Source of the DNA: Verrucomicrobiota bacterium
GTDB lineage: Bacteria > Verrucomicrobiota > Verrucomicrobiia > Opitutales > Opitutaceae
Direction of reading: 5' to 3'
DNA: 64,000 nucleotides
Assembly (NCBI GenBank): GCA_016235555.1
Contig: JACRKC010000100.1
Location: 1-64,000 of the forward strand
Notes under the pieces: generated by a model
The model's database searches: none
What the model was told of the DNA's origin: nothing
Seen by the model: only the letters and a program-made list of their open reading frames with translations
Translations under genes and position numbers: made by a program
Shown: in pieces, positions 1 through 64,000 of the stretch
How positions within the stretch are numbered: the first letter of the stretch is position 1
How the letters are laid out: every line of letters starts with the position of its first letter

Positions 1-138
1 GAGCGCACCCGTCTCGGGTGCTGGTGCCGGCGTCTCGCCGACACCTCCGAAATCCTCGGCGAGACGCCGAGGACGGCCCGCGGGACGCGGGCGCTCCCCG
101 AACCACCGCGTGTCACTCAATTGTGCGAGCCTCAGTAG
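1..138. repeat. Four-arm palindromic element, copy 1 (left part cut by window edge)
   Basis: This stretch folds as successive stem-loops (ACCCGTCTCGGGT, then arms around GGCGTCTCGCC and GGCGAGACGCC, then CCCGCGGGACGCGGG). An outer GAGCGC/GCGCTC stem encloses them, and a terminal segment ends in CCTCAGTA. The same sequence recurs at 25735-25919 and, inverted, at 58373-58556, where both ends are visible. The left terminus lies outside the window. No coding potential is claimed. Confidence 0.85.
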
Positions 139-163
139 GTTGAAGGGTAGCCGCGACCGACAC

Positions 164-214
164 GTAGCAGGTCGGGCTTTACGCCCGACGTGTCGGGGAT
201 AAACCCCGACCTAC
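164..214. repeat. GTAG/CTAC REPIN-like palindrome (family II core)
   Basis: Two adjacent hairpins (GTCGGGCTTTACGCCCGAC and GTCGGGGATAAACCCCGAC) are bounded by GTAG on the left and CTAC on the right. The same core recurs at 29822-29869 and, truncated, at 25949-25985. The GTAG tetranucleotide next to a hairpin is the known hallmark of REP sequences recognised by RAYT transposases. Whether the RAYT in this window mobilises it is inference. Confidence 0.8.
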
Positions 215-324
215 GCAACGGCTACAGAATTTCTGAAACCGCTCTAAAGCGCCGCACCACTGGAGGAGCGAAACTTCGCGGACACGACGTGTTCCCGCCG
301 TCTACCTCCGGGACAGTCCCGGGA

Positions 325-1173
325 TCACTTCGGCCGGTTGGGATCGAAGCCGAGGTTGGCGGGCGCCTTCGGCAGCGCGGGGCGTTTGGCGGACAGCATG
401 TTGGTCACCGGCACGTCGGAGCCGACTTCCTCGATGCGCTGGCCGTTGACCCACATCTTGCCGCCGCCCGAGACGAAGAAGCCATACGCCAGCGCCGCCG
501 ATCCGGCCGGCACATCGAGCACGATCGAAGCTTCCTGCCAGTCCTGCGTGCCCTTCACGGCGCGGTTGTCCATGTTGTCGAAGCCGAGCATCGCGCCGCG
601 CTCCTGGCCGTCGATGCGCAGCCAGAGGTGGCCGCCGCCCTGGTTGGCTTCCTCGGTTTTGACCCAGCCGCTCAGGCGCACGCGTTTGCCGGCGTAGTCC
701 TCTGCGGAGATCGTCTGCATCATGCCGCCGAAGCCATCGACGCTGGGCGAGTGTGACTCGACGTAGGCGCTGGGCATGCCGCCCCAGCTCTGGGTGGAGT
801 CGACGCCGACGGTGTAGGAATCGGTCTTGCTGCCATTCTTTCCCCAGCCCGCCGGGGCCGTGACCGTCACGCCCGGCCGCGCGGCGGGTGCGGAGCGCTG
901 GACGGCAGCGGCCGTCGCCTCGGTGCGCGCCGAGTCGCCGGTGGCGGCGCGCGAACCGCCGGTCGCGGAATCGCCGGCAGCGGTGGCGACTGGCCGCCGA
1001 AGCAGCTCGGCGACCTGGTTGCTAAGCTTGCGCAGTTCTGCCTGCACGGCCTCGCGGTCACGAGTGAGGGCGGTGACGGATCGTTCGAGTTCGGCGGCGC
1101 GGAAGTGCTGCTGGACGGCGAGACCGATCAACAGGGCGACGAGGACCGCGAGGATGGAGGCGACGGTTTTCAT
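325..1173 (-). CDS. Membrane-anchored or secreted protein with a carbohydrate-binding-like beta-sandwich domain
   Basis: About 282 residues. The ATG at 1173 is preferred because it opens directly into a hydrophobic segment (MKTVASILAVLVALLIG), a signal anchor or signal peptide; the longer reading frame adds an implausible charged leader. After the anchor come a short coiled coil (about residues 30-55) and a low-complexity Ala/Thr/Arg linker. A C-terminal domain of about 150 residues follows, with GKRVRLSGWVKT, DGQERGAMLGFDNM, GTQDW and VPAGSAALAYGFFVSGGGK. That domain resembles the non-catalytic beta-sandwich module seen in some AraC-type regulators and secreted hydrolases, but no DNA-binding or catalytic part is present here. 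It probably acts at the cell surface. The substrate and role are unknown. The next gene is divergent, about 250 bp away. Confidence 0.7.
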   Translation of the reverse strand: MKTVASILAVLVALLIGLAVQQHFRAAELERSVTALTRDREAVQAELRKLSNQVAELLRRPVATAAGDSATGGSRAATGDSARTEATAAAVQRSAPAARPGVTVTAPAGWGKNGSKTDSYTVGVDSTQSWGGMPSAYVESHSPSVDGFGGMMQTISAEDYAGKRVRLSGWVKTEEANQGGGHLWLRIDGQERGAMLGFDNMDNRAVKGTQDWQEASIVLDVPAGSAALAYGFFVSGGGKMWVNGQRIEEVGSDVPVTNMLSAKRPALPKAPANLGFDPNRPK

Positions 1174-1427
1174 GGGGCGGAAGCGAAGGACGGACACGGC
1201 CGCGGCGGGGAGAGCAATGCCGGGCGGGCGTCCGGGATCGTCTGACCCAGCCTCCGCGTGCGGGTTCAATGAAGTTGGTGGATCTTTGACGCGAGGGAGT
1301 CCGCAACGGTGCGAATTTTTGTCCGGATTCGGGCTTGGCGCCGTTTTTTCCATGAAGACACGACTCCTGGCCGTGTCCTCGGCGGCTCGTAGCCGTCATT
1401 CCTCCCGAATTTCGCTACCTTCCCCCT

Positions 1428-2771
1428 ATGAAAAGATCCCTCCCGTTCCTCATCGGCCTTTTCGTGCTGGCGTCGCTCTTGCGGGCTCAACCGGCGGGCG
1501 CGACGAGCATCCCGTTCACCACGTTCCAGCCGCAATTCGCGACGGGCGACAGCATCACGATCACCGAGGTGCTCGCCACCTCGCCCTCCCTCGGAGTCGG
1601 CACCACCTTCGTGGTGCGCGGCACTTACACGCTGCAAAGCCAGCCAACCGCTTCGCTCTATGTGACCATCGCCAATACGGGCGTTTCGGTTCCCGCCGTG
1701 AGCAAGTCGATTACCGCGGGCACCGCTGCGTTTGAAATGCAATATACGGTGCAGGTCGCCGGCGGCTCGATCTACATCGCGTTCACGCCGACGGGGGGCG
1801 GCGCGTCGTTTGGCCGGATCTATTTCGCCGGAACCCAGGGTGGTGGCACCGGCACATCCACGCCGACGACGCCAACGACTCCGACCACTCCCACCACCAC
1901 GCCGCCGGTGACGGCGACACCGATCAGCACGGCGGGGCTGGCGAGCATCCCGTTCACGACCTCGAAGGCGCAGTTCGCCGCGGGCGATGCGATCACGATC
2001 ACGGAGGTGCTCGCCTCGTCGCCGAATCTCGCGCCCGGCGACACGGTCGTGGTGCGCGGCACTTATACCCTGGGGAGCCAGACCAGCGCCCTGCTGGCGA
2101 TTTACCTGACGGCCAACGCGCCGGGCGGGGTCGACGGCTCGTCCGCCGTCTCGCGCAAAACCGTGAGCGCCGGTTCGGGCACGTTTGAATTTCTCTACGA
2201 AATCAAGCAGCCCGGTTCGCTGCACGTCACGTTCTACCCGGCGGCGGGCGGTTCGTCGTTCGGCGGAATCTATTTCGCGCCGCCCGGTTCGACCGGCACG
2301 AGCACGTCGACCAGCGCCGCGCTCGTCAGCCCGGCGACCAACACCGGCCTGCTCGGCAACCTCTCCATCCGCAGCCTCGTGAGCCCCGGCGCCGGCACGC
2401 TCATCGCGGGCGTGAGCGTGACGGATCGCGAGCGCTACGTGTTGATCCGCGCGGTCGGACCGTCGCTGAGCCAGTTCGGTGTCACCGGCGTGTTGGCCAA
2501 ACCCACGCTTGCGGTCTACAACGCCGCCGGCGAGCTGGTCGCGTCCGCCGGTTCGTGGCGCACCAATTTCTCGGCCGCGCAGCGGGCCGGCGTCGAGTTG
2601 CTGTCGGCGTCGGTCGGCGCGTTTGCGCTCGCCGCCGGGTCTGACGATGCGGTGTTGCACCTGCGGCTCGTGCCGGGCGGCTACACGGTCCAGGTGGCGA
2701 GCACCGACGGGCAGTCGGGCGTCGCGCTGATGGAGGTCTACGCCTCGTCGACGTTCGTGCTGCCGCCGTGA
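1428..2771 (+). CDS. Secreted two-repeat protein with Opitutaceae-type C-terminal domain
   Basis: 447 residues with a clear signal peptide (MKRSLPFLIGLFVLASLL, cleavage near AGA). Two related domains of about 90 residues begin with the same phrase, IPFTTFQPQFATGDSITI at about residue 27 and IPFTTSKAQFAAGDAITI at about residue 173. A TPTTPTTPTT linker separates them, so the second is an internal duplication. Residues about 305-447 form a third domain (LSIRSLVSPGAGTLIAGVSV, VLIRAVGPSLSQFG, GGYTVQVASTDGQSGVALMEVY). I recognise this as a recurring C-terminal module of secreted Opitutaceae proteins, of unknown function. No catalytic motif is visible. It is likely an extracellular adhesive or structural protein. 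It lies 63 bp upstream of the sigma-factor gene on the same strand, and the two may be cotranscribed. Confidence 0.72.
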   Translation: MKRSLPFLIGLFVLASLLRAQPAGATSIPFTTFQPQFATGDSITITEVLATSPSLGVGTTFVVRGTYTLQSQPTASLYVTIANTGVSVPAVSKSITAGTAAFEMQYTVQVAGGSIYIAFTPTGGGASFGRIYFAGTQGGGTGTSTPTTPTTPTTPTTTPPVTATPISTAGLASIPFTTSKAQFAAGDAITITEVLASSPNLAPGDTVVVRGTYTLGSQTSALLAIYLTANAPGGVDGSSAVSRKTVSAGSGTFEFLYEIKQPGSLHVTFYPAAGGSSFGGIYFAPPGSTGTSTSTSAALVSPATNTGLLGNLSIRSLVSPGAGTLIAGVSVTDRERYVLIRAVGPSLSQFGVTGVLAKPTLAVYNAAGELVASAGSWRTNFSAAQRAGVELLSASVGAFALAAGSDDAVLHLRLVPGGYTVQVASTDGQSGVALMEVYASSTFVLPP

Positions 2772-2834
2772 CCGTTGAATCGTGCGCCGGAGTTGTCCGG
2801 TTTTGAATCCTGTGCCGTCTATCAAACAGCACGC

Positions 2835-4421
2835 ATGACCCCCGATGCCATTCTGCTGCGCCGCTACGCCGAGGAGCAATCCGAGGAGGCCTTTGCCGAG
2901 TTCGTGCAACGGCACCTGCCGCTCGTCTATGCCGCGGCGGTCCGCCGCCTCGCGGGCGATGCGCATCGCGCGAAGGACATCGCGCAAGTCGTGTTCTGCG
3001 CCGCGGCGCGCGACGCGCGGAAGCTCGCCCGCCACGCCATGTTGACCGGCTGGCTCTACACCGCCACGCGCAACGCCGTGGTCGACACGCAGCGGGCCGA
3101 GTCGCGCCGGCGAACCCGCGAGGAGGAGGCGCACGCGCTCCAAGTCGGGTCCATCGACTCCGCGGCGGGCTTCGAGTGGACGCGTCTGCGCCCGGTGCTC
3201 GACGCCGCGCTCGACGAACTCGCCGCCGACGATCGCGAGGCCGTGCTCCTGCGCTTTTTCCAGAGCCGCACGTTTGCGGAGATCGGCGCGGCGGTGGGCG
3301 CGAGCGAGGAAGCGGCGCGCAAGCGCGTCGACCGCGCGCTCGACAAGCTGCGCGACCGGCTCGATCGCCGCGGCATCAGTTCGACCTCGGCGGCGCTCGC
3401 GGTGGCGTTGGCCGGGCAGGCGGCGGCCGCGGTGCCGGCGGGCCTGGCGGCGAGCGTGACGAGCACGGCGGTGGCGGCGGGGGGAGCGGCGGTGGGCGCG
3501 GCGACATTTCTCGGTCTCACCAAACTCCAGGCCGGCCTGGCGGCCGCGGTCGTGACCGCGGGCGCGGTGGGCTTGGTGCGGCAGCAGCAGACCCTCGCCG
3601 ATACGCGCGAGGAACTCGGCCGGCAGCAACAACGCGTCGCCGCGCTGACCGCGCAAAACGCCGCGCTCACCGCGACGCGCGCCACCGCTGACGCCGAGGC
3701 CGGGCGGCTGCGCGCCGAGCAAACCGCGCTCAAACAATCGCTCGCCGAGGCAACCGCCCGCGCGGCGGGTGCGCCGCCCGCCGTTTTGCGGCCGAAAGAC
3801 GCGGCCGCCCGCGCTCCGGCTCCGCCTCCGCCCAGCACCACGGACCGCAGCACCCAGGCACCTTCGCCGGCCCGGACGACAGCACCGCAGGCCCAACGCG
3901 ACAAATTGCGTCGTCGCTACGATCCGTTTCTGCGGCAGCACGGCATCAGCCCGGCGCAGGCGGACCGATTCGTGGAGCTGAAAATCGCGATCTATGAGGC
4001 GCAGGATGATTTGCAGGAATCGATGCGGCGGTTCGGCGCCCAAGGCGGAACGAAGGAGATTGAAGCGATCCGCAACAAACTCGTCGGACCCATGTGGGAG
4101 GAAATCCGGTCGATTCTCGGCCCCGAGGCCTACAAGGCCTACGGAGACTACGAGCGGACCTCCGCGTTTCGGTTTGGCATGGTCGAGTCCCTCGAACCGC
4201 GCTTCGCTTCGGCCAACGTCCCGCTGACGCCCGCACAAGCCGACGGCCTGGCCGGGCTATTGGCCGGCGCGATCCTCAGCCAACGCAGCCGCCCGACGGA
4301 TTTGTCCACGACCATGACGGTCGATTGGGATGTCGTGTTGCCCAAAGCCGGCGACCTCCTCGCCCCCGCGCAGCTGGCCGTGCTGCGCGAGTTCGCCGCG
4401 AGAACCGCCGCGGGGCGGTAG
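2835..4421 (+). CDS. ECF-type sigma-70 factor fused to a membrane/coiled-coil C-terminal domain
   Basis: 528 residues; the ATG at 2835 is chosen because sigma region 2 starts immediately after it. Residues about 1-95 carry region 2 (RRYAEEQSEEAFAEFVQRH, AKDIAQVVF, LTGWLYTATRNAVVD). Residues about 115-175 carry region 4 (LDELAADDREAVLLRFF, FAEIGAAVGASEEAARKRV), the promoter -35 reader. Unlike a normal ECF factor of about 190 residues, the chain continues. It has an Ala/Gly/Val-rich hydrophobic stretch (about 195-255) able to cross the membrane, a Gln/Ala coiled coil (about 255-310), a Pro/Ala linker and a folded domain of about 180 residues ending in LAPAQLAVLREFAART. This suggests that sensing and anti-sigma-like control are built into one polypeptide. 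Family membership is clear. The membrane topology and the signal are inferred. Confidence 0.85.
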   Translation: MTPDAILLRRYAEEQSEEAFAEFVQRHLPLVYAAAVRRLAGDAHRAKDIAQVVFCAAARDARKLARHAMLTGWLYTATRNAVVDTQRAESRRRTREEEAHALQVGSIDSAAGFEWTRLRPVLDAALDELAADDREAVLLRFFQSRTFAEIGAAVGASEEAARKRVDRALDKLRDRLDRRGISSTSAALAVALAGQAAAAVPAGLAASVTSTAVAAGGAAVGAATFLGLTKLQAGLAAAVVTAGAVGLVRQQQTLADTREELGRQQQRVAALTAQNAALTATRATADAEAGRLRAEQTALKQSLAEATARAAGAPPAVLRPKDAAARAPAPPPPSTTDRSTQAPSPARTTAPQAQRDKLRRRYDPFLRQHGISPAQADRFVELKIAIYEAQDDLQESMRRFGAQGGTKEIEAIRNKLVGPMWEEIRSILGPEAYKAYGDYERTSAFRFGMVESLEPRFASANVPLTPAQADGLAGLLAGAILSQRSRPTDLSTTMTVDWDVVLPKAGDLLAPAQLAVLREFAARTAAGR

Positions 4422-4423
4422 CG

Positions 4424-4665
4424 ACGCCGCCCCTCAACCGGACGGCGTGCGGGTCTACGCGGTGGGCGCGTATCCGGCGTTCAGCTGGCTGGCGGATTTC
4501 ACGACGGGCGACGGCGAGAAGTGGTCCGAGTATTTCGTGCGCTTCCAGACGGAGGCAGACGACGCCTCGTTTTTCCGCCAGGCGCCGCGTGACAAGCTCG
4601 ATGCGCTCCGCCCGGCGGTGGACCGCTTCATGGCGGGAGTGCGGATGCCGGGGTTGAGCAAGTAG
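4424..4665 (+). pseudogene. Orphan C-terminal gene fragment, unidentified
   Basis: The frame after the sigma-factor stop encodes about 80 residues that read like real protein (DGVRVYAVGAYPAFSWLADF, GEKWSEYFVRFQ, RDKLDALRPAVDRFMAG) and end at a TAG. There is no credible start codon or ribosome binding site. The only in-frame ATG, at 4330, lies inside the sigma gene and would add a shadow leader. I interpret it as the 3' end of a gene whose 5' part was lost. I do not recognise the family. It could instead be a short non-ATG-initiated gene. Confidence 0.35.
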
Positions 4666-4695
4666 GCCAAGCGGTCGGGTAATGGGTTGGTTTGC

Positions 4696-4755
4696 TGTAG
4701 CGGCGCTCTATGAGCGCCGGTCTCCCCGGCCCGGCGGTCGCAGACCGCCGCTACA
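4696..4755. repeat. GTAG/CTAC REPIN-like palindrome (family III)
   Basis: TGTAGCGGCGCTC...GAGCGCCG is followed by CGGCGGTC...GACCGCCGCTACA, giving two hairpins bounded by TGTAG and CTACA. Related copies lie at 29687-29757 and 47732-47800. It sits between a gene fragment and the alpha-galactosidase gene. Confidence 0.75.
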
Positions 4756-4889
4756 ACTTTGCAAACGGATCCGCTCCCCCTTGCTCGCGGCGTCGGCACG
4801 ATCACGCCGCGCCGGAGTTTGGCGTTGTGAGCCGCGTCGCGCGCGGCTCTGCTGGCGGGGCGTTTCCCCACCGGCCCGGCCTTTTCTTT

Positions 4890-6944
4890 ATGCCGACGCC
4901 CCAACGCTCCGTCCTCCGCCTCGCGCTCACCCTGCTCGCCGCGAGCGCGACTCCGCTCGCCACCTGTGCCGCCGACTCCGTGTGGCTCACGGACCTCGAT
5001 CTCACGCAGCTCCATTTCGCGGGCTGGCGGAAACCGACCATCGTGCAGCCTTCCGCTGCCGCCCCGGCTCCGGCCCCAAAGGGCAAGGCCCCGGCCGCCA
5101 CCCCGACGCTGAAGATCGCCGGGCGCACGTTTGACCGCGGCGTGGGCACGTTTGTCACGAGCGCACTCTGGCTCGAACTCGACGGCCGCGCGGAGCGCTT
5201 CGAGGCGATGGTGGGCGTGGACGACAGCGCGGCCGATAAGCAGGCGGCGGTGATTTTCTCGATCATCGGCGACGAGAAGAAACTCTGGGACTCCGGCGTC
5301 ATCGCGCGCGGCGCGGCCGCGCGCAAGGTCGATGTCCCGCTCGCCGGCGTCCGTTCGCTGCTGCTCAAGATTGAGTGCGCGACCGAGCCGAAGCCCAATC
5401 ACTTCGCCGACTGGGCGGAGGCGCGTTTCGCGTTTGCCGGCGAGCGTCCGCGCACGGTGCGCGTGCCGCGCGAGGAGGCGGTCATTCTCACGCCGGCGGC
5501 GTCCGCGGCGCCGCGCCTCAACGGCCCGCGCGTCTACGGCTGCCGGCCGGGCAATCCGTTCCTCTACCGCATCCCGACCACCGGCGAGCGGCCCATGACG
5601 TTCGCCGCCGAGGGTCTGCCGCCGACGCTCACGCTCGATGCCGCGCGCGGTCTCATCACCGGCACCGCGCCGGCCCGCGGCACGTTTGCCGTCACGCTGC
5701 GCGCGCGCAACGCCCGCGGGGAGGCCACGCGGCCGTTCAAGATCGTCAGCGGCTCGACCCTCGCGCTCACGCCGCCGATGGGCTGGAACCACTGGTATGC
5801 GCACTACAACCGGATCACCGATGCGATGATGCGCGAGGCCGCCGACATCATGGTGCGCACCGGCATGGCGGATGTCGGCTACGCCTACGTGAGCATCGAC
5901 GACTGCTGGTCGAACATCCCCGACTCGCCCGCCGCGCAGGCGAAGCGCCCCGATCCGGCGCGCGTCGGCCCCGCGCGCGATGCGCAGGGCAACATTCTCA
6001 CGAACCGCCATTTTCCCGACATGCGCGCGCTCACCGAGCACATCCACGCGCACGGGCTCAAGGCCGGCATCTACACTTCGCCCGGTCCGCTCACGTGCGC
6101 GGGTTTCGCGGCGAGCTACGAACACGAGGAACAGGACGCGCGGCAGTTCGCGGCGTGGGGTTTCGATTTCCTGAAATACGACTGGTGCAGCTACGGCCGC
6201 ATCGTGCCGGGCGATGCGACGCTCGCCGCGCGCCAGAAACCCTACCGCCAGATGGGCAGCCTCGTGGAGCGCCTGCCCCGCGACGTGGTGTTCAACCTCT
6301 GCCAATACGGCCACGGCAACGTCTGGGAGTGGGGCGAGGCCGTCGGCGGCCAGTGCTGGCGCACCGCCGACGATCTCGGCGGCCATCTCTCGAGCCTCTT
6401 CGACGTCGCGTTGAAAAACGCCGAGCACCGCGCGTGGTCGCGGCCCGGCGCCTGGAACGATCCCGACTACGTGCAGATCGGCTGGATCGGCGACGCGCGC
6501 GGCGGCGGCGAGCCGCAGCCGTGCCCGATGACGCCCACCGGGCAATACTCCTTCATGTCGCTCTGGGCGCTGATGGCCGCGCCGATCTTTTATAGCGGCG
6601 ATCTCACCCACCTCGACGCCTTCACGCTCAACGTGCTTTGCAACCCCGAGGTGATCGACATCGACCAGGACCCGCTGGGCGAGTCGGCCCGCGTGGTGAA
6701 GCTCACGCGCGACACTTTCCTCATGATCAAGACGCTCGACGACGGCAGCAAAGCCGTGGGTCTCGGCAACCGCGGCGACGTGCCTGTCGAAATCACCGCC
6801 AAGTGGAGCGACCTCGACGTGACCGGCCCGCAACGCGTGCGCGATGTGTGGCGCCAGCGTGACCTCGGCGTGAGCGACACGGCCTACCGCGCCCGCGTCC
6901 CCCGCCACGGCGTGGTGTTGCTGCGGATGGCGACGGCGAAGTAA
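4890..6944 (+). CDS. GH27 alpha-galactosidase with N-terminal NPCBM domain
   Basis: 684 residues; the start at 4890 gives a signal peptide (LRLALTLLAASATPLATCAA). Residues about 30-180 match an NPCBM galactose-binding-like module (VWLTDLDLTQL, DRGVGTFVTSALWLELDG, VPLAGVRSLLLKIECA). A putative Ig-like linker follows (LPPTLTLDAARGLITGTAPA). A GH27 barrel runs from about residue 290 (LTPPMGWNHWYAHYN, YVSIDDCWSN, GLKAGIYTSPGPLTCAG). The nucleophile is the Asp of FLKYDWC, residue 431. The acid/base Asp lies in RTADD, about residue 495. The conserved WNDPD and NQDPLG-like (DIDQDPLGE) motifs are present. It should release terminal alpha-galactose from oligo- or polysaccharides in the periplasm or outside the cell. 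The next gene starts 41 bp downstream. Alpha-N-acetylgalactosaminidase activity, found in the same family, cannot be excluded. Confidence 0.9.
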   Translation: MPTPQRSVLRLALTLLAASATPLATCAADSVWLTDLDLTQLHFAGWRKPTIVQPSAAAPAPAPKGKAPAATPTLKIAGRTFDRGVGTFVTSALWLELDGRAERFEAMVGVDDSAADKQAAVIFSIIGDEKKLWDSGVIARGAAARKVDVPLAGVRSLLLKIECATEPKPNHFADWAEARFAFAGERPRTVRVPREEAVILTPAASAAPRLNGPRVYGCRPGNPFLYRIPTTGERPMTFAAEGLPPTLTLDAARGLITGTAPARGTFAVTLRARNARGEATRPFKIVSGSTLALTPPMGWNHWYAHYNRITDAMMREAADIMVRTGMADVGYAYVSIDDCWSNIPDSPAAQAKRPDPARVGPARDAQGNILTNRHFPDMRALTEHIHAHGLKAGIYTSPGPLTCAGFAASYEHEEQDARQFAAWGFDFLKYDWCSYGRIVPGDATLAARQKPYRQMGSLVERLPRDVVFNLCQYGHGNVWEWGEAVGGQCWRTADDLGGHLSSLFDVALKNAEHRAWSRPGAWNDPDYVQIGWIGDARGGGEPQPCPMTPTGQYSFMSLWALMAAPIFYSGDLTHLDAFTLNVLCNPEVIDIDQDPLGESARVVKLTRDTFLMIKTLDDGSKAVGLGNRGDVPVEITAKWSDLDVTGPQRVRDVWRQRDLGVSDTAYRARVPRHGVVLLRMATAK

Positions 6945-6985
6945 CCTTGCCGGGCCGGCCGGCCGCGCCTGAGATCAACCCGTCC

Positions 6986-7678
6986 ATGAGAGCCAGCATC
7001 CATTGGCGGCCCCGAAGAACGGCCAGGGCGCCGGCCTGGCTGATCGCCCTGACCGTCGCGATCGGTTGGATCGCGCCGCTGCGGGCCGGTCTGACTTGGG
7101 ACACGACTACGGTGGAACGCGTCGCCAAGGTGGGGGAGGATGCGGTGCGGCTCACCTTCGCGTTTTCGAATCCGGGGCCGCGCGCCATCACGATCGTCGA
7201 CCTCAAGCCGTCCTGCGGCTGCACGGTGGCGGTGCTGGACCAGCGCACCTATGGTCCCGGCGAGAAAGGAGCCCTGCCGGTCGTGTTCGACACCCGGGAC
7301 TTCAGTGGCGTGCAGGAAAAAACCATCGAGGTCTTCACGGACGATGCGCCGAAGCCGACCACGCTCACGCTGCGCGTCACGATCCCGCCGTGGATCGAGG
7401 TGGCGCCGCGCCTGCTGTGGTGGACGGTGGGGGAGAACGCGGCGGCGAAGGCGGCCCTCGTCACCGTGCACCCGGAGGCGAAAATCAAGACCGCGTCCGT
7501 CGCGAGCGATCATCCGGCGATCGCCGGCCGGCTGGAGACCATCGAAGCCGGCAGGCGCTACCGGTTGATCGCCACGCCGGCCTCGACCGCCACCCCGGTG
7601 CAGGCCAGCCTCACGCTCACGCTGGCGGCGGACGGGGCCCCTCCGCGAAAGTTCATCGTCTTCGCGCAGGTGAGGTAG
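6986..7678 (+). CDS. Secreted DUF1573-domain protein
   Basis: 230 residues; the ATG at 6986 is followed by a basic N-region (RPRRTARAP) and a hydrophobic core (AWLIALTVAIGWIAPLRAG), a signal peptide. Residues about 35-125 match the DUF1573 Ig-like fold: FAFSNPGPRAITIVDLKPSC followed by GCTV, then GPGEKGALPVVFDT and GVQEKTIEVFTDD. The paired cysteines of the SCGC motif are typical of the family. A second beta-rich domain of about 100 residues follows. DUF1573 proteins are common exported proteins of Verrucomicrobiota and Bacteroidetes with no established biochemical role. It is in the same orientation as the alpha-galactosidase and close to it, but a functional link is not shown. Confidence 0.8.
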   Translation: MRASIHWRPRRTARAPAWLIALTVAIGWIAPLRAGLTWDTTTVERVAKVGEDAVRLTFAFSNPGPRAITIVDLKPSCGCTVAVLDQRTYGPGEKGALPVVFDTRDFSGVQEKTIEVFTDDAPKPTTLTLRVTIPPWIEVAPRLLWWTVGENAAAKAALVTVHPEAKIKTASVASDHPAIAGRLETIEAGRRYRLIATPASTATPVQASLTLTLAADGAPPRKFIVFAQVR

Positions 7679-7769
7679 CGATCAATCGTGGAAGCGATCT
7701 CCGCCTTGGATGGATGCTTCGGCGCGGGCAGCGCGCTTCGTTCGCGGGATTTGTTCTGAGGCTGGGGCC

Positions 7770-7855
7770 GGTGACAGAAGGCAATCTGTCACAGGTCAAG
7801 CCATGACCCTCTCGGCTCCTCTCTCTCGGCTCCTCATGACCCTCTCGGCTCCTCA
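7770..7855 (+). repeat. Head-and-tail element, locus A
   Basis: The head has a hairpin (GTGACAG...CTGTCAC) followed by AGGTCAAGCCATGACC, itself an inverted repeat (GGTCA/TGACC). The tail is three near-identical 14-bp units starting CTCTCGGCTCCTC at 7809, 7823 and 7842, with a TGACC spacer before the third. The same head is found at 8408-8487 (inverted), 9451-9553 and 23990-24056, each with a different tail unit. The tail points toward the 3' end of the immunity-like gene. Confidence 0.85.
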
Positions 7856-7883
7856 GAACAACGGCATCGTGGCAACGACTCGG

Positions 7884-8348
7884 CTACTTCTTCGCCGCGC
7901 CCAATGGCCCTTCGTGGACTTGCGCCATGACCATGTTGACGAACGCCTCCGCCACCTCGTCCACCGTCGCCGTCGCCGGCAGCTTCTGCGTGCGCTCCTT
8001 GTCGTCCACCACGCCACCGGACTTGTTTAACATCGTCGGCGAGAGTGTCCAACCGTGCGCGTCGCGCATCATGCGCCAATAGCGGATTCTCTCGGCAAAC
8101 TGTTTTCCCGACCGAGCGTCGACGATCTTCATCGCATCAGCCATCGGACTTTCGTCGTCGTGGGCTGCGGGCGGATTACCTGCGGCGATGCGTTCCTTGA
8201 TGAGGGTAATCAATTCGTTTCTGTCACCGAGACCCAAACTGGCCACCGGTCTTATCGTGCGAATCGGGCCATGCGGAATAATTCCGTGGGTCGGAACGAA
8301 TATCCGATTTCCCGCCGCAATCACTGCTGAGTAAAACGTATCGCTCAT
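7884..8348 (-). CDS. Immunity-like hypothetical protein of a displaced Rhs toxin module
   Basis: 154 residues; start ATG at 8348 (an in-frame TTG lies two codons upstream). No signal peptide or membrane segment is seen. The protein is mixed alpha/beta (SDTFYSAVIAAGNRIFVPTH, GLGDRNELITLIKERIAAG, AEAFVNMVMAQVHEG). I do not recognise the family. The key observation is upstream: the frame ending at 8345 encodes an Rhs-toxin-like C-terminus (NAAMQAAKDKGVQLIITPWP), and its TGA overlaps this ATG (ATGA). That tight coupling is typical of polymorphic toxin-immunity pairs. The DNA here is visibly less GC-rich than the flanking Rhs core. I therefore infer a cytoplasmic immunity protein for a toxin whose gene has been cut by the repeat at 8408-8487. 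Confidence 0.6.
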   Translation of the reverse strand: MSDTFYSAVIAAGNRIFVPTHGIIPHGPIRTIRPVASLGLGDRNELITLIKERIAAGNPPAAHDDESPMADAMKIVDARSGKQFAERIRYWRMMRDAHGWTLSPTMLNKSGGVVDDKERTQKLPATATVDEVAEAFVNMVMAQVHEGPLGAAKK

Positions 8349-8410
8349 GGCCAAGGAGTGATGATCAGTTGAACGCCTTTGTCTTTGGCCGCCTGCATCG
8401 CCGCGTTAAG
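8345..8410 (-). pseudogene. C-terminal remnant of an Rhs-type toxin
   Basis: On the minus strand the codons immediately before the immunity-like gene read WLLNAAMQAAKDKG then VQLIITPWP and a TGA. Upstream the frame runs straight into the repeated tail of element B, which translates as duplicated DPLWLF and DPLWLL, so the rest of the toxin is gone. Only about 22 residues survive. Calling it a toxin rests on its position and on the ATGA coupling, not on a recognised catalytic motif. Confidence 0.5.
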
Positions 8411-8487
8411 GAGCCAAAGAGGGTCAAAGGAGCCAAAGAGAAAGAGCCAGAGGGGGTCAGGGCTTGACCTGTGACAACGGCGCTGTC
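8408..8487 (-). repeat. Head-and-tail element, locus B, overlapping the 3' end of the RAYT gene
   Basis: Read on the minus strand, the head TTGTCACAGGTCAAGCCCTG spans the last codons and the TGA of the RAYT gene. It is followed by three tail units (CTCTGGCTCTTT, CTCTTTGGCTCCTT, a TGACC spacer, CTCTTTGGCTCCTT). The layout (two units, TGACC, third unit) is identical to locus A, although the unit sequence differs. The tail leads into the toxin remnant. Confidence 0.85.
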
Positions 8488-9437
8488 GCGAGGCGCCAGC
8501 GCCGCACGAACTGGCTCACGCTGGCCGGTTGCCCCATGCCGAGTCGCGCGGCCAGCCAGCCGTTGGAGACGGCCGTGCCCGCTTTCATCGCCGCCGCCAG
8601 GCGCACCTTGGCCGGCGCGGACTTCCGGGCCGGCAGCGCGGCGAGGTCCACGCGGAGGCGCTTCGCCGTGGCCACCAGCTGCTCCTCCCATGCCTCTTCG
8701 CGCCACTGCCGGTGCGCGTCCGGCCCGCCACCGAGCAACGCGATCCGGCCGGCGAGGTCGGCCCCCGGCGCCAGTTTCCTTTGGAGGTCCGCCTTGAATT
8801 CCTTCGTCCCGACCGCCCAGCCGCGGCTCAACCGGCCGAACTTCTCGTCGCGGCGCCGCGCATCCTCCTCGGCCAGCACGCCGAGGTAATCGACGTAACG
8901 GCGCCAGCCGGCCCGCGTGTCCCGCAGCCCGCCGCACTCAGCGAGCACCGTGTCGGCCACCAGGCCGGCCGGGCGCTTGGGCTGCGACCACCACCACAGG
9001 CTGCTCCAGCGAAACTCCGCCACCCGCGCCGCCGGCACCACGCGCGCCCGCACCGGGTTGAGGTGGATGTAGTGCGCCACCTGCGCGAGGGCGTGACCCG
9101 GCTCGACGTGCAACGCCTTGTAGCGCCCTTGGAACGGCCGGCCCGTTTCGCCGCGGAACCGGTTGAACCGCCGCGCCCACGTCCCCTGCAGCCATTGCAT
9201 GCCGTCGCTCAGGTTCGGCGCCGGTGTCTCCAGCGCGAGGTGAAAGTGGTTGCGCATGATGACGAAGGCGTGGAGCCGCCACCCAAACCGCGCGCACGCC
9301 TCGAACAGGCAGGTCTCGAACGACTCCGCCGCGCCCTTCGGGGCGAACAGATCGCGCCGGTAGTTGCCGCGGTTGATGACGTGGTAACAGGCGTCGGGGA
9401 ACTCGAGCCGGAGCTTGCGGGGCATCGTCGCAGGCAA
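8457..9437 (-). CDS. REP-associated tyrosine transposase (RAYT, Y1 HUH family)
   Basis: 326 residues; an alternative ATG four codons in (MPRKLRLEF) is the commoner family start. The Y1 transposase core is clear: RLEFPDACYHVINRGNYR, the HUH motif HFH at residues 64-66 (MRNHFHLALETP), RFNRFRGETGRPFQGRYKA, and the catalytic Tyr region YIHLNPVRA (Tyr about 123). A C-terminal region of about 170 residues with a helix-turn-helix-like end (GWLAARLGMGQPASVSQFVR) follows, as in long RAYTs. RAYTs cut single-stranded DNA at hairpins next to short guide sequences and spread REP elements. This gene lies between two inverted copies of the head-and-tail element (8408-8487 and 9451-9553), heads facing it. 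Its last codons, ending LSQVKP, are encoded by the head of copy B. It looks intact and is the likely mobiliser of the element. Confidence 0.9.
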   Translation of the reverse strand: MPATMPRKLRLEFPDACYHVINRGNYRRDLFAPKGAAESFETCLFEACARFGWRLHAFVIMRNHFHLALETPAPNLSDGMQWLQGTWARRFNRFRGETGRPFQGRYKALHVEPGHALAQVAHYIHLNPVRARVVPAARVAEFRWSSLWWWSQPKRPAGLVADTVLAECGGLRDTRAGWRRYVDYLGVLAEEDARRRDEKFGRLSRGWAVGTKEFKADLQRKLAPGADLAGRIALLGGGPDAHRQWREEAWEEQLVATAKRLRVDLAALPARKSAPAKVRLAAAMKAGTAVSNGWLAARLGMGQPASVSQFVRRWRLATAPLSQVKP

Positions 9438-9450
9438 GCCGGCCGACCTC

Positions 9451-9553
9451 TTTTGTCAACAGTCAAGCCATGACCCTCTCTGGCGCTTTTGACCCTCTCT
9501 GGCGCTCTCTCTGGCGCTATCTCTCTGGCGCTAGGACCCTCTCTGGCGCTTTT
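9451..9553 (+). repeat. Head-and-tail element, locus C, upstream of the RAYT gene
   Basis: The head TTTGTCAACAGTCAAGCC then ATGACC is followed by five tail units built on CTCTCTGGCGCT. Some units are preceded by TGACC or GGACC. The tail runs into the 3' end of the small membrane-protein gene and supplies its last codons (KKRQRGS and stop). With locus B it brackets the RAYT gene as an inverted pair. Confidence 0.85.
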
Positions 9554-9848
9554 TCGGCCCTTCCTCGACAGCAGCGTCGGCCTGGGTCTTCGTGTTTCGA
9601 AGTTTTCGAGCAAAACGACCCACCAGAAGCCCTAAAGCCGAACCGCCAAAACACGCAGCGAAGGCGATCGCACCAACTTCAATGGGCGTTACCGCGCCAT
9701 GTGGAACATCGAGCCACAATGCTGCGATCACCGCAGTCAGCAGCGACAGAGCAAAGGAAACACTCCAAGCTAACGCGATGCGGTGAGCGGCAAAACCAGC
9801 CCATGCACTCACAGCGCACACAACCAAAATCAGAGCTAACGAGAGCAT
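9531..9848 (-). CDS. Small membrane protein, candidate immunity to the Rhs toxin
   Basis: 105 residues; the ATG at 9848 starts 2 bp after the Rhs stop codon, so the two are translationally linked. Three hydrophobic segments are visible: LALILVVCAVSAWAGFA (about 3-20), LAWSVSFALSLLTAVIAALW (about 26-46) and IGAIAF-like VGAIAFAACFGGSALGLLVG (about 58-78). A basic cytoplasmic tail follows. Position directly behind the Rhs toxin tip, small size and lower GC are what polymorphic-toxin immunity genes show, and a membrane immunity protein would suit a toxin acting at the membrane or in the periplasm. The 3' end is formed by the tail of element C, so the native C-terminus may have been altered. No family was recognised. 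Confidence 0.6.
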   Translation of the reverse strand: MLSLALILVVCAVSAWAGFAAHRIALAWSVSFALSLLTAVIAALWLDVPHGAVTPIEVGAIAFAACFGGSALGLLVGRFARKLRNTKTQADAAVEEGPKKRQRGS

Positions 9849-9850
9849 GG

Positions 9851-12800
9851 CTATTTTCGGTAAGGTGGCGCACTGCCGCCGACTGTTGCATTCGGGGCCA
9901 GCGGGAAAAGGCGATTTCTCACATACGATTCCAGAGCCGCTTTGTCGTTATCCTTGCACAGAATGCGACCGAGGTAATCTCGCGTCATCTCGATCGCCTG
10001 CTTGAACTCTGGAGAGTCGACCGCTTTATCGGCCACCTTGTGCTTCGTTCCAGACTGCTCGTTGTAGTTCTGGAATTGAGTAATTTGCCACTGGTCATTC
10101 CGCACAATGTGAGAGCGCGAGAAGGAATCTTGCAGCGTGTGGAGTGATATTCCGATGAGTCGGCCCGCTTCCCTACACTTACCCTGCTTCACGAGCGCGG
10201 TTGCTTGCGAAACCACGGTGTCGAACAAACTCACTAACCTATCCTGAAGCTGTTGCGGAGTCAGCTCGATGCTGTGCATCCCATGGAAAACCTGCAAATC
10301 TCCAAAGTGGCTCCGATAGGTCTCGTCGTTCTTATACCGCTCCCTCGCGTAATTGGGCATCGCCTTGGCATCGACATACACACCCACAAGCCAAACTTTT
10401 CCACCGGGGATATCGGGCTGTAATACACCCTCGTGTAATCCGTCCGAGAGCTCTTGGAAGTTGCAGCAATTACAATCCAGCCCTTTGAGCGCATTATCGA
10501 GGATGCGAGTGTGATTCCCGAGCTGCCACAATCCGAACGGGTCCACGAAGTTGATCGGATCGTTTCCAACCATGGCGTAGAGGTTCGTTCCACCGCGTTC
10601 ACCCAAGGGGTCCCTGGATAGCCAACGTCCGGCGCTTGAGGAATAAGAACGATAGCCGTAGTAAAGGTGCCCAGTTTCAAAGTCTGTGAACTTTGTCGAA
10701 AAGCCGAAAGGATTGGCGGAGGAGAAGAGATCTTCGATGGCTTTGAGTTCGCCGAAGGCATTGTAGTCGTAAGACGCAGTAGATGTGCCGTTGCTGGCGC
10801 TCGTCAGTGCCGTGAGATTGCCGTTTCCATCGAACGAAGCGAGGTGGCTCGCTGCAGTTGCCGAGTTGTGGTCGGTGACTGTCAGCAGGCCGCCGATGCC
10901 GCCGGCGCCTTGGGCGGTGCCGCTGAGGTCGCGGCCCCAGAGGTAGGTGCGGATCGGCGCGTTGGCGGCGAGGGCGTTGAGCTCGGCGAGCATCAGCCAG
11001 CCGTCGTAAAGGAAGTGGGTGTGGTAGGCGAGCGTCCAGGTGGTGCCGTTGCCGGTCGAAACTTTCTTCGAGATGCGGCGGCTTTGGCTGTCGTAGGCGA
11101 ATTCGAGCTTTTGGCGCGGGAGGCCGGCGGCGGCGGCTTGCCCGGTGGTTTCGAGGGCGATGAGGCGGTTCTCGGCGTCCCAGGTGTAGTGCCAGCGGGC
11201 GTCGTCGGTGAGGTTGCCGTCGGGGTCGTGGTGGAAGGTCTCCGGAGTGCGGGAGAGGAAGGCGGTTTTCGATGTTTCGGCCACGGCGTCCTCGGCGTTG
11301 GGGCCGGCGAGATTTTTGACGCCGGTGATTTTGAGCTGCGCGGTCTGAGCGGCCGTCGTGTTGTCGAGGGTGATTTGTTTGTAGAAAGTCTCGCCCTGGC
11401 GGGTGGTGGCTTGGGGCGCGCCGTTGTTGACGGCGACGGTCACGGTAGCCGTCGCGGCGGCCGCGCCGAGGACGTCGATGGCGCCGGGCACGGTGCGCTG
11501 GGTGTATTGGTTGAGCGAATTGGCGGTGTAGGTGGCGACTTGGGTGTTGGTGGTCGCCGTCTGGCGGTTGCCGATGTCGTCGAAGGTCCAGGCATAGTCG
11601 CCGCCGAGCGCGGCCGTGTTGTCGGCGAGGAGTTTTTTCCCTGACGTGACCTGGCCGAGCGAGTCGTAGCCATAGCTCCAGGAGGAATTATCCTCGCGCG
11701 TGACGCGGGTGCGCTGGTTGGCGGTGTTGTAGGTGTAGGCGTAGTTGAGCGCCGGGGACGTGCCGCCGGGCGTGTGGTTGATTGTGGTGAGGCGATTCAA
11801 GCGGTCGTAACTCTTCGTCGAGGTGAGGCGGGTGGTCGCGTCGTTTCTGAAGGTGACCGAGGCGACGAGCGGGGAGTTGGGTTCGTAGGCGTAGGTTGCG
11901 GTGTTGGGTCCCGCAGTGACCGTCTGCAGGCGGGACGCGGAGTCGTAGCAGTAGGTGACCGCGGGAAGAGCGGTCGCGGTCAGGCTGCTGGCGCGGAACA
12001 GCGAGTCGTAGCCCCGTCCAACGGCGATCCCGGCGAGAGCGCCGCTGCTATGGGTTTCAGCGGTCACGAGGGAGGTCAGACCTTGGTAGGTATAGACGCA
12101 CGAGCCGGTGCCGTCGCTTTTTGTGATGACGCGGCCGAGCCGGTCGTAGGTGAACGTCGCACCGGGGGTTGAGTCGGAGTAGCTGGCGCTCGAGGTTTCG
12201 CCGGCGGCGGTATAGCTGTAGGTGGTGACGATGCCGCGGGCCCATGTGCGTGTGAGCAGGCGGCCGGAGGGTTGGTAGGTGTAGGAAGGGCCGGTCCCAT
12301 CGGCATAGCGTTTGTTGAGCAGAAACCCGCGCAGGGGATCGTAATTCCAGGTGGTCACGGCACGGCCGGAGTCGGCGGCGAAGCTTTGCCAGGTGGTAAG
12401 TGTCTTCACGCGGCCTTGCGGGTCGTAGGCGTATTCCACCGGGTAAGTGCGGGCGCCCCAGGTGCGTTTGATGGCGCCGGTGGGGTAGTAGGTCGTCTGC
12501 ACGACGCCACCGTCGGGATGCGTGACGGATGCCACGCGGCCTGCGGTGTCGTAGGCGTAGGTGGTGATTTGAGCATCGTAGCCGGGCCCGGTGCGGGTGG
12601 AATCCGGGTCGGGCGTGGTGATCGTGCGGAGCTGGTCGTCGGCGAAGTAGGAGAAGGTGGTGGTGCCGTTGCGGGCATCGGTGCTGGATTGCACGCGGCC
12701 GTGCGAATCGTAGGCGAGCGTCGTGGCGGAGAGCTGGGAGCCGGCGGCGGTTTTCGTCACGGTCGAGGCGAGGCGATCGGCGGCGTAGGTTTGCACTGTT

Positions 12801-15800
12801 TGCACGCTGTCGGGCCCGGTGGCGGTGACGATGCGGCCGCCAGAACCATCGAAGGCGGTGACGGTCGTCGAGGTGAGGCCGTGCGCAGTCAGCCAGGCGC
12901 GCAGGCCGTCGGGCGTTTGCTCGGAGACGGAGACGGTGACGGGGGTGTCCTGATTGTCGGCGGACCAGACCTGGGTCGCGGTGCGTTGCACGGTAAAGGT
13001 GCCGGTGGCGCCGGGTTTGGCCGCGGTCGTGCGTGTGGTTCTGGTGATGCGATCCGGGCCGGCGTAGTCGATGACGTTGTTGCCGTTGAGATCGAGGGCC
13101 GTGACTTCCGGTTCGCCGAGGTTGTTGTAGGCGAAGAGCGTGGTCACGCCGTCCGGATCGGTCTGGCGGACGAGTTGGCCGGCGGCGTTGTAGAAGCTGC
13201 GGGAGGTGGCGCCGTCGGCGAAGACAACTTTCGAGGTGCGTCCCGCGAAATCGGAGTAGGTTTTCGTCCATTGCTGGGTCGAAGGCTGGCCATTCGAGTC
13301 GAGGCTCACGGGGATTTCCTTCGTATAGAGTCCGTCGCCATCGAGGGCGTAGTCGTAGCCGCGGGGCGCAGCCGCAGTGCCGTCGACGCTGAGAAGTGCG
13401 CCGCTGCGGGCGAAGATTTCCACGCGAATGCCGCCGTCGGGATTGGTGGTGGTGCGGGTCGTGCGGCCGGAGGCGGAGTCAAACGTCTCGGCAAACGTCG
13501 TGGCGCGGTTGAGCGCGTCGCGACGCGAGATCAGCCGGCCGCCGCGGTCGTAGGCGTTGGTGGTCTGGATGGTTTCCGAGTTGTCCGTGCCGATGCGGGT
13601 GATCGAGGTGACGCGGCCGTCGGCGTCGTAGCCGGTGCGGATGGTGATGCCCGCGCGGGTCACCGAGGTCTGGCGGCCCAGCAGATCGTAGCCGTAGGTT
13701 GTGACGAGGCCGGTGCGGTCGCGTTCGGAGGCGAGCCCGCAGCAGGCGTAGGTGCGGGTGACATAGGTGCCGTCGCTGTGGTCGATGCGGGTGGGGCGGC
13801 CGACGGAATCGAAGGTGGTCGCGGTCCAACTGGTGAGCGCGAGTCCGCTCGCGATATCCGTGACCGCTTCGGTGGTGGTCTGGCCCGCGGCGCTGGTGAA
13901 CGTCACGGTGCGGCGGCCGTCGACGATATCGGTGCGGGCGGCGTTCGGGAGGCCGGTCTTGATCGTCGTCGTCAGGACGCCGCCGGTCGACAGCGCGTAG
14001 CTGGTGAGGGAGGCGGTTCCGTCGGGGTTTACGATCCGCGCATAGCGGTTGGCAAACGGACCGGTCGCAAACGCGAGCGACTCGGTGACGAGATTGCCCG
14101 TCGCATCCCAAGCGGCGCCCGCGGTGGTGCACACAACGTCCGTGTAGCGTTTGCAGCTTTCGTCGCCGAGCACCACGCGCCTGGACCACTCGACGCGGTA
14201 GCGGCGGGCGGTTTCCGTGGCGAAGGTGCGTTCGCTGGTGGTCTGGAGCAGCTCGGGTTCGCCGTCGCCGTCGGCGTCGGGCAGCGGATTGTAGGCGTGG
14301 TCGGTGATGCGGAGGAGCGGTTCGTCCTGGCTGTCCGGTGGGGCGACCAGAAAGGGGCGGGTGACTCGCGCGACGCGGCCGCCGGTGGCGTAGGCGTAGC
14401 GCTCCCACGAGCCATCCGGATTGGTGCGTTGGCGAAGCTGGCGGTAGTTTGGATCAACCGTTTCGTTGCCGTCGCGACCGCGAGTGCTGTAATCGTCTTC
14501 GTAAAATTCAAACGAGGTGGTGAGCGCTGCGCCGGCGGGATCGAGCACCTCCCGGATCAGTTCTTCGCCCCACGCGAACCGGCGATAGGTGCGCGCGCGC
14601 TGGGTGACGAGCTGGCCGGTGGCGTTGCGCACGGTGGTGGTCTTGACGGTGTCGCCAGCGATGTCGGCCGTGACGGTCGATTCCTGGCGCAGACCGCCGC
14701 CCTGGCTGAAGGACCACGACGCCGTGGCCTCGTTGTAAGCAAACTCGGTGACGCGCGACAGGCCGGGCCGGGTTTCGGTGATCCGCAGGCGCTCCGTCCG
14801 GCCGGAGCTGACGTCCGGGTTTTCGATGCGATACGTCGCGAACGGCGGGCCGGTGAAGGCATGGATCTTGGTGGTGGAGTTTTGCGCCCCCACGTGTTCG
14901 GGCGCGTAGAAGCTGACTTCGTAGAGCGCAGGATCGCGCGGGACGATGTCGGCGAAGGCCTGCGGCGCCTTGACTTGGCGGAGGAGGCCGGCGGCATCCT
15001 GCACGGGTTCGATACCCGGCACGGATATCGCGGTCAGCGCCAACGCCGCCGGCGTGTAGAGCGCGGGCGTGATCTCTTCCGCATCGATCCGGAGCTGGCC
15101 GGCGGAAATCTGGCCGGCGGCCCGGCCGAGATTCATCCAGAAGTGGATGCTGTCCTGATCGCCGCCTGATCCGCCCGGATCGGGATTCGCGCAGAGCGGC
15201 TCGGCCGTGACGCTGATGATGGAGTAGATGACGTCCCGCTGGGTGAAGGGACCGAAGCCGACTTTGAAATCGTAGGTGAGCACCTGGTCGACGGAGCCGA
15301 GCTTGGCTTGGGTGAGAAACGCCTTCCGCGGTTTGCTCTCTTCGCCGGTGGCGAGCGGGGTCTCGGTGTAGCGAACCATGAGGTTGTAGTCGCCGGGACA
15401 ACAGGCCGACTGGTCAAAGCGTGCGACCACCTGGGTCCGGCTGAAGTAGAAGGTGCGTCCGATGCTGCCCGGGCCCACGAAGAAACGGTTGGTGCGATAC
15501 ACCTGGTTGCCGCGACCCCGCACCGTCAGCTCCTGCGCGATCGCGAGGTCGCTGCTGGCGCGACGCTCGGCGTCCGCCTCGGTGTCCTCGATCGACAGCG
15601 TTTCCAGATATGAGCCCTGCGCCTTGCGGCTGCCGCCGGCGACGGCCACGCAGTCCTGGCTGGCAGTGAGCGTGCGCGAGCTGACGGTCAGCAATTCCGT
15701 GACCAAGCCGGCGTAGTCGGCGGCGACGGGCGTGCCATATCCCACGATTCCAAGGGAAAACGGAAACGTGGGCGAGCGGGCCTCCACGCGCTGGCTGGTG

Positions 15801-16528
15801 TCGACGTCGATGACGAGGGTGTGACCGAGGGGATCGTCCGCATCATATTCCCGGGTGAGCTGCCAGGTGTCGCGGATCTGCCCGATGAGCTTCGAAAAAA
15901 TCTGCTGCGGCGTGCCGCCGAGCGAGGCCCCCCACGGGCGCAATTGCGGACTGAACACCCCAACCGTGAACGGCGGGTTGTGGTGAAACGGGTCGAGGTA
16001 TTTTTCGTCGCCGTTGACGAAAGTGATGTCCTCGGAGTCGCCGGCCTGACCCAGATCCACCGTGATATTCACCGCGACTTCGAATGGCGTGGTCTGGGTC
16101 ACGTCGGGCGTGACGCTCGTGGTCGCACGATAAAGGATCCTGCCATCGGATTCCGTTCGCACGGGTTCCAGCTTCGCTTCCCACGAAAAGGCCGGGCCGG
16201 GCCACGCGTTGAAGTTGGTCTCAACGTGCCCCCGATCGGTGAACACCGTGACCAGGGACGGCGGTGGACAGTTCGGATCGGACCAGGCGCCGACCGTCAT
16301 GGTGCCGGCCACTTCGCGACGGCGGAAAACCTTCGGCGGGGTCGCGGGATCGGTTGAGACGAAGGCGTCGAAGCCGATGAGCGAGGCCTCGCCTTCGAGG
16401 GACTTGAAGGTGAGATGGGCCCTGACCGGTTCCCCGGTCGCGCAGGCCGGGCCGTCGGCGACGGCGCGCAGCGCCAGCATCAAACCCAAGGCGGTGGCGG
16501 CAACGAATGCGAAGGAACGTGGCTTCAT
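9851..16528 (-). CDS. Secreted Rhs/YD-repeat polymorphic toxin
   Basis: 2,225 residues with a signal peptide (SFAFVAATALGLMLALRAVA). The N-terminal ~650 residues have no recognised domain. From about 680 to 2,000 there are dozens of YD repeats (for example TTYGYDLLGRQTSVTRAG, TTTYSYTAAGETSSASY). The core ends in the classical Rhs signature RDPLGERGGTNLYAMVGNDP followed by DPFGL. Everything after that, about 224 residues (9851-10525), is the variable toxin tip. The tip contains HTRIL, HGMH and SLHTLQDSFSRSH, a His/Asp pattern reminiscent of zinc-dependent phospholipase C/HET-C-like folds; that assignment is tentative. The tip DNA is visibly AT-richer than the core, as expected for an exchanged module. 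The gene lies 12 bp downstream of the giant Ig/RCC1 gene and 2 bp upstream of the candidate immunity gene. Confidence 0.88.
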   Translation of the reverse strand: MKPRSFAFVAATALGLMLALRAVADGPACATGEPVRAHLTFKSLEGEASLIGFDAFVSTDPATPPKVFRRREVAGTMTVGAWSDPNCPPPSLVTVFTDRGHVETNFNAWPGPAFSWEAKLEPVRTESDGRILYRATTSVTPDVTQTTPFEVAVNITVDLGQAGDSEDITFVNGDEKYLDPFHHNPPFTVGVFSPQLRPWGASLGGTPQQIFSKLIGQIRDTWQLTREYDADDPLGHTLVIDVDTSQRVEARSPTFPFSLGIVGYGTPVAADYAGLVTELLTVSSRTLTASQDCVAVAGGSRKAQGSYLETLSIEDTEADAERRASSDLAIAQELTVRGRGNQVYRTNRFFVGPGSIGRTFYFSRTQVVARFDQSACCPGDYNLMVRYTETPLATGEESKPRKAFLTQAKLGSVDQVLTYDFKVGFGPFTQRDVIYSIISVTAEPLCANPDPGGSGGDQDSIHFWMNLGRAAGQISAGQLRIDAEEITPALYTPAALALTAISVPGIEPVQDAAGLLRQVKAPQAFADIVPRDPALYEVSFYAPEHVGAQNSTTKIHAFTGPPFATYRIENPDVSSGRTERLRITETRPGLSRVTEFAYNEATASWSFSQGGGLRQESTVTADIAGDTVKTTTVRNATGQLVTQRARTYRRFAWGEELIREVLDPAGAALTTSFEFYEDDYSTRGRDGNETVDPNYRQLRQRTNPDGSWERYAYATGGRVARVTRPFLVAPPDSQDEPLLRITDHAYNPLPDADGDGEPELLQTTSERTFATETARRYRVEWSRRVVLGDESCKRYTDVVCTTAGAAWDATGNLVTESLAFATGPFANRYARIVNPDGTASLTSYALSTGGVLTTTIKTGLPNAARTDIVDGRRTVTFTSAAGQTTTEAVTDIASGLALTSWTATTFDSVGRPTRIDHSDGTYVTRTYACCGLASERDRTGLVTTYGYDLLGRQTSVTRAGITIRTGYDADGRVTSITRIGTDNSETIQTTNAYDRGGRLISRRDALNRATTFAETFDSASGRTTRTTTNPDGGIRVEIFARSGALLSVDGTAAAPRGYDYALDGDGLYTKEIPVSLDSNGQPSTQQWTKTYSDFAGRTSKVVFADGATSRSFYNAAGQLVRQTDPDGVTTLFAYNNLGEPEVTALDLNGNNVIDYAGPDRITRTTRTTAAKPGATGTFTVQRTATQVWSADNQDTPVTVSVSEQTPDGLRAWLTAHGLTSTTVTAFDGSGGRIVTATGPDSVQTVQTYAADRLASTVTKTAAGSQLSATTLAYDSHGRVQSSTDARNGTTTFSYFADDQLRTITTPDPDSTRTGPGYDAQITTYAYDTAGRVASVTHPDGGVVQTTYYPTGAIKRTWGARTYPVEYAYDPQGRVKTLTTWQSFAADSGRAVTTWNYDPLRGFLLNKRYADGTGPSYTYQPSGRLLTRTWARGIVTTYSYTAAGETSSASYSDSTPGATFTYDRLGRVITKSDGTGSCVYTYQGLTSLVTAETHSSGALAGIAVGRGYDSLFRASSLTATALPAVTYCYDSASRLQTVTAGPNTATYAYEPNSPLVASVTFRNDATTRLTSTKSYDRLNRLTTINHTPGGTSPALNYAYTYNTANQRTRVTREDNSSWSYGYDSLGQVTSGKKLLADNTAALGGDYAWTFDDIGNRQTATTNTQVATYTANSLNQYTQRTVPGAIDVLGAAAATATVTVAVNNGAPQATTRQGETFYKQITLDNTTAAQTAQLKITGVKNLAGPNAEDAVAETSKTAFLSRTPETFHHDPDGNLTDDARWHYTWDAENRLIALETTGQAAAAGLPRQKLEFAYDSQSRRISKKVSTGNGTTWTLAYHTHFLYDGWLMLAELNALAANAPIRTYLWGRDLSGTAQGAGGIGGLLTVTDHNSATAASHLASFDGNGNLTALTSASNGTSTASYDYNAFGELKAIEDLFSSANPFGFSTKFTDFETGHLYYGYRSYSSSAGRWLSRDPLGERGGTNLYAMVGNDPINFVDPFGLWQLGNHTRILDNALKGLDCNCCNFQELSDGLHEGVLQPDIPGGKVWLVGVYVDAKAMPNYARERYKNDETYRSHFGDLQVFHGMHSIELTPQQLQDRLVSLFDTVVSQATALVKQGKCREAGRLIGISLHTLQDSFSRSHIVRNDQWQITQFQNYNEQSGTKHKVADKAVDSPEFKQAIEMTRDYLGRILCKDNDKAALESYVRNRLFPLAPNATVGGSAPPYRK

Positions 16529-16540
16529 GGCGCGGGCGGA

Positions 16541-19500
16541 TCAGCGATGGGGCAGGTAGAGGCGGAGGTTGACGGCGCCGGTCGTGTCGCTTTGGGCGGC
16601 CTTCAGCGGATTTCGCCCGAGCCGGAACTCCTCGAGGTTCGTCACACCGTCGCCGTCGGGATCGGCGGCGGGATCCACTCCGATCTGGCCGAAGTATTGG
16701 ATCTCCCACGTATCCGACAAACCGTTGCCGTCGGAATCGTCCGGGCCGGCCGCCGCCGGGCGCACGGAGATCGGGATGGCGATTGAATCGACCGAGGCGT
16801 CGCGATTGTCGTAGGCCCGGGCGAAAAGCAGATAGTTGCCGGGGGCTGCGCCGACCCATGAATACGTGTAGGGCGGCTGAGTCGCTTCGCCGAGTTTGGT
16901 GGTGCCCTGGTGGAATTCGACCCTGGCCACGGCGCCGTCGGCATCGCTCGCGGTGGCCGTGAGTTCGATCGTCGCGGGAGCGGGGAAAATCGCGTCGGGC
17001 AGGGGAGACGTGAGGGCCGCGGCCGGCGGCCGGTTGGTCGTGGTGGCGGTGACGGCCGGTGCGTCGGGCTGACCGGAGCCAGACGTGCCGCCGCCGAGCT
17101 GGCCGGAGGTGTTGTCGCCGAGCGTGACGATGCTGCCGTCGTTTTTCAGCAGCAGGGTGTGATGCGCGCCCGCCGCAAGGGCGACGATGCCCGCCGCGCC
17201 GGGGATCGGCAGGGGCGCCGGATGATCACGGAGGTCGCCGACGCCGAGCTGGCCGCGGGAGTCGGAGCCCCAGGCCAGGACCACGCCAGTAGTTGTCAAC
17301 GCAAGGCTGTGAGCGCGGCCGGCGGCCACGGCGACGATCCCGGTGAGCGTGCCGACGCGCACGGGTGCGGTGCGGGATTCGGTCGTCGCATCGCCGAGCT
17401 GGCCGGAGCCGTTGAAACCCCACGCCCAGACGGTGCCGTCGCTTTTGACCGCCAGCGTGTGGGATTCGCCCGCGGCGATGGCGGCGATGCCGACGAGGCC
17501 GTTGACCGCCACGGGGGCGGAACTGGCGGTGTTGGTGCCGGTGCCGAGCTGCCCGTCGGTGTTTCCGCCCCAGATCCAGACGGAGCCGTCGCCCTTCAGG
17601 GCGATGCTGTGGAGCGTGCCGGCGGCAATCGCGGTGATGCCGGTCAACGTCGCCACGGGCGTGGGGGCAAGCGCGGTGGTCGTGGTGAGATTGCCAAGCT
17701 GGCCGTCGGCGTTGTAACCCCAGGCCAGGACGGTGCCATCGCTGCGAAGGGCAAGGTTGTGGCGCGCGCCGCTCGCAATCGCGGTGACGTTGGCCAGGCC
17801 CGTGACGGCGACGGGGGTGGTGGAGCCCGTGGTGTGGCCGGTGCCGAGCTGGCCCTCGCCGTTGGCGCCCCACGATGAAACGGTGCCGTCGCTGAGCAGC
17901 GCCAGGCTGTGCCGGTCGCCACCGGCGAGGGATGAGACCGCCGGCAGGCCGGAGACCGGCACGGGGGTCGCGCCGCCGGCGAGGGTGCCGTCGCCGAGCT
18001 GACCGTCGGCGTTGTGGCCCCAGCTCCAGACGGTGCCGTCGAATTTGAGCGCGAGACTGTGGCTGGCGCCGGCGGCGATGGTCTTCGTGCCGGGCGGGAA
18101 GGTGCGCGTCGTGAAGACGGCCTGCGCTGAACCGGCGGTGGCGCTGATCCGGCTGATGACGTCGACGCCGGCCGGTTGCCGATAATAGCCGCGGGCGAGG
18201 CCGTCGCTGCCCGTGCGCAAGGCGAGCGAAGCGGCGAGGGTGTTGGAGCCGCTCGTGGCGCCGAGCAGTCCGCCACCCTGCGTCACGGCGAAGGTGACCG
18301 GGGCGTTGCCGAGCGGCGCGCCGTCGCGGTCGAGGACCGCGACGACGAAGGGCAGACCGTTGAATTGGCCGGGCGACGCCGATTGGTCGTCGCCGCTGAC
18401 GATGGCGAGGGTGGGCGTCAGGCCGGCAAAGAAATCGTTCGGATCGATCCCGCGCACGTAGGCCTCGATCACCGTGACGCCGTTGCCGGCGGGAGAAAGC
18501 GCACGGTTGTTGGTGGAGAGCGAAAGACCGCGGGCGGTTTCCCACGCATCGTCGATGCCGTTGGCATTGAGATCGGCGAAGACGGGATTGGCGGGGCCGG
18601 CGACGAGATCGTCGAAGAGCGTCTCGCCGACGGCGTGGCCCTGGATGGCGAAGAGCTCGAGGAACGAGTTCGCGTTGTCACGGAAGCCAAGGTCGAACGC
18701 GACCATGATGCCGTCGGCGTAGAGGTCCCACGTGCGGTTCGCGAAATCGAGGCGCACCGTGAGGCGCACCCAGTTTTGGGCCTGCTGGCCCGGCCCGAGC
18801 GGAATCGTGCACGCGAGCGGCATCCAGACGCCGCCCCCGTCGCCGTCGAAGGCCTGCAGCGCGCCTTGGCCGGCGGCGTTGATCGAAAAAGCGAAACGGG
18901 CGCTGCCGACATCGAAGGTCGTGGCGCGGGCGATGAGGGTGTCGGCCTGCGGCTTGGCAAAGAAATCCGCGAACACGACCGGCTGATTGGCCAGCGGACC
19001 AAACGCCTGGTCGATTTGGGCCACGGTGCCGGGCTGCAGCGAAACGGCGCGCGCCCCCGTGTGGTAGTGCTGCGCGGTGACGATGGCGCTGCCCTGCCAG
19101 ACGCTCCAGCCGAGCTGACGGTCGAGGGAGCCGAGGTTGTAGCCTGACGTGTTCTCGAAGTCCGCGAGATAGGGCAGCCCGGCCAGCACGGTCACCGCGA
19201 TCGGGGCCGAGTCGGTGAAGATGCCGAGACTGTCGTAGACGCGCGTGCGGTAGACATAAATACCGGGCGCGAGCGGTGCGGGCTCGGAGAACGAGTAGGT
19301 GGCCGGTCCCGTGGGAGTCGTGAGGGTGCCGACCAGCGCGCCGTCGCGGAAGAATTCGACGCGGGTGATCGGATTTGCGCTGCCGGCCGTGCTCACTTGC
19401 AACGCCACGGCGGCCGGCGCGGTGAGGGTGGTTTCGCCGCCGTCGATCGCGAGGAGGTTGGCAGGCGGCTGCCCGACCACGAGCGTGACGGGGCTGGAAG

Positions 19501-22500
19501 TCCGCGCAATGCCCTGATCGTCGATGGCGACGGCGGTGAGCGAATAGGTGCCGGCGCCGATGGCGGACCATGAGAACTGATAAGGCGCGGCGGTGGCCTC
19601 GCCGAGTTTCGTCGTGCCGCTGAAAAACCCGACCTTGGCGACCGAGCCGTCGCTGTCGCTCGCGGTGGCCGCGAGCGTGACGGAGGCCGGGGCGGCGAGC
19701 ACCGTGTTGTCCGGCGGCGAGGTCAGGGCAACGGCCGGCGGAGCGTCGACGGAAACTGCCACCGGTGCGGAGGCCGTGGTGAGACCGAGATGATCGGTGG
19801 CGACGGCCGTGAGGGTGTAGTCGCCGGCCGGGACGGCCGCCCAGGAGAACTGGTAGGGTGCGGCGGTGGCCTGGCCGAGTTTCGCGGTGCCGTGGTAGAA
19901 CTCGACCTTGGCGATCGGGCCGTCGGAGTCGGAGGCGGCCGCAGCGAGCGGGATGTCCGCGGGGGCGGCGAAGACCGTGCCATCGGCCGGGGTGGTCAAC
20001 GCGATCGCCGGAGCCACGCCGACGATTGCCGGGACGGTGCCCGAGGTGGCCGTCGCACCGCGGTTATCGGTCGCGCGGGCGGTGAAGCGGTAGCTGTCCG
20101 CGGGAAGATCGGTGACCGTGAGTTGATACGGCGCGGTCGCCGACTCGCCGAGCTTCGTCGTGCCGTGAAAGAATTCGACTTTGGCGATGGAGCCGTCGGC
20201 GTCGCTGGCCGTGGCGGCGAGCGTGATCGCGGCCGGAGCGGCCAACACCGCCCCGGACGCGGGCGCGGTCAGCGCCACGACGGGGAGGGCGTTGACGATG
20301 AGGCTCGACGGAGCCGAATGCGTGAGCGCACCTGAAATGTCGGTGGCGCGGGCGGTCAGCGTATAGGTGCCGGCGGTGAGCCCCGCGGCGAGCACCAGCG
20401 AATAGGTGTCGGTTGACCCGCTGACGACGCCGGCGTCGCCGAGCTTGGCGGCACCGTTGAAGAATTCGACCAGCGTGATGGCCTTCGTGAACGAGCCGGC
20501 CTTGGCGGTGAGGGTAAGCGGCGCGGCGGCGGCGACGATCGCGCCGTCGGGTGGAGTCGTGATCGTGATGGTGGGCGCGCTGGTGGGGGCGGCCACCTTG
20601 ATGGCGATGGCCGCAGAGGTGGCCGTGGCGCCGTGATTGTCGGTGGCCCGGGCGGTGAGCGAATAGCTGCCGGCGGCGAGGCCGGACCAGGTGAATTGAT
20701 AGGGTGGCGTCGCGGTCTCGCCGAGTCTGGCCGACCCGCTGAAGAACTCGACCTTGGCGATCGTGCCGTCGCTGTCGCTGGCGTTCGCAACGAGGGCGAC
20801 GGTGGCGGGCGCAGTGAACTTCGCGTTGTTGGCGGGCGACGTGAGTCTGACCGTGGGCGGGGCGTTGACGATCAGGGTAACCGGCGTCGATGGCGTGACC
20901 GTGCCGAAGTTGTCGGTGGCCCGGGCGGTGAGGGCGTAGGTGCCGGCGGGCGGCGACCAGGAGAGCTGATACGGCGCGTCGGTGTCCTGGCCGATCCTGG
21001 ATTGTCCGCGGTAGAATTCGACCTTGGCGATCGTGCCGTCGGGATCTGACGCCGTGGCTTGGAGCGTGACGGTGCCGGGCGCCGTCACGACCGTGCCGGC
21101 CGGGGGCGCGGTGAGGGCGACGGCGGGTGGGGCGTTGACCACGACGACGACGGCCGAAGAGGTGACTTTGGCGCCGAGATGGTCGGTGACGACGGCGGTG
21201 AGCGAGTAGGTGCCCGCCGCCACGCCGGGCCAGCTCATCTGATAGGGCGGAGTGAGCGACTCGCCGAGCTTGGTCGGGCCATGGAAGAACTCCACCTTCG
21301 CCACGGTGCCGCCGGCATCCGAGGCCGAGGCGCGAAGCAAAATGGTGGCGGGGGCCACGAATTTCCGGGCCGCCACGGGCGCAATGAGTTTGACGGCGGG
21401 CAGCGCGTTGACGCTGACCGTGACCGCGGCGGAGGTGGTGCTCGCGCCGAGGTTGTCGGTGGCTTTCGCCGTGAGCGAGTAGGTGCCGGTGCCGGCGCCC
21501 GACCAGGTGTAGCGGTAAGGCGCGGTATTCGCTTCCCCGAGCTTCGCGGCGCCGCGGTAGAATTCGACCTTGGCAATGGTGCCGTCGGTGTCCGCGGCGT
21601 CCGCCTGCAAGGTGAGCGTGGCGGGACTCGTGACGATCGCGCCGGTGGCGGGCGCCGTCAGGGCCACGGTGGGCGGCGCGTTGACCCGCACGTTGACGGC
21701 GGTCGAGACCGTCGTGGCACCGCGATTGTCCGTCGCCCGGGCGGTGAGCGAATAGGCGCCGGCCGGGACCGGACTCCACGTGAATTGGGGCGGGGTCGCG
21801 GTGGTTTCGCCGAGCTTGGTTGAACCATGGAAGAACTCCACTTTCGCGATCGAGCCGCCGGCGTCGGTGGCGGTGGCCCGGATCGTGAGGGAGGCGGGAG
21901 CCGTGAAGATCGAGTCGGCGGCCGGCGAAGTGATCCGGACCCCGGGCGGTGCGTTGGCGATGAGCGTGACCGCGGAAGACGTCGTCGTGGCGCCGCGGTT
22001 GTCGGTGGCTTTGGCGGTGAGGGGGTGCGTGCCGGCGCGAATGTCCGCCCAAACCCACTGAAACGGCGCGGCGCGCGTTTCGCCGAGCCTGGTCCGGCCG
22101 TCGAAAAATTCGACCTTCGCGATGGTGCCGTCGGCGTCGCTGGCGGTGGCTTGGAGAGTGACGCGGTTGCCCGCCGGCACGACGGAGCCGGTGGCGGGTG
22201 CGGTGAGCGCGATTTGTGGCGGTGCGTTGACGATGACGCTGAGGGCCGGGGAGGTCGTGGTCGCGCCGAGGTTGTCGGTGGCGCGGGCCGTCACGGCATG
22301 GGTGCCCACCGCCGCCCCGATCCAGGTGAACTGAAACGGCGCCTTGACCGCCTCGCCGAGTTTCGTGGCGCCGGCAAAGAACTCGACTCTGGCCACGGCG
22401 CCGCCCGGATCGGAGGCGGTGGCTTTGAGGGTGATCGAAGCGGGAAAATGAACGACACCGCCGTCGGCGGGTGGCGCGAGCGTGATGGTCGGCGCGTGGT

Positions 22501-23395
22501 TCACCGTGAAGGCCACCACGGGAGACGTGGCGGCGATCCCGGTGTTGTCGGTGGCCTTGGCGGTGAGCGCGTAGGTGCCGGCGGGAACGCCGGCCCAGTT
22601 GAGTTGAAACGGCGGCGTGGTGGCTTCGCCGAGTTTCGTGCTGCCGCGGTAGAATTCCACCTTGGCGATCGAGCCGCGCTCGACCGCGGCCGTGGCCTGC
22701 AACAGGACGGTGGCCGGGGCGAGGGCGACCGTGCCGTTGGCGGGGGCGGTCAGGGTGACGCCGGGCGGGGTTTTCGCGGTCAGCGTGATCGGCGCCGAGG
22801 TGGTGGTGGCGCCGTGGTTGTCGGTGGCCTTGGCCGTGAGCGCATGGCTGCCCGCGGTCACGCCGAGCCAGTGGAATTGGTAAGGCGCGATGGCCGACTC
22901 GCCGAGTTTGGTCGCGCCGTTGAAGAACTCCACCTTGGCAACGGTGCCATCGGTGTCGGCGGCGGTGGCGCGCAACACCACCGTCGCGGGCGCGGCGACG
23001 ACGGCGGCGTTCTTCGGGGCGGTGAGAGAAACCTTCGGCGGCGCGTTGATCGAAACCGTGATGGGCGCGGAGGTGGCGGTGGCACCCGCGTGGTCGGTGG
23101 CCCGGGCGGTGAGGGTGTAGGTGCCGGCCGCGATGTTGTTCCAGTTGAACTGGTGGGGGGCCGTGGTGACCTGACCGAGCCTGGTCTGGCCCCGATAAAA
23201 TTCCACTTTGGCGACGGTGCCGTCGGGATCGGAGGCGGTGGCCTGCAACACGAGGGTGGCGGGGGCGGAGCGGACCGCCTGCGGATCAGGCACGACCAGA
23301 GTGATCGCCGGTGGCTGATTGGCCGCAAAGGCCGGCGCGACGAACAACGCCGCCAGCAAGGCGGCACAGCGTGCGGATGCACAGCGCGGATTCAT
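16541..23395 (-). CDS. Giant secreted protein: 16 Ig-like repeats plus a seven-repeat RCC1 propeller
   Basis: 2,284 residues with a signal peptide (CAALLAALFVAPAFAA). Fifteen tandem Ig-like domains of about 92 residues (bacterial Ig, Big_9 type; each has a VEFF/VEFY...TKLGE strand and TARATDNxGATTTS) fill about residues 25-1400. A beta-sandwich region follows (LPYLADFENTSGYNLGSLDR). Next are an NGIDDAWE dockerin-like stretch and an invasin-like Ig domain (about 1660-1760). Seven RCC1 repeats (SHSLALKFDGTVWSWGHNAD, then GQLG; about 1765-2115) should form one complete propeller. A sixteenth Ig domain and a C-terminal segment with NGLSDTWEIQYFGQIG and DPDGDGVTNLEEF complete it. It is first in an apparent operon with the Rhs gene. 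Likely an extracellular stalk or adhesin that presents or partners the Rhs protein; that role is inference. Confidence 0.88.
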   Translation of the reverse strand: MNPRCASARCAALLAALFVAPAFAANQPPAITLVVPDPQAVRSAPATLVLQATASDPDGTVAKVEFYRGQTRLGQVTTAPHQFNWNNIAAGTYTLTARATDHAGATATSAPITVSINAPPKVSLTAPKNAAVVAAPATVVLRATAADTDGTVAKVEFFNGATKLGESAIAPYQFHWLGVTAGSHALTAKATDNHGATTTSAPITLTAKTPPGVTLTAPANGTVALAPATVLLQATAAVERGSIAKVEFYRGSTKLGEATTPPFQLNWAGVPAGTYALTAKATDNTGIAATSPVVAFTVNHAPTITLAPPADGGVVHFPASITLKATASDPGGAVARVEFFAGATKLGEAVKAPFQFTWIGAAVGTHAVTARATDNLGATTTSPALSVIVNAPPQIALTAPATGSVVPAGNRVTLQATASDADGTIAKVEFFDGRTRLGETRAAPFQWVWADIRAGTHPLTAKATDNRGATTTSSAVTLIANAPPGVRITSPAADSIFTAPASLTIRATATDAGGSIAKVEFFHGSTKLGETTATPPQFTWSPVPAGAYSLTARATDNRGATTVSTAVNVRVNAPPTVALTAPATGAIVTSPATLTLQADAADTDGTIAKVEFYRGAAKLGEANTAPYRYTWSGAGTGTYSLTAKATDNLGASTTSAAVTVSVNALPAVKLIAPVAARKFVAPATILLRASASDAGGTVAKVEFFHGPTKLGESLTPPYQMSWPGVAAGTYSLTAVVTDHLGAKVTSSAVVVVVNAPPAVALTAPPAGTVVTAPGTVTLQATASDPDGTIAKVEFYRGQSRIGQDTDAPYQLSWSPPAGTYALTARATDNFGTVTPSTPVTLIVNAPPTVRLTSPANNAKFTAPATVALVANASDSDGTIAKVEFFSGSARLGETATPPYQFTWSGLAAGSYSLTARATDNHGATATSAAIAIKVAAPTSAPTITITTPPDGAIVAAAAPLTLTAKAGSFTKAITLVEFFNGAAKLGDAGVVSGSTDTYSLVLAAGLTAGTYTLTARATDISGALTHSAPSSLIVNALPVVALTAPASGAVLAAPAAITLAATASDADGSIAKVEFFHGTTKLGESATAPYQLTVTDLPADSYRFTARATDNRGATATSGTVPAIVGVAPAIALTTPADGTVFAAPADIPLAAAASDSDGPIAKVEFYHGTAKLGQATAAPYQFSWAAVPAGDYTLTAVATDHLGLTTASAPVAVSVDAPPAVALTSPPDNTVLAAPASVTLAATASDSDGSVAKVGFFSGTTKLGEATAAPYQFSWSAIGAGTYSLTAVAIDDQGIARTSSPVTLVVGQPPANLLAIDGGETTLTAPAAVALQVSTAGSANPITRVEFFRDGALVGTLTTPTGPATYSFSEPAPLAPGIYVYRTRVYDSLGIFTDSAPIAVTVLAGLPYLADFENTSGYNLGSLDRQLGWSVWQGSAIVTAQHYHTGARAVSLQPGTVAQIDQAFGPLANQPVVFADFFAKPQADTLIARATTFDVGSARFAFSINAAGQGALQAFDGDGGGVWMPLACTIPLGPGQQAQNWVRLTVRLDFANRTWDLYADGIMVAFDLGFRDNANSFLELFAIQGHAVGETLFDDLVAGPANPVFADLNANGIDDAWETARGLSLSTNNRALSPAGNGVTVIEAYVRGIDPNDFFAGLTPTLAIVSGDDQSASPGQFNGLPFVVAVLDRDGAPLGNAPVTFAVTQGGGLLGATSGSNTLAASLALRTGSDGLARGYYRQPAGVDVISRISATAGSAQAVFTTRTFPPGTKTIAAGASHSLALKFDGTVWSWGHNADGQLGDGTLAGGATPVPVSGLPAVSSLAGGDRHSLALLSDGTVSSWGANGEGQLGTGHTTGSTTPVAVTGLANVTAIASGARHNLALRSDGTVLAWGYNADGQLGNLTTTTALAPTPVATLTGITAIAAGTLHSIALKGDGSVWIWGGNTDGQLGTGTNTASSAPVAVNGLVGIAAIAAGESHTLAVKSDGTVWAWGFNGSGQLGDATTESRTAPVRVGTLTGIVAVAAGRAHSLALTTTGVVLAWGSDSRGQLGVGDLRDHPAPLPIPGAAGIVALAAGAHHTLLLKNDGSIVTLGDNTSGQLGGGTSGSGQPDAPAVTATTTNRPPAAALTSPLPDAIFPAPATIELTATASDADGAVARVEFHQGTTKLGEATQPPYTYSWVGAAPGNYLLFARAYDNRDASVDSIAIPISVRPAAAGPDDSDGNGLSDTWEIQYFGQIGVDPAADPDGDGVTNLEEFRLGRNPLKAAQSDTTGAVNLRLYLPHR

Positions 23396-23499
23396 GGGGG
23401 CAGCGGGCGGGGAGGCCCAGAGGTGGGTTGAAAGCTGAACTCGGACGCGGAGAGTTTCGCAGAATCCGCCGCGCGTGCCTATCGCGCCGAATACCTTTT

Positions 23500-23990
23500 A
23501 TCCGGTAGTCGGCTCAGGATTCGTTACGCCGCGCCCGCAACGAGCGCAGCGAGGGCAGCGCAGCGGCGCGGGCTTGGCCCGCGGTTATCGCGGAGCGGGG
23601 GGCCATGCGGCTCCTCCGCGCGCGACGCAGGAGCGCGCACCGAGGCCGAAGGCGGAGCGGAGGGTTAGCGGGAGCGGAGCCGAGCGACGCGCCGACCCGG
23701 CGCGTTCGTTCCTTGCGGCGGTTGAGGCGTTCGCGGCAGCCGATGGGCGCAGCGGGGTCCCCGCCGGGCTGGTCTCCGGCGGGGCGGCTAGACTACCGCA
23801 CGCAGCGACGCGTTGCGCCCGCAGCGCGCCAGCGCGGAGGGTGCGCCGAGCGCAGCGACCACGCATCGTGGAAGAGGACCGCAGACGGCGTGACGGCTTC
23901 GCTGGCGCGCGCTGTGCCGCTTGGGTGCGTGGCGCGTTGCGGCGAGCGGGAGCGAGCGGCGGAAAGAATAACGAGCCGCGTTCGCCGTGG
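23500..23990. other. GC-rich low-complexity gap with no recognisable gene
   Basis: About 490 bp between the giant Ig gene and head-and-tail element D. It is dominated by short words such as GAGCGCAGCGA, GCGGGAGCGGAGC and AGCGCGCGC, which translate only into Arg/Ala-rich shadows in every frame. No signal peptide, motif or start with a ribosome binding site was found. It must contain, or lie beside, the promoter of the minus-strand operon starting at 23395, but I could not pick out -35/-10 boxes. Confidence 0.4.
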
Positions 23991-24056
23991 TGACGAGAGC
24001 AATCTGTCAACGGTCAAGACATGACCCTCTCGGCTTGCTTCTCTCGGCTTGCTTCG
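23990..24056 (+). repeat. Head-and-tail element, locus D
   Basis: GGTGACGAGAGCAATCTG then TCAACGGTCAAGACATGACC matches the head of locus A almost base for base. It is followed by two 14-bp tail units, CTCTCGGCTTGCTT, and then by a flank that starts CGACGCTCTGGCG. The tail runs into the frameshifted Rhs remnant, so this copy also truncates an Rhs-type gene. Confidence 0.82.
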
Positions 24057-24780
24057 ACGCTCTGGCGCTGCGCCAATGCGTTCGAGATATACGCATGCTT
24101 GGTGCGGGAGTTGCCCGGGCTGCTGCCCCACTTGGTCTCGATGGATTTGAGCGTGTCACGGTTGGTGTCGAATTCGCGGGTGATGGTGAACGGGTGCCCG
24201 CCGGGCCGGCACCGGCATCGATCGCGAGCGACTCGATGAGCGTGGAATTGGCGAGGTAGGCGTAGCGGAAGGTGCGGGTGGACGCATTGGCGGTGTGACC
24301 GGAAGCGAGGGCGTGAAAGCGGCCGGAGTCAGTGTAGGTGTGAGTTTGCTCGAGTTCGGAACTGCTGCCGACGGCGGCGCCGAGCTTGAAGCCGCGGGGG
24401 CGGCCGGCCACGGTGGCGGTGTGGGCGGTGGAGTCGATCGCCGTGGTCGAATCGTAGAGCCGGCTGAGAGCGCGCGAGCCGTAGAACGAAGTGAGCGTTT
24501 CGCCCGCGAGCCGCCACGGGTAGCTGGGAGTCGATTGGGTGTCGTAGCTGAAGTCGCGAAGGTCGGATGTGCTGGCCGAGGTGCCGTCCAGCACGGTATC
24601 GAGCTGGCCGAGGCGCGTGTAAGTAGGCCCGGCTCTCGGTGCGCCACCACCAAACGCCTTCGGAGCACTCGAAGGTTCGGCTGGACCCGGTGATCCGGTC
24701 GGTCGATGCCGCCGTCAGGTCGAGTGCGTCGTTGCCGTTCACATCCAGTCTGGAGCGCAGCAGATTCGTTACGCAGCGGT
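24020..24780 (-). pseudogene. Frameshifted and truncated Rhs/YD-repeat gene remnant
   Basis: Three minus-strand reading frames together give one Rhs-like chain. The first covers about 24660-24780 (LDVNGNDALDLTAASTDRIT, CSEGVWWWRTESR). The second covers about 24200-24630 (YTRLGQLDTVLDG, SFYGSRALSRLYD, GRFHALASGH, FRYAYLANSTLIESLAID). The third covers about 24050-24200 (HPFTITREFDTNRDTLKSIE, SRTKHAYISNALAQRQSVEA). Two frame changes are needed, near 24630 and 24195. The 3' end runs into element D. No start, toxin tip or immunity gene is left. It is the debris of a second Rhs gene upstream of the intact one and a potential donor for recombination. A sequencing error could explain one shift but not the truncation. 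Confidence 0.7.
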
Positions 24781-24916
24781 CCGCGGGCACGGGGGCGCCG
24801 GGGCGGGGGGCATGGGGTGGGCTTCCGACGGCCGACGGAGCGGTGGAGTTTGCGGTGATCGCCTGCAATCGACGGGCGGGGTGTGGCGTCTTGGAGGCGA
24901 ACCCTCTCTTCTCCTC

Positions 24917-25636
24917 ATGAAAAATCTCTGGTTTGCCGGACTCGGTTTGGTTGCTGCGTCGTCGTGGCTTTGCGCGGTGGATGAACCCGGGCGGTTGATT
25001 TTCTCGGACGATTTCAACCGCACGGAATCGCAGGAGAAGACCGATGAGCCGGGCAACGGCTGGACGACCAACAGCAAGGCGCGGGCGAAGGGCGACAAGC
25101 AGGTCGATCTGCGCGACGGGGCGATGCATATCTTCCTCAGTCCGCAGGCGGATCACGCGGTGTCGGTCGCGCACGCGGCCGAGTTCACCGATGGCACGGT
25201 GGCGTTGCGCTTCAGGCTGGACGATGCGCGCGACAGCCTCGGGCTCGATTTCGCCGATCTCCAGTGCAAGGAGGTGCACGCCGGGCATCTGCTCGCGGCG
25301 CGCGTGGCGGCGAAGCAGGTGGTGTTGCAGGATTTGAAGACCGGCGGGATGCGGCTCGACATTCACACGGCGCGGCAGGCGAAACAAAAGCTGACGGCCG
25401 AGCAGGAACAGGCGCTCAAGGGCAAGCAGAAGGCGGTCCCGCAGACGGTCGCGCTCGGTCAGTGGCACGATCTGGCGGTGAAGATCGCGGGCGACGAGCT
25501 GACGGTGACGCTCGACGGCAAGGTGGTGGGCGCGCTGAAATCGCCCGGCATCGCGCATCCGACGAAGCGGATGCTCCGGCTCGCGGTGCCGCGCAATGCG
25601 GTGGTGGACGATTTGAAAATCTGGCGCGCGAAGTGA
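24917..25636 (+). CDS. Secreted LamG/DUF1080-like protein
   Basis: 239 residues with a signal peptide (MKNLWFAGLGLVAASSWLCA). The mature part starts GRLIFSDDFNRTESQEK and continues GNGWTTNSKARAKGDKQVDL, VALRFRLDDARDSLGLDF, GQWHDLAVKIAGDELTVTLD and KRMLRLAVPRNAVVDDLKIW. This is the jelly-roll pattern of concanavalin-like LamG or 3-keto-disaccharide-hydrolase (DUF1080) domains: an opening FSDDFNR strand, a DLAV..GD.LTVTLDGK strand pair and a final VDDLKIWRA strand. A Lys/Gln-rich helical insertion sits at about residues 150-175. The fold suggests binding or cleavage of a sugar ligand in the periplasm or outside the cell. I see no catalytic residues I would defend. It is a single-gene unit flanked by repeats. 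Confidence 0.65.
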   Translation: MKNLWFAGLGLVAASSWLCAVDEPGRLIFSDDFNRTESQEKTDEPGNGWTTNSKARAKGDKQVDLRDGAMHIFLSPQADHAVSVAHAAEFTDGTVALRFRLDDARDSLGLDFADLQCKEVHAGHLLAARVAAKQVVLQDLKTGGMRLDIHTARQAKQKLTAEQEQALKGKQKAVPQTVALGQWHDLAVKIAGDELTVTLDGKVVGALKSPGIAHPTKRMLRLAVPRNAVVDDLKIWRAK

Positions 25637-25672
25637 TACCAGTTACGGCGCGCTTTGAGACTCCTGATCTTG

Positions 25673-25718
25673 CAGGCCCGCCCGCTGGGCGGGCTGCCCG
25701 GCCACCGGCCGGGCCTAC
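25673..25718. repeat. Palindrome ending in CTAC
   Basis: Two adjacent hairpins (GCCCGCCCGCTGGGCGGGC and GCCCGGCCACCGGCCGGGC), with CTAC at the right end and TGCAG at the left. Read on the other strand it begins GTAGGCCCGG, so it belongs to the same GTAG-bounded class as the other REPIN-like repeats here. Confidence 0.65.
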
Positions 25719-25734
25719 AATGCCAGACCGCGAC

Positions 25735-25919
25735 TTACAGAGTCTCGCGAAATAGGGTGACAAATAGCTCGGCGGTTCGGGGAACGCACCCGTCTCGGGT
25801 GCTGGTGCCGGCGTCTCGCCGACGCCTCCGAAGTCCTCGGCGAGACGCCGAGGACAGCCCGCGGGACGCGGGCGCTCCCCGGACCACTCCGTGTCACTCA
25901 ATTATGCGAACCTCAGTAA
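25735..25919. repeat. Four-arm palindromic element, copy 2 (complete, 185 bp)
   Basis: The ends are imperfect terminal inverted repeats. The left starts TTACAGAGTCTCGCGAAATA; the right, reverse-complemented, starts TTACTGAGGTTCGCATAATT. Both then reach GTGACA. Inside, an outer GGGGA.CGC/GCGCTCCCC stem encloses four stem-loops whose loops carry GTCTC or its complement GAGAC. There is no ORF, so it is MITE-like. It abuts a partial family II repeat on the right. Confidence 0.85.
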
Positions 25920-25985
25920 TACCAACAGCTGTTGAGCTTTGGATGGTCGTAGGTCGGGCTTTACGCCCGACACGTGTCCTTTTGG
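25919..25985. repeat. Truncated family II repeat
   Basis: TACCAACAGCTGTTGAG...TTTGGATGGTCGTAGGTCGG then GCTTTACGCCCGAC matches the reverse complement of the right half of the complete element at 29781-29899. It stops shortly after the first hairpin (CGACACGTGTCC), so only about half an element remains. The rest of the gap to 26058 shows a GCCGGC-rich palindrome and no gene. Confidence 0.65.
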
Positions 25986-26058
25986 TTCGTGGTAGAACCG
26001 GCCGGTGGCCGGTTGAGCCGGCCAACGCCCGGGCCGACAGCTTCTGGGCGGCCGACGT

Positions 26059-27765
26059 TTATTCGCGATCGGCGGCGGCGGCGGCGAGTTCGGTGCGCAG
26101 GCGGGTGAGGCCGGCGCGGGTTTCCTCGTCGGCGGGGTAGGGGGCGCAGGCCTCGAGCACGGCGGCGGCCTCGGCTTTCCGGCCGTGGCGGGCGAGGGCG
26201 AGGGCGGTCGGATAGCCGACGGTGGGCTGGCGGGCGAAGAGGCGCGCACCGAGCTGCAGTTCCGCAAACTCCGCGGGGCTCGGCGCGATGTCGCAGCGCG
26301 CCCACGCCTCGGCGAGCAGCGTGAAGGCTTCGTGCAGCGGCGGGGCCTGCGTGAGCGTGCGTTGGAGCGGCTGCATGACCGGGGCGAGTTCGGTGAACGA
26401 AAAAGCCTTCGTCTCCGGTGTGCCGTGACGCAGGGCGGCGAAACGGATGCGGGCGAGTTCGAAATACGCGCGGGGCCGCACCACGCCGCCGGCGGTGGCG
26501 GCTTCGAGGTGGGGGCGGGCGCCGGCGTCGTTGCCGGCGTCGACTTCGCAGAGGCCCAGCGTGGCGAGCAGGCGGGGATCGCGGTCGCCGGCGGCGTAGG
26601 CGCGTTGCAGGGTGCGGCGGGCCTGCGCGAGGTAGGGATCGCGGGCGGACGGGAGGCGTTTCTGCACATAGCCGATGGCGAGGCGTTCCCACTCGCCGCG
26701 CACGCGGGCGATCTGGTTGGGCGTGGCCGCCTCCACCTCGAGGCGCGGGAGCGGCGGGAGTCGGCCGGGCGCGATCCAGACAAAATTCTTCACGGCCTTG
26801 GGCAGGTGGTCGCTGAGGCGGTCGCGCAGCTCCGCGAAATCGAAGCCGAAGCACGATTCGAACATGGCCTCGTCGGCCGGGGCTTCGGCGGCGCGGGCGG
26901 CGAATTTCCAAAACGCGTCGCGCGTGGCGCCGCCGGCGGCGACGGCCCAGCGGAAAAACAACTCCTGCTGGGCGGCGCGGATCTGCTGGCGACGGGCGTG
27001 CTGGTTTTCGCGCACGCGGACGGCCTCGGGCGCGAGCAACTCACCCGCGGGCAGCAGCGCGCGGGGATGCGCGCGGTCGCCGGCGAGTTCGTCGCTTTCG
27101 CGCGGGTCGAGCCACTCCATCGGCGCGAGCGTGATCGGATCCAGCACGAAATCCGCCCGCGGCCAGGCGCGTTCGAGGCCCTCGGCGAGCCAGGCGGGCA
27201 GCTCGGGCACGCGGCCCTTCAGGAGGTAGCGCACATGGCTGGCGGCGATGCGGAGCGTGGCGCCGTCGAACAGCGCCTCGTCGACGTAGGCGATCGAGGC
27301 GTGCATGTCGCGGTCGGCGAGGCGCATGCTGGGGGCGATGTTGACGCCGCTGCCGCCGCGCGGGGCGTCGCGGTCGCGGGTGCTGTGCGCGGTGAGTTCG
27401 CGCTGGATCTCGGCGCTGACGGTGTGCGCGAGATCCTGGGAGTAGAGCACGAAGACCGCCGGCACGTCCATCTGCACGAGAAACTCGTCGGGCACGAGCA
27501 CGCGCAGCAGCTGTTGCTGGTGGAGCCAGGCGGCGGCGATTTCGCGCGTGGTGCCCGCGGAGCAGCGCGAGAGGAACTCGGTGCCGCCCGCGGAGAGATA
27601 GAGCCAGGGGACGTTGGACACCGACTCCTCGACCAGCATCGGCGGCAGCTCCACCACCGCTCCGGTGGCCGGTGGCGCCGTGGCGGCCGCGCAGACGGGC
27701 CTCACCGGCGGTCCCAGCGACAGGGCGAGGGCGAGGTGGATGGCCGCAACGCGACGAGGGGTCAT
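26059..27765 (-). CDS. Secreted protein of unknown function with peptidase-MA-like layout and TPR-like C-terminus
   Basis: 568 residues; the ATG at 27765 overlaps the stop of the upstream S9-like gene (ATGA), so the pair is cotranscribed. The signal peptide is VAAIHLALALSLGPPVRPVC. The N-terminal half contains LPPMLVEESVSNVPWLYLSA then GGTEFLSRCS, DEFLVQMDVPAVFVLYSQDL, SHVRYLLKG..PAWLAEGLERAW and FDFAELRDRLSDHLP. This order (surface-filling N-terminus, VRYLL, LPAWLAEGL) resembles gluzincin-like secreted proteins, but the HExxH zinc motif is replaced by HVRYL, so peptidase activity is doubtful. From about residue 380, helix pairs (PYLAQARRTLQRAYAAGDRD, LATLGLCEVDAGNDAGARPH) look like TPR repeats. 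The function is unknown. Confidence 0.65.
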   Translation of the reverse strand: MTPRRVAAIHLALALSLGPPVRPVCAAATAPPATGAVVELPPMLVEESVSNVPWLYLSAGGTEFLSRCSAGTTREIAAAWLHQQQLLRVLVPDEFLVQMDVPAVFVLYSQDLAHTVSAEIQRELTAHSTRDRDAPRGGSGVNIAPSMRLADRDMHASIAYVDEALFDGATLRIAASHVRYLLKGRVPELPAWLAEGLERAWPRADFVLDPITLAPMEWLDPRESDELAGDRAHPRALLPAGELLAPEAVRVRENQHARRQQIRAAQQELFFRWAVAAGGATRDAFWKFAARAAEAPADEAMFESCFGFDFAELRDRLSDHLPKAVKNFVWIAPGRLPPLPRLEVEAATPNQIARVRGEWERLAIGYVQKRLPSARDPYLAQARRTLQRAYAAGDRDPRLLATLGLCEVDAGNDAGARPHLEAATAGGVVRPRAYFELARIRFAALRHGTPETKAFSFTELAPVMQPLQRTLTQAPPLHEAFTLLAEAWARCDIAPSPAEFAELQLGARLFARQPTVGYPTALALARHGRKAEAAAVLEACAPYPADEETRAGLTRLRTELAAAAADRE

Positions 27766-29585
27766 TCGTCCCCCTTGTTGGCGGCGGTGGCGGCGGGAAA
27801 CCGGACCTCGAGAAACGCCGTGATGCGCCGATACGCGGCCGCGCGCGCTCCGGGCCGGGCCGCGGCGAAGCCGGCGGGGAGGGGGGCGTGTTCGGGCGTG
27901 CGACCGAGGCGCAGCAGGTGCGAACGAAGCTCGTCCGCCGCCGCCTCGATCGCCGGATCGCGCGCCGGCTCGACGAGGAGCAGGACGGGCTGCGTGAGAG
28001 CCCCGGCGTGCGCGAGCACGGAGAATTTTTTCCAGTCGGTCTCCGGGTGATCGGTCAGCGCCGCCGGAATCGCCCGCGCGCCGGCGGGCGCGGACGGGTG
28101 CAGCCACGTGTGCAGATCGGCCGGGGCGTCGAGGGCGACGCCGCAGCGAAACGCGGCGGGCGCGAGTTGCAGGGCGCGCAGGGCGAGGTAGCCGCCGAAG
28201 CCGTGGCCCAGCGCTGCGATCTGGCCGCGATCGAAGGCGCGGCCCGGGTGCCACGCGGCGAGCTGCTCCAGCACGGCCCGGGCGTCGTCGACGGCCACGC
28301 GATCGCCGTGCGTCCGCAGGCGCGCCAGATCCTCCGGGCGCACCCCGGCGACACAGCGATGGTTGAGCCGCGCCACCGCGTAGCCGCCGTCGGCGAGGAG
28401 TTGGGCCTCGGGATCGAAGGCCGGTTGGGCACAGCCGGGAAACCCGGTGGGAAACATCACCAGCAACGGCGGTGCGGCGGCGCGCGGCCGGTTGGGCCAC
28501 GTGAAGTAGCCGCTGAGCACCGCGCCATCAGGGGCGGCGAATTCGAAAAAGCGCGTCTCGTGCAGCCCGGCGGCGGCGAGCCACGGCGCGCGGCGAAAAA
28601 CCTCGAGCACGAGATCCTCCGGCCGTTGGTAGAGAAAAATCCGCCCGGGGTCGCTGCCGCCGGTCACGCGGAAAACCACGCGCGCCCGCGTGTCGGTCCA
28701 ATCGAGCAGTTCGACGGTGCGGCGCGGGAATTTCGCCGCGAGCTCGCGTTGCAGGCGGGCCAGCTCGTCGTCGTGCCAGGCGATGGCGGGCCGCGCGGCG
28801 GCGCGGTGTTCGCCCACGGTCTTCAGCCGGAACCAGTCGAACACGTGCGGCTCGCCGGGCGGCGCGGGCCAGCCGTCGCCGAAGTCGCGGACCTGGCCGG
28901 TGCGGATATCGACCACGTGCTGCCGCGGCGGGCTGTAGGCGCCGTGCGTGCCGATGATGAGTTGCTCACGATCGCGCGGGAGGAATCCAAGCACGTCGAC
29001 GTGGGGCATGCGCCAGCGCACGGGGCCGCGGGTGCGGGCGGCGAGTTCGAGGGGCGAGCGCAGCAGGTCGCCGAGCGACTGGCGCGCATCGTCGGGTGTT
29101 TCCTGGAAATCGGGCGCATCGACCAGGGTGCCGCGCTGCTTGCCGTCGGCGTCGGTGGCGAAGATGGGGGCGACGACCGTGGGGCCGTCGGGGTTGGGCG
29201 AGGTGCGGCCGCTCTTGTCGGCGAGCGGCGGGAGCGGCACGACGCGTTCGACGGGGGCGTAGATGAGGCGGCTGGCCGTGGCCCAGCGCAGGAAACGCAG
29301 GCGGAGGGGCGGCGTGGCGTTTGAGTCGGAAGACGAACGGTCGCCATCGATCAGCACGGTGCGTCTGGCCCCGGGCGGTTCGAGGCCGAGGATCACGATC
29401 GCGAGGTCGCGGCCGACCGGCGTGGTGAACGCGAGGCGTTGTCCGTCCGGTGCGAGCGCCACCGTATCGCCAAGCATCGGGCGGAACAGGAGTTCGGCCC
29501 GTTCCTCCAGCGACGGTGCAGCCGCGCGCAAGCCTGCAGCCGCGCAGAAGGACGCGGCGAACCAGCCGGGTCGGGGGAACTTCAC
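27762..29585 (-). CDS. S9 prolyl-oligopeptidase-like protein, probably catalytically inactive
   Basis: About 607 residues from the GTG at 29585, which opens a signal-peptide-like segment (FPRPGWFAASFCAAAGLRAA). Another GTG at 29642 would add 19 residues. The N-terminal ~350 residues are beta-propeller-like (MLGDTVALAPDGQRLAFTTP, RLRFLRWATASRLIYAPVE). The C-terminal third is an alpha/beta hydrolase: PPLLVMFPTGFPG, LADGGYAVARLNHR, QIAALGHGFGGYLALRALQL. In active S9 enzymes that last motif is GHSYGG. Here the Ser nucleophile is Gly, and the usual GEGHGF histidine near the C-terminus is also absent (PLPAGFAAARPG). The fold is therefore retained while the catalytic residues are lost. It is coupled by a 4-bp overlap to the downstream gene, also a probable pseudoenzyme. 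Confidence 0.8.
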   Translation of the reverse strand: MKFPRPGWFAASFCAAAGLRAAAPSLEERAELLFRPMLGDTVALAPDGQRLAFTTPVGRDLAIVILGLEPPGARRTVLIDGDRSSSDSNATPPLRLRFLRWATASRLIYAPVERVVPLPPLADKSGRTSPNPDGPTVVAPIFATDADGKQRGTLVDAPDFQETPDDARQSLGDLLRSPLELAARTRGPVRWRMPHVDVLGFLPRDREQLIIGTHGAYSPPRQHVVDIRTGQVRDFGDGWPAPPGEPHVFDWFRLKTVGEHRAAARPAIAWHDDELARLQRELAAKFPRRTVELLDWTDTRARVVFRVTGGSDPGRIFLYQRPEDLVLEVFRRAPWLAAAGLHETRFFEFAAPDGAVLSGYFTWPNRPRAAAPPLLVMFPTGFPGCAQPAFDPEAQLLADGGYAVARLNHRCVAGVRPEDLARLRTHGDRVAVDDARAVLEQLAAWHPGRAFDRGQIAALGHGFGGYLALRALQLAPAAFRCGVALDAPADLHTWLHPSAPAGARAIPAALTDHPETDWKKFSVLAHAGALTQPVLLLVEPARDPAIEAAADELRSHLLRLGRTPEHAPLPAGFAAARPGARAAAYRRITAFLEVRFPAATAANKGDE

Positions 29586-29653
29586 GCCGCCAGAAAAAGC
29601 ACGAGCCGGACCGGCGCAAACGGGAAAGCGCGAATCCAACACGGGCCGGCGTA

Positions 29654-29779
29654 ACTCAAACTGAGGTCAGTTCCGAAGGCCTTGGCTGTAGCGGCGGTCT
29701 GTGACCGCCGTCGCACCGCCAGCCGTGCTTCGACGGCGGTCATAGACCACCGCTACAAATCGCTGGCCTCAGTTTGAGT
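29654..29779. repeat. Nested palindrome: outer inverted repeat around a family III REPIN
   Basis: The outer arms are ACTCAAACTGAGGTCAG (left) and CTGGCCTCAGTTTGAGT (right). Between them lies a TGTAGCGGCGGTC...GACCACCGCTACA palindrome (29687-29757) made of two hairpins (GGCGGTCTGTGACCGCC and GGCGGTCATAGACCACC). It is immediately followed by the complete family II element. Confidence 0.75.
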
Positions 29780-29780
29780 C

Positions 29781-29899
29781 ATACCAGCGAAACGTGAAGA
29801 TTGGATTATTGGGTCTTGTGGGTAGGTCGGGCTTTACGCCCGACGCGTCGGGGATAAACCCCGACCTACGATCATCCAAACATCAACAGCCGTTGGTAT
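29781..29899. repeat. Family II repeat, complete copy (119 bp)
   Basis: Starts ATACCAGCGAAACG and ends CAGCCGTTGGTAT, so ATACCA/TGGTAT form the termini. TTGGAT (left) and ATCCAA (right) form a second inner pair. The centre is GTAGGTCGGGCTTTACGCCC then GAC...GTCGGGGATAAACCCCGACC, bounded by GTAG/CTAC. No ORF. A half copy is at 25919-25985. The rest of 29900-30094 holds only short CGCACTCGACCC-type palindromes from 29980 to 30045 and no gene. Confidence 0.75.
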
Positions 29900-30094
29900 C
29901 ACACCCAATACGGGCCGGCGAGGCACGCGGGGCGGCGATGCCCGCGAAACGGAGGTTTCCACCGGTCGAATCCCGAGTCGCGCGGTGCTTCAGCCCGCGC
30001 TTTGGGGGGTCGAGTGCGGGCTGAAGCACCGCACCACCCTCGGACGCGCGCCGCTCGGACGCCGCTCCTGAGCAAGGTCGCCCCCCGCCCCCGG

Positions 30095-30550
30095 TCACCC
30101 GTTCGGGATGTCCGGCTCGACGAGTTGCGCGAGCTGGGCGAGCGATTCCTGCCAGCCGAGGTAGCACATCTCGGCGGGGATGACGGCGGGGACGCCGGCC
30201 TGCTCGATGTGCACTTCGGTGCCGCAGAGCACTTTTTTCAGCGTGACCGTCACCACGATTTCGCCGGGGAGGTTGGGATCGTCGAACTTGTCGGTGTAGC
30301 GCAGGCGCTCGTGCGGCACGAGTTCGAGGTAGCTGCCGCCGAACGCGTGGCTGTGGCCCGTGCCGAAATTGGTGAACGACATCCGGAACGTGCCGCCCAC
30401 CCGGGCGTCGAGGTGATGGATTTTCCCGGTGAACCCGTGGGGCGGGAGCCATTTGCACATGGCATCGGCGTCGAGGAAGGCGCGGTAGATTTTTTCGGGC
30501 GTCGAGCGGAGGACGCGGTGGAGGCGGATGGTATGGGTCGGGGAGGACAT
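30095..30550 (-). CDS. AHSA1/START-family (SRPBCC) protein
   Basis: 151 residues; the ATG at 30550 begins the domain directly (MSSPTHTIRLHRVLRSTPEK). The activator-of-Hsp90-homologue pattern is complete: IYRAFLDADAMCKWLPPHGF, GKIHHLDARVGGTFRMSFTN, SYLELVPHERLRYTDKF, LPGEIVVTVTLKKVLCGTEV and the C-terminal helix CYLGWQESLAQLAQLVEPDI. These helix-grip proteins bind hydrophobic ligands in a deep cavity. Bacterial members are cytoplasmic, of mostly unknown ligand, and often stand alone as here. It is divergent from the dehydrogenase gene, with about 90 bp between them. The cellular role cannot be told from the sequence. Confidence 0.85.
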   Translation of the reverse strand: MSSPTHTIRLHRVLRSTPEKIYRAFLDADAMCKWLPPHGFTGKIHHLDARVGGTFRMSFTNFGTGHSHAFGGSYLELVPHERLRYTDKFDDPNLPGEIVVTVTLKKVLCGTEVHIEQAGVPAVIPAEMCYLGWQESLAQLAQLVEPDIPNG

Positions 30551-30640
30551 GGGTGGGTGGGTTTCAGTGGTTGACGAAGGCAACCAACGAGCCGGCGGGA
30601 AACCGACTCGCCGGCCAACAATCCTGTTGGTCTCGGAGCG

Positions 30641-31726
30641 ATGTCTGCCAGATTGCGCTCCGCCATGCAATCGTCCGACGGCATCATCCTGCTCGATCCG
30701 CACCCGCGGAAAATCGAACGCATCTTCGACGAAGCGACCAGACGCCGGCTCGAACGGCTCGGCCGCGTGGTCTGGCACGACGGCACGCCGGCGAGTGACG
30801 AACACCTCGAGCGACACCTGCCGCACACGATCGCGCTCATCGGGCAGTCGGCGCTCGACCGGGCGCGGCTCGACCGCGCGCCGCGCCTGCGGGCGGTGTT
30901 CAACGTCGAGAGCAACTTTCTGCCGAACGTGGACTACGCCGAGTGCCACCGCCGCGGGATTCCGGTGCTTTCGACCGCCCCCGTTTATGCCCGGCCCGTC
31001 GCCGAAATGGTGCTGGCGATGGCGATCTCGCTGGCGCGGCGGATGCACGAGGCCGACGCCGCGCTGCGCGTCGGAAAAGAATTCAAGGGCGACAACCACG
31101 ATTCGTTCCTGCTGCACGGCAAGCCGCTCGCGATCGTGGGGCTCGGCAACACGGGCCGCGCGTTGCTGCCGCTGCTGCGGCCGTTCACGCGCGAGATCCT
31201 CGTGCACGATCCGTGGATCGACGCCGCGGTGCTGCGCGGGCAGGATGTCGTGCCGGTGACGCTCGACGAGTGCTTTGCGCGGGCGCGCGTGGTGTTTCTG
31301 CTCGCGGCGGTGACGAGCGAGAACGCGGGGCGGATCGGCGCGCGGCAATTTGCGAGCATGGCGCCGGGCAGCGTGGTGATCCTCGCGAGCCGCGCCGCGC
31401 TCGTGAATTTCCCGGAGCTGCTCGACGCCGCGCGCCGCGGCCACATCCGCGCCGGCATCGACGTGTGGCCCGAGGAACCGATCCCGAAGGACGAGCCGGG
31501 CCGCCACGTGCCCAACACGCTCGTGCAGGCGCACCGCTGCGGCAGCGTGCCGGAAATCCAGCCGCTCATCGGCCGGATCGTCGTCGACGATTTGGAGAAC
31601 ATCCTCGCGGGCCGGCCACCGGAGCGCTGCCAGCGCGCCAACCTCGAAACCGTGAGCAAGCTCCGCAGCATCCCGGTCGGCCAGTGGTCGCTGAGCGACA
31701 CGGGCGGCGCGCCGCGCCGCGGTTGA
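30641..31726 (+). CDS. D-isomer specific 2-hydroxyacid dehydrogenase
   Basis: 361 residues. The substrate domain (IILLDPHPRKIERIFDEATR, VDYAECHRRGIPVLSTAPVY) precedes a Rossmann domain with the NAD-binding GLGNTGRALLPLLRPF motif and an acidic residue at the end of the second strand (ILVHDPW), favouring NAD over NADP. The catalytic Arg lies in ASRAALVNFPELLDAARRGH, the Glu in GIDVWPEEPIPKDE, and the His in NTLVQAHRCGS. The family reduces 2-keto acids or oxidises D-2-hydroxyacids (glycerate, phosphoglycerate, glyoxylate and related). The substrate is not determined. Length is at the long end of the family's 310-350. The epimerase-like gene follows in the same direction 84 bp later. Confidence 0.87.
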   Translation: MSARLRSAMQSSDGIILLDPHPRKIERIFDEATRRRLERLGRVVWHDGTPASDEHLERHLPHTIALIGQSALDRARLDRAPRLRAVFNVESNFLPNVDYAECHRRGIPVLSTAPVYARPVAEMVLAMAISLARRMHEADAALRVGKEFKGDNHDSFLLHGKPLAIVGLGNTGRALLPLLRPFTREILVHDPWIDAAVLRGQDVVPVTLDECFARARVVFLLAAVTSENAGRIGARQFASMAPGSVVILASRAALVNFPELLDAARRGHIRAGIDVWPEEPIPKDEPGRHVPNTLVQAHRCGSVPEIQPLIGRIVVDDLENILAGRPPERCQRANLETVSKLRSIPVGQWSLSDTGGAPRRG

Positions 31727-31810
31727 GCGTCCAGGGTTGAGCGTTGAGTGATCGCGCCGCGTGGGTGTCCTGCTCTCAACTCACATCCCTCAACCCTCAA
31801 CTTTTCCCCC

Positions 31811-32836
31811 ATGAAAATCCTCTTCATCGGCGGCTCCGGCACCATCAGCCGCGCCGTCACGCAGCAGACGATCGCGGCCGGGCACGAGCTCTGGCTGCTC
31901 AACCGCGGCCGGCGCCAGCCCATGGCCGGCGTGCAGACGATCGTCGCCGACATGGCCGACGTCGCGGGCGTGCGCGCGGCGTTGCGCGGGCACACGTGGG
32001 ACGTGGTGGTGCAGTTCATCGCGTTCACGCCGGCCGACATCCGGCGCGATGTGGAGCTGTTCCGCGACGGCGCGCGCCAATATTTTTTCATCAGCTCGGC
32101 CAGCGTTTACCAGCGGCCGCTCGCGCACTATCTCATCACGGAGAGCACGCCGCGCGCGAATGCGCACTGGGAATATTCGCGGCTCAAGCTCGCGGCCGAG
32201 GAGGAGGTGGAGGCGGCGTGCCGCGCGACGGGTTTTCCGGGCGTGATCGTGCGGCCCTCGCTCACCTACGGCGAGGACATGGTGCCGCTGGTGCTCAACG
32301 CCTCCGGCAAAGGCTGGACGCTCATCGATCGCCTGCGGCGCGGCGCGCCGGTGATCGTGCCCGGCGATGGCAGCTCACTCTGGACGATCACGCACAACTC
32401 GGATTTCGCGGCGGGGCTCATCGGCTTGTTTGGCAACGCGGCCACGCACGGCGAGGCGTTTCATATCACATCGGACGAAGTGTTCACGTGGAACCAGATT
32501 TTCGCCCAGGCGGCCGGGGCCGCGGGCGCACGGGCGCCGCGTTTCGTGCACATCCCGTCGGACTACATCATCGCGTGCGTGCCCGCCGTGGAAGGCACGC
32601 TGCTCGGCGACAAGGCGGTGTCGTGCGTCTTCGACAACGCGAAGATCAAGCGCTTCGTCCCCGGCTTCGCGGCGAAAACGCGCTTCGCCGACGGCCTCCG
32701 CCGCACGATCGCCTGGTTCGAGGCCGACCCGGCGCGCCAGGTCATCGACGAAGCGACGAACCAGCGGTGGGACAAGCTGGCTGCGGCGTATGAGCGCGGC
32801 CTCGCGCAGGCGAAGGCGGAGTTCGCAGGCGGTTAG
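31811..32836 (+). CDS. NAD-dependent epimerase/dehydratase (extended SDR)
   Basis: 341 residues; start at 31811 (MKILFIGGSGTISRAVTQQT), where the dinucleotide-binding glycine motif GGSGTIS begins at residue 7; the longer frame only adds a leader. Other SDR landmarks are TIVADMADVAGVRAALRGHT (adenine side), FFISSASVYQRP (active-site Ser/Thr), the catalytic YSRLK (Tyr and Lys) and VIVRPSLTYGEDMVPLVLN. The substrate-binding half ends WFEADPARQVIDEATNQRWD. Sequence style matches the NAD-dependent epimerase/dehydratase subgroup that acts on nucleotide sugars or modified sugars. With the dehydrogenase next door it may serve sugar-acid metabolism (inference). The start follows a CCCCC-rich leader without a strong Shine-Dalgarno. 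Confidence 0.82.
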   Translation: MKILFIGGSGTISRAVTQQTIAAGHELWLLNRGRRQPMAGVQTIVADMADVAGVRAALRGHTWDVVVQFIAFTPADIRRDVELFRDGARQYFFISSASVYQRPLAHYLITESTPRANAHWEYSRLKLAAEEEVEAACRATGFPGVIVRPSLTYGEDMVPLVLNASGKGWTLIDRLRRGAPVIVPGDGSSLWTITHNSDFAAGLIGLFGNAATHGEAFHITSDEVFTWNQIFAQAAGAAGARAPRFVHIPSDYIIACVPAVEGTLLGDKAVSCVFDNAKIKRFVPGFAAKTRFADGLRRTIAWFEADPARQVIDEATNQRWDKLAAAYERGLAQAKAEFAGG

Positions 32837-32859
32837 CCCGAATAAATCCTACCGCGGCA

Positions 32860-32965
32860 GCCGCAACCCAAGGAAAAGGGGAAGCAGTGTTACCGCGGAT
32901 AACGCGGATGGCGCGGATAACGGCGGAGGCGGCAGGGAACCATCCGCGCAATCGGCGTAATCTGC
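32860..32965. repeat. Degenerate CCGCGGATAACGCGGAT-type intergenic repeat
   Basis: Tandem related words TACCGCGGATAACGCGGATG, GCGCGGATAACGG and, inverted, CCGCGCAATCGGCGTAATC then TGCGG flank a short GC-rich spacer. The remainder of the 32837-33148 gap shows no open frame with coding character and no terminator I would defend. Confidence 0.5.
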
Positions 32966-33148
32966 GGTCAAAAAATGCGGGGCTCTGAAAAATCGCCGCG
33001 ATGTGCGACGATCCGAACCGACAGTAATACACTCCAATGAAGCCAAGGCATGAGCCACAGAGGGCAAAGATCGATGACAGGGAGTTCACAGAGCCAGACA
33101 CCCGCTTACGCTCGCGGCTACACTCCACGAAATCTCGGTGTCGCTGCC

Positions 33149-34492
33149 CTAGAGCGGCAGGCGCAGGGTCGCGAGGCAGCCGGTGGGGTCTGAGCGATTG
33201 ACGAGGGTCAGCGAGCCGGAGTGGTTTTCGGCGATCTGGCGGCAGAGCACCAGCCCGATGCCGCTGCCTTCGGGTTTGGTCGTGAAGAAGGGCACGAAGA
33301 GGTTGCCGGGATTGGCGACGCCGGGGCCGTCGTCTTCGATGGTGATTTCGACGTATCCGGCACGCTTGGTCCAGGCGACGCGCACGGTGGCGCCGGCGCA
33401 GCCGCCGGCCCGTTGATCGAGGGCGGCGTCGACGGCGTTCTTGAGGAGATTGATGAGCACCTGTTCGATCTGCGCGGCGTCGAGGGCCAGCGTGAGTTCG
33501 GGGCCGGCGAGGTTCTGCACCGCGAGGCGCGGCTCGAGGGCGACGGCGCGGGCGATCAATCCCGGGAGCGGCGTGGGCGCGAGCCGGGGCTGGGGGAGGC
33601 GGGCGAGGCGGGCGTAGGCCGCCAGGAAGCGCGCGAGGCCCTCGGCGCGGGCGGCGATGATGTCGAGACCGCTGCGCATGTCGTCCTCCCAGTCGGGTGC
33701 GCGGGGCTCGCGCTTGAGGAGCGCGCCGAGGCTGCCGGCGATGGATTTGATCGGGGCGAGGGAGTTGTTGAGTTCGTGGCCGAGCACGCGCACGAGCCGC
33801 TGCCAGGCTTGCAGCTCCTCCTCACGCAGCGTGCGGCTGAGATCGGCGATGACGACGAGATCGTGCGGGCGGCCGCCTTCGCGGAACTGGCTGCGGCGCA
33901 TGCCCCAGCGGCCGGAACCGCCGGGGAAGGCGAGGGTGAGCAGGCGGGCGGGTTCGCCGGCGAGGCAGTCGGCGAGGCCGAGTTCGGCGGCGTCGCGGCC
34001 GAGGATGCGCTCGGCGGGCTTGGCGAGCAGGAGTTGCGCGGCCTGGTTGGCGAGGCGGAGTTTCTGGTCCGCATCGAAGGCGAAGATCGCGATGTTGATC
34101 TCCTCCATCACGGTGCGGAGGAGCGCGGTGGCTTCGAGGGCGCTGAGGCGCTGCTCCTGGAGCGTGCGGCTGAGGGTGTTGATCTCGAACATCACATCGC
34201 CGAGCGCCTCGTCGCGGCGCGCGCCGCGGGCGCGGACGGCGAAGTCGCCCTCGCGGAGCGCGGAGAGGAGGTTGGCCATGGTCTGGAGCGGGCGGACGAC
34301 CCGGCCGCGCAGCGCGGCGGCAAAGCCGAACCAGAAGCACGCAATGAGGAGCGTCAGGGTCCATTGGACCTTCGGCTGGTGGTCGCCGAGCCAGAGGAAG
34401 CCCATCGAGGTGATGACCGCCGGCAGCCCGGCCAGCAGCGCGTAAACGAACACGAGCTGGTCGTGGCTGAGGCGGGGCTTGGGGGCGGACAT
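33149..34492 (-). CDS. NtrY-like sensor histidine kinase
   Basis: 447 residues; start at 34492 (MSAPKPRLSHDQ). Two membrane segments (LVFVYALLAGLPAVITSMGF and TLTLLIACFWFGFAAAL) lie in the first 60 residues with almost no periplasmic loop, so it probably senses a cytoplasmic or membrane signal. A HAMP-like linker (GRVVRPLQTMANLLSALREG) and a PAS domain (LLRTVMEEINIAIFAFDADQ) follow. HisKA has the phospho-acceptor His in VLGHELNNSLAPIKS. The HATPase domain has its N box (QIEQVLINLLKNAVDAALDQ), G1 (EDDGPG) and GSGIGLVLCRQIAENH. It phosphorylates a response regulator, certainly the NtrC-type protein encoded just upstream on the same strand. The organisation of NtrY-like kinases is retained. Confidence 0.9.
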   Translation of the reverse strand: MSAPKPRLSHDQLVFVYALLAGLPAVITSMGFLWLGDHQPKVQWTLTLLIACFWFGFAAALRGRVVRPLQTMANLLSALREGDFAVRARGARRDEALGDVMFEINTLSRTLQEQRLSALEATALLRTVMEEINIAIFAFDADQKLRLANQAAQLLLAKPAERILGRDAAELGLADCLAGEPARLLTLAFPGGSGRWGMRRSQFREGGRPHDLVVIADLSRTLREEELQAWQRLVRVLGHELNNSLAPIKSIAGSLGALLKREPRAPDWEDDMRSGLDIIAARAEGLARFLAAYARLARLPQPRLAPTPLPGLIARAVALEPRLAVQNLAGPELTLALDAAQIEQVLINLLKNAVDAALDQRAGGCAGATVRVAWTKRAGYVEITIEDDGPGVANPGNLFVPFFTTKPEGSGIGLVLCRQIAENHSGSLTLVNRSDPTGCLATLRLPL

Positions 34493-34661
34493 CAGGGAAG
34501 TGGCATCACGAAACACACGAAATACCCGAAAAAGTCGCCCACGGAATAGGCGGGAAACGTGGGAGATGGTCGGAGAATTTTCACGAGTGGCTCCGTGGCG
34601 CCGTCAACGGCGCGGAGTTTCGGGAAAAAGCTTTCGGGTCGTTCGGGCGTGTCGTGGTTCG

Positions 34662-36029
34662 TCACAGCCCGTATTTCTCGAGGCGGCGGTAGAACGCGCT
34701 GCGGCTGAGACCAAGTTCCTCGGCGGCCTGGCGGGCGTTGCCGTCGCAGCGGGCGAGCGTCTTCTTGATGAGGAACGCCTCGACCTCCTCGATACTCATC
34801 TCTTCGAGGCGGGGGGCGGTCTGACCGGCGGCGAGACCGAGATCGGGGGCGCGGATCACTTTGCCGGGGGCCATCAACACGCCGCGTTCCACGGCGTGAT
34901 CGAGTTCGCGGACGTTGCCGGGCCACGCGTAGCCGCGCATCGCGTCGAGCGCGGATTCGTCGAACCCGGTGATCGCCTTGCGGTAGCGGGTGACGTGCTG
35001 CTTCAGGAAATGCTGCGCGAGCAGCTCGATGTCCTCGCGGCGCTCGCGGAGCGGCGGGAGGTGGAGCTGGATCGTGTTGAGGCGGAAGAGCAGATCCTGG
35101 CGGAATTTCCCGGCGGCGACCTCGGCGGGGAGGTCGGCGTTGGTGGCGGAGACGAGGCGGACGTTGGCGCGATAGGTGCGCGAGGAGCCGACGCGCTCGA
35201 ACTCGCCGGTCTCGATCGTGCGGAGGATTTTCGCCTGCTGGGAAAGCGGGATGTTGCCGATTTCGTCGAGGAAGAGCGTGCCGCTGTCGGCGAGTTCGAA
35301 GCGGCCGGCGCGGTCCTGTTTCGCGTCGGTAAAGGCGCCGCGCACATGGCCGAAGAGCTCGCTTTCAAACACGCCCTCGGGGAGGCCGCCCATGTTGACC
35401 GAGATGAAGGGTTTGCCCGCGCGGGCGGAGACGGCGTGGAGCGCCTGGGCGACGAGGCCCTTGCCGGTGCCGTTTTCGCCGGTGAGGAGGACGTTGGCAT
35501 CGGAGGGGCCGACGCGCGCGATCACGTCGAGCACGGGGCGCATCGCGGGCGATTGCGCGATGAGGGTGGGGCCGGCTTTGCCGCCGGGGCGGAGCAGCTG
35601 GTTTTCCTGCTCGAGGCGGCGGTAGGCGCGGACGGCGTGGCCGAGCTCGATCTGGTTTTTGACGATGGCGAGCAGGCGGGGATTGTCCCACGGCTTGGTG
35701 ACGAAATCGCGCGCGCCGCGCCGCATGGTTTCCACGGCGATATCGACACTCGCCCAGGCGGTCATGACGACCACGGGCAGGGTGGCGTCGATGGTCTGGA
35801 GTTTTTGCAGGAGATCGAGGCCTTCCTGGCCGCTGGTGGTGTCCCGGGTGTAGTTGAGATCCATCAGCACGAGTGCGAAGTCGCGGGCCTCGACCGCTTT
35901 CACGACCGCCGCGGGTGACTTGACCGTTTCGAGCGCATAGCCCTCGGCTTTGAGAAGAAGTCGCAGGGCTTCCAGCACATCAGGCTGATCGTCGGCGATG
36001 AGAATACGGCGGGGCGTCGCGTCAGACAT
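34662..36029 (-). CDS. NtrC-family sigma-54-dependent response regulator
   Basis: 455 residues. The receiver domain (RRILIADDQPDVLEALRLLL) has phospho-acceptor Asp in VLMDLNYTRDTTSG, then VVVMTAWASVDIAVETMRRG and FVTKPWDN. The AAA+ domain has Walker A GENGTGKG and Walker B TLFLDEIGN. The sigma-54 contact loop is GAFTDA, a common variant of GAFTGA. The DVLFRLN-equivalent is DLLFRLNTIQLHLPPLRERR, with the sensor WPGNVREL. The C-terminal Fis-type HTH is ARQAAEELGLSRSAFYRRLE. It activates sigma-54 promoters on phosphorylation. It lies 169 bp upstream of the kinase gene. A sigma-54 promoter-like site stands upstream of the small gene preceding it (36372-36386), so autoregulation is plausible. Confidence 0.93.
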   Translation of the reverse strand: MSDATPRRILIADDQPDVLEALRLLLKAEGYALETVKSPAAVVKAVEARDFALVLMDLNYTRDTTSGQEGLDLLQKLQTIDATLPVVVMTAWASVDIAVETMRRGARDFVTKPWDNPRLLAIVKNQIELGHAVRAYRRLEQENQLLRPGGKAGPTLIAQSPAMRPVLDVIARVGPSDANVLLTGENGTGKGLVAQALHAVSARAGKPFISVNMGGLPEGVFESELFGHVRGAFTDAKQDRAGRFELADSGTLFLDEIGNIPLSQQAKILRTIETGEFERVGSSRTYRANVRLVSATNADLPAEVAAGKFRQDLLFRLNTIQLHLPPLRERREDIELLAQHFLKQHVTRYRKAITGFDESALDAMRGYAWPGNVRELDHAVERGVLMAPGKVIRAPDLGLAAGQTAPRLEEMSIEEVEAFLIKKTLARCDGNARQAAEELGLSRSAFYRRLEKYGL

Positions 36030-36071
36030 GATCTCAATGACGGGCGGGGGGTTGGTGCTGTCAAGGGGGGC

Positions 36072-36341
36072 TCAGGCCGCCAGGCGAAATGATGCCGAGG
36101 TCGCGCGCAGGTGCCTGATCTCAGCGTGCGCGGTGCCGCGCGGCTGGGGGAGCCGTGGAGGACGAGGGGTGTGCGTGTAGTCGCTGACCACGGTGAGGAT
36201 CGTGAGGGCGGTGACGAAGGCGATGAACAGGAAGCTTGGGGTGGCGACTGCGGGCAGCTGCGCACCGCCCAGTTGGGCGAACAAGGAGCCGGGCACGCTG
36301 ATGGCGAGGGTGAGGGACAGGGATTTTAGGGATGATTTCAT
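36072..36341 (-). CDS. Small membrane protein preceding the NtrC-like regulator gene
   Basis: 89 residues. The N-terminus (MKSSLKSLSLTLAISVPGSL then FAQ) is a signal peptide or first membrane helix. A second hydrophobic helix (FLFIAFVTALTILTVVSDY) is followed by a basic, Pro/Arg-rich tail. No family is recognised. It starts about 30 bp downstream of a -24/-12 sigma-54 motif on the same strand and ends 43 bp before the response-regulator gene. That order (sigma-54 promoter, small membrane protein, regulator, kinase) suggests it is the target or the sensory accessory of the two-component pair. Confidence 0.6.
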   Translation of the reverse strand: MKSSLKSLSLTLAISVPGSLFAQLGGAQLPAVATPSFLFIAFVTALTILTVVSDYTHTPRPPRLPQPRGTAHAEIRHLRATSASFRLAA

Positions 36342-36371
36342 GGGTTGGTCTGTGGTTTGGCTCGTTCTTAC

Positions 36372-36386
36372 GCAGGCCGGGTGCCA
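36372..36386 (-). promoter_or_regulatory. Sigma-54 (-24/-12) promoter
   Basis: On the minus strand TGGCACCCGGCCTGC has the invariant GG and GC exactly ten bases apart: TGGCAC, five bases, then CTGC. Only the first T of the -12 TTGC is changed. The expected start is about 12 bp downstream, leaving a short leader before the gene starting at 36341. Just upstream (36395-36440) the DNA turns AT-rich, which suits bending for an upstream activator. Confidence 0.65.
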
Positions 36387-36427
36387 AGCCGTCGTATTGT
36401 TTTTAAGATATTTGTAATAAGCATATT

Positions 36428-36787
36428 ATGAATATTGGATGGGTGCGCCATCGTCTTGTCGTGTGCTTGAAGTGGGAATCGTCTGTTCCGCGATTGGGAC
36501 GACGCGGCATGTCGGTGGAGGATGGGCAACCGGGCGGGCGTCCGACGGGCACACAAAGTGGGGTGCTTGGCCGGGGGGGGCAGAAACCCGATGCGTGCAA
36601 AGGCAAAACTGCCGGAGCGGTGGCCGGCGATCAGGGTCGCGGCGGGTGTGGTAACTACGTAGTAAATGGGTGGTCGCTACGCATTTTCACGCCCTCGGTT
36701 AATCCTTCGCAGCAGTCGGCCTTTTGCTTTGAGTTCATAACCCCGCCAAGGAGCGCCGAGGTGAAAAGCCCCAAAAAAAGAATCGAG
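36428..36787 (+). other. Long leader of the pilin operon, possible RNA regulator
   Basis: 360 bp lie before the first pilin start without a credible gene; an in-frame extension exists but lacks coding character. The segment holds several G-rich hairpins and the stretch GTGCAAAGGCAAAACTGCCG (around 36595), faintly like the start of a class I cyclic-di-GMP (GEMM) riboswitch, which often precedes pilin genes. The diagnostic ACGCAAAG word is missing, so I do not call a riboswitch. A perfect palindrome ACTACGTAGT lies near 36655. Confidence 0.35.
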
Positions 36788-37294
36788 ATGTTTGGTTCGT
36801 CGAAGAGACGACAGCTTGCCGCGTTCACCATCGTCGAGGTGATGATGGCGGCGGTGGTCATGCTGGCGGCGATCGTAGGCATGATGCAGGTGATCGTCTC
36901 GGGATCGGAGATGTTGGACGTCTCGCGAAAACAAACGATCGCGACGCAGATCATTCACAGCGAAATCGACCGGGTGCGCCTGAACAATTGGTCGCAGCTT
37001 TCCAACGGCACGACGACGATCACGCTGGCCGACGCGACGACACCGAACAGCACCACCGCGCGCTACACGCTCGCGGCCTATCCCGAGCTGTGGACCGTTC
37101 TCACCAAATCGAGGTTCACCTGCACGCGAGTGATTTCCGATGTGCGCACCGACTTGAAGAAAATCGTGTTCACGGTCACCTGGCTCGGAAACACGAACCG
37201 GGTGGTCGGATCGACGAACAGCCGCCAGTATACCCGCACGGGATCGACCTACTTCGGCAAGAACGGACTCTATGTCACCTATCAGCGATCTTAG
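36788..37294 (+). CDS. Type IV minor pilin, PilV-like
   Basis: 168 residues; the ATG at 36788 gives the short basic leader and class III signal typical of prepilins (SSKRRQLAAFTIVEVMMAAV). The mature part begins FTIVE with the conserved Glu5 and a hydrophobic helix (VMMAAVVMLAAIVGMMQVIV). The residue before the cleavage site is Ala instead of the usual Gly. The rest is a small globular domain with two Cys-poor beta segments (TTITLADATTPNSTTARYTL, FTVTWLGNTNRVVGS). The stop overlaps the next gene by 23 bp. As first gene of the cluster with PilW- and PilX-like genes behind it, it is likely PilV, a priming-complex minor pilin in the inner membrane and pilus tip. Confidence 0.8.
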   Translation: MFGSSKRRQLAAFTIVEVMMAAVVMLAAIVGMMQVIVSGSEMLDVSRKQTIATQIIHSEIDRVRLNNWSQLSNGTTTITLADATTPNSTTARYTLAAYPELWTVLTKSRFTCTRVISDVRTDLKKIVFTVTWLGNTNRVVGSTNSRQYTRTGSTYFGKNGLYVTYQRS

Positions 37295-38030
37295 GGTGGC
37301 GTCGGCCCGCGGCTTCACGCTCGTGGAACTGATGGTCGCCCTGAGTCTGGGGGCCATCGTCATTGCAGGGATTTTCGCGGCCTACCTCTTTCTCGGGCGC
37401 AACCTGACCCGCATGGTCAATATTCAGCAGCAGGAAGTGAAGAGCCGTCGGGCGCTCAAGATGTTTACCCAGGATCTCAGTTCCGCGATTCAGCTGACGA
37501 CCTCGACGGACAGCCAGATCGTGGTCACCACCCCGGTGGGGGTGACCCTGACGGGTGCCGCCACCACCTCGGGCAATACCACCGTCACCTGTTCCAGCAC
37601 GTCGGCGCTCACCACCGGAGCGTCGATCTCAGGCAGCGGCATCCCGAGCGGGGTCACCGTCAGTTCCATCACCAACGGCACCACCTTCGTGATCAGCAGC
37701 AACGCCACCGCCACGGCGTCCGGGCTGGTCCTGAGTGCGATCGTCACGACCTCCGTCACCTACATCTACACCGCCGGAGGTGACGGTTCCGGCACTTTGA
37801 CGCGGACCGATTCCGCCGGCACGACCACCCTGCTGACCAACCTCTCCGCCTTCGATTTCAGCTACTACAACGAATCCGGCACGGCGGTCTCCTCGAGCCC
37901 CCAGAGCGTAAAATCGGTCGAGTTCACGTTTACCTCCGCCGTCGGCACGAGCAGCGTCGGCACGCGGGCCAGCTACACGACGGTGTCCCCCCGGGTGGTC
38001 CTGCGCAACAAACCCGCCTTGGCCAACTGA
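37272..38030 (+). CDS. Type IV minor pilin, PilW-like
   Basis: 252 residues, overlapping the preceding pilin gene by 23 bp (translational coupling). The leader SPISDLRVASARG is cut after Gly, followed by FTLVELMVALSLGAIVIAGI, the textbook N-methylated Phe, Glu5 and helix. Coiled residues (NIQQQEVKSRRALKMFTQDL) follow, then a long Ser/Thr/Gly-rich beta region (ATTSGNTTVTCSSTSALTTG) that looks expanded compared with usual PilW proteins, and a final strand region (VEFTFTSAVGTS). It should be assembled with the PilV- and PilX-like partners by the pilus machine. The expanded low-complexity part may act in adhesion (inference). Confidence 0.78.
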   Translation: MSPISDLRVASARGFTLVELMVALSLGAIVIAGIFAAYLFLGRNLTRMVNIQQQEVKSRRALKMFTQDLSSAIQLTTSTDSQIVVTTPVGVTLTGAATTSGNTTVTCSSTSALTTGASISGSGIPSGVTVSSITNGTTFVISSNATATASGLVLSAIVTTSVTYIYTAGGDGSGTLTRTDSAGTTTLLTNLSAFDFSYYNESGTAVSSSPQSVKSVEFTFTSAVGTSSVGTRASYTTVSPRVVLRNKPALAN

Positions 38031-38140
38031 CGCGCGTGCGGTCGCTACGTAGCGCGGAAGTGAGTGTTTCTTCGTCAAACCGGACCTTGTTCAAACAAAC
38101 AATCTGCTAAATATTACTATTAGTGAAGGTTTCCCCCTCC

Positions 38141-39442
38141 ATGCCGAAGCCACTGACCAGCGAGCGCGGTGCCGCGCTCCTGGCGGCATTGTGCTTTGCG
38201 GCGGTGCTCGCGATCGCGCTGGGGAGCTACATCACGCTGTGCCACCGGTCGCTCGAAATGAGCACGCGCAACATGAGCAGCACGCACAGCGTGGAACTCG
38301 CCGAGGTCGGGATGGAGGAGGCGCTCTGGGCGCTCAACAAGAACGACTGGGATCCTTCCAGGTGGACCATTAACGGCACCACGGCGACAAGGACGCTCAG
38401 CGGCTTCGCCTACGACAACGGCGTGACAGGCTCCGTGGTGATCACGGTCACGAACTACGATGGCAGCCTGCCGACCGACCGCACGATCACTGTCACGGGC
38501 ACCACCACGACCAGCGACGGCACGACTTCCAGTCGCACGCTGACTTCGACCTCGGCGAAGACCCCGCTTTTCGTCAATGCGGTCGCCGCCACCACCGGCC
38601 GGGTTCGCTTCAGAGTGGCCGGCACCGTCGACAGCTATGATTCCTCGCGCGGTGATTACTCGTCGCAGACACCCACCTACTCGGCGGTCCTTTCCTCCGG
38701 TATGACGGGCGCCAGTTCGGCCACCGTGGTCCTCACCGACACGAACGTCAAAGGCTACACCGCCTCACTCTTCGGAATTCCGGGCTATGGCACGGGCGCG
38801 ACGCTCCGTGGCCCGAACACACCGGTCTCCACCAAGATCGACAGCGCGCGGATCAGCACCAGCGTTTACCAGCCGATTTTTGAAGAGAATGTCCCGACCG
38901 GCACGATGACGTTGCTTCCGACCGGCACCGCCACCATCGGAACACCCGGCGCGACGACACCGGAACTCTACTATGCCACCACTGTTTCGCTCTCGGGCAC
39001 GCAGATCCTGACGGTCGATGGCCCCGTAAAGCTGGTGATCTCCGGCGACCTGCTGGTGACCACGAATGCCAAAATACACGTCACCACCAACGGCTCGCTT
39101 GAGATTCACCTCGCTGGCGACATGACACTCAAGGGCAACGGCATCCAAAACGACACCAAGCTGCCCCGCAAACTCATCATTCAAGCCAGGGCGGACAACG
39201 TCTACGACTCGCTGGAGATGACCAACACCACCCCGTTTTACGGGGTGATCTACACGCCTTACAACGCCCTTACGGTCGGCAGCTCGCAGACCATTTACGG
39301 TTCGATCGTGGCAAAGTCCGTCACTTTCAATGCCTCGCCCACGATTCACTACGATGTCGATTTGCGCGACTCGGTGCGCGGGGTGTTCGATGGCATCATC
39401 ACCCCCTACGCGGTTTCCAGCTGGCGCGAAACCAGCCAGTGA
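38141..39442 (+). CDS. PilX-like minor pilin/pilus-tip protein with DUF7305-like domain
   Basis: 433 residues from the ATG at 38141, which has a GAAGG site 10 bp upstream; an upstream GTG at 38123 is less likely. The N-terminus SERGAALLAALCFAAVLAIA has the GAALL helix typical of PilX proteins, which lack the strict FTxxE. The helix is followed by SLEMSTRNMSSTHSVELAEV, characteristic of PilX (the ELAEAGMEEA-like motif). The C-terminal half contains LTVDGPVKLVISGDLLVTTN and FYGVIYTPYNALTVGSSQTI then YGSIVAKSV, a beta-helical polymer-like domain seen at the end of many PilX homologues (DUF7305-type). Third gene of the pilus operon; about 110 bp separates it from the previous gene. Confidence 0.72.
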   Translation: MPKPLTSERGAALLAALCFAAVLAIALGSYITLCHRSLEMSTRNMSSTHSVELAEVGMEEALWALNKNDWDPSRWTINGTTATRTLSGFAYDNGVTGSVVITVTNYDGSLPTDRTITVTGTTTTSDGTTSSRTLTSTSAKTPLFVNAVAATTGRVRFRVAGTVDSYDSSRGDYSSQTPTYSAVLSSGMTGASSATVVLTDTNVKGYTASLFGIPGYGTGATLRGPNTPVSTKIDSARISTSVYQPIFEENVPTGTMTLLPTGTATIGTPGATTPELYYATTVSLSGTQILTVDGPVKLVISGDLLVTTNAKIHVTTNGSLEIHLAGDMTLKGNGIQNDTKLPRKLIIQARADNVYDSLEMTNTTPFYGVIYTPYNALTVGSSQTIYGSIVAKSVTFNASPTIHYDVDLRDSVRGVFDGIITPYAVSSWRETSQ

Positions 39443-39539
39443 TACCCGTGAAGCGGTGACGGTTTGGGCGCGTCGGTGGCGCATTGACACCGCCACGGTG
39501 ATCGCTCCCTAGTCGTGGCCCGCGCCCGCCGCCGCCGTC

Positions 39540-40583
39540 ATGCTTACCCGAAACAAGCACAGCAACATCCTGTTGAACCAGACGGATCACGGGCTGCAAT
39601 TGGCGCGATTGGGCCGCCTCGATGAACGACCGCTCGTCGTCGATGAATTCGCCGAGTTCCCCGCCACGGCTGACGACGAGGCGATTGGCGGGTGGCTGGC
39701 TGAGCGGTTTTCGGATTATGGCTCCGGCTATATCGGCTGCTACTGCGGATTTCATCCCGCTGACCGGCTGCTGTTGCGCGAGAATATCAATACCAAGCGA
39801 TTTACCGAGCCCAACTACCTCACCACGCTCCTCGCCGAGACGGCCAAGCTTCCGCCGCTCAAGGACTGGCATGTCGCCGCCTTGAGTGCGGTCGACGGGG
39901 AAATCCTGAGTGCCGCGACGCCCTCGCGTTCCGGCCTGCTCTTCGGCCTGCCGCAGTCGACCGCGCGGGAATTCCAGAACCGGCTCCGTCGCCTCAAGCT
40001 CCGGCCCCGTCGCATCGAGGCGGGCACGCTGCCTTTGCTGGGCTCGCTGTCGCGCCACCTTCGCGAGACCGCGTATCCGCACGCGGTCGTCGTGGCCGAG
40101 GTCACCTACACCCAGACCCGCCTCTACTTCCTGGCCAAGGATGGCGTGCACACCCCGCCCGCGCTGCCGCATGGTCTGCTGTCGATCGAAGAGACCACGA
40201 TGAAGGAGCTGGGTGCGCCTGACATCGCCGGTGCACGGCAGCAGCTGGAGAGTCCCACCGACGAGTTGCGCGGCCACGCCCGCCGGCTCGTGCGCAGCAT
40301 TACCCGGCACCTCAAGCCGGCCATCGACTATTTTGAGATGCAGACGGGCCAGCCGATCGGAGCGTTTTTCTGCGGCCACCTGCCGACCCGGATGGCCTGG
40401 CTGGAAGAGTCGCTCTGCACCGCCGTCGATCTGGAATTTCTCGCCCCGCCGATCGCGAACTGGCTCGCCTCCGCCGGTCTCGCGCTGGTGCCCGACGCCG
40501 CCCCGCCGGGCCGGAGCTGGTTCCAACCGCTCAGCCTCGTGGCGCAGATCGCGCCCCTTGCCGCCAATGAGTCGCGAACGTGA
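39540..40583 (+). CDS. pilM: PilM-like cytoplasmic pilus assembly protein (actin-like fold)
   Basis: 347 residues, no signal peptide or membrane helix. Position and length fit PilM, the cytoplasmic member of the PilMNOP alignment complex, but the primary sequence is divergent: GLQLARLGRLDERPLVVDEF, DDEAIGGWLAERFSDYGSGY, EFQNRLRRLKLRPRRIEAGT, HAVVVAEVTYTQTRLYFLAK, RRLVRSITRHLKPAIDYFEM, IGAFFCGHLPTRMAWLEESL. The last two correspond to the PilM regions around LxxEIxRSLxYYxx and IxLxGGGAxLxGL, weakly. The assignment rests on the gene order M-N-O-P and on this pattern. It overlaps the next gene by 17 bp. Confidence 0.65.
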   Translation: MLTRNKHSNILLNQTDHGLQLARLGRLDERPLVVDEFAEFPATADDEAIGGWLAERFSDYGSGYIGCYCGFHPADRLLLRENINTKRFTEPNYLTTLLAETAKLPPLKDWHVAALSAVDGEILSAATPSRSGLLFGLPQSTAREFQNRLRRLKLRPRRIEAGTLPLLGSLSRHLRETAYPHAVVVAEVTYTQTRLYFLAKDGVHTPPALPHGLLSIEETTMKELGAPDIAGARQQLESPTDELRGHARRLVRSITRHLKPAIDYFEMQTGQPIGAFFCGHLPTRMAWLEESLCTAVDLEFLAPPIANWLASAGLALVPDAAPPGRSWFQPLSLVAQIAPLAANESRT

Positions 40584-41163
40584 TCCCCTGACGCCGCATC
40601 CGCATTGGCGGGTGGACCTCCGCCTGGTCGCGGAGCTGCCCGAGGACAATCTCGTCGGCACGCGCTTTCTTGTCCACGTGGGCTTTAGCGTGCTGGCGCT
40701 GGCCGCGCTGATCTTCGCGGGCTGGCTCGGTTACAAGGACTACAAGATCCGGCACGAGATTTCCGACTGGGAAAAACGCATCCGCGACAGCGCGGCCGAG
40801 GTGCGGGAAATCCAGAACATGCAGCGAAAGTATGCCATGGAAGCCGCCAAGATCGACCAGGCGTGGGGCCTGATCCGGCCGCAGCTGCGCGTTTCGGAGT
40901 TCCTGGCGGATCTCGGCCGCACCCGACCCGAGTCGCTCGTGATCGACATCGTCGAGTGGAACGAGGCCGGGGTCGCCGTGCGCTGCAACATCCGCGAGTC
41001 CTCGGAAGCCGCCACCCGCATCCTCGGCAACTACGTGCGGCTGCTCAACCGCGACGAGAAGATCGGCCGCCTCTTCAACGTCGTTTCCACGGATCTCGCC
41101 CGTGGGTCCAACGACGGGGTCTTCAAGTGCGAGATCACCTTCCGCGTGCGCGCCTCCAAGTAG
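40567..41163 (+). CDS. pilN: PilN-like inner-membrane pilus assembly protein
   Basis: 198 residues; start ATG at 40567. One membrane helix near the N-terminus (FLVHVGFSVLALAALIFAGW) is followed by a coiled coil (YKIRHEISDWEKRIRDSAAE) and a periplasmic ferredoxin-like domain (LRVSEFLADLGRTRPESLVI, VAVRCNIRESSEAATRILGN). This is the PilN layout: short cytoplasmic tail that would bind PilM, helix, coil, periplasmic domain pairing with PilO. It overlaps the upstream PilM-like gene by 17 bp and the downstream gene starts at its stop codon, giving a compact operon. Confidence 0.68.
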   Translation: MSRERDPLTPHPHWRVDLRLVAELPEDNLVGTRFLVHVGFSVLALAALIFAGWLGYKDYKIRHEISDWEKRIRDSAAEVREIQNMQRKYAMEAAKIDQAWGLIRPQLRVSEFLADLGRTRPESLVIDIVEWNEAGVAVRCNIRESSEAATRILGNYVRLLNRDEKIGRLFNVVSTDLARGSNDGVFKCEITFRVRASK

Positions 41164-41771
41164 TGAACCCGCAACTTGCCGAGTTTGTCGCCCTCATGCG
41201 CCGCTACCCGTGGTGCGTCATGTGCATCGTGGTCACGCTCGTCTGTGGCGGAGCGGCGGTTTACGTGCACTACTTCGACCTGGCGGCCCTGGCCGAGCCC
41301 TATGCGCAGCGGGACAAGGAATACAAGGAGATGCTCGACCTCACCAAGGGCGGCCTCACGCAGCGCCAGGAACTCGAGCACGTCACCCAGGTCACGCAGC
41401 GCATCGAGGACAACCTCCTGATCGGCGACGACCTCGCGGGCAACAACTGGTATTTCTACAAGTTCGAGGAGCAGACCAGGGCCCATCTGGGCGAACTGCA
41501 TCAGCTCAACTCCCCGGCGACCGACAACAGCCCGATGTTCCGCCGCGTGCCCTACAGCCTGCGGGTGCTCGGCACCTTCGAGCAAGTGGCCGCGTTCATC
41601 CAGGCGCTCGAACGCGGACCGCGCCTCATGCGGGTCACGACGTTTTCGATGAGCCGCTCCGCGGCGGGCAGCAAGGAGGGGGGACGCGGCGTGGTCACGG
41701 AGACCGTGGTGGATCCGGGCGTCAGCAACGTTGTAGCCGATCTCAACATCGAGCTGCTCGGCAAAAAATGA
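41163..41771 (+). CDS. pilO: PilO-like inner-membrane pilus assembly protein
   Basis: 202 residues from a GTG that overlaps the previous stop (TAGTG). A single membrane helix (CVMCIVVTLVCGGAAVYVHY) is followed by a coiled coil (AEPYAQRDKEYKEMLDLTKG then GLTQRQELEHV) and a periplasmic domain (YSLRVLGTFEQVAAFIQALE then RGPRLMRVTTFSM) that has the PilO signature. The tail (VSNVVADLNIELLG) completes the ferredoxin-like fold. It should dimerise with PilN across the periplasm. The four-gene order and the overlapping starts make the identification more secure than sequence alone. Confidence 0.7.
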   Translation: MNPQLAEFVALMRRYPWCVMCIVVTLVCGGAAVYVHYFDLAALAEPYAQRDKEYKEMLDLTKGGLTQRQELEHVTQVTQRIEDNLLIGDDLAGNNWYFYKFEEQTRAHLGELHQLNSPATDNSPMFRRVPYSLRVLGTFEQVAAFIQALERGPRLMRVTTFSMSRSAAGSKEGGRGVVTETVVDPGVSNVVADLNIELLGKK

Positions 41772-42499
41772 AGGCCTGCCTCCCTCCCCTCATCCTCCGG
41801 GTTGCCGCCATCCTCGCCGCCGTGCTGGCTCCGCTGCCTGCCGCCGATCGTGCGCCCGGGCCCGCACCGGCCGCTGCCGCCGAATCAGCCCCCGTGGTCG
41901 CCCCGGTGGCTAGCCAGAAGGCCCCGCCGGCTGCGGTGAAGGCGAATCCCACGAGCCTGCCGCCGGCCGCGGAAAAGGCCGACGAAAAGAAAAAGTCCGG
42001 CACGAAGATGGAGGCGGAAGCCGCGGCGAAACCGCCGCCTGCGTTGCCGCTGTCGCCGCGCTTCCTGGTGGTGCGCGAACGCATCAACCTGCTTTACGGC
42101 AACCGCGACGCGCCGCCTCCGCCGATCGACGCGCGCCACAATCCCTTCCGGTCGCAACCCATCGCCGTGGCACCCACCCCGGCGCCAGGGTCCGGCGGTG
42201 CGCCGGTGGCGCCCGGCGCGCCGGCCGCCCCACCGGGCACGCCGCCCACCGAACCCGCGCCCCCGCCGGTCAATCCCGGCATCGCGCTCGTCAAGCAGGC
42301 GGCCGCGTTGCTCAGAGTCACCGGATTCGTCGAACGCGACGGTCGCACGCTGCTCAACATCAACCAGGCGCTCTACCGTGAAGGCGAGACGGTCAAGGTC
42401 GCCGTCAAGGGGCAGACCGTGCTGCTGCGCATCAAGAAGCTCTCGCGCACCAGCCTGACGGTCACCCTCGGCGAAGCGGAGCACACGATCAATTTTTGA
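41768..42499 (+). CDS. pilP: PilP-like periplasmic pilus protein
   Basis: 243 residues with an ATGA overlap to PilO. A signal peptide (LILRVAAILAAVLAPLPAA) is not followed by a lipobox Cys, unlike most PilP lipoproteins. A long Pro/Ala linker (about 30-150) leads to a small beta domain of about 65 residues (LLRVTGFVERDGRTLLNINQ then ALYREGETVKVAVKGQTVLLRI), which is the PilP/GspC homology-region fold that touches the secretin. The expected next gene, the secretin PilQ, is missing; a secreted esterase gene follows instead. Confidence 0.65.
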   Translation: MKACLPPLILRVAAILAAVLAPLPAADRAPGPAPAAAAESAPVVAPVASQKAPPAAVKANPTSLPPAAEKADEKKKSGTKMEAEAAAKPPPALPLSPRFLVVRERINLLYGNRDAPPPPIDARHNPFRSQPIAVAPTPAPGSGGAPVAPGAPAAPPGTPPTEPAPPPVNPGIALVKQAAALLRVTGFVERDGRTLLNINQALYREGETVKVAVKGQTVLLRIKKLSRTSLTVTLGEAEHTINF

Positions 42500-42579
42500 T
42501 CGCGGCGCGCTGGATTGTTACGATTTCGGCTTCGCGCTCCGGCGGCGCAGCGGTGAATTGATCGGTCGGTGGCCCCGTC

Positions 42580-43929
42580 ATGACCCTCCGACCCTGCGTC
42601 TCCGCCGGCTTGCTTGCCTGCCTGTCGCTCATCGCGTCCGGGACGGAGGCGTTGCCATGCGGTCGCGTCGTTGAACGGGTGGAATGTGCAAAAAATCCGG
42701 CCCAGGCCTACGCCCTTTACCTGCCCGCGAACTACGCTCCGGCGCGCCGCCATCCGATCCTGCTCTGCTTCGATCCGGGCGCCAATGGCCGCCGCGCCGT
42801 CGAACGTTTCGCCCCTGCCGCGGAGAAATTCGGCTGGATCGTCGCCGGCTCGCTCAACTCCCGCAACGGCCCGTGGGACGCCAACGCCACCGCGATCAAC
42901 GCCCTGGTGCAGGATGTCGCCGCACGCACCGCCGTCGACCCGCGCCGCCTCTACGCCGCCGGCCTCTCCGGTGGCGCGCGCGTGGCCTGCCAACTCGCGC
43001 TCATGAACAAACTCATCCGCGGCGTCGTCGCGTGCAGCGCCGGCTTCCCCGGGAGCGAAGTGCCCGGCCGCGTCGACTTCCCCGTCTTCGGCACCGCGGG
43101 CATAGAGGATTTCAACCACAACGAAATGCGCCGCCTCGATACCGCGCTCGACGATGCGCGCGCCCTGCACCGCATCGTGATCTTCGACGGCGGGCACGAA
43201 TGGCTGCCCGCACCGCTGGCCGAGGAAGCGCTCGCGTGGCTCGAACTCGAGGCGATGCGCGCCGGCATGCGGCCGCGCGACGAGGCTTTCATCGCGGCGC
43301 AATTCTCCGCGCGCCGCGCCGCCGTGCCGGCGCAACCGCCCGGCGAGAACCTGCGGGCGTTGAAATCGCTCGCCGCCGACTTCAAGGGCCTCGCCGACAC
43401 CGCCGGGTTGGAGCAACAGATCGCCGCGCGGTCCGGCTCGCGCGAAGTGAAGACCGCGCTCAAGGCCGAGCGCGAGTTGCTCCAGCGCGAGGATGATCTC
43501 GTGGGGTCGCTCCAGGAGCGGGCCTTCGAAGGCGACATCGCCTATGTGCGCCGCGAAGGCGCGAAGCTTCGCGCCCAGGCCGACGCCGCCACCGACACCC
43601 CCGAGCGCCGGCTCGCGCGCCGGGCGATCGGCGCGCTGGCGGCTGGTGGCCGCGAAGGTCAGCGCCAGCTCCTCGCCGCGCGCGAATACGAGGCCGCCAT
43701 CGCCCGCCTCGAACTCAGCGCGGCCGTGCGTCCGGACCGGCCGCAGACCCACTTCGACCTCGCCCGCGCCTACGCACTCAACGGCGACCGCAAGGCCGCC
43801 CTCGTCGCGCTCGAACGGGCGTTGCAACTGGGGTTCAACGACGCCGCCCGCCTCGCGACGGACCCGGCGTTCGAAAAACTGCGCAAGGATCCGAAATTCC
43901 AGGCGCTCACGGCGAAGCCCGCGCCCTGA
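42580..43929 (+). CDS. Secreted alpha/beta hydrolase (esterase-like) with C-terminal TPR region
   Basis: 449 residues with signal peptide (VSAGLLACLSLIASGTEA). The hydrolase part (about 27-235) begins YALYLPANYAPARRHPILLC. The nucleophile Ser130 sits in AAGLSGGARVACQLA, the acid is likely Asp177 (GTAGIEDFNHNEM), and the His is His206 in IFDGGHEWLP. This resembles the phospholipase/esterase-D or PHB-depolymerase-like branch acting on esters outside the cytoplasm. From about residue 260 there are amphipathic helices and a TPR-like end (LELSAAVRPDRPQTHFDLAR, ALNGDRKAALVALERALQLG), usual in bacterial esterases used in peptide or feruloyl ester release only rarely. The natural substrate is unknown. 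It lies about 80 bp behind the pilus operon, with no evident promoter between. Confidence 0.75.
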   Translation: MTLRPCVSAGLLACLSLIASGTEALPCGRVVERVECAKNPAQAYALYLPANYAPARRHPILLCFDPGANGRRAVERFAPAAEKFGWIVAGSLNSRNGPWDANATAINALVQDVAARTAVDPRRLYAAGLSGGARVACQLALMNKLIRGVVACSAGFPGSEVPGRVDFPVFGTAGIEDFNHNEMRRLDTALDDARALHRIVIFDGGHEWLPAPLAEEALAWLELEAMRAGMRPRDEAFIAAQFSARRAAVPAQPPGENLRALKSLAADFKGLADTAGLEQQIAARSGSREVKTALKAERELLQREDDLVGSLQERAFEGDIAYVRREGAKLRAQADAATDTPERRLARRAIGALAAGGREGQRQLLAAREYEAAIARLELSAAVRPDRPQTHFDLARAYALNGDRKAALVALERALQLGFNDAARLATDPAFEKLRKDPKFQALTAKPAP

Positions 43930-43932
43930 TCG

Positions 43933-44583
43933 TTATTCGTCCTTCGCGGCCGTCAGCTCGCTCACCGAGCTTGTCCGCCAGTTGAACACGATCGTCCCGA
44001 CGCGGAACAGGAACGTCGCGGCCACGGCCCAGAGCGCCGCCTGCGTCGGCGTTTGCTCCAGCCGCACGGTGAGAAAAACAAACACGACCGAGCCCGCCAC
44101 CGCGGTGAGCACGTAGAACTGCCCGGGCCGGAACACGAGCGGCTCCTCGCGCGTGATGATGTCGCGCAGGAGGCCGCCGCCCGCGGCGTTGATCACGCCC
44201 ACGAGCACGGCTGCCGGCGCCGCGAGGCCCGCGACCAGCGCCTTCTGGGTGCCGAACGCCGCATACGCGCCCAACCCCAGGGCGTCGATCACGGCGATGA
44301 CGCGGCGGATTTTTTTCACGTGCCCGCCGAACAACGCCCCGGCGATCGTGCCGGCGACGACGATGTAGATGTAGCGCGGATCCGTGAGCAGCGGCGTCGC
44401 GCCGCCCGGGAGAAAAACGCCGTCGCGAATCAACCCGCCGCCCAGGCCCGTCGCCAGGGCGAGGAAGAAGACCCCCACGATGTCGTAGCCGCGCTTGATC
44501 GCCGCAAGCGCGCCCGTGAGCGCGAACGCGAAAGTCGCACCGAGATCGAACCACGCCGGAAGATGAAAGGAAGCCGCCGCCAT
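43933..44583 (-). CDS. TRIC cation channel family protein (UPF0126)
   Basis: 216 residues, about seven membrane segments arranged as two glycine-rich repeats. The family landmarks are visible: DLGATFAFALTGALAAIKRG then YDIVGVFFLALATGLGGGLI and RDGVF (repeat 1), and YAAFGTQKALVAGLAAPAAV, GVINAAGGGLLRDIITREEP (repeat 2). The GGGxxRD motifs form the pore-lining lipid-binding kink in prokaryotic TRIC channels. It forms a homotrimeric potassium/cation channel in the inner membrane. The C-terminus is soluble (SSVSELTAAKDE). It ends 3 bp from the convergent esterase gene. A role in membrane-potential or K+ homeostasis is inferred from the family. Confidence 0.9.
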   Translation of the reverse strand: MAAASFHLPAWFDLGATFAFALTGALAAIKRGYDIVGVFFLALATGLGGGLIRDGVFLPGGATPLLTDPRYIYIVVAGTIAGALFGGHVKKIRRVIAVIDALGLGAYAAFGTQKALVAGLAAPAAVLVGVINAAGGGLLRDIITREEPLVFRPGQFYVLTAVAGSVVFVFLTVRLEQTPTQAALWAVAATFLFRVGTIVFNWRTSSVSELTAAKDE

Positions 44584-44604
44584 CGCAGACCGAGCTTCGC
44601 CGGC

Positions 44605-45486
44605 TCAGCGTGCGAGGTAAAGCCCCGCGACGCCCGCCACCGCCAGCACGGCGCCGAGGTAGTAAAGTGGACGCGGCCAGGTGCGCTCCACCGCGGCGGC
44701 GAGCGGAATCGTGACGAGGGGCGAAGTCGCGACGATCGGCTGCACGATGCCAGCCGGCGTCGTGCTGAGCGCCCACTGATAGCACGTCACGCCGAGCACC
44801 GGGCCGGTGAGGACGTTGGCCGCGACCCACGGCCAGGTCTCGCCGAGTGTGGCCACGGATTTTTCCCGGCGCGCGCCGCGCATGAGGGCGACCGCAATGG
44901 CCGCGACGACGAGGCCGCCGAGCGCGCGTTGATAGGCGGTGGTCGCCGCATCGGGTCGCACGTGGATCGCCGCCGCGGCGGCGAACGCCTTGCGGCTGAG
45001 CACCGCGCCGACGCCCTGTCCGATCGCCGACACCACGGCCCACGCCACCCCGCGGCGCAATGCAGCACCTGGCACGGCAGGCAGGCTGCGTGGCATGAGC
45101 CCGAGCGCGACGCCGACGACGGTGGCGGAGGCGCACGCGATCTGGATTGGAGTGAGTTTCGTGCCGAGCCACAGCCACTCCACGCCCGCGGCGACCACCA
45201 CCGTGCCGCATTGCACGATCAGCATCGAAAGGGCCGAGCCGAGCAAAGGCAGCGACTGAAACATCGCCACACCGCCCAGGCCGAATCCCGCGAGACCGCT
45301 CACAAAAAACCAGCCAAACGCGCCACCGAATCCCAGCCCCGCGACGTGAGCCCAGACCCCGAGAATAACCGCCGCGAGCAGCAGCCGGTAAAGATTGGCG
45401 AGCGTGCTGCCGAGCTGCAGCGCCGCGCGGTTGGCGAACACCGCGGTGAGCGCGAAGCAAAGTGTGGTGCCGAGTGCGCCGATCAT
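44605..45486 (-). CDS. EamA/DMT-family transporter
   Basis: 293 residues with ten hydrophobic helices in two halves. The first (IGALGTTLCFALTAVFANRA then LQLGSTLANLYRLLLAAVIL) and the second (WAVVSAIGQGVGAVLSRKAF, ALGGLVVAAIAVALMRGARR) each show EamA features. Further matches are MLIVQCGTVVVAAGVEWLWL then GTKLTPIQIACASATVVGVA, and LYYLGAVLAVAGVAGLYLAR at the end. DMT proteins export or take up small metabolites or drugs; substrate not predictable. It is downstream of the TonB receptor gene on the same strand, and between the two sits a perfect 12-bp inverted repeat (45513-45541). Confidence 0.85.
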   Translation of the reverse strand: MIGALGTTLCFALTAVFANRAALQLGSTLANLYRLLLAAVILGVWAHVAGLGFGGAFGWFFVSGLAGFGLGGVAMFQSLPLLGSALSMLIVQCGTVVVAAGVEWLWLGTKLTPIQIACASATVVGVALGLMPRSLPAVPGAALRRGVAWAVVSAIGQGVGAVLSRKAFAAAAAIHVRPDAATTAYQRALGGLVVAAIAVALMRGARREKSVATLGETWPWVAANVLTGPVLGVTCYQWALSTTPAGIVQPIVATSPLVTIPLAAAVERTWPRPLYYLGAVLAVAGVAGLYLAR

Positions 45487-45512
45487 ACCGATTTTCTCCC
45501 CGGCGGTGAACT

Positions 45513-45541
45513 CGCAGTGTAACCTATTGGGTTACACTGCG
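45513..45541. promoter_or_regulatory. 12-bp inverted repeat, operator or terminator
   Basis: CGCAGTGTAACC, five bases, GGTTACACTGCG is a perfect palindrome between the TonB receptor stop (45566) and the transporter start (45486), both minus-strand. No T run follows it in the direction of transcription, so a repressor-binding site for the transporter gene is at least as likely as an intrinsic terminator. Confidence 0.5.
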
Positions 45542-45565
45542 GTGGGTTTGTGGCGGGCGACGGCG

Positions 45566-47596
45566 TCAGCGTTTCCATTCGAGGCCGAGGGTGAGATTGC
45601 GGCGCGGGCCGGGGATGAAGATCGAGGTGGCGGCAGGATTGCGCACGAGATCGAGCACACCTGCCGTGCTCGCGATGTAGTCGCGGTCGAGGAGATTGCG
45701 GACATCGAGGAACACCGTCCACGCGTGGCCCTGACGCCAGCCGAGACGGGCGTGCGCGAGCGTGCGGCCGGTGTAGGTCATGCGTCCGCCGTGGTCGACG
45801 GCCAGCCGGCCGGCGGTGCGGTCGGCACCGAGCGCGGCAAAGCAGCCGCGGCGGTTTTCGTAGAGCAGTTCCGCGGAGCCGACGAACGGCGGGACGCCGG
45901 CGAGGCGGTTGCGGCCGTAGACCGGATCGCCGGTGAAATGGAAATGCGACCACACGGCGGTGGTGTTGAATGTGAGCCGATCCGGGCCGTCGAGCAGACG
46001 CCAGCGCGCGGAGGCCTCAAGGCCTTCATGGCGTGTGGGGTTGGCGTTGACTGCACCGAGCGCGGCGCCGCGGGCATCGGCGAGACGGAGGATCTCGTCG
46101 GTCCAGTCCGCGCGATAAAGCGTGACGTCCCAACCGAGCGCAGCGCGTTGACCGCGGGCACCCGCCTCCCACGTGGTCGCGCGTTGCGCGCGCAGCGCCT
46201 GGCTGCGGCGCGCGAGATTGGGGTAGGCGCCCGCGATGATGAGAAGATCGTCGAACGTGGGCTGCTCGACGCCGCGCGACACGCCGGCAAAAAGCGCCAG
46301 GTCCGTCGCGGGCGTCCAGCGGACGGCGATCTGCGGCGTCGTGTTGCCATAACCGAGGTCCTGCGTCGTGCGGGGCGCGGTCAGCCGATCGACGATATCG
46401 CGGCGGGCGCCAACACGGGCCACGGCGAGGGTAGCGGACAATGTGCGCGTGAGCGCGATCGAATCCTCGAGCGCCAGCGCCACGGTCGTGGCGTAGAGCC
46501 CGTCGCGACCGAAGAGCGGCCCGATCGCGGCGCTGTCGTTGCGGAAGCGCCGGAGATCGCGCCAGCCGCGCGTGGCGTAAACGGTGAGTCGGGCCTGCTG
46601 GCGCAGGCCGCCGGCGGTGAAGCGCTGGGCGAAGGACAGGCGGGCGGCCGCATCGTCGCTGCGCGAGAGGCTGTAGCCGTTGGCCTGGAGTTGTTGAAAC
46701 CGGTCGTCGGTGCGGGCGAGCGAGGCGCCGGCGTCGAACTCGCGCTCCGTGGTTCGGGCGGTGTAGGTGGCGGCGGCGCGCCAGAATTCCGATTCGCGCG
46801 ACGGGCGGTCGCGGAGCACGTCGGAGTTGTTGGTGCGCGGGGCCGTCGTCGCGACGGCGTAGGTGAGAGGGCCGGGCACCTCGTATTTCGGTCGCGCGTG
46901 GTAGAGCGTGAAGGCGGCCTCGCCGCCGGCGATCGTGCGGCGCAGCGAAGCGTGCAAGGCGGTGCGCTCCTGCGAACTCAAGGGTCGATGGCCGGTTTGC
47001 CGCGAGTAGGAGAGGGCGGTGCCGGCGAACCAGCCGGCGGCCGGAACGAAACTCGACGATACGCGGCCGCGCCACACGCCGAACGAACCGGCTTCGGCGC
47101 GGACCGTCGTGTCGGCGGTGCGGGCGCTTTGCAGGTCGAACGCGCCGCCGAGCGCCGCCGGCGAGGCGCGCCACGCATCGAGGCCGCGCTGCACCGCGAT
47201 GGTGGCGCCGAGTTGCGGATCGAAGAGGGCGATGTTGAACGAGCCGTCGGCGAGGCCCAGCGGCAGGCCGTCGAGCAGGAGCGTGACGCCCCGGCTGACC
47301 GGGGCGCTTTGCAGCCCCGACCCGCGCAGCGACAGGCGCGGCGGCTCGAAGCCGCCGTGGCTTTCGAGCATGATCACGCCCGGCACGCGGGCGATCGCGT
47401 CGGCCAGCGTGCCAACGGCCCGTCCGGACCACGCGTCGCGTTCAAGCACGGCAGAGGCACGCGGCGCATCGAGGTTGGGGCGGAACGCTGGCTCCTCCAC
47501 GATCCACGGCGTGAGTGTCACCGGCTCGTCGGCGAGCGGCGTCCCGGCACGGAGGCCGAGAGTCAGAGTCAGCGTGACGAGGACGAGGCGGTGCAT
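45566..47596 (-). CDS. TonB-dependent outer-membrane receptor
   Basis: 676 residues; the ATG at 47596 opens the signal peptide (LVLVTLTLTLGLRAGTPLA). A short TonB-box-like region (VTLTPWIVEEPAF) precedes the plug domain (AVGTLADAIARVPGVIMLES, LSLRGSGLQSAPVSRGVTLL, LDGLPLGLADGSFNIALFDP, IAVQRGLDAWRASPAALGGA). The beta-barrel ends TSIFIPGPRRNLTLGLEWKR, an aromatic/charged terminal strand. The plug resembles the siderophore/ferric-citrate class (no carboxypeptidase-like extension), so it most likely imports iron chelates or another metal complex; the ligand is not determined. It is followed by an EamA transporter on the same strand. No riboswitch signature was found in the 47597-47853 gap, which contains a palindrome. 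Confidence 0.88.
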   Translation of the reverse strand: MHRLVLVTLTLTLGLRAGTPLADEPVTLTPWIVEEPAFRPNLDAPRASAVLERDAWSGRAVGTLADAIARVPGVIMLESHGGFEPPRLSLRGSGLQSAPVSRGVTLLLDGLPLGLADGSFNIALFDPQLGATIAVQRGLDAWRASPAALGGAFDLQSARTADTTVRAEAGSFGVWRGRVSSSFVPAAGWFAGTALSYSRQTGHRPLSSQERTALHASLRRTIAGGEAAFTLYHARPKYEVPGPLTYAVATTAPRTNNSDVLRDRPSRESEFWRAAATYTARTTEREFDAGASLARTDDRFQQLQANGYSLSRSDDAAARLSFAQRFTAGGLRQQARLTVYATRGWRDLRRFRNDSAAIGPLFGRDGLYATTVALALEDSIALTRTLSATLAVARVGARRDIVDRLTAPRTTQDLGYGNTTPQIAVRWTPATDLALFAGVSRGVEQPTFDDLLIIAGAYPNLARRSQALRAQRATTWEAGARGQRAALGWDVTLYRADWTDEILRLADARGAALGAVNANPTRHEGLEASARWRLLDGPDRLTFNTTAVWSHFHFTGDPVYGRNRLAGVPPFVGSAELLYENRRGCFAALGADRTAGRLAVDHGGRMTYTGRTLAHARLGWRQGHAWTVFLDVRNLLDRDYIASTAGVLDLVRNPAATSIFIPGPRRNLTLGLEWKR

Positions 47597-47731
47597 GGAG
47601 ATGGACCGTAGTATGGCTGAAACGAACCCGTCCACCCTCGGCACGTATTGCCGAAGGGCGGGCGTTTCTTGCGACGTGGCGGCGGCGCGGGATGAGAGCA
47701 GATTTTCGACCGGCGCGGTCGAATGTCCGAG

Positions 47732-47800
47732 GTAGAGCGGGTCTGTGACCCGCCCACGAATGCCAAACGTGACTGAGGGCGGGTCACAGACCCGCCCTAC
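47732..47800. repeat. GTAG/CTAC REPIN-like palindrome (family III)
   Basis: GTAGAGCGGGTCTGTGACCC then GCCC, a spacer, GGGCGGGTCACAGACCCGCC then CTAC. Two hairpins are bounded by GTAG and CTAC. It lies between the TonB receptor and hydrogenase genes, related in sequence style to 4696-4755 and 29687-29757. Confidence 0.75.
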
Positions 47801-47853
47801 TGCGACGCCAGCCTCGTTACCTCGGCTGCTACGGCGTCGACGCCGGAGAAACC

Positions 47854-49599
47854 TCACCGTTTATACAGCGGGCGTGCGGTGTAGCGCGTGTGGAGAAGGT
47901 GGTGCGACTTCGTGCTGAGCGGTTTTTCGAGAAACTCTTTGTAGAGCCGGATGACCTCGGGGTTCTCATGCGAGTAGCGCACCGTGCGGTCGCGGTCGTC
48001 CTGGTAGAGGCCGGCGATGCGGAGCTTGCGCCGCTCGTTGTCGACGCCGTAGGGCTGACCGCCGCCGCCGATGCAGCCGCCGGGGCAGGCCATCACCTCG
48101 ATGAAGTGATAGGGCGTATCCTTGCCGGCCTTGCGCGCCTCGCGCACGCGATCGAGCACCGCCTCGACGTTGGCGAGACCGTGGGCCACGGCGACGCGGA
48201 CGGTGGCACCGTCGATTTGAACGGTGCCTTCCTTTACGCCTTGCAGTCCGCGGACGGATTCGAGTTCGACTTTGTCGAGCTTGCGGCCGGTGGCGTAGAA
48301 GTGCGCGGTGCGCACCGCGGCTTCCATCACGCCGCCGGTGGCGCCGAAGATCGTGCCGGCGCCGGAGTAGTCGCCGAGCAGCGAATCGGCCTCGGCATCG
48401 GGCAAGTTGAGGAAATCGATGCCGGACTGCTTGATCATGCGCGCGAGTTCGCGGGTGGTGAGCGCGACATCCACGTCCTTGTGGCCCGATGCATACATCT
48501 CCTCCGTGCGCGAGAGTTCATACTTCTTCGCGGTGCACGGCATGATCGAGACCATGTAGAGCTTGGCGGGATCGAGGCCGAGTTTCTGCGCGTAGTAGGT
48601 CTTCGCGAGCACGCCGAGCATCTGCTGCGGGGACTTCGCGGTGGAGAAGTTGTCGATGAAATCCCAGTGGCGCTTCTCCATGTGGTCGGTCCACGACGGG
48701 CAGCACGACGTGATGAGCGGGAGCGCGCCGCGCTTGTGCGCGAAACGCTCGATGAACTCGCTCGCCTCCTCGACGATGGTGACATCGGCGGAGAAGTTGG
48801 TGTCGAAGACGGCCTTGAATCCGAGGCGCCGGAGCGCGCTGTAGAGTTTCTTCGTGAGGTTGGCGCCGGGCGGCAGCCCGAACGCTTCGCCGACCGTCAC
48901 GCGCACGCTGGGCGCGATCTGCACGACGCAAATCTTGTCGGTGTCGTGGAGGGCGTTCCAGACGGCGGCGGTCTCGTCTTTTTCGACGATGGCGCCGGTC
49001 GGGCAATGCGCGGAGCACTGGCCGCATTTCACGCAGGGCGATTCGGCGAGCACGATGTCGCCGGCGGGGGCCATGCGGGTGTTGATGCCGCGGTCGAGGA
49101 AGGAGAGCGCCCAGACGTTTTGCATGTCCTGGCAGACCTGCACACAGCGGCCGCATTTGATGCACTTCACGAACTCGATGACGATCGAGTCGGTGGACGT
49201 GTCGGCGGGCGTCTCCTTGACGTAGCGTTTGATGGCCTCGTGGTGGATGTTGAAGTCGGCGGCGAGCGTCTGGAGTTCGCACTCGCCGTTGCGGCCGCAG
49301 GTGAGGCAAGCGTTCGGATGATTCGAGAGGATGAGCTCGAGTGTGGAACGGCGCACGTCGACGATGTCGGAGTCGTGCGTGGTGATTTCCATGCCGTTCT
49401 CCAGCGGCGTGCAGCACGCGCGAATCATTTTGTTGCTGCCCTTGTTCCGCACGATGCAGATGCCGCAGGCGGCGGTGGGGAGCAGGTCCTTGTGCTTGCA
49501 GAGCGTGGGGATCTTCACCTGCACGCGGCGGGCGGCGTCCAGGATGCTGGTGCCCTCGGGAACCTCGACCGGGAGATCGTTGATGCGCGCGGTGATCAT
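47854..49599 (-). CDS. hydA: [FeFe] hydrogenase catalytic subunit (HydA/HndD type)
   Basis: 581 residues. An N-terminal [2Fe-2S] ferredoxin domain (Cys34, 45, 48, 62) and a His-Cys3 domain (HPNACLTCGRNGEC, His94, Cys98, 101, 107) come first. Two [4Fe-4S] motifs follow (CIKCGRCVQVC and CVKCGQCSAHCP). The H domain has all three signatures: TSCCPSW (Cys299/300), MPCTAKKYE (Cys355) and MACPGGCIGGGGQP (Cys505/509). All H-cluster ligands and the proton-relay Cys299 are intact. A C-terminal small-subunit-like segment follows. It makes or oxidises H2. Being the last gene of an E-F-A type operon (225-, 661-, 581-residue products with 4-bp overlaps), it is the HydA of a trimeric NAD(P)/ferredoxin electron-bifurcating-type enzyme. 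The maturases HydE, HydF and HydG are not in the window. Confidence 0.95.
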   Translation of the reverse strand: MITARINDLPVEVPEGTSILDAARRVQVKIPTLCKHKDLLPTAACGICIVRNKGSNKMIRACCTPLENGMEITTHDSDIVDVRRSTLELILSNHPNACLTCGRNGECELQTLAADFNIHHEAIKRYVKETPADTSTDSIVIEFVKCIKCGRCVQVCQDMQNVWALSFLDRGINTRMAPAGDIVLAESPCVKCGQCSAHCPTGAIVEKDETAAVWNALHDTDKICVVQIAPSVRVTVGEAFGLPPGANLTKKLYSALRRLGFKAVFDTNFSADVTIVEEASEFIERFAHKRGALPLITSCCPSWTDHMEKRHWDFIDNFSTAKSPQQMLGVLAKTYYAQKLGLDPAKLYMVSIMPCTAKKYELSRTEEMYASGHKDVDVALTTRELARMIKQSGIDFLNLPDAEADSLLGDYSGAGTIFGATGGVMEAAVRTAHFYATGRKLDKVELESVRGLQGVKEGTVQIDGATVRVAVAHGLANVEAVLDRVREARKAGKDTPYHFIEVMACPGGCIGGGGQPYGVDNERRKLRIAGLYQDDRDRTVRYSHENPEVIRLYKEFLEKPLSTKSHHLLHTRYTARPLYKR

Positions 49600-51581
49600 G
49601 GTGAGACGACGGGTTTCGGGGTTTCAGCGACCGGCGCGGGAGCCGGGGCGGCGGCGCGACTGACTTTGCGGGCGTAGCTCGGCCCGCCTTCGATGAAGGC
49701 TTTGTATTCCTCCTCGAAGTAGCGGAGCGTGGAGAGCACGGGATTCGGTGCGGTCTGGCCGAGGCCGCAGAGCGAGGCTTTCTGCATCGCGGTGCAGATG
49801 CGGCGGATCGTGACAATGTCCTCCGCGGTGCCGCGGCCGCGCGAGATGCGATCGAGGATCTGCAACATCTGGTAGCCGCCGATGCGGCACGGGGCGCACT
49901 TGCCGCAGGATTCGTCGACGCAGAAGCGCAGGTAGAACTTGGCGACTTCGACCATCGAGTCGGTCTTGTCCATCACGAGCATGCCGCCGGAGCCCATGAT
50001 CGAGCCGAGCTGTTGCAACGTCTCGTAGCTCACGGGTGTATCGAGGTGTTTCTCGGGAATCACGCCGCCGGAGGGGCCGCCGGTTTGCACGGCCTTGATG
50101 TCGCGGTCGTCGAGCACGCCGCCGCACACTTCGTAAACGATCTGGCGGAGCGTGGTGCCCATCGGCACCTCGACGAGCTGGGCGTTTTTCACCTTGCCGG
50201 TGACGGCGAACACCTTCGTGCCCTTCGACGACGCCGTGCCAAACGAGGCATACCAGGCGCCGCCCTGCAGGACGATGGCGGGGATGTTGGCGAGCGTCTC
50301 GACGTTGTTGATCGCGGTGGGCATGCCCCACAGGCCGCGCACGCTCGGGTAGGGCGGACGCGGACTCGGGCTGCCGCGCTTGCCCTCGATGGAGGCGATG
50401 AGCGCGGTCTCCTCGCCGCACACGAACGCACCGGCGCCGAGCCGGACCTTGGCGTCGAAGGTGAAGCCGCTGCCGAGGATGTTGCTGCCGAGCAGGCCGA
50501 CTTCGCGGGCCTGCTGGATGGCGCGTTCGACGCGCTCGACGGCCTTGGGGTATTCGGCGCGAATGTAGAAGTAGCCCTTGGTGGCGCCCATCGCGTAGCC
50601 CGCGATGATCATGCCCTCGAGGACGGCGTGCGGATCGCTCTCAAGCACGCTGCGGTCCATGAACGCGCCGGGGTCGCCCTCGTCGCCGTTGCAGATCACG
50701 TAGCGCTGCTCGGCGGGCTGCGCGCGGGTGAGTTTCCACTTCATCCACGTCGGGAAACCCGCGCCGCCGCGGCCGCGGAGGCCGCTGGTCTTCATCTCGT
50801 CGATGACTTGTTCGGGCGTCTGCTCGAAGAGCACGCGCCGCACGCCTTGGTAGCCCTGCGCGTGGCGCAGATAGTCGTCGATGCTGTCGGGATCGATCTC
50901 GCCGCAATGACGGAGGACGATGCGGACCTGCGGGTCGGAGGCTTTCCAGAGGAGATCGTCGAGGATTTTGCCGCCCTCGATGGATTCGGCGACGATGCGC
51001 GCGACGTCGGGGGCGAGGACGTTGGCGTAGGTGACACCAGCGGGGAGGAGCTGCACGGCGACGCCTTCGTCGTAGAGGCCGAGGTCGAGCGCGCGCACGA
51101 CCTGCACGCGATCGGCGAGGCCGCGGCGCTTGAGTTCCTCGATGAGCGAGAACTGGAAGAACTGCGTCTTGCTGCCGGCGTCGGCGCCGGTGTCGCGCAC
51201 GAGCACGTGCGTAACGGGGGACGTGAGTGTCGTGCTGCGCTTGCGCGTGGCGATGACGTGATCGTCGACGAATTTGCCGCCGGCGACGTGATCGGTGACG
51301 ATCGCGGAGGCGATGTCGGGCGTGACGCGACCGTAAAGGATGCGCGGGAGGCCCGCGGCCTTCACCTCGACCAGCGGATCGGCGAAGGAGTAGCCGACGG
51401 AGCCGACGCGCAGCGCGGGAATGGTGAGGCGCATCTCGTCGCGACGGCGGATGAGTTCGGCGAGCGCTTCCTCGGCGCCGGCGGCGATGCCACCGGTGTC
51501 CATCTGCACGCGCATCCACTCGGCGGGCTCGGCGGGCGGGGTGTTGAGCGCCTCGAGATCGGATTTGGTGAGCGGTTTCAT
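49596..51581 (-). CDS. hydB: NuoF-like hydrogenase subunit (HydB/HndC type) with degenerate N-terminal cluster domain
   Basis: 661 residues; ATG at 51581, overlapping the upstream stop (ATGA). The FMN/NAD domain is complete: GLRGRGGAGFPTWMKW, VICNGDEGDPGAFMDR, GYAMGATKGYFYIRAEYP, GAFVCGEETALIASIEG, then SLBB-like KVFAVTGKVKNAQLVEVP and the [4Fe-4S] motif ESCGKCAPCRIG...SLCGLG. The N-terminal thioredoxin-like domain has the family shape (HVLVRDTGADAGSK, VQVVRALDLGLYDEGVAV), but all four [2Fe-2S] cysteines are replaced. The terminal two-cluster ferredoxin of Thermotoga HydB is also absent. It should still carry NAD(H), FMN and one [4Fe-4S] cluster. It is the electron-input subunit of the hydrogenase. 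Confidence 0.92.
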   Translation of the reverse strand: MKPLTKSDLEALNTPPAEPAEWMRVQMDTGGIAAGAEEALAELIRRRDEMRLTIPALRVGSVGYSFADPLVEVKAAGLPRILYGRVTPDIASAIVTDHVAGGKFVDDHVIATRKRSTTLTSPVTHVLVRDTGADAGSKTQFFQFSLIEELKRRGLADRVQVVRALDLGLYDEGVAVQLLPAGVTYANVLAPDVARIVAESIEGGKILDDLLWKASDPQVRIVLRHCGEIDPDSIDDYLRHAQGYQGVRRVLFEQTPEQVIDEMKTSGLRGRGGAGFPTWMKWKLTRAQPAEQRYVICNGDEGDPGAFMDRSVLESDPHAVLEGMIIAGYAMGATKGYFYIRAEYPKAVERVERAIQQAREVGLLGSNILGSGFTFDAKVRLGAGAFVCGEETALIASIEGKRGSPSPRPPYPSVRGLWGMPTAINNVETLANIPAIVLQGGAWYASFGTASSKGTKVFAVTGKVKNAQLVEVPMGTTLRQIVYEVCGGVLDDRDIKAVQTGGPSGGVIPEKHLDTPVSYETLQQLGSIMGSGGMLVMDKTDSMVEVAKFYLRFCVDESCGKCAPCRIGGYQMLQILDRISRGRGTAEDIVTIRRICTAMQKASLCGLGQTAPNPVLSTLRYFEEEYKAFIEGGPSYARKVSRAAAPAPAPVAETPKPVVSP

Positions 51582-52255
51582 CGCTTGGCCTCCGGTTTCT
51601 TCAGAGTGTCGAGGATGCCGCCGATGTCGGAGGGTTTGACGCGACCGTAGGTCTTGCCGTCGACGACGAGGGCGGGCGCCATGCCGCAGCAGCCGATGCA
51701 GCGGACAACGCCGAGGTGGCAGTGGCGGTCGGGCGTGGTCTGGCCCTCGGCGACGCCGAGACGGTTGCGCAGTTCGCCGATGAGATCGCCGGCGCCCTTC
51801 AGGTAGCAGGCCGTGCCGTTGCAGACAGTGACGTCGTGCTGCGCGGGCGGCTGCAGTTTGAAGTAGTGGTAGAAGGTGATGACCTCGTAGATGCGCGCGA
51901 GCTTCACGCCGAGTTCGCGGGAGAGTTCCATCGCGACCTCGCGCGGCACGTAGCCGTGCTGGTTCTGGATCGCGTGGAGGATCATGATGAGGTTGCCCTC
52001 CTCGTCGCGCCACTGGGCGACGTGTTTCTGGACGTCGCGGCGCAGCGTGGTATCGAGCTTGCCCTGGATGCGGCGCAGGCGCTCGAGTTTGATTTCGACG
52101 AGGCGCGTGAGCTCCTCGGAAATGTCGCGGGGGACAAACCCGTGACGGCGCTCCACCTCGTCGAGGAGGGAAAGGAGCGCGGCTTCGTCCTGCTTGGCGA
52201 AATCGGCGGGGCGGGAGGGGTGCTCCCCGGTGGCGAAGGGCGGGGCCGTTTTCAT
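51578..52255 (-). CDS. hydC: NuoE-like hydrogenase subunit (HydC/HndA type)
   Basis: 225 residues, with ATGA overlap to HydB. The core is NuoE/HndA: LIMILHAIQNQHGYVPREVA, IYEVITFYHYFKLQPPAQHD, then the [2Fe-2S] ligands in VCNGTACYLKGA and VRCIGCCGMAP. It passes electrons between the NAD(H)/FMN site and the catalytic subunit. About 65 extra N-terminal residues (FAKQDEAALLSLLDEVERRH then GFVPRDISEELTR) resemble a second copy of the helical head, making it longer than the usual 150-165. First gene of the hydrogenase operon. Upstream (52256-52400) I see no strong promoter boxes. Confidence 0.92.
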   Translation of the reverse strand: MKTAPPFATGEHPSRPADFAKQDEAALLSLLDEVERRHGFVPRDISEELTRLVEIKLERLRRIQGKLDTTLRRDVQKHVAQWRDEEGNLIMILHAIQNQHGYVPREVAMELSRELGVKLARIYEVITFYHYFKLQPPAQHDVTVCNGTACYLKGAGDLIGELRNRLGVAEGQTTPDRHCHLGVVRCIGCCGMAPALVVDGKTYGRVKPSDIGGILDTLKKPEAKR

Positions 52256-52400
52256 GGCGATGGCGCGAGTATCGCTTGAACCCGGACGAGCGACTCAGCG
52301 CGCGTTGGCCAAGACTCGGCATAATTTATTGCGGAGCGGGCGGGCAACAAATGCGCAGCGAGACACCGGGCCGTGGGCGGCTTCGTGTCGACGAGATTAC

Positions 52401-52527
52401 GGAGTGTTTTCAAACCGTGTGGGAGGGGTTTTATGCCCCGACGGGCTGCGGTGTGCGCCGGGCGGCGGGGCATAAAGCCCCTCCCACAATCCTCGATCGC
52501 CCGATTTCATGAGTTTGAAAACACTCC
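52401..52527. repeat. Nested palindrome with 15-bp perfect outer arms
   Basis: Outer arms GGAGTGTTTTCAAAC (52401-52415) and GTTTGAAAACACTCC (52513-52527) match perfectly. Between them lies a long hairpin, GTGGGAGGGGTTTTATGCCC then GAC ... GGGGCATAAAGCCCCTCCCA then C. The architecture equals 29654-29779: a stem whose loop carries another palindrome. The rest of 52256-52704 holds a CGCGTGGAG...CTCCAC repeat and no gene. Confidence 0.75.
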
Positions 52528-52704
52528 CTCGATCGAGGGCGTCAACCGCGACGGGCTATGGCAAACCCGTCCGGTTGCGATGCAAGCGGCTTGGGGGCAA
52601 GCCGCTCCACCTCCGGCAGAAAAAGGCCGGCGCGTGGAGGGCAACGCGCTCCACTCCGGGCGCGGTTTTTCGCGAGCGAAGGCCGGTGCGGCGGCGCGAC
52701 CGGG

Positions 52705-53730
52705 TCAGTAGGTGAAGAACATCTCCTGCAGCGCGTGTGGGTCGCAGGTGCGGGTGAGGCCGAGCACGAGGAGGACGCGGGCTTTTTGCGGGTTCAGTTC
52801 GTCGCTGGCGATGAAACCGTGGCGATCGTCGTCGATCTCGATGTTGCGTTCGACGACGCCGCCGCCAGTGCGGGAGCTGCGCACGATCGCGAGGCCCGCC
52901 CTGGCCGCTTCGGCGCACGCGGTCTGGGCGAGGGCGGAGAGATTGCCATCGCCGACCCCCGCGATGATCAGCCCGCGGGCACCAGCGCGCACGGCGGCGT
53001 CGATCAACTCGCGGCCCATGCCTGCGTGGGCGTAGATGATGTCGACGCGCGGACGCGACGATTCGCTGGGGCTGGTGGCGGCGGGCAAGGGGGCGAACTC
53101 GCTCCGGGCTGTGTGCCGGCGCACGGGTGGAGCGTAGAAGTGGATGCGGCCGGAGTTGACGAGGCCGGCAAGGCCGCGGTGGCCGCTGGCGAAGGTGCCG
53201 ACCTGGGTGGTGTTGGTCTTCGCGATTTCGCGGGCGAAATGAACCTCGTCGTTGGCGACCACCAGCACGCCGCGGTCGCGCGCCGCGGGATGCGCAGCAA
53301 CGGCGATGGCGTTGAAGAGGTTCATCGGGCCGTCGGCGCTGATGGCGGTGGCCGGGCGCATCGCGCCGACGAGGACGACCGGTTTTTCCGTGCGGACGAC
53401 GAGGTTCAGAAAAAACGCCGTCTCCTCCATGGTGTCGGTGCCGTGCGTGATGACGACGCCGGCGATGGCGGGGTCGTCGAGGGCGGCTTGGGCGCGGGTG
53501 GCGAGTTTGCGCCACGTGGCCTCGTCCATGTCTTGGGAGCCGATGGCGGCAACAGGCTCGACTTCGAGTTGCGCGAGTTCGCCGAGTTGCGGCACGGCGG
53601 CAATGAGGGCGTCGACGGAGAAGGCGGCGGCTTTGTAGCCGCGGCCGCCCTGCACCTGGGCGCCGGCGATGGTGCCGCCGGTGGCGAGCACGCGGATGCG
53701 GGGCAGGGCAGGGGCGGAGGAGCGGGCCAT
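52705..53730 (-). CDS. Type II-like L-asparaginase
   Basis: 341 residues; start ATG at 53730, with no signal peptide evident. The N-terminal active-site Thr is in RIRVLATGGTIAGAQ. The second catalytic Thr, with Asp, is in VVITHGTDTMEETAFFL. The conserved VLVGAMRPATAISADGPMNL follows. The Lys of the triad would be expected in the GxM...DGP region, and this stretch matches. The rest follows the asparaginase pattern (VVANDEVHFAREIAKTNTTQ, GLAGLVNSGRIHFYAP, DIIYAHAGMGRELIDAAVRA then GARGLIIAGVGDGN, VRSSRTGGGVVERN). It hydrolyses L-asparagine (often glutamine too) to aspartate and ammonia. A type II, periplasmic-like sequence without a leader may be cytoplasmic, or the start may be wrong. Confidence 0.92.
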   Translation of the reverse strand: MARSSAPALPRIRVLATGGTIAGAQVQGGRGYKAAAFSVDALIAAVPQLGELAQLEVEPVAAIGSQDMDEATWRKLATRAQAALDDPAIAGVVITHGTDTMEETAFFLNLVVRTEKPVVLVGAMRPATAISADGPMNLFNAIAVAAHPAARDRGVLVVANDEVHFAREIAKTNTTQVGTFASGHRGLAGLVNSGRIHFYAPPVRRHTARSEFAPLPAATSPSESSRPRVDIIYAHAGMGRELIDAAVRAGARGLIIAGVGDGNLSALAQTACAEAARAGLAIVRSSRTGGGVVERNIEIDDDRHGFIASDELNPQKARVLLVLGLTRTCDPHALQEMFFTY

Positions 53731-53832
53731 GAGGCACGCTACGAGGCGGAGCGTGTCGACCGCAACGCGCTTTGTGGATGGCGGCCGAACCAGGGCGCAT
53801 CTCAGTTTCTTGCAGTCTGGAGAGAGCGAAGG

Positions 53833-53884
53833 AGCGGCGGTTTTCAACCGCCGGGCTTGGGCGCTTGGAAAAGCGCCCCTCCGC
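53833..53884. repeat. Paired hairpins in the asparaginase upstream gap
   Basis: GGCGGTTTTCAACCGCC and GGGCGCTTGGAAAAGCGCCC stand side by side. Next, at 53920-53944, is a GCGCGTTGAGGGGGCAACGC then GC stretch related to one near 52635. No gene lies between 53731 and 53970; part of the asparaginase promoter must be here. Confidence 0.55.
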
Positions 53885-53970
53885 AGTGCAGAAAAGTGCG
53901 ATGCGCCCGACGAACCAGCGCGTTGAGGGGGCAACGCGCTCCACCTTGGAAAGCTTTCTTGCGATAGCGC

Positions 53971-54000
53971 AAAAAGAGCCCGCCGGGTGCGGCGGGCTCT
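53971..54000 (-). terminator. Intrinsic terminator of the collagen-like gene
   Basis: On the minus strand GAGCCCGCCGCACCCGGCGG then GCTC folds into a 9-bp GC-rich stem with a six-base loop, followed directly by TTTTT. It lies about 28 bp past the stop at 54028, exactly where a Rho-independent terminator for that gene is expected. One of very few classical terminators in the window. Confidence 0.85.
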
Positions 54001-54027
54001 CGCGGAAGAGGGCGGGGGAACGTGGTG

Positions 54028-55964
54028 CTATTGCGACGGCTGGCCTTGGATCATTGCGGCTAGCTGCGCGGTGACGCGTTTGAGCTCGGCGATTTCTCCG
54101 GCCTGCTTTTCGAGTGCGGCGATGCGCGCGGCCTGCGCATCGATGGTGCGCTGCTGGCGTTGCACCTCGTTGAGCAGCATCGGCGCGAGGAACTGGTAGC
54201 GCACGGTCTCGATGGAGCCGTCGGCGTTGCGCGCGACGAGGCCGGGGAGCACTTGATCCACTTCCTCGGCGATGAGGCGTATTGGAGCGTGTGCGAGCCG
54301 TCGTCATGGGCGGCTTTGTAGTGGAAAGTGACGGGACGGAGCTGCATGAGCGCGGCGGAGGCTTTGCCCATGTCGGCGATATCGTCCTTGTAGCGGCGCG
54401 AGGAGGTGAGGGTGCCGAGCTGGCCGTCGCCGGCGATGAAGACCGGAACGCCGGCCGAAATGGTCGCGCCGAGGATGCCGGCGATGTAGGTGCGGTTTTG
54501 CGTTTGAGCGGATGGGGCGCCGACACGCGTGCCGCCGATGCGAATGGTCTGGGTGTCACCAGCGACGCCTTCGTGACCGATCGCGATGTTGTAGTTGCCG
54601 GTCGAGATGCTGGAGCCTGCGGCGTAGCCGATGGCGATGTTGTCGTGGCCGCTGGTGCTGGCATCAAGTGCGCGACCGCCGAGTGCGACGTTCCAGTAGC
54701 CGGAGGTGTTGCGATTAAGCGACGAGGAACCGACGGCGGTGTTGTTGGTGCCATCGATGTTGGCTCCGAGGGCGCTGTTGCCGATGGCGGTGTTCTGGTT
54801 GCCGACGGTGTTGAAGCGGAGCGTCTGGATGCCAAGGGCGGTGTTACCGTCGCCGGTGGTGTTGCGCTCCATCGCGACGTTGCCGACCGCGGTGTTGGAA
54901 CCGCCGGTGGTGTTGCCATTGAGCGCGGAGTTGCCGATGGCGGTATTGTCGCGACCGGACGAGTTGAAGAACATCGCGCTCGTTCCGATCGCGGTGTTGT
55001 TGATGCCGGTCGTGGTGAGGAAGGCGGCGCGGAAGCCGATCGCGGTGTTGCTACCGAGGGTGGTGTTGGCGTTGCTCAGCGCCGAGGCACCGACGGCGGT
55101 GTTGCCGAAACCGCCGTTGTTCAGCGAGAGCGCGTTGGAGCCGATGGCGGTGTTGAAGCCGCCGGCGCCATTGCCCCCGAGTGCGAGGTAACCGTAGGCC
55201 GAGTTGTCGCTGCCGGGGCTGGAAGTGGAGAGCGCCAGATCACCGCCGGTGGTGTTGCGCGTGGCAAAGGCGACGACGCCGGCCGGACCCCCCGGGCCAG
55301 TCGCACCGGTGTCGCCTTTCGGACCGTGCGGACCAGCGGGGCCGGCGGGGCCTTGTGGTCCTTGAGGGCCGGTCGCGCCGGGATCACCCTTGTCGCCCGT
55401 ATCGCCCTTGTCGCCTTTCACACCCGGCGAGCCCTGAAGCCCTTGGTCGCCTTTTTCGCCCTTGATGCCCGGCAGCCCTTGGAGTCCTGGGTCACCTCTA
55501 TCGCCCTTCGGACCTTGGGGACCGACCACGCCAGCCGGACCGGCAGGCCCGGGCGCTCCGGTGAGTCCGATGGGGCCCTGTGGACCAACGGGGCCGGCCG
55601 AGCCTTGGGCCCCTTGCGGTCCCTGCGGGCCGGTGGCGCCGATCGTGAGGTCGAGAGTGGAGTCGTTGTCGTTGTCACTGCTGCCGAGCGTGAGGCGATA
55701 CGTGCCGGCCGGTGGCACGGCGCTCAAGCTGACCAGCAGTTTTTGGGTCGAGCTGTTGTAGGTGGCTGGAACCGCCACGCCGTTGAACTTCACGCGTGGG
55801 GTGTGGTGGCCGAAATCCAGGTCCCCGCCCGAGACGGTGATGACTTTGGTGACGGGGTTGAAGGTGGCGCTGTAGACGGAACTGTCGTCGTCGGAGCGGG
55901 CCGGCGACACGAGAACGGCGAGCGCCGCGAAGGCGAGCGCCCGGAGGGTGCGGATGGATGTCAT
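54028..55964 (-). CDS. Collagen-like/YadA-head surface protein with intramolecular chaperone end, one frameshift
   Basis: About 645 residues when one frameshift is bridged. Signal peptide ([18 protein letters not shown]), a beta domain, a G-X-Y collagen-like stretch of about 110 residues ([32 protein letters not shown]), about eleven YadA-head repeats ([30 protein letters not shown]) and a C-terminal S74/intramolecular chaperone domain starting [12 protein letters not shown]. The frame breaks at about 54278: bridged one base, DGSHTLQYG would continue [20 protein letters not shown] to the natural coiled-coil end ([20 protein letters not shown]) and the stop at 54028. Unbridged, the product ends at 54060 in a Ser/Arg-rich tail. 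A single missing G explains it, either as a real lesion, phase variation or a sequencing error. Probable trimeric surface fibre. Confidence 0.75.
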
Positions 55965-56393
55965 GGGTGAAAGAGTGGCAACGTGGTTCTGAACGGGATC
56001 GCAGACGGGCCGCGATGGTTCACGTCGGGGCGAATCAAACCGGGAGACGAAACGGCGAAATCAGGCCGGGTCTTTCAGAAAATCGGAAACCTGACCGCGG
56101 CGACGGCAGTTCGTCGTTGGTCGCTGATTCCCTTGCTGCAGTCCCCCATCTGCCGCCCGACTTGGGTTTGGCGGACACGTCGGGCCGGAGACGTCGGCGT
56201 ATGGTCTCCAGCAAGCATGTCGAACACCTGCTGGGCAAAACCGGGGCGAAGTCGCGCACGGAACCGGCCTTGCTTCTGCGTGGAGAATTGGGTCGTTGAC
56301 GGTTTCCACTTTCCGCCCGGGTGACGGGTGCGCGCCAGGCGGCGCCGATGCCACGGCATCAGGCTGGCCAGGGTCTGAGCGATCCGCGCGCCG
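55965..56393. other. Gap without recognisable feature
   Basis: About 430 bp upstream of the collagen-like gene and downstream of the GH43-like gene. It carries Arg/Pro-rich shadow frames in all directions, and no hairpin with a T run, no repeat family member and no ribosome-binding-site/start combination was seen. The promoter of the collagen-like gene should lie in its left part. Confidence 0.4.
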
Positions 56394-57386
56394 TCAGCGC
56401 GCCAGCGCGGGCCGGCCGTCGCGCCACGTGACCTCGACGCGGGAGAGATACCACGTGCGGCCCTTGTCCCGGTTGCCTTGGAAGAACAGGTGGGTGCGGC
56501 CGTCGGCATCGACGAAGATGCCGGGGTGGCCGGACTCGGAGGCGTTCCAGGCGTCGGGCGCGCCGTTCGGCAGGAAGGGTTCCGAGGCAAGGCGCGTCCA
56601 GCTCAGGCCGTCGCGCGAGGTGGCGACACCGATTTGCTGCGGCTCGTTGTTGTAGCCGCCGGCGTAGAACATGAAGAGCGTATCGCCCCGCCGCACCACG
56701 CTGGCCGCTTCGATGCAGTTGCGTTCCCAGGGCAGCTCGGGTTTCAGGATCGGGCCGTCGACCAGCTGCGTCCAACGCTCGCGGCGGAAATCGGAGTCGA
56801 GCGGCGCCCCGGCCACGCCGAGCATCTGCACCTTCATCGCCGGGTCGCGCGTCGCGAAGTAGAGCAGCAACCGATCGCCGACGGGCACGGCCTCGGCGTC
56901 GATCGCGCGCCCGACGGTCCAGGTGCCGGCGGGCGCGAAGACAGGATTCGTTGGCTCACGGGTGAACGCCACGCCGTCGTCGGACCACGCATGGCAGATC
57001 GCGTCCTTCGGGCCGTTGCCGTAGGTTTGGTAGAAGAGATGCACTTTGCTCCGCAGGACGATGGCGCCCGCGGCGCACAACCCGCGACGGTCGCACTCCT
57101 GCGCCGGCCGCAGTTCGCCGAGCTTGGTCCAGTGATCGAGGTCGCGGCTCTCCGCGATCCCGATGCACCAGCCGGCGGCCCAGCTCTCCGTGGGGCTCTT
57201 CTGCGCTGCGGGCGGGATCGAATAATACATGAGGTAACGGTCACCAAACCGGATCACGCTGGGATCCTTGGCGATCGACCGGCCGCGCGAGGTGTCCGTC
57301 CAACGCATGGCAGGCTGGTCCGACGCAACGGCCGCTCCGGTCGCGATTCCCAGCGAAGACAGGACAAACAGGACGGTGCGCCACAT
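56394..57386 (-). CDS. Secreted GH43/GH117-superfamily five-bladed beta-propeller glycosidase
   Basis: 330 residues with signal peptide (TVLFVLSSLGIATGAAVA). Blade motifs of the GH43-like furanosidase/xylosidase clan recur: AKDPSVIRFGDRYLMYYSIP (catalytic-base Asp region), GWCIGIAESRDLDHWTKLGE, VHLFYQTYGNGPKDAICHAW then SDDGVAF, AIDAEAVPVGDRLLLYFATR, NCIEAASVVRRGDTLFMFYA then GGYNNE (general-acid Glu region), IGVATSRDGLSWTRL, SGHPGIFVDADGRTHLFFQG. The clan cleaves arabinans, xylans or, in GH117, neoagaro-oligosaccharides by inversion. The exact substrate is not predictable. It stands alone, divergent from the NTP-transferase gene. It probably degrades plant or algal sugars. Confidence 0.78.
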   Translation of the reverse strand: MWRTVLFVLSSLGIATGAAVASDQPAMRWTDTSRGRSIAKDPSVIRFGDRYLMYYSIPPAAQKSPTESWAAGWCIGIAESRDLDHWTKLGELRPAQECDRRGLCAAGAIVLRSKVHLFYQTYGNGPKDAICHAWSDDGVAFTREPTNPVFAPAGTWTVGRAIDAEAVPVGDRLLLYFATRDPAMKVQMLGVAGAPLDSDFRRERWTQLVDGPILKPELPWERNCIEAASVVRRGDTLFMFYAGGYNNEPQQIGVATSRDGLSWTRLASEPFLPNGAPDAWNASESGHPGIFVDADGRTHLFFQGNRDKGRTWYLSRVEVTWRDGRPALAR

Positions 57387-57459
57387 GCCCGCACGCTATT
57401 CGCGCGGGGGATGCATGTCACGCCTTGCGCCGGTTGCGCCGTGACTTTTTCTTCGCGCG

Positions 57460-58332
57460 ATGGCCTTCACGCTCCTCGTTCTCGCCGCCGGCATGGGTTC
57501 CCGCTACGGCGGTCTCAAACAGATCGATCCCGTCGGTCCGTCGGGCGAGACCGTGCTCGATTACGCGGTGTTCGATGCGCAGCGCGCCGGCTGCACGCGC
57601 GTCGTGTTCGTGATCCGGCGCGATTTCGAGGCGTTATTTCGTGAAAAGATCGGCGCGCGTTACGCCGGGCGCATCGCGGTCGACTACGTGTTTCAGTCGC
57701 TTGACCAACTGCCGCCGGGCTTCACGCCGCCGGCTGGTCGCGAGAAGCCCTGGGGCACGGCCCACGCGGTGTGGTGCGCCCGCGAGGCCGTGAAGGAAAA
57801 TTTCGCCGTGATCAACGCCGACGATTTTTACGGTGCGGATTCGTTTGCGCGGCTTGGGCGGTTCCTCGCCGGTGCGCAGGGCGGGGCATGGGCGATGGTC
57901 GGCTTCAAACTGGCCAACACCCTCTCCGAGCACGGCGGCGTGTCGCGGGGCATCTGCTCGAGCGATACGGCGGGCAACCTGACCGGCAGCGCCGAGACGC
58001 ATGGCATCACCCGGGAGGAGGTCGGGCCGGGAAAGAAATATGCCGCCGACACGATCGTCTCGCTGAATTGTTGGGGCTTCACGCCGACGCTGTTTGCGGG
58101 GCTCGACGCGCAATTGCGGGATTTCCTCGCCCTGCAAGGGCGCGAGTTGAAGGCGGAGTTTTATCTGCCCGTCGCGGTCTCGACCGCCATCGAGCGCGGG
58201 CAGGCCGCGGTGAGCGTGCTGCCGACCGAGAGTTCGTGGTTCGGCATCACCTATCGCGACGACAAGCCGCGCGTCGAGGCGGCGATCGCCGCCCTCGTGC
58301 GCGACGGAAAATATCCGGCCCGCCTCTGGTAA
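57460..58332 (+). CDS. NTP transferase (sugar-1-phosphate nucleotidyltransferase-like)
   Basis: 290 residues, start ATG at 57460. The nucleotide-binding loop LLVLAAGMGSRYGGLKQIDP is the consensus G-x-G-(S/T)-R...K of the family. The acidic metal site is in FAVINADDFYGADSFARL. WGTAHAVWCAREAV and GKKYAADTIVSLNCWGFTPT follow the family pattern; the C-terminus is LPTESSWFGITYRDDKPRVE. This sub-branch is annotated as nucleotidyltransferase or NDP-sugar pyrophosphorylase of unspecified sugar; it makes NDP-sugars from sugar-1-phosphates in the cytoplasm. No sugar-modifying partner lies next to it, so the pathway is open. It is followed by a four-arm element. Confidence 0.85.
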   Translation: MAFTLLVLAAGMGSRYGGLKQIDPVGPSGETVLDYAVFDAQRAGCTRVVFVIRRDFEALFREKIGARYAGRIAVDYVFQSLDQLPPGFTPPAGREKPWGTAHAVWCAREAVKENFAVINADDFYGADSFARLGRFLAGAQGGAWAMVGFKLANTLSEHGGVSRGICSSDTAGNLTGSAETHGITREEVGPGKKYAADTIVSLNCWGFTPTLFAGLDAQLRDFLALQGRELKAEFYLPVAVSTAIERGQAAVSVLPTESSWFGITYRDDKPRVEAAIAALVRDGKYPARLW

Positions 58333-58372
58333 ACCGCCTGCCCAGCCCGCACCACTCCCGCCCGTCTGTCAT

Positions 58373-58556
58373 TTACCGAGGTTCGAATAAATGAGTGACG
58401 GCGGTGGTTCGGGGAGCGCCCGCGTCCCGCGGGCTGTCCTCGGCGTCCCGCCGAGGACTTCGAAGGTGTCGGCGAGACGCCGACACGAGCACCCGAGACG
58501 GGTGCGCTCCCCAAGCCGCCGGACTCTCTGTCACCCTATTTCGCGAGACACAGTAA
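58373..58556. repeat. Four-arm palindromic element, copy 3 (complete, inverted)
   Basis: The ends are TTACCGAGGTTCGAATAAAT (left) and, reverse-complemented from the right, TTACTGTGTCTCGCGAAATA, matching the terminal inverted repeats of copy 2. The interior shows the same four arms (GCCCGCGTCCCGCGGGC; GTCCTCGGCGTCCCGCCGAG then GAC; GTGTCGGCGAGACGCCGACA then C; ACCCGAGACGGGT) in opposite orientation. Compensatory changes preserve the stems. Confidence 0.85.
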
Positions 58557-58603
58557 TAGATGACCTCACCGAAAGGCCGGGGGGCGAACGCCCAGGGGCG
58601 GGG

Positions 58604-59341
58604 CTACCGCGCCTCCGGCTGCTGCTTCGCGAGTTGGTTCCTCACCACATCGCGGTGCACGCGGTTGCTGAGGCCGGCGAGGTGCAGGCGCATGGCTTCG
58701 ACCACACCGTTGGTGTCGCGCGCGCCGATGAGTTTTCCGATCTGACGATGGGCCTCGACCACGCCATGCACGAGCGTGGCGAGCAGCGGGTTTTCGCTGC
58801 TCTTGGCGGGGATCATCGTGTCGGGCAAGCGGTAGAACACGTAGTTGCACTCGATCATCAGCAGGTCGAAATCGTTGATGAACCTCTCGTTCCGGCTCGC
58901 CTCGACGACGGTCTGGTGGAACTGCCAGTCGAGTTCGAGCCAGCGCGCCGAGGGGGCGTTGGGCGCCTCGCGGGCCATCTCGTCGCAGATGAGCTCGAGT
59001 TGGACGAGGTCGGTGGCGGTGCGATTGTGGCAGGCGGCGCGGGCGGCGGCGAGTTCGACGGCCTCGCGGTATTCGTGCAGGTGGGTGACCTCGGCCGGCG
59101 CGTAGTCGCGCAGCCGCAGCCCGCGGTTGACCGCGTCTTTGAGCAGGATGCCTTTGGAGACGAGTTTTTGCAGCCCCTCGCGCACCGGGATGCGGCTGAG
59201 CTTGAGTTTGGCGGCGAGGTCGCGCTCCACGAGCCGACCACCCGGCAGGAACGCCTCGGAAAAAATCAGGCGCACCAGCCGCTGTAGATTCGGTGGCGTG
59301 CGGTCGATCTTCGGTTCAAAAACCCGGCGGCGTTTCGGCAT
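58604..59341 (-). CDS. GntR-family regulator with FCD ligand domain
   Basis: 245 residues; the ATG at 59341 is preferred because a longer frame only adds a basic leader. The winged helix is clear (VERDLAAKLKLSRIPVREGL then QKLVSKGILL). The effector domain is the FCD all-helical fold with metal-binding residues in YREAVELAAARAACHN, LELDWQFHQTVVEASRNERF and LVHGVVEAHRQIGKLIGA. FCD-type GntR proteins usually respond to sugar acids or other carboxylates. The gene diverges from a TonB receptor and an HpcH/HpaI aldolase, which fits control of uronate or hydroxy-acid use. Operator-like palindromes lie in the shared promoter region (59406-59417 and 59474-59484). Confidence 0.9.
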   Translation of the reverse strand: MPKRRRVFEPKIDRTPPNLQRLVRLIFSEAFLPGGRLVERDLAAKLKLSRIPVREGLQKLVSKGILLKDAVNRGLRLRDYAPAEVTHLHEYREAVELAAARAACHNRTATDLVQLELICDEMAREAPNAPSARWLELDWQFHQTVVEASRNERFINDFDLLMIECNYVFYRLPDTMIPAKSSENPLLATLVHGVVEAHRQIGKLIGARDTNGVVEAMRLHLAGLSNRVHRDVVRNQLAKQQPEAR

Positions 59342-59405
59342 GGACGCCGATACAAACCGACCGCGGCGGAGCGTGCAAGACCGGGGACGACGTGACTGGA
59401 GCATT

Positions 59406-59417
59406 TTGGTATGCCGT
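59406..59417. promoter_or_regulatory. GntR operator-like half-matching site 1
   Basis: TTGGTATGCCG is a one-base variant of the palindrome at 59474-59484. The two sites lie 68 bp apart between the divergent GntR and TonB receptor genes. That spacing and the matching sequence suggest cooperative binding by the adjacent regulator. Confidence 0.45.
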
Positions 59418-59473
59418 CATCCTCGGTTTCGCTCATGGGTAAACCCGGTTGACACGGGTGTCGCTTGTTAAAC

Positions 59474-59484
59474 ATGGTATACCG
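59474..59484. promoter_or_regulatory. GntR operator-like palindrome site 2
   Basis: ATGGTATACCG contains the perfect 8-bp palindrome GGTATACC. FCD-type GntR regulators commonly bind TnGTATACnA-like palindromes. A TTGACA -35-like box lies at 59449-59454 just upstream, but no good -10 at 17 bp was found, so the promoter assignment is loose. Confidence 0.55.
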
Positions 59485-59539
59485 AAATCGTCCGGGTTCG
59501 CACCCGGCCCGACCCGCTGTTCCCGTTCCACCTTCGCCT

Positions 59540-62500
59540 ATGAACTCCCTTCGCCTTGTCCGTGCGGCGCTCGCCTGTTGCAGCGCCCTGTTGATTTCAG
59601 TTTCGGTCTTCGCCCAGTCGGCCGCCACCGGGACCATCGCAGGCCGGGTGGCCAACGCCACCGCCGGCCTCAACCTCAAGCAGGTGCGCGTCGCGATCGA
59701 GAGCACGCTGTTCGAGGCGCTCACCAACGAGGCCGGTGAATTCCGCCTCACCGGTGTCCCGGCGGGCGAGGTCACGGTGCGCGCCACGGTGGCCGGTCTC
59801 GCGCCGCAATCCGTCCGCGTGCGGGTGACCGCCGGTCAGGTGGCGCGGCAGGACTTCGATCTCGGCGGCCAGGAGGCCGGCGCGGCGGCGCGCGACCAGG
59901 TCGTGAAGCTCGATGCCTTCACGGTCGCCGAACGCGAACTCAGCGCGCAGTCCGCCGCGCTCCAGGAGCAGCGCACCGCGCCGAACATCAAAAACGTGAT
60001 CGCGTTCGAGGAGTTCGGCGACATGGGCGACGGCAACCCGGGCGAGTTCCTGAAATTCGTCCCCGGCATCCAGATCGCGATGAGTCCCGCGATTCCCAGC
60101 GATGCCACGATCCGCGGCATGCCCGGTTCGGGCACGCTCCTCATGGTCGATGGCATGGAATTGTCGAGTGACGGCCCCGCCGGCCGCGGCGCGAGTTACA
60201 CGGCCGCCAACGTCGCCAACATGGACCGCATCGAGGTGACGAAAGTCCCCACGCCCGACATGCCCGCCAACGCCGTCGGCGGCATGGTCAACGTCATCGG
60301 CAAAAGCGGCTTCGCCCGCCGCAATCCGCAGCTCACCTACAGCGCCTTCGGCCTGCTCACCACCATCGAGCCGATCACCTCGCTCGGCCGCGAGTTGTTC
60401 CGCGGCGGCGGCGCCGATCGCGGCACGACCGGCCCGCATTTCCGGCCCGGCTTCGATGTCACCTACACGCGCCCGATCAGCGACTCGCTCGCGTTCACCT
60501 TCAGCCTCGGCCACAACGCCCGCTGGGAGGACAAGGACAACCTCGCGCCCACGTGGAACCGCACGACCTTCGTCCAGACGCAGAGCGCCATCGCGGGGCA
60601 GATCGCGGTGCGCGAGCGCAACGTCTTCTCCGCGCGGGCCGACTGGCGCCCCGCGCCGGCGCACACCTTGACCGCCAATTTTCAGGTGACGACCGACGAC
60701 GTCCACACGCGCATCGGCACCTACACCCAGGCCTACGGCACCGGCGCGACCGGCGGCGAAAACTTCACCCAAGGCGCCCCGGCCAATGCCGCCGGCGTCG
60801 GTGCCGGCAGCACCACGCTCGCCAACACCTATCGCGAACAACTCAAGCGCACCGTGCACGCCGCGCTCGGCTATCGCGGCGACCTCGGCGGCTGGAAGCT
60901 CGAGTCGAACCTCGGCCGCTCGCACTCGCGCCGCGAGACGCTCAGCGCGCAGGAGGGCAGCGAGTTTTTCGGCACCGTCAGCGCCAACCTCACCGGCCTC
61001 GTGCTCCGCGCCGACGGTTTCAACGACCAGCGCTTCGGCGTGCCGCCCACGATCAAGGGCACGCGCGCCGGCCAGCCCATCGACATCACCGACGGCCGCC
61101 TCTACGCGCTCAACAGCGTCACCTCGCCGCAGGAGCCGCTGATGACGAACGATCTCACGACGCTCAAGCTGCATGCGACCCGCCTGCTCCCGCTGCCGTT
61201 TTCGCTGCGCGTCAAGGCCGGCGTCGACTACTACCTCAACGAGCGCGATCTGCGCGTCGAGACCCGCACGTGGAACTTCCGTCCCACCTTCGCCGCTACC
61301 GCCCCCGAGCGCATCGTCGGCACCTACGATCTCATCAACTGGCCCTACTCCGAGGTGCGATCCTTCCGCAACGGCGACCGCGTGAAGTGGATCGACCCGC
61401 GCAAGGTCTACGCGCTCTACAAGGCCCAGCCGTCCTACTTCGTGCTCAACGAGGCCGCCTACCACACCTCGCGCGTCAACGGCTCGCAGCAGCTCGAGGA
61501 GGCCGTCACCGCCGGTTTCCTGCGCACCGATCTCAAGTTCTTCGACAACCGCCTCTGGCTCGTCGCCGGCGCCCGTTACGAGCGCACCGACGACCAGGGC
61601 GTGGGCGGGCTGAACGACATCCGCGCCACCTACCAGCAGGACGCGCAGGGCAACCTCATCCGCAACGCCGCCGGTCAGCTCGTGCGCGTCTCCACCGATG
61701 CCCTCACCATCGCGAAGCTCCAATACAAGGAGCGCGCCGCCACCGCCAGGAAGCACTACGGCAACTACTACCCGAGCTTCAACGCCAGCTACTCGTTCAC
61801 GGAAAACTTCGTCGCCCGCGCCGCCTACGCGGCCACCATCGGCCGCCCCGACGTCGGCAACATCATCCCTTCGCGCTCCGTGACCGATCCAAGCGCGGCC
61901 GAGGTCAACCGCACCATCACGACCACCAACGCGGGCCTCCTGCCTTGGACCGCCGACAACTACGATCTCAGCTTCGAGTCCTACAGCGTGAAGGGCGCGA
62001 CGATCGCCGTGAGCCTGTTCCGCAAGAACATCACCAACTTCTTCAAAAGCACGCGCACCGACGCCACGCTCCCGCTCCTCGCCGAGATGGGGCTCTCCGA
62101 CGACTACCTCGACTACGACGTGATCACGACGGAGAACTCCGCCGAATCCGTCACCACCGACGGCCTCGAATGGAGCTGGCGTCAGTCGCTCAAGCCCTTC
62201 GCCGTCCTCCCCAAGTGGGCGCGTAACCTCCAGGTCTGGGCCAACGGCACGCACCTGCGCATCTCCGGCACCGGGACGAATAATTTCTCCGGCTACTCCC
62301 CGCGCGTGCTCAACTGGGGTGCGAGCTACGCCGGCGCGAAGTTCCTCCTCCGCTACAACATCTCCCGCATCGCCCGCCAGCGCGCGACCGTCACGACCGC
62401 CGGCACCTACGATGCGCAGGACACCCGCATGGTGCAGGACGCCAACATCGAGTATCGCTTCGACCGGCGCTTCTCGCTCTACGCCTCCGTGCGCAACCTC

Positions 62501-62617
62501 GCCAACGAACCGCGCCCGCTCATCACCATGTCCGCCACCGCCCCCGCCTACACCCGCCCGCGCACCTACACCTACTACGGCGCGCTCTGGACCATGGGCA
62601 TCAAGGGCACCTTTTGA
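59540..62617 (+). CDS. TonB-dependent receptor with CarboxypepD_reg-like N-terminus
   Basis: 1,025 residues; start at 59540 gives the signal peptide (LVRAALACCSALLISVSVFA). Residues about 30-110 are a carboxypeptidase-regulatory-like domain (GTIAGRVANATAGLNLKQVR, TNEAGEFRLTGVPAGEVTVR). A linker with a TonB-box-like VVKLDAFTVAERE precedes the plug (NPGEFLKFVPGIQIAMSP, IRGMPGSGTLLMVDGMELSS, VTKVPTPDMPANAVGGMVNV). A long beta-barrel ends ASVRNLANEPRPLITMSA and YYGALWTMGIKGTF with terminal aromatic Phe. Large receptors of this type in Opitutaceae import oligosaccharides or sugar acids. It lies next to an FCD GntR regulator on the other strand and an aldolase downstream. Confidence 0.93.
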   Translation: MNSLRLVRAALACCSALLISVSVFAQSAATGTIAGRVANATAGLNLKQVRVAIESTLFEALTNEAGEFRLTGVPAGEVTVRATVAGLAPQSVRVRVTAGQVARQDFDLGGQEAGAAARDQVVKLDAFTVAERELSAQSAALQEQRTAPNIKNVIAFEEFGDMGDGNPGEFLKFVPGIQIAMSPAIPSDATIRGMPGSGTLLMVDGMELSSDGPAGRGASYTAANVANMDRIEVTKVPTPDMPANAVGGMVNVIGKSGFARRNPQLTYSAFGLLTTIEPITSLGRELFRGGGADRGTTGPHFRPGFDVTYTRPISDSLAFTFSLGHNARWEDKDNLAPTWNRTTFVQTQSAIAGQIAVRERNVFSARADWRPAPAHTLTANFQVTTDDVHTRIGTYTQAYGTGATGGENFTQGAPANAAGVGAGSTTLANTYREQLKRTVHAALGYRGDLGGWKLESNLGRSHSRRETLSAQEGSEFFGTVSANLTGLVLRADGFNDQRFGVPPTIKGTRAGQPIDITDGRLYALNSVTSPQEPLMTNDLTTLKLHATRLLPLPFSLRVKAGVDYYLNERDLRVETRTWNFRPTFAATAPERIVGTYDLINWPYSEVRSFRNGDRVKWIDPRKVYALYKAQPSYFVLNEAAYHTSRVNGSQQLEEAVTAGFLRTDLKFFDNRLWLVAGARYERTDDQGVGGLNDIRATYQQDAQGNLIRNAAGQLVRVSTDALTIAKLQYKERAATARKHYGNYYPSFNASYSFTENFVARAAYAATIGRPDVGNIIPSRSVTDPSAAEVNRTITTTNAGLLPWTADNYDLSFESYSVKGATIAVSLFRKNITNFFKSTRTDATLPLLAEMGLSDDYLDYDVITTENSAESVTTDGLEWSWRQSLKPFAVLPKWARNLQVWANGTHLRISGTGTNNFSGYSPRVLNWGASYAGAKFLLRYNISRIARQRATVTTAGTYDAQDTRMVQDANIEYRFDRRFSLYASVRNLANEPRPLITMSATAPAYTRPRTYTYYGALWTMGIKGTF

Positions 62618-62620
62618 AGA

Positions 62621-62646
62621 GTCGTGGACGAGGCGTCCCGCCTCGT
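62621..62646. repeat. Short palindrome, recurs at 63557-63582
   Basis: GTCGTGGACGAGGCGTCCCG then CCTCGT; the hairpin is ACGAGGCG/CGCCTCGT. The identical 26-bp unit lies at 63557-63582 in the first codons of the sialidase-like gene. Here it is just behind the receptor stop and could act as a terminator stem. Confidence 0.7.
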
Positions 62647-62683
62647 CTGCGGTCACGCACCGCCTCCTTCGCCTCCCTCTTTC

Positions 62684-63454
62684 ATGTCCCCCTCCTTCGT
62701 CCGCCAAAAACTCGCCCGCGGTGAGACCATCCTCACCGCCAAGGCCTGTTACGCCGATCCCGAACTCGTCGAACTCATGGCCTCGTCCGGCTGCGACGCG
62801 ATCTGGCTCTGCCTCGAGCACAAACGCCTCGATCCGTCACTGGTCTATTCGCTGATCCAAGCCTGCCGCCTCGGCGGCGCCGATGCGCTCGTTCGCGTGA
62901 AACCCGCCAACCACGCCGACGTGCTCTGGCTGCTCGAGTCCGGCGCGCGCGGCCTCATGCTCCCACGCGTGCGTCACCCCGACGAAGTGCGCACGGTGAT
63001 CGACGCGATGAAGTTCTTCCCCGCCGGCCGGCGCGGCAGCGACGTCATCCACGCCGATTCCGATTTCGGCCGCCAGTCGCTCGCCGACTACACCGTCGTC
63101 GCCAACCGGGAGACCTTTTTCGTCGTGCAGATCGAGGAACCCGACGTCGTGCCGCACCTCGACACGATCGCGGCCCTGCCGGGCGTCGATGTGCTCTTCG
63201 TCGGCCCGGCCGATCTCACGCTCGGACTCGGCCAGACCGGTCCGCTCAACGGCCCCGAGGTGATGAAGATCGTCGATGCCGTCGCCGCGGCCTGCGCGCG
63301 CCACGGCAAACGCGCCGGCATCCCCTGCGCCGCCGATCAGGTCGCCAGCTATCGCGCGCGCGGCTATTCGTTTTTCAACGTGATCAGCGACTACCGCTGC
63401 GTAACCCAGGGCGTCAAAGCCGCCCTCGCCACCGCGCGCACCGCCGTCGCATGA
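62684..63454 (+). CDS. HpcH/HpaI-family aldolase
   Basis: 256 residues; start ATG at 62684. Catalytic and metal residues of the class II aldolase family are visible: His46 in WLCLEHKRLD, Arg71 in ALVRVKPANHADVLWLLESG, then GARGLMLPRVRHPDEV, metal-binding Glu151 in VVQIEEPDVV and Asp177 in VDVLFVGPADLTLGLG. The family cleaves 4-hydroxy-2-ketoacids, for example 2-keto-3-deoxy sugar acids, to pyruvate and an aldehyde. The position behind a TonB receptor and an FCD GntR regulator supports a role in sugar-acid degradation. The ORF ends in ATGA that also starts the following gene. Confidence 0.88.
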   Translation: MSPSFVRQKLARGETILTAKACYADPELVELMASSGCDAIWLCLEHKRLDPSLVYSLIQACRLGGADALVRVKPANHADVLWLLESGARGLMLPRVRHPDEVRTVIDAMKFFPAGRRGSDVIHADSDFGRQSLADYTVVANRETFFVVQIEEPDVVPHLDTIAALPGVDVLFVGPADLTLGLGQTGPLNGPEVMKIVDAVAAACARHGKRAGIPCAADQVASYRARGYSFFNVISDYRCVTQGVKAALATARTAVA

Positions 63455-64000
63455 ACGCACCATCCCGTAGCGGAACGCGTGAGCGTTTCGTCCGAAAAGA
63501 CGAAAGCCTCACGGCTTCCGCTACGACGCCAGGAATCCATATCCGACAGGCTCTGCGTCGTGGACGAGGCGTCCCGCCTCGTGCCTCGTTCTGGACCGTC
63601 GCGCTCCTCGCAGCCGTCGCCTCCGCCGCCCCCGCTCCCGTCGATTTCACCCTCCAGCTCGACACCATCCGCGAAGGCTTCGATGGCGTGCACTGCTGGG
63701 TCCACCCGCGCGCCGGCATCGTGCCGCGCGCCGGCGGTGCGCCGTCCGTCGTGCTCACGATGCAGACGCTATGGCTCAAGGGCAGCGATGTCTTCGGTCC
63801 GCTCAACGAGCTCCGCACCGACGATCTCGGTCGCACGTGGGCGCCGTTGCGCGAACATGCCGACACCCTCGGGCACCGCGCCGAGCCCGATGGCGTCACC
63901 GTGGGCGCGTGTGATTTCTGGCCGAAGTGGCACGCGAAATCCGGCAAGCTTCTCGGCATCGGCCACACCGTCCGTTACAAGAACAACGCCGTCATCGCCG
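63451..64000 (+). CDS. Sialidase/BNR-repeat-like secreted protein, partial (runs past window end)
   Basis: The ATG at 63451 overlaps the aldolase stop (ATGA), and the frame stays open to the end of the window. The first ~45 codons are made of inserted palindromes (63467-63524 and 63557-63582). The true signal peptide starts later (SFWTVALLAAVASAAPAPVD). The mature part (FTLQLDTIREGFDGVHCWVH, VVLTMQTLWLKGSDVFGPLN, RTDDLGRTWAPLREHADTLG) has a BNR-like D.G.TW box, as in sialidase-like propeller proteins. It could be a glycosidase or sugar-binding protein using the products of the upstream system. The 3' end is not available. Confidence 0.62.
   Translation, partial: MNAPSRSGTRERFVRKDESLTASATTPGIHIRQALRRGRGVPPRASFWTVALLAAVASAAPAPVDFTLQLDTIREGFDGVHCWVHPRAGIVPRAGGAPSVVLTMQTLWLKGSDVFGPLNELRTDDLGRTWAPLREHADTLGHRAEPDGVTVGACDFWPKWHAKSGKLLGIGHTVRYKNNAVIA
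63467..63524. repeat. GTAG/CTAC palindrome inside the sialidase-like leader
   Basis: GTAGCGGAACGCGTGAGCGT then TTCGTC ... GACGAAAGCCTCACGGCTTC then CGCTAC, a long palindrome bounded by GTAG and CTAC. It lies inside the open frame that begins at 63451 and so would be translated as part of an unusual N-terminal extension. Confidence 0.7.

Follow-up and report, generated by a model that had tools for sequence, protein, structure and literature searches.

The stretch of 64,000 nucleotides analysed here (the window), from an Opitutaceae genome, carries four heads that end in TGACC, named A to D, each followed by a short repeat of its own. These heads serve as the terminal inverted repeats (TIRs) of a TIRtron whose core is a TIRYT-type HUH transposase, and the new point is that the repeats next to such ends follow a ruler, the repeated piece having a near-constant outer and a variable inner edge. 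The features of the window are the following, with the repeats read outward from TGACC:

7788-7808, plus strand: head A, a solitary TIR, exact head match
7809-7855, plus strand: iterated terminal segment A, CTCTCGGCTCCTCT (7809-7822), CTCTCGGCTCCTCA (7823-7836), TGACC (7837-7841), CTCTCGGCTCCTCA (7842-7855)
8408-8454, minus strand: iterated terminal segment B, CCCTCTGGCTCTTT (8441-8454), CTCTTTGGCTCCTT (8427-8440), TGACC (8422-8426), CTCTTTGGCTCCTT (8408-8421)
8455-8475, minus strand: head B, the TIR at the transposase 3' end, GTCACAG GTCAAGC CC TGACC
8457-9437, minus strand: TIRYT-type HUH (Y1) transposase, 326 aa
9455-9475, plus strand: head C, the TIR just beyond the transposase 5' end, pointing outward
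9476-9520, plus strand: iterated terminal segment C, part 1, CTCTCTGGCGCTTT (9476-9489), TGACC (9490-9494), CTCTCTGGCGCT (9495-9506), CTCTCTGGCGCTAT (9507-9520)
9521-9552, plus strand: iterated terminal segment C, part 2, CTCTCTGGCGCTAG (9521-9534), GACC (9535-9538), CTCTCTGGCGCTTT (9539-9552)
24006-24026, plus strand: head D, a solitary TIR, exact head match
24027-24054, plus strand: iterated terminal segment D, CTCTCGGCTTGCTT twice (24027-24040, 24041-24054)

All four copies reported in the preliminary description are thus present, each as a head with its repeat tail, and the signal of the window is these four exact heads with their arrays rather than the degenerate head pattern, which with 2 mismatches allowed gives 9 window matches against 5.0 expected and is weak alone. 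Some of its details had to be revised. Heads B and C were said to face the RAYT, yet both are directed outward, TGACC being the end farther from the gene, and the layout ascribed to A and B (unit, unit, TGACC, unit) is right for the order of the parts, but the first unit of B is unlike its other two. Similarly, the unit was given as 14 bp long and always starting with CTCT, whereas genome-wide some units start otherwise and unit length is variable.

The transposase was recognized by Pfam Y1_Tnp (E 1.4e-12), and its score against NCBIfam REP_Tyr_transpos (54.8 bits) lies under the 80-bit cut-off. H64, H66 and Y123, the last of which we take to be the catalytic tyrosine, are invariant across 21 aligned sequences. 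The AlphaFold2 model of the protein (pLDDT 83.7) has 4er8 as its best PDB fold match (E 3e-6), and 4er8 was also the sole match of a PDB sequence search with E up to 0.01 (E 7.8e-4); together, the Pfam match, the invariant residues and the 4er8 matches place an HUH-Y1 core in this transposase. The C-terminal part of the model, where TIRYTs of subclass 2.1 have a helix-turn-helix (HTH) extension, holds three helices (275-287, 292-299 and 304-318), and a Pfam search with E up to 10 named no HTH family. The gene is bracketed at both ends by inverted TIRs (heads B and C), not by GTAG REPs, and its TGA stop (8457-8459) is the TGA of the TGACC of head B. By reading, heads A to D have no GTAG inside or adjoining them, and their only stem is GGTCA/TGACC.

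In the parts of Di Nocera 2013 (PMC3733652) that we draw on, TIRtrons are described as long Y1 transposases (TIRYTs) flanked by TIRs instead of GTAG REPs; many of those TIRs share the motif GGGGWSAS, some lack it, and they are dispersed as single, dimeric and grouped copies. The likeness to the window element lies in the TIRs beside the gene and in the dispersed TIRs. GGGGWSAS corresponds to TGACCCC on the other strand; in the window, the other strand of end B, GGGGTCAG, fits the motif, and that of end C, AGGGTCAT, does not. In the corresponding parts of Quentin 2018 (PMC6006769), no REP-like sequence is reported beside the TnpAREP genes of subclass 2.1, which are suggested to be TIRYTs and left to further analysis. 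The TIRYT and TIRtron of the window are probably of this subclass 2.1 type, and the solitary TIR copies were presumably scattered by the TIRYT.

The window head type has 17 exact matches in the genome, including A and D, which have no adjoining transposase, and other head types bear tails of this sort as well. Of the 48 TIRs examined, 26 consist of a pair of direct heptamers, a 2-nt spacer and TGACC, against a shuffle mean of 2.4 and a maximum of 8. Heads of a second type, such as ATTAAACATTAAAACCTGACC, iterate too, and because no long inverted repeat was seen in them, the view of the head as a hairpin only was dropped. The heptamer pair, the reach of 8-15 nt and the iteration with a fixed outer edge, both treated below, are unmentioned in the main-text portions of PMC3733652 and PMC6006769 considered here.

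Among relatives, four other genomes carry a head of the same consensus ~30 nt from a RAYT of 65-72% identity, and a RAYT match was found in 11 of the 12 other head-bearing genomes, that of G024 being a fragment only; in G050, with two heads, a RAYT match was not found. The proposed tie between heads and RAYT is therefore upheld by the heads at both gene ends and by the RAYTs near heads in four genomes, but not by G050. The expectation that the head would track RAYT presence agrees with the 11 genomes and not with G050. Some relative of the window RAYT is, however, present in 224 of 383 genomes of the phylum, and on sequence matches the co-occurrence across genomes is suggestive only. Viral contigs searched with both head types gave 0 matches, and the TIRYT relatives on plasmids are distant (10 records, none with 80% coverage). 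Near-identical copies of the element were seen in the relatives G418 (99.7%, >1 Mb apart) and G058 (91.5-97.8%, on three contigs), not for the exact window element.

In the preliminary description, the unit was suggested to be partly a copy of the target that is multiplied as the element inserts. In favour of this, the unit sequence differs per locus, the outer units of the two-type array L013 resemble the adjoining flank TCGGCTGGCTT, and older copy pairs have no common tails. Searches with the flanks of A to D returned only self-matches and a weak match of the left flank of D; genus g1 is represented by one genome in the set searched, and the g17 relatives, ~64-67% identical over a long aligned part, are too distant for junctions. 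The empty-site check was run at three usable junctions outside the window. A copy in an integrase gene, which is not iterated, ends 15 nt past TGACC, with 15 of 19 homologous loci aligning to the junction and not beyond, 8 of them starting exactly there. The C52 dipeptidase-end copy, which is iterated, ends 14-15 nt past TGACC by comparison with another locus of this genome at which the 82-nt flank is identical, and a copy in G406 ends 14 nt past TGACC by comparison with an in-genome paralogue and loci of 11 other genomes. At all three junctions the unoccupied host DNA does not contain the tail, and copying of the target was rejected as a general rule. Loci L013 and L017, with a common right flank, were considered as two insertions copying one target, yet a third copy of that flank, L161, lacks the tail-like part and aligns only from just past it.

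The same tail is moreover found on the most recent copy pairs. A pair in G406 (bodies 99.9% identical) has 14 and 15 nt in common past TGACC, a pair in G106 has 14 nt, one end of the g24 species pair 13 nt and the G418 pair 8 and 8 nt, while the G058 copies have 11 nt (3', 97.8%) or 9 nt (5', 91.5%) in common and then diverge; the reach of the element past TGACC is hence not uniform (8 nt in G418, 9-11 in G058). As the most recent copies share 8-15 nt past TGACC, the "unit" is the element's own terminal segment, and target copying is very unlikely. In both G106 and G406 the copies are ~2 kb or less apart, and local duplication may explain some of this sharing. Only 4 and 4 nt of tail are common to the L234 pair (93.5% identity), 3 and 1 nt to the L235 pair (77%) and 2 nt at one G058 5' end, and the 3' tail of the third G058 copy, in which the first base is already different, scores 0; the tails therefore seem replaceable, and some could still be host-derived. 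The terminal segment, 8-15 nt past TGACC in several lineages, is loosely constrained; the two ends of an element have different ones, and so do different copies. Judged by these alignments, the locus-to-locus variation is that of an element-borne terminal segment with quick turnover, which may originally have been a captured donor flank.

Arrays were found by an automated test at 51 of 183 TIR ends, and no array at the other 132. Counted from TGACC, the repeated piece has its outer edge at a median of 13 nt, at 11-17 in 43 of the 51 arrays and at 9-10 in 4, while the inner edge is variable (+8 to -24), from just past TGACC to the whole head and further, and the period is 10 to 35 nt, three chance-looking rows aside. 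The 51 rows count C and L025 twice and include the chance-looking L074, L093 and L273; with these five removed, 39 of 46 lie at 11-17, again with a median of 13. The test reads three multi-unit runs as a single edge (22, 30, 83) and misses array B because its first unit differs, and its TIR anchors are crude, some sitting on an inner TGACC. By the rule used, no TIR was found at 25 of 77 transposase ORFs. In a hand-picked set of 33 of 45 rows (dropping B, C, L008, L020, L074, L093, L203 at 768, four of six L215 rows and L241, and taking a single-unit edge for L004, L037 and L077), the outer edge has an sd of 1.95 against a sliding null with a mean of 9.6 and a minimum of 5.95 in 20,000, and the period goes with the inner edge (rho -0.70) versus rho 0.31, p 0.08, for the outer edge. 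Constraint in 29 own tails fades beyond ~14-15 nt; they are partly constrained, with CYYTCGG and then a pyrimidine-rich part, and some weak preference for sequence may contribute to positioning the cut.

In this genome, over ~0.96 Mb in part chosen around heads, a single array test was positive for 19 of 25 TGACC-head flanks versus 1 of 28 GTAG-REP flanks, and for 304 of 20,000 random positions. A head-free background of 373 kb (contigs with 0 known heads; C10, C11 and C18 skipped) gave 3 exact tandem repeats, each with a period of 9-11. Only one of the two G406 3' ends is iterated, which suggests that iteration is fast.

Known REP/REPIN elements had been stated to lack such iterations, a statement at odds with the tandem REPIN clusters including flanking sequence of P. 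fluorescens SBW25 (Bertels and Rainey 2011, PMC3116915), whose unit, in the legend of Fig. S7, is flank f1, REPIN and a shorter flank f2. Those clusters repeat the whole REPIN, while here the repeat usually covers just the terminal 10-35 nt of an end, and the text portions of PMC3116915 used here do not mention a fixed outer edge. GTAG REPs and REPINs with their RAYT are alike in the HUH Y1 transposase, the dispersed short elements and, in some genomes, the inverted pairs; they differ in that the window heads have no GTAG or long hairpin and that GTAG REPs of the same genome rarely iterate.

Replication slippage typically leaves perfect short tandem repeats, and the arrays could be passive in this way, the head making the polymerase slip and adjoining DNA being duplicated without the transposase. 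Slippage, however, does not agree well with an outer edge that stays near-constant across periods of 10 to 35 nt, with the GTAG REPs, whose core is a longer inverted repeat and which gave the single array in 28 flanks, nor with the second-type heads, and we regard it as unlikely. Full or truncated copies might instead prefer sites beside existing ends, the arrays being insertions from elsewhere piled up on each other. Arrays of two unit types (L008, L013, L015, L017), the stacking of two different head types at L001 and L008, and REPIN clusters formed by insertion into or beside REPINs, as described in part of PMC3116915, speak for such nesting. Yet the units are mostly identical within an array and unlike those of other loci, which requires most copies to have arisen locally, and nested insertion is a rather unlikely source of the arrays in general. 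The assembly of this genome consists of 140 contigs, with several TIR copies close to contig ends, but arrays also occur in the one- or two-contig assemblies G001, G002 and G406, and the chance of an assembly artefact is practically negligible.

The explanation that we find reasonably probable as a whole is that TIRtron ends carry an element-borne tail, that the TIRYT makes a measured-distance nick and that the end is rejoined upstream, which would give the arrays. The TIRYT would bind the head and nick single-stranded DNA at a measured distance, ~13 nt past TGACC; the freed 3'-OH of the end would sometimes be joined to an upstream 5' end, on the sister or the same strand, or, alternatively, a 5'-truncated end fragment would be re-inserted at its own end. 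Every event would add one extra copy of the terminal piece. Tails would drift, or flank captured at a later cut would replace them, and a different sequence would thereby be iterated at each locus. More tentatively, TIRYTs in general could cut ssDNA by distance, binding the heptamer pair and TGACC and nicking 13-14 nt on, nearly independently of sequence; the content of the gap would be a changeable end, and rejoining upstream would write locus-specific minisatellites.

The IS200/IS605 family (IS608, ISDra2) shares the transposase fold and offers a precedent in its cleavage at a set distance outside a recognised hairpin. Its cut sites are chosen, according to the part of PMC8266576 consulted, by pairing with a guide tetranucleotide, whereas the predicted cut region here is loosely constrained in sequence. 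Ruler cutting, if true, would thus be unlike the guide-tetranucleotide selection of IS608 and the GTAG-chosen CT/CA sites of REPtrons. The fixed outer edge predicts the position of the TIRYT cut and gives a substrate for the enzyme, namely the heptamer pair, TGACC and any 14 nt. Iteration by TIRYTs may contribute short tandem repeats to bacterial genomes, and if the ruler reading is true, this would be an HUH transposase that makes tandem repeats.

We have identified, at the ends of TIRYT-type elements, short tandem arrays with a near-fixed outer edge and a variable inner edge, both counted from the last base of the TGACC that closes the TIR. The four window copies of the preliminary description were borne out with small corrections, each being a TGACC-ending head (7788-7808 and, inverted, 8455-8475; 9455-9475; 24006-24026) followed by a short repeat private to its locus. 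The second and third of these heads are the TIRs of the window transposase, the features of which are:

8457-9437, minus strand: Y1 transposase, 326 aa (Pfam E 1.4e-12)
8457-8459, minus strand: transposase stop codon within the TIR, the TGA of TGACC

The protein falls under the NCBIfam REP_Tyr_transpos cut-off (54.8 vs 80 bits), and H64, H66 and Y123 are invariant across a 21-sequence alignment that includes it. Of the PDB sequences, 4er8 alone, the RAYT-REP complex of E. coli, matched it with E ≤ 0.01; the same entry was the best fold match of its AlphaFold2 model (mean pLDDT 83.7, pTM 0.59). The model ends in a three-helix segment (residues 275-318), and a Pfam search of the protein returned no HTH family. 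The transposase is consistent with the TIRYT / subclass 2.1 proteins, described as long, with HTH-like C-termini, and encoded by genes flanked by TIRs, many with GGGGWSAS (PMC6006769, PMC3733652). The transposase unit (window 7884-9848) stands between two short reading frames, and a minus-strand fragment there ending NAAMQAAKDKGVQLIITPWP by hand translation looks cut off by its insertion. It lies next to a 2225-aa ORF (9851-16528), which we take to carry RHS-like repeats.

In the genome of the window (8.03 Mb, 140 contigs), the first-type head GTCAAGNCNTGACC has 17 exact matches vs 1 for the reversed control, and a second-type head, ATTAAACATTAAAACCTGACC, is present in 9 copies at up to 2 mismatches, close to which the variants ..GAGTTAAAACCTGACC and ..AGAGTTACGACCTGACC were found. 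Two unlike head types stand in series at loci L001 (contig C10) and L008 (C59), both tails being iterated in L001 and the second only in L008. Heads on C49, C59 and C92 (L005, L008/L021 and L022) adjoin sequences that resemble integron attC sites (GCCCAACACAA.., ..GTTAGGC). In another genome (G009, contig C3, L037), at least 7 repeats of a 14-nt unit, CCCCTTACGAGTGA, were present in the DNA fetched.

Array enrichment at the TGACC-head class of ends is strong. Tails of this kind follow most own-genome heads: an earlier array test counted 20 of 28, vs 8 of 161 other TGACC sites, 6 of these 8 lying within arrays or behind other heads as judged by eye; the count was 19 of 25 head flanks in a single test on a single body of DNA (~0.96 Mb of the own genome, chosen in part around heads), where GTAG-REP flanks gave 1/28 and random positions 304/20,000. 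Exact tandem repeats numbered 3, all of period 9-11, in a 373-kb background sample with 0 heads (contigs C1-C23 minus C10, C11 and C18), and head tails made up 6 of the 7 in 189 kb around RAYTs, heads and the window, and 10 of the 13 in 393 kb chosen mostly around heads. The GTAG-tagged family, which is separate from the heads and includes GTAGGTCGGGCTTTACGCCCGAC at window ~25949 and 29822, is abundant in the own genome (26 core matches in ~0.96 Mb). Moreover, further Y1 genes exist in this genome, L097, L099, L100 and L102 among those with GTAG-type repeats on their flanks, and these provide an in-genome control for the TGACC-head arrays. At L100 (~5757), a 13-nt tandem repeat lies inside another GTAG-type repeat, one that flanks a RAYT; it is the only exact tandem of period ≥12 away from TGACC heads in the 189-kb scan.

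Where the repeated piece starts and ends was measured for each array. An automated run gave arrays at 51 of 183 ends, with outer edges of median 13 (43/51 within 11-17) and inner edges from +8 to -24; after removal of two duplicate rows and three that looked like chance hits, 39 of 46 outer edges were within 11-17, median 13. In a hand-picked set (33 of 45 rows) the outer-edge sd was 1.95 vs a mean of 9.6 and a minimum of 5.95 for random sliding (20,000 trials), and 28 of the 33 outer edges lay at 12-16 (null maximum 18). Period followed the inner edge (rho -0.70) and only weakly the outer one (rho 0.31, p 0.08). Base composition over 29 own-genome tails reads CYYTCGG, then pyrimidine-rich, reaching background after ~14-15 nt.

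It had been proposed that the unit is copied in part from the target. This did not hold at three junctions, where the tail is absent from host sequence. One second-type copy with a single-copy tail splits an integrase-like gene; in 15 of 19 fetched homologous loci the alignment ends 0-7 nt from the junction, in 8 of them homology begins exactly 15 nt past TGACC, and none of the 15 runs on into the tail, 11 nt of which occur again, iterated, at L020. The right flank of an iterated copy on C52 is identical over 82 nt to a gene end on C138, presumably of a dipeptidase, where the tail is absent. In genome G406, the DNA past the tail matches, over 401 aligned nt at 98.0%, a region that is uninterrupted both 2.1 kb away and in loci from 11 other genomes; in all of these comparisons, homology begins 13-17 nt past TGACC and the preceding sequence is not the tail. 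This ~400-bp gene-like fragment (L307, 936-1336 and 3047-3444, 98%) is duplicated exactly at the element end; its junction coincides with the 14-nt edge, which a far longer duplication would seem to have used as well.

Recent paired copies have tails in common: 14 and 15 nt in G406 (frames 99.9% identical, 2.2 kb apart), 14 nt in G106 (99.6%, adjacent), 13 nt in a g24 species pair (99.2%, at the end with unlike flanks), 8 and 8 nt in G418 (99.7%, >1 Mb apart), and in G058 11 nt for one pair (97.8%, 3' end) and 9 nt for a second (91.5%, 5' end). G058 also holds contrary cases, one 5' end with 2 nt in common and a third copy whose 3' tail is unlike from the first base. Other pairs share little: 4 and 4 nt at L234 (93.5%; five bases of TGACG subtracted, the script anchor having fallen earlier), 3 and 1 at L235 (77%). 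The tail is thus element-borne at recent events and replaced over longer times. Junctions, paired copies and arrays therefore put the end of the element at a similar distance across most lineages; G418 (8) and G058 (9-11) are exceptions.

How the arrays arise may be considered in this light. Replication slippage and nested insertion are less likely rivals: slippage in its pure form is at odds with the near-fixed outer edge, and nested insertion purely from elsewhere has against it that units are identical within arrays. Probably, the TIRYT nicks DNA at the outer edge and the 3'-OH is joined to an upstream 5' end on the sister or the same strand; alternatively, a 5'-truncated terminal piece might be re-inserted. 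Cleavage by TnpAREP enzymes yields a 5'-phosphotyrosine together with a free 3'-OH, and in cleavage-and-strand-transfer assays the phosphotyrosine link is attacked by a 3'-OH that has been added (PMC8266576), so that a chemistry for such rejoining exists. In G406, the 3' end is iterated in one of two near-identical elements and not in the other, so iteration is rapid. One 3' end in G058 is a 65-nt tandem duplication spanning transposase codons, head and tail.

TIRtrons with dispersed TIRs (PMC6006769, PMC3733652) and tandem REPIN clusters with flanks (PMC3116915) are already described. A search of titles and abstract openings found no description of fixed-edge iteration at TIRYT ends, which falls short of proving its absence from print; the term TIRYT itself turned up in two papers of the collection searched. 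Among 252 family genomes, 13 (the own one included) carry first-type heads, and a public genome scan yielded 27 stretches with such heads, several as inverted pairs. The labels of these stretches include Verrucomicrobia, Synergistaceae, WOR-3, Deltaproteobacteria, Omnitrophota, Gammaproteobacteria and Flavobacteriaceae. Iteration is also seen at a few of the loci, such as L077 (Omnitrophota), where the two ends both have arrays but with unlike units.

Finally, an automated survey of 77 transposase frames of ≥250 aa found a TIR by our rule in 52; of the resulting 104 ends, 20 carry arrays. Two adjacent heptamers (≥5/7 identical) precede TGACC in 26 of 48 distinct TIRs (shuffle mean 2.4, maximum 8), while any other block length was found in at most 8. 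In 43 of 76 frames (raw count), the reading frame stops at the TGA of TGACC or TGACG (37 together) or of TGAGG (6). With the stop codon inside it, the TIR writes the last residues of the protein, LSQVKP in the window transposase, and all copies may descend from the right TIR.

Follow-up and report, generated by a model that had tools for sequence, protein, structure and literature searches.

A probable composite repeat with an IS630-type MITE frame and a REPIN-like core in a bacterial genome

Our analyses suggest that a repeat of 178-179 bp, found in three copies in the 64,000-base stretch of DNA analysed here (the window), is a composite non-autonomous transposon in which an IS630-type MITE frame carries a REP doublet related to the RAYT ends of other genera, a reading to which we assign a probability of about 0.86. 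A single repeat would then carry the ends of two unrelated transposition systems. In this genome, an IS630 transposase acting in trans would move, or have moved, the frame as double-stranded DNA in a cut-and-paste manner, and the interior would consist of two inverted units, each made up of GGGGAGC and two triloop hairpins, that are related to RAYT-flanking ends. IS630 and RAYT proteins would have moved their respective parts; the frame may have gained the REP doublet by insertion, after which IS630 transposition may have amplified the composite in this lineage, and the present copies are probably largely neutral and tolerated downstream of genes. The parts are known, and their combination (an IS630-type MITE with a REP doublet) was not found described in the literature searched.

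Copies, boundaries and outer frame of the repeat

The window is the start of contig 66 (bases 1 to 64,000) in a genome assembly of 8.03 Mb and 140 contigs. The three copies that an initial annotation had placed at 1-138, 25735-25919 and 58373-58556 are all present, its ends including the target (YTA-element-TAR), and the truncation of the copy at 1-135 reflects the start of the contig and not biology. The element is flanked by TA and consists of 25-bp imperfect terminal inverted repeats (TIRs) and a 102-bp core, which is made up of one outer stem and four hairpins (Table 1).

Table 1. Positions of the repeat, its parts and the RAYT loci discussed in the text (window coordinates unless a locus is given).
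Feature	Position	Strand	Basis or remark
Complete MITE copy (179 bp)	25738..25916	+	homology between copies
Left TA, target duplication (YTA)	25736..25737	.	empty sites, copy comparison
Right TA, target duplication (TAR)	25917..25918	.	empty sites, copy comparison
Left terminal inverted repeat CAGAGTCTCGCGAAATAGGGTGACA	25738..25762	+	TIR pattern search
Right terminal inverted repeat, inverted and imperfect	25892..25916	-	TIR pattern search, copy comparison
Four-hairpin core (102 bp), REP doublet, REPIN-like	25779..25880	+	covariance model, covariation, RAYT flanks
Outer stem 5' side, GGGGAAC (consensus GGGGAGC; contains GGAG-type tail)	25779..25785	+	pairs with 25874-25880
Arm 1, 7 bp, triloop TCT (GTCTC)	25786..25802	+	
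Arm 2, 10 bp, mismatches in the 25738-25916 copy, triloop TCT	25804..25826	+	
Arm 3, 9 bp, triloop AGA (GAGAC)	25834..25854	+	
Arm 4, 7 bp, triloop GGA (GGGAC)	25857..25873	+	
Second complete MITE copy (178 bp)	58376..58553	-	TA at 58374-58375 and 58554-58555
Four-hairpin core of second copy	58411..58512	-	
Third MITE copy, 3' part only	1..135	+	TA at 136-137 follows
alaS-embedded RAYT loci (G158, G100, G146, G112, G002)	L372-L376, e.g., L373:79-3459		

A sequence search with the 185-bp repeat returned about 40 copies at E 1e-63 or better (4e-92 for the repeat itself), and a genome-wide search for the TIR pattern gave 47 + 56 = 103 matches, while the reversed control pattern matched nowhere (0 and 0). 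About 76 left ends were counted among the TIR matches listed, so that the genome holds at least about 76 copies; many are degenerate, and dozens lie in varied contexts. Many contigs of this assembly start or stop within a copy, and therefore the assembly broke on the element, which accounts for much of its fragmentation. The element is short, non-coding, present in high copy number and bounded by TIRs, as is characteristic of bacterial MITEs. Searches of phage and plasmid collections for the element, and of the named genomes for the exact left TIR, gave no match.

The boundaries of the element are sharply defined. The logo of 36 complete distinct copies reads Y-TA / C-T-G-A-G ... C-T-C-A-G / TA-R, where conservation is 1.5-2.2 bits at the TA and drops almost to background outside the flanking Y/R base, leaving a weak tail (0.3-0.5 bit at -4, -5 and +4) and a lone 0.55 bit at -9. 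Homology between copies ends exactly at the TA, and the exact flanking direct repeat is 2 bp (TA) in 26 of the 36 copies and longer in none. Several copies sit in the palindrome TTTGTCATCYA-W-TRGATGACAAA, for which empty sites are available: a search allowing up to three mismatches found 70 uninterrupted matches to TTTGTCATCYAWTRGATGACAAA in the genome, with a single TA (the sequences of five loci, L367-L371, were inspected). Filled sites split the palindrome at either of its two TA steps, as TTTGTCATC[TA]-element-[TA]ATAGATGACAAA at L033 and as ...CAT[TA]-element-[TA]GATGAC at L015. The element inserts at YTAR and duplicates the TA, as do IS630/Tc1-mariner elements. The palindrome TTTGTCATCYAWTRGATGACAAA is a favoured target of the MITE and is perhaps a small mobile repeat itself; it measures 23 bp, occurs in about 70 places of this genome (G000; e.g., L367-L371) and is often paired at a distance of ~56 bp.

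The TIR was also sought in 252 genomes of the family Opitutaceae, and two of these link it to IS630 transposases. In G080, it terminates an element whose ends recur unchanged in several contigs; the left end starts MKNKAKVYRPRRDFDGLQQRRQKAGRMF and the right end finishes DLTAVGRELRRGLKRITAHRTLPHSFLRHTGLLL, these being encoded transposase termini. For the C-terminal piece, weak alignments (E about 1) were obtained to plasmid transposases near their C-terminus, one of which is annotated as IS630. In G255, a longer remnant of a transposase C-terminus, with GNVKGRELANLY, adjoins GTCACTGAATTATACGAGACTCAAGTAA; its matches are to transposases of the IS630 family (best E 4e-7). The sharing of the TIR with an IS630-transposase element is seen in the G080 ends and the G255 remnant only, the G080 copies being broken by contig ends, and the search for an autonomous element with the same TIRs that the initial annotation had proposed has yielded these termini and no complete element. 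The assembly of this genome shows neither a match to the G080 termini nor an intact IS630 partner. Its sole DDE_3 match was rejected as a partner, as it is broken, unrelated and without matching TIRs, and the DDE_3 matches in G080, G096, G154 and G164 were rejected for the same want of matching TIRs; the short IS630 termini were missed by Pfam and recognised by tblastn. The window itself contains, as had been stated, no transposase with matching ends; an unrelated RAYT-like gene lies at 8457-9437. The classification of the repeat as a MITE is borne out, and on the strength of the TA duplication with empty sites and of the IS630 termini beside the TIR, we take the outer frame to be a MITE of IS630 (Tc1/mariner-like) type.

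The same TIRs also enclose contents of other kinds. At two places in G154, and in G164, they surround GTAGGTCGGGCTTTACGCCCGAC ... GTCGGGGATAAACCCCGACCTAC, one G154 copy having GTCGGTGATAAACC in place of GTCGGGGATAAACCCCGACCTAC, and in G096 they surround GGCGGACTTCAGTCCGCC ... GGCGGGCTGAAGCCCGCC; both contents are inverted REP-like doublets. The GTAGGTCGGGCTTTACGCCCGAC doublet stands alone in the window at 167-214 and 29822-29869, with a single unit at 25949 (25949-25971). It is a side observation that this GTAG-type REP and its partner adjoin two of the three MITE copies in the window. Our tentative suggestion, which we hold at somewhat less than even odds, is that IS630-type MITE frames in this family are vehicles that repeatedly capture and exchange REP doublets, a double-strand cut-and-paste system and a single-strand HUH system jointly spreading the same repeats. 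If this is true, one frame would have taken up three different cargoes (the GTAGGTCGGGC doublet, the GGCGGACTTCAGTCC doublet and the four-arm core), and the last of these would be a cargo common to several frames.

Gene calls made by a simple GC3-based choice place 27 copies with clear neighbours between co-directional (15), convergent (10) or divergent (2) genes; with both complete window copies added, convergent outnumber divergent placements 12 to 2 (p = 0.006). Such a setting is what tolerance of copies downstream of genes would give; it is no demonstration of a function.

The four-hairpin core and its relatives

The core reads GGGGAGC, followed by hairpins of 7, 10, 9 and 7 bp with the triloops TCY, TCY, RGA and RGA, and then GCTCCCC. 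The four-arm structure with GTCTC/GAGAC loops that was first noted is real, with predicted folding at z = -8.3 for one strand (RNA-fold) and z = -7.3 for the other (DNA-fold), and what were called loops are triloops (TCY and RGA), each with a closing G-C pair. Arms 1 and 2 bear GTCYC and arms 3 and 4 its complement, and the core is therefore a quasi-palindrome.

The initial annotation had read the differences between copies as selection on structure, a claim that is not supported within the genome, where almost none of the 40 pairs vary and where the one clear two-sided change, at pair 30/44 (TA 16, CG 12), is about as often broken (unpaired CA 11). Between genera, 95.9% of the cells pair and two-sided changes occur at 15 of the 40 pairs, amounting to 56 two-sided cells, where shuffling gave 13.4 and sliding the structure gave no more than 11. 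Relatedness is not taken into account by the shuffles, so the slid control and the number of genera weigh more. The triloops and the GGGGAGC tail are conserved while the stem sequence varies between genera. From these alignments, the structure of the core is strongly supported across genera. A function of this structure as RNA, which had also been suggested, found no evidence: Rfam gave no match above the gathering score, a near-match to RT-15 RNA (20 bits vs. gathering 82) was taken as chance among GC-rich hairpins, and wobble pairs are not preferred within this genome.

A covariance model built from 21 cores, with at most 16 scored per genome, found the core in 36 of the 252 genomes and in 18 of the 49 genera of the family. 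Together with the divergence of up to 18% among the copies in this genome, this disposes of the possibility, named at the outset as one that would tell against the element, that identical copies are confined to one strain. Most core-bearing genomes are without these TIRs, weak traces of which were seen in G146 and, on one side, at L169 (an Opitutia genome), and at 4 of 46 loci (L291, L293, L294, and L324) the core lies between quite different inverted repeats that score above the 99% null level, where about 0.5 would be expected. All of the cores examined in this genome lie within these TIRs or relics of them. From its distribution, the core is a module separate from the IS630 frame; this separate nature, as a REP doublet, was missed when the repeat was first annotated.

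The core shares with REPINs and BIMEs two inverted hairpin REP units and a short variable linker. Its tail is GGGGAGC (GGAG) in nearly all cases and GTAG in one relative (L175); as GGAG is neither GTAG nor GTGG, we call the core REPIN-like by architecture and not a canonical GTAG REPIN. Matches to the two-arm hairpin pattern in the named genomes come from many phyla among those listed and are mostly two-hairpin GTAG/GTGG REPs, which shows that loops of this type also occur outside the element. Among the matches listed are two-hairpin repeats (L106-L224) that share the GTCYC/GRGAC loops and have GTAG/GTGG tails; they come from Verrucomicrobia, Planctomycetes, Cyanobacteria, Hydrogenedentota, and others. 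In Cylindrospermum sp. NIES-4074 (L107:3500-4400), GAGAC-loop hairpins bearing GTAG tails flank a RAYT-like gene and also interrupt it.

The link between the core and RAYTs comes from L308 of G158, where core halves about 480 bp apart flank a gene with the HUH motif DHVH, which is a REP-associated tyrosine transposase by NCBIfam NF047646 (81.4 bits vs. cutoff 80) and matches Pfam Y1_Tnp (E 4e-7). This RAYT has four close relatives in the family (61-78% identity; G100, G146, G112, and G002), of which three are flanked by both core halves; the fourth (L376) shows the left half only, followed by low-complexity sequence at the assembly end. All five RAYT genomes are among the 36 core-bearing ones (hypergeometric 4.6e-5; the core halves beside the RAYT may contribute to this value, although every one of these genomes has at least 4 core matches). 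Core halves flank the RAYT in five genomes (in one of them only the left half is visible), and hence the core is a REP doublet (REPIN/BIME) by architecture. The cognate RAYT is absent from this genome, where the best match reaches 42%, and likewise from most core-bearing genomes; none of the RAYTs of this genome (10 PF01797 matches) is flanked by the core hairpins. The RAYT-like gene of the window (8457-9437, minus strand) scores 54.8 bits with NF047646, below the cutoff of 80, and has a different repeat, GACCCTCTCTGGCGC and its variants, on both of its sides.

A further observation concerns the position of these RAYTs. In five genomes of four genera, the RAYT and its hairpin flanks lie in frame, at one site, inside alaS, the gene for alanyl-tRNA synthetase, with the active-site motif DHVH intact; L376 is truncated, and only its downstream alaS part is clearly visible. 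At L373, the domain order is tRNA-synt_2c, Y1_Tnp, tRNA_SAD, and DHHA1, and the PDB alignment picks up again at GAVAFQLYDTYGFP. Between L374 and L373, the RAYT insert is 78% identical, vs. 82% and 68% for the alaS host parts; insert and host diverge in step, which means that the arrangement either is old or is passed on together with alaS. Within genera g7 and g54 it is nonetheless rare, and our literature search found no paper naming both RAYT and alaS.

Alternative explanations

The repeat could instead be a structured RNA, either a small RNA or a cis-acting mRNA element, that is kept for its RNA fold and for which mobility is secondary. The very stable predicted fold, the covariation across genera and the excess of convergent over divergent placement would accord with this, as copies between convergent genes can in many cases be transcribed from the upstream genes. 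However, Rfam holds no counterpart, the quasi-palindromic core privileges neither strand, CA mismatches at pairs are at least as frequent as GT within the genome, contrary to the wobble preference of an RNA, and there are dozens of copies in varied contexts, many of them degenerate; we consider this explanation improbable. Slightly less probable still is an IS630-type MITE and nothing more, in which the palindromic interior is simply what is left of ordinary internal sequence and is unrelated to REPs or RAYTs. The confinement of the cores examined here to these TIRs or their relics is what such a MITE would give, but it leaves unexplained that the core occurs in other genera without the TIRs and inside other inverted-repeat frames (L291, L324, L293, and L294), that core halves flank a RAYT in five genomes, and that the same TIRs enclose other REP doublets in three species. 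The converse proposal, in which a RAYT moves the core alone in this genome and the "TIRs" are merely conserved REP flanks, appears to us the least probable of all: RAYT genes are indeed present here and the core is free-standing in other genomes, but the copies in this genome have TIRs and stop at a TA that is duplicated (2 bp), the RAYTs here neither closely resemble the cognate one nor have core hairpins at their flanks, and a free-standing recent copy of the core was not seen in this genome. To our knowledge, REPINs leave no 2-bp TA duplication of this kind.

A different kind of alternative addresses only why the paired positions covary and can hold together with the composite transposon that we favour. 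The paired changes between genera may stem from hairpin-templated mutation (quasi-palindrome correction) or from repeated replacement of REPs and not from functional selection. The stems, as near-perfect palindromes with tiny loops, are substrates of such correction, and covariation within one genome is slight. The conservation of triloops and GGGGAGC amid varying stems, as if a hairpin-binding protein recognises them, speaks against it and is not decisive, and we regard this cause as a real but unlikely one.

Comparison with known repeats

MITEs, which depend on DDE transposases, and REPINs, which depend on RAYTs of the HUH type, are normally treated apart, and the composite described here would join them. 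It would also provide a natural series of frames and cargoes for asking how REP doublets disperse without a RAYT, a question left open by the REP literature. GTAG-tagged REPs, which include GTAG-20 of O. terrae with GTGG tails, resemble the present repeats in their short hairpins, many of them with 2-3-base loops, an adjoining tetranucleotide and frequent dimers; the same source also reports that degenerate REPs in Pseudomonas form double inverted repeats that are linked to unrelated stem-loops. In the text consulted, an IS630 TIR around REP dimers is not described and the four-arm unit is not named (PMC3733652).

The RUP of Streptococcus pneumoniae, a MITE of IS630-Spn1, and further TA-flanked MITEs, for example Correia/NEMIS, resemble our element in a length of ~100-200 bp, lack of a gene, TIRs, a TA target, high copy number, strong folds and insertion into other repeats, and RUP also shares its TIR with an IS630 element, as is the case here (PMC2229807). 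Unlike in these repeats, the autonomous partner is seen here only in other genera, and the interior is a four-hairpin REP doublet that also occurs alone and as RAYT flanks. With REPINs and BIMEs and their RAYTs, the core has in common two inverted REP units with a variable linker between them, compensatory changes, folding either as a long hairpin or as a "clover" and, in five other genomes, a place at the flanks of a RAYT gene (PMC3116915, PMC6006769). It differs from them in its tail (GGAG, not GTAG/GTGG), in its two hairpins per unit and, in this genome, in its spread inside an IS630 frame with TA duplication.
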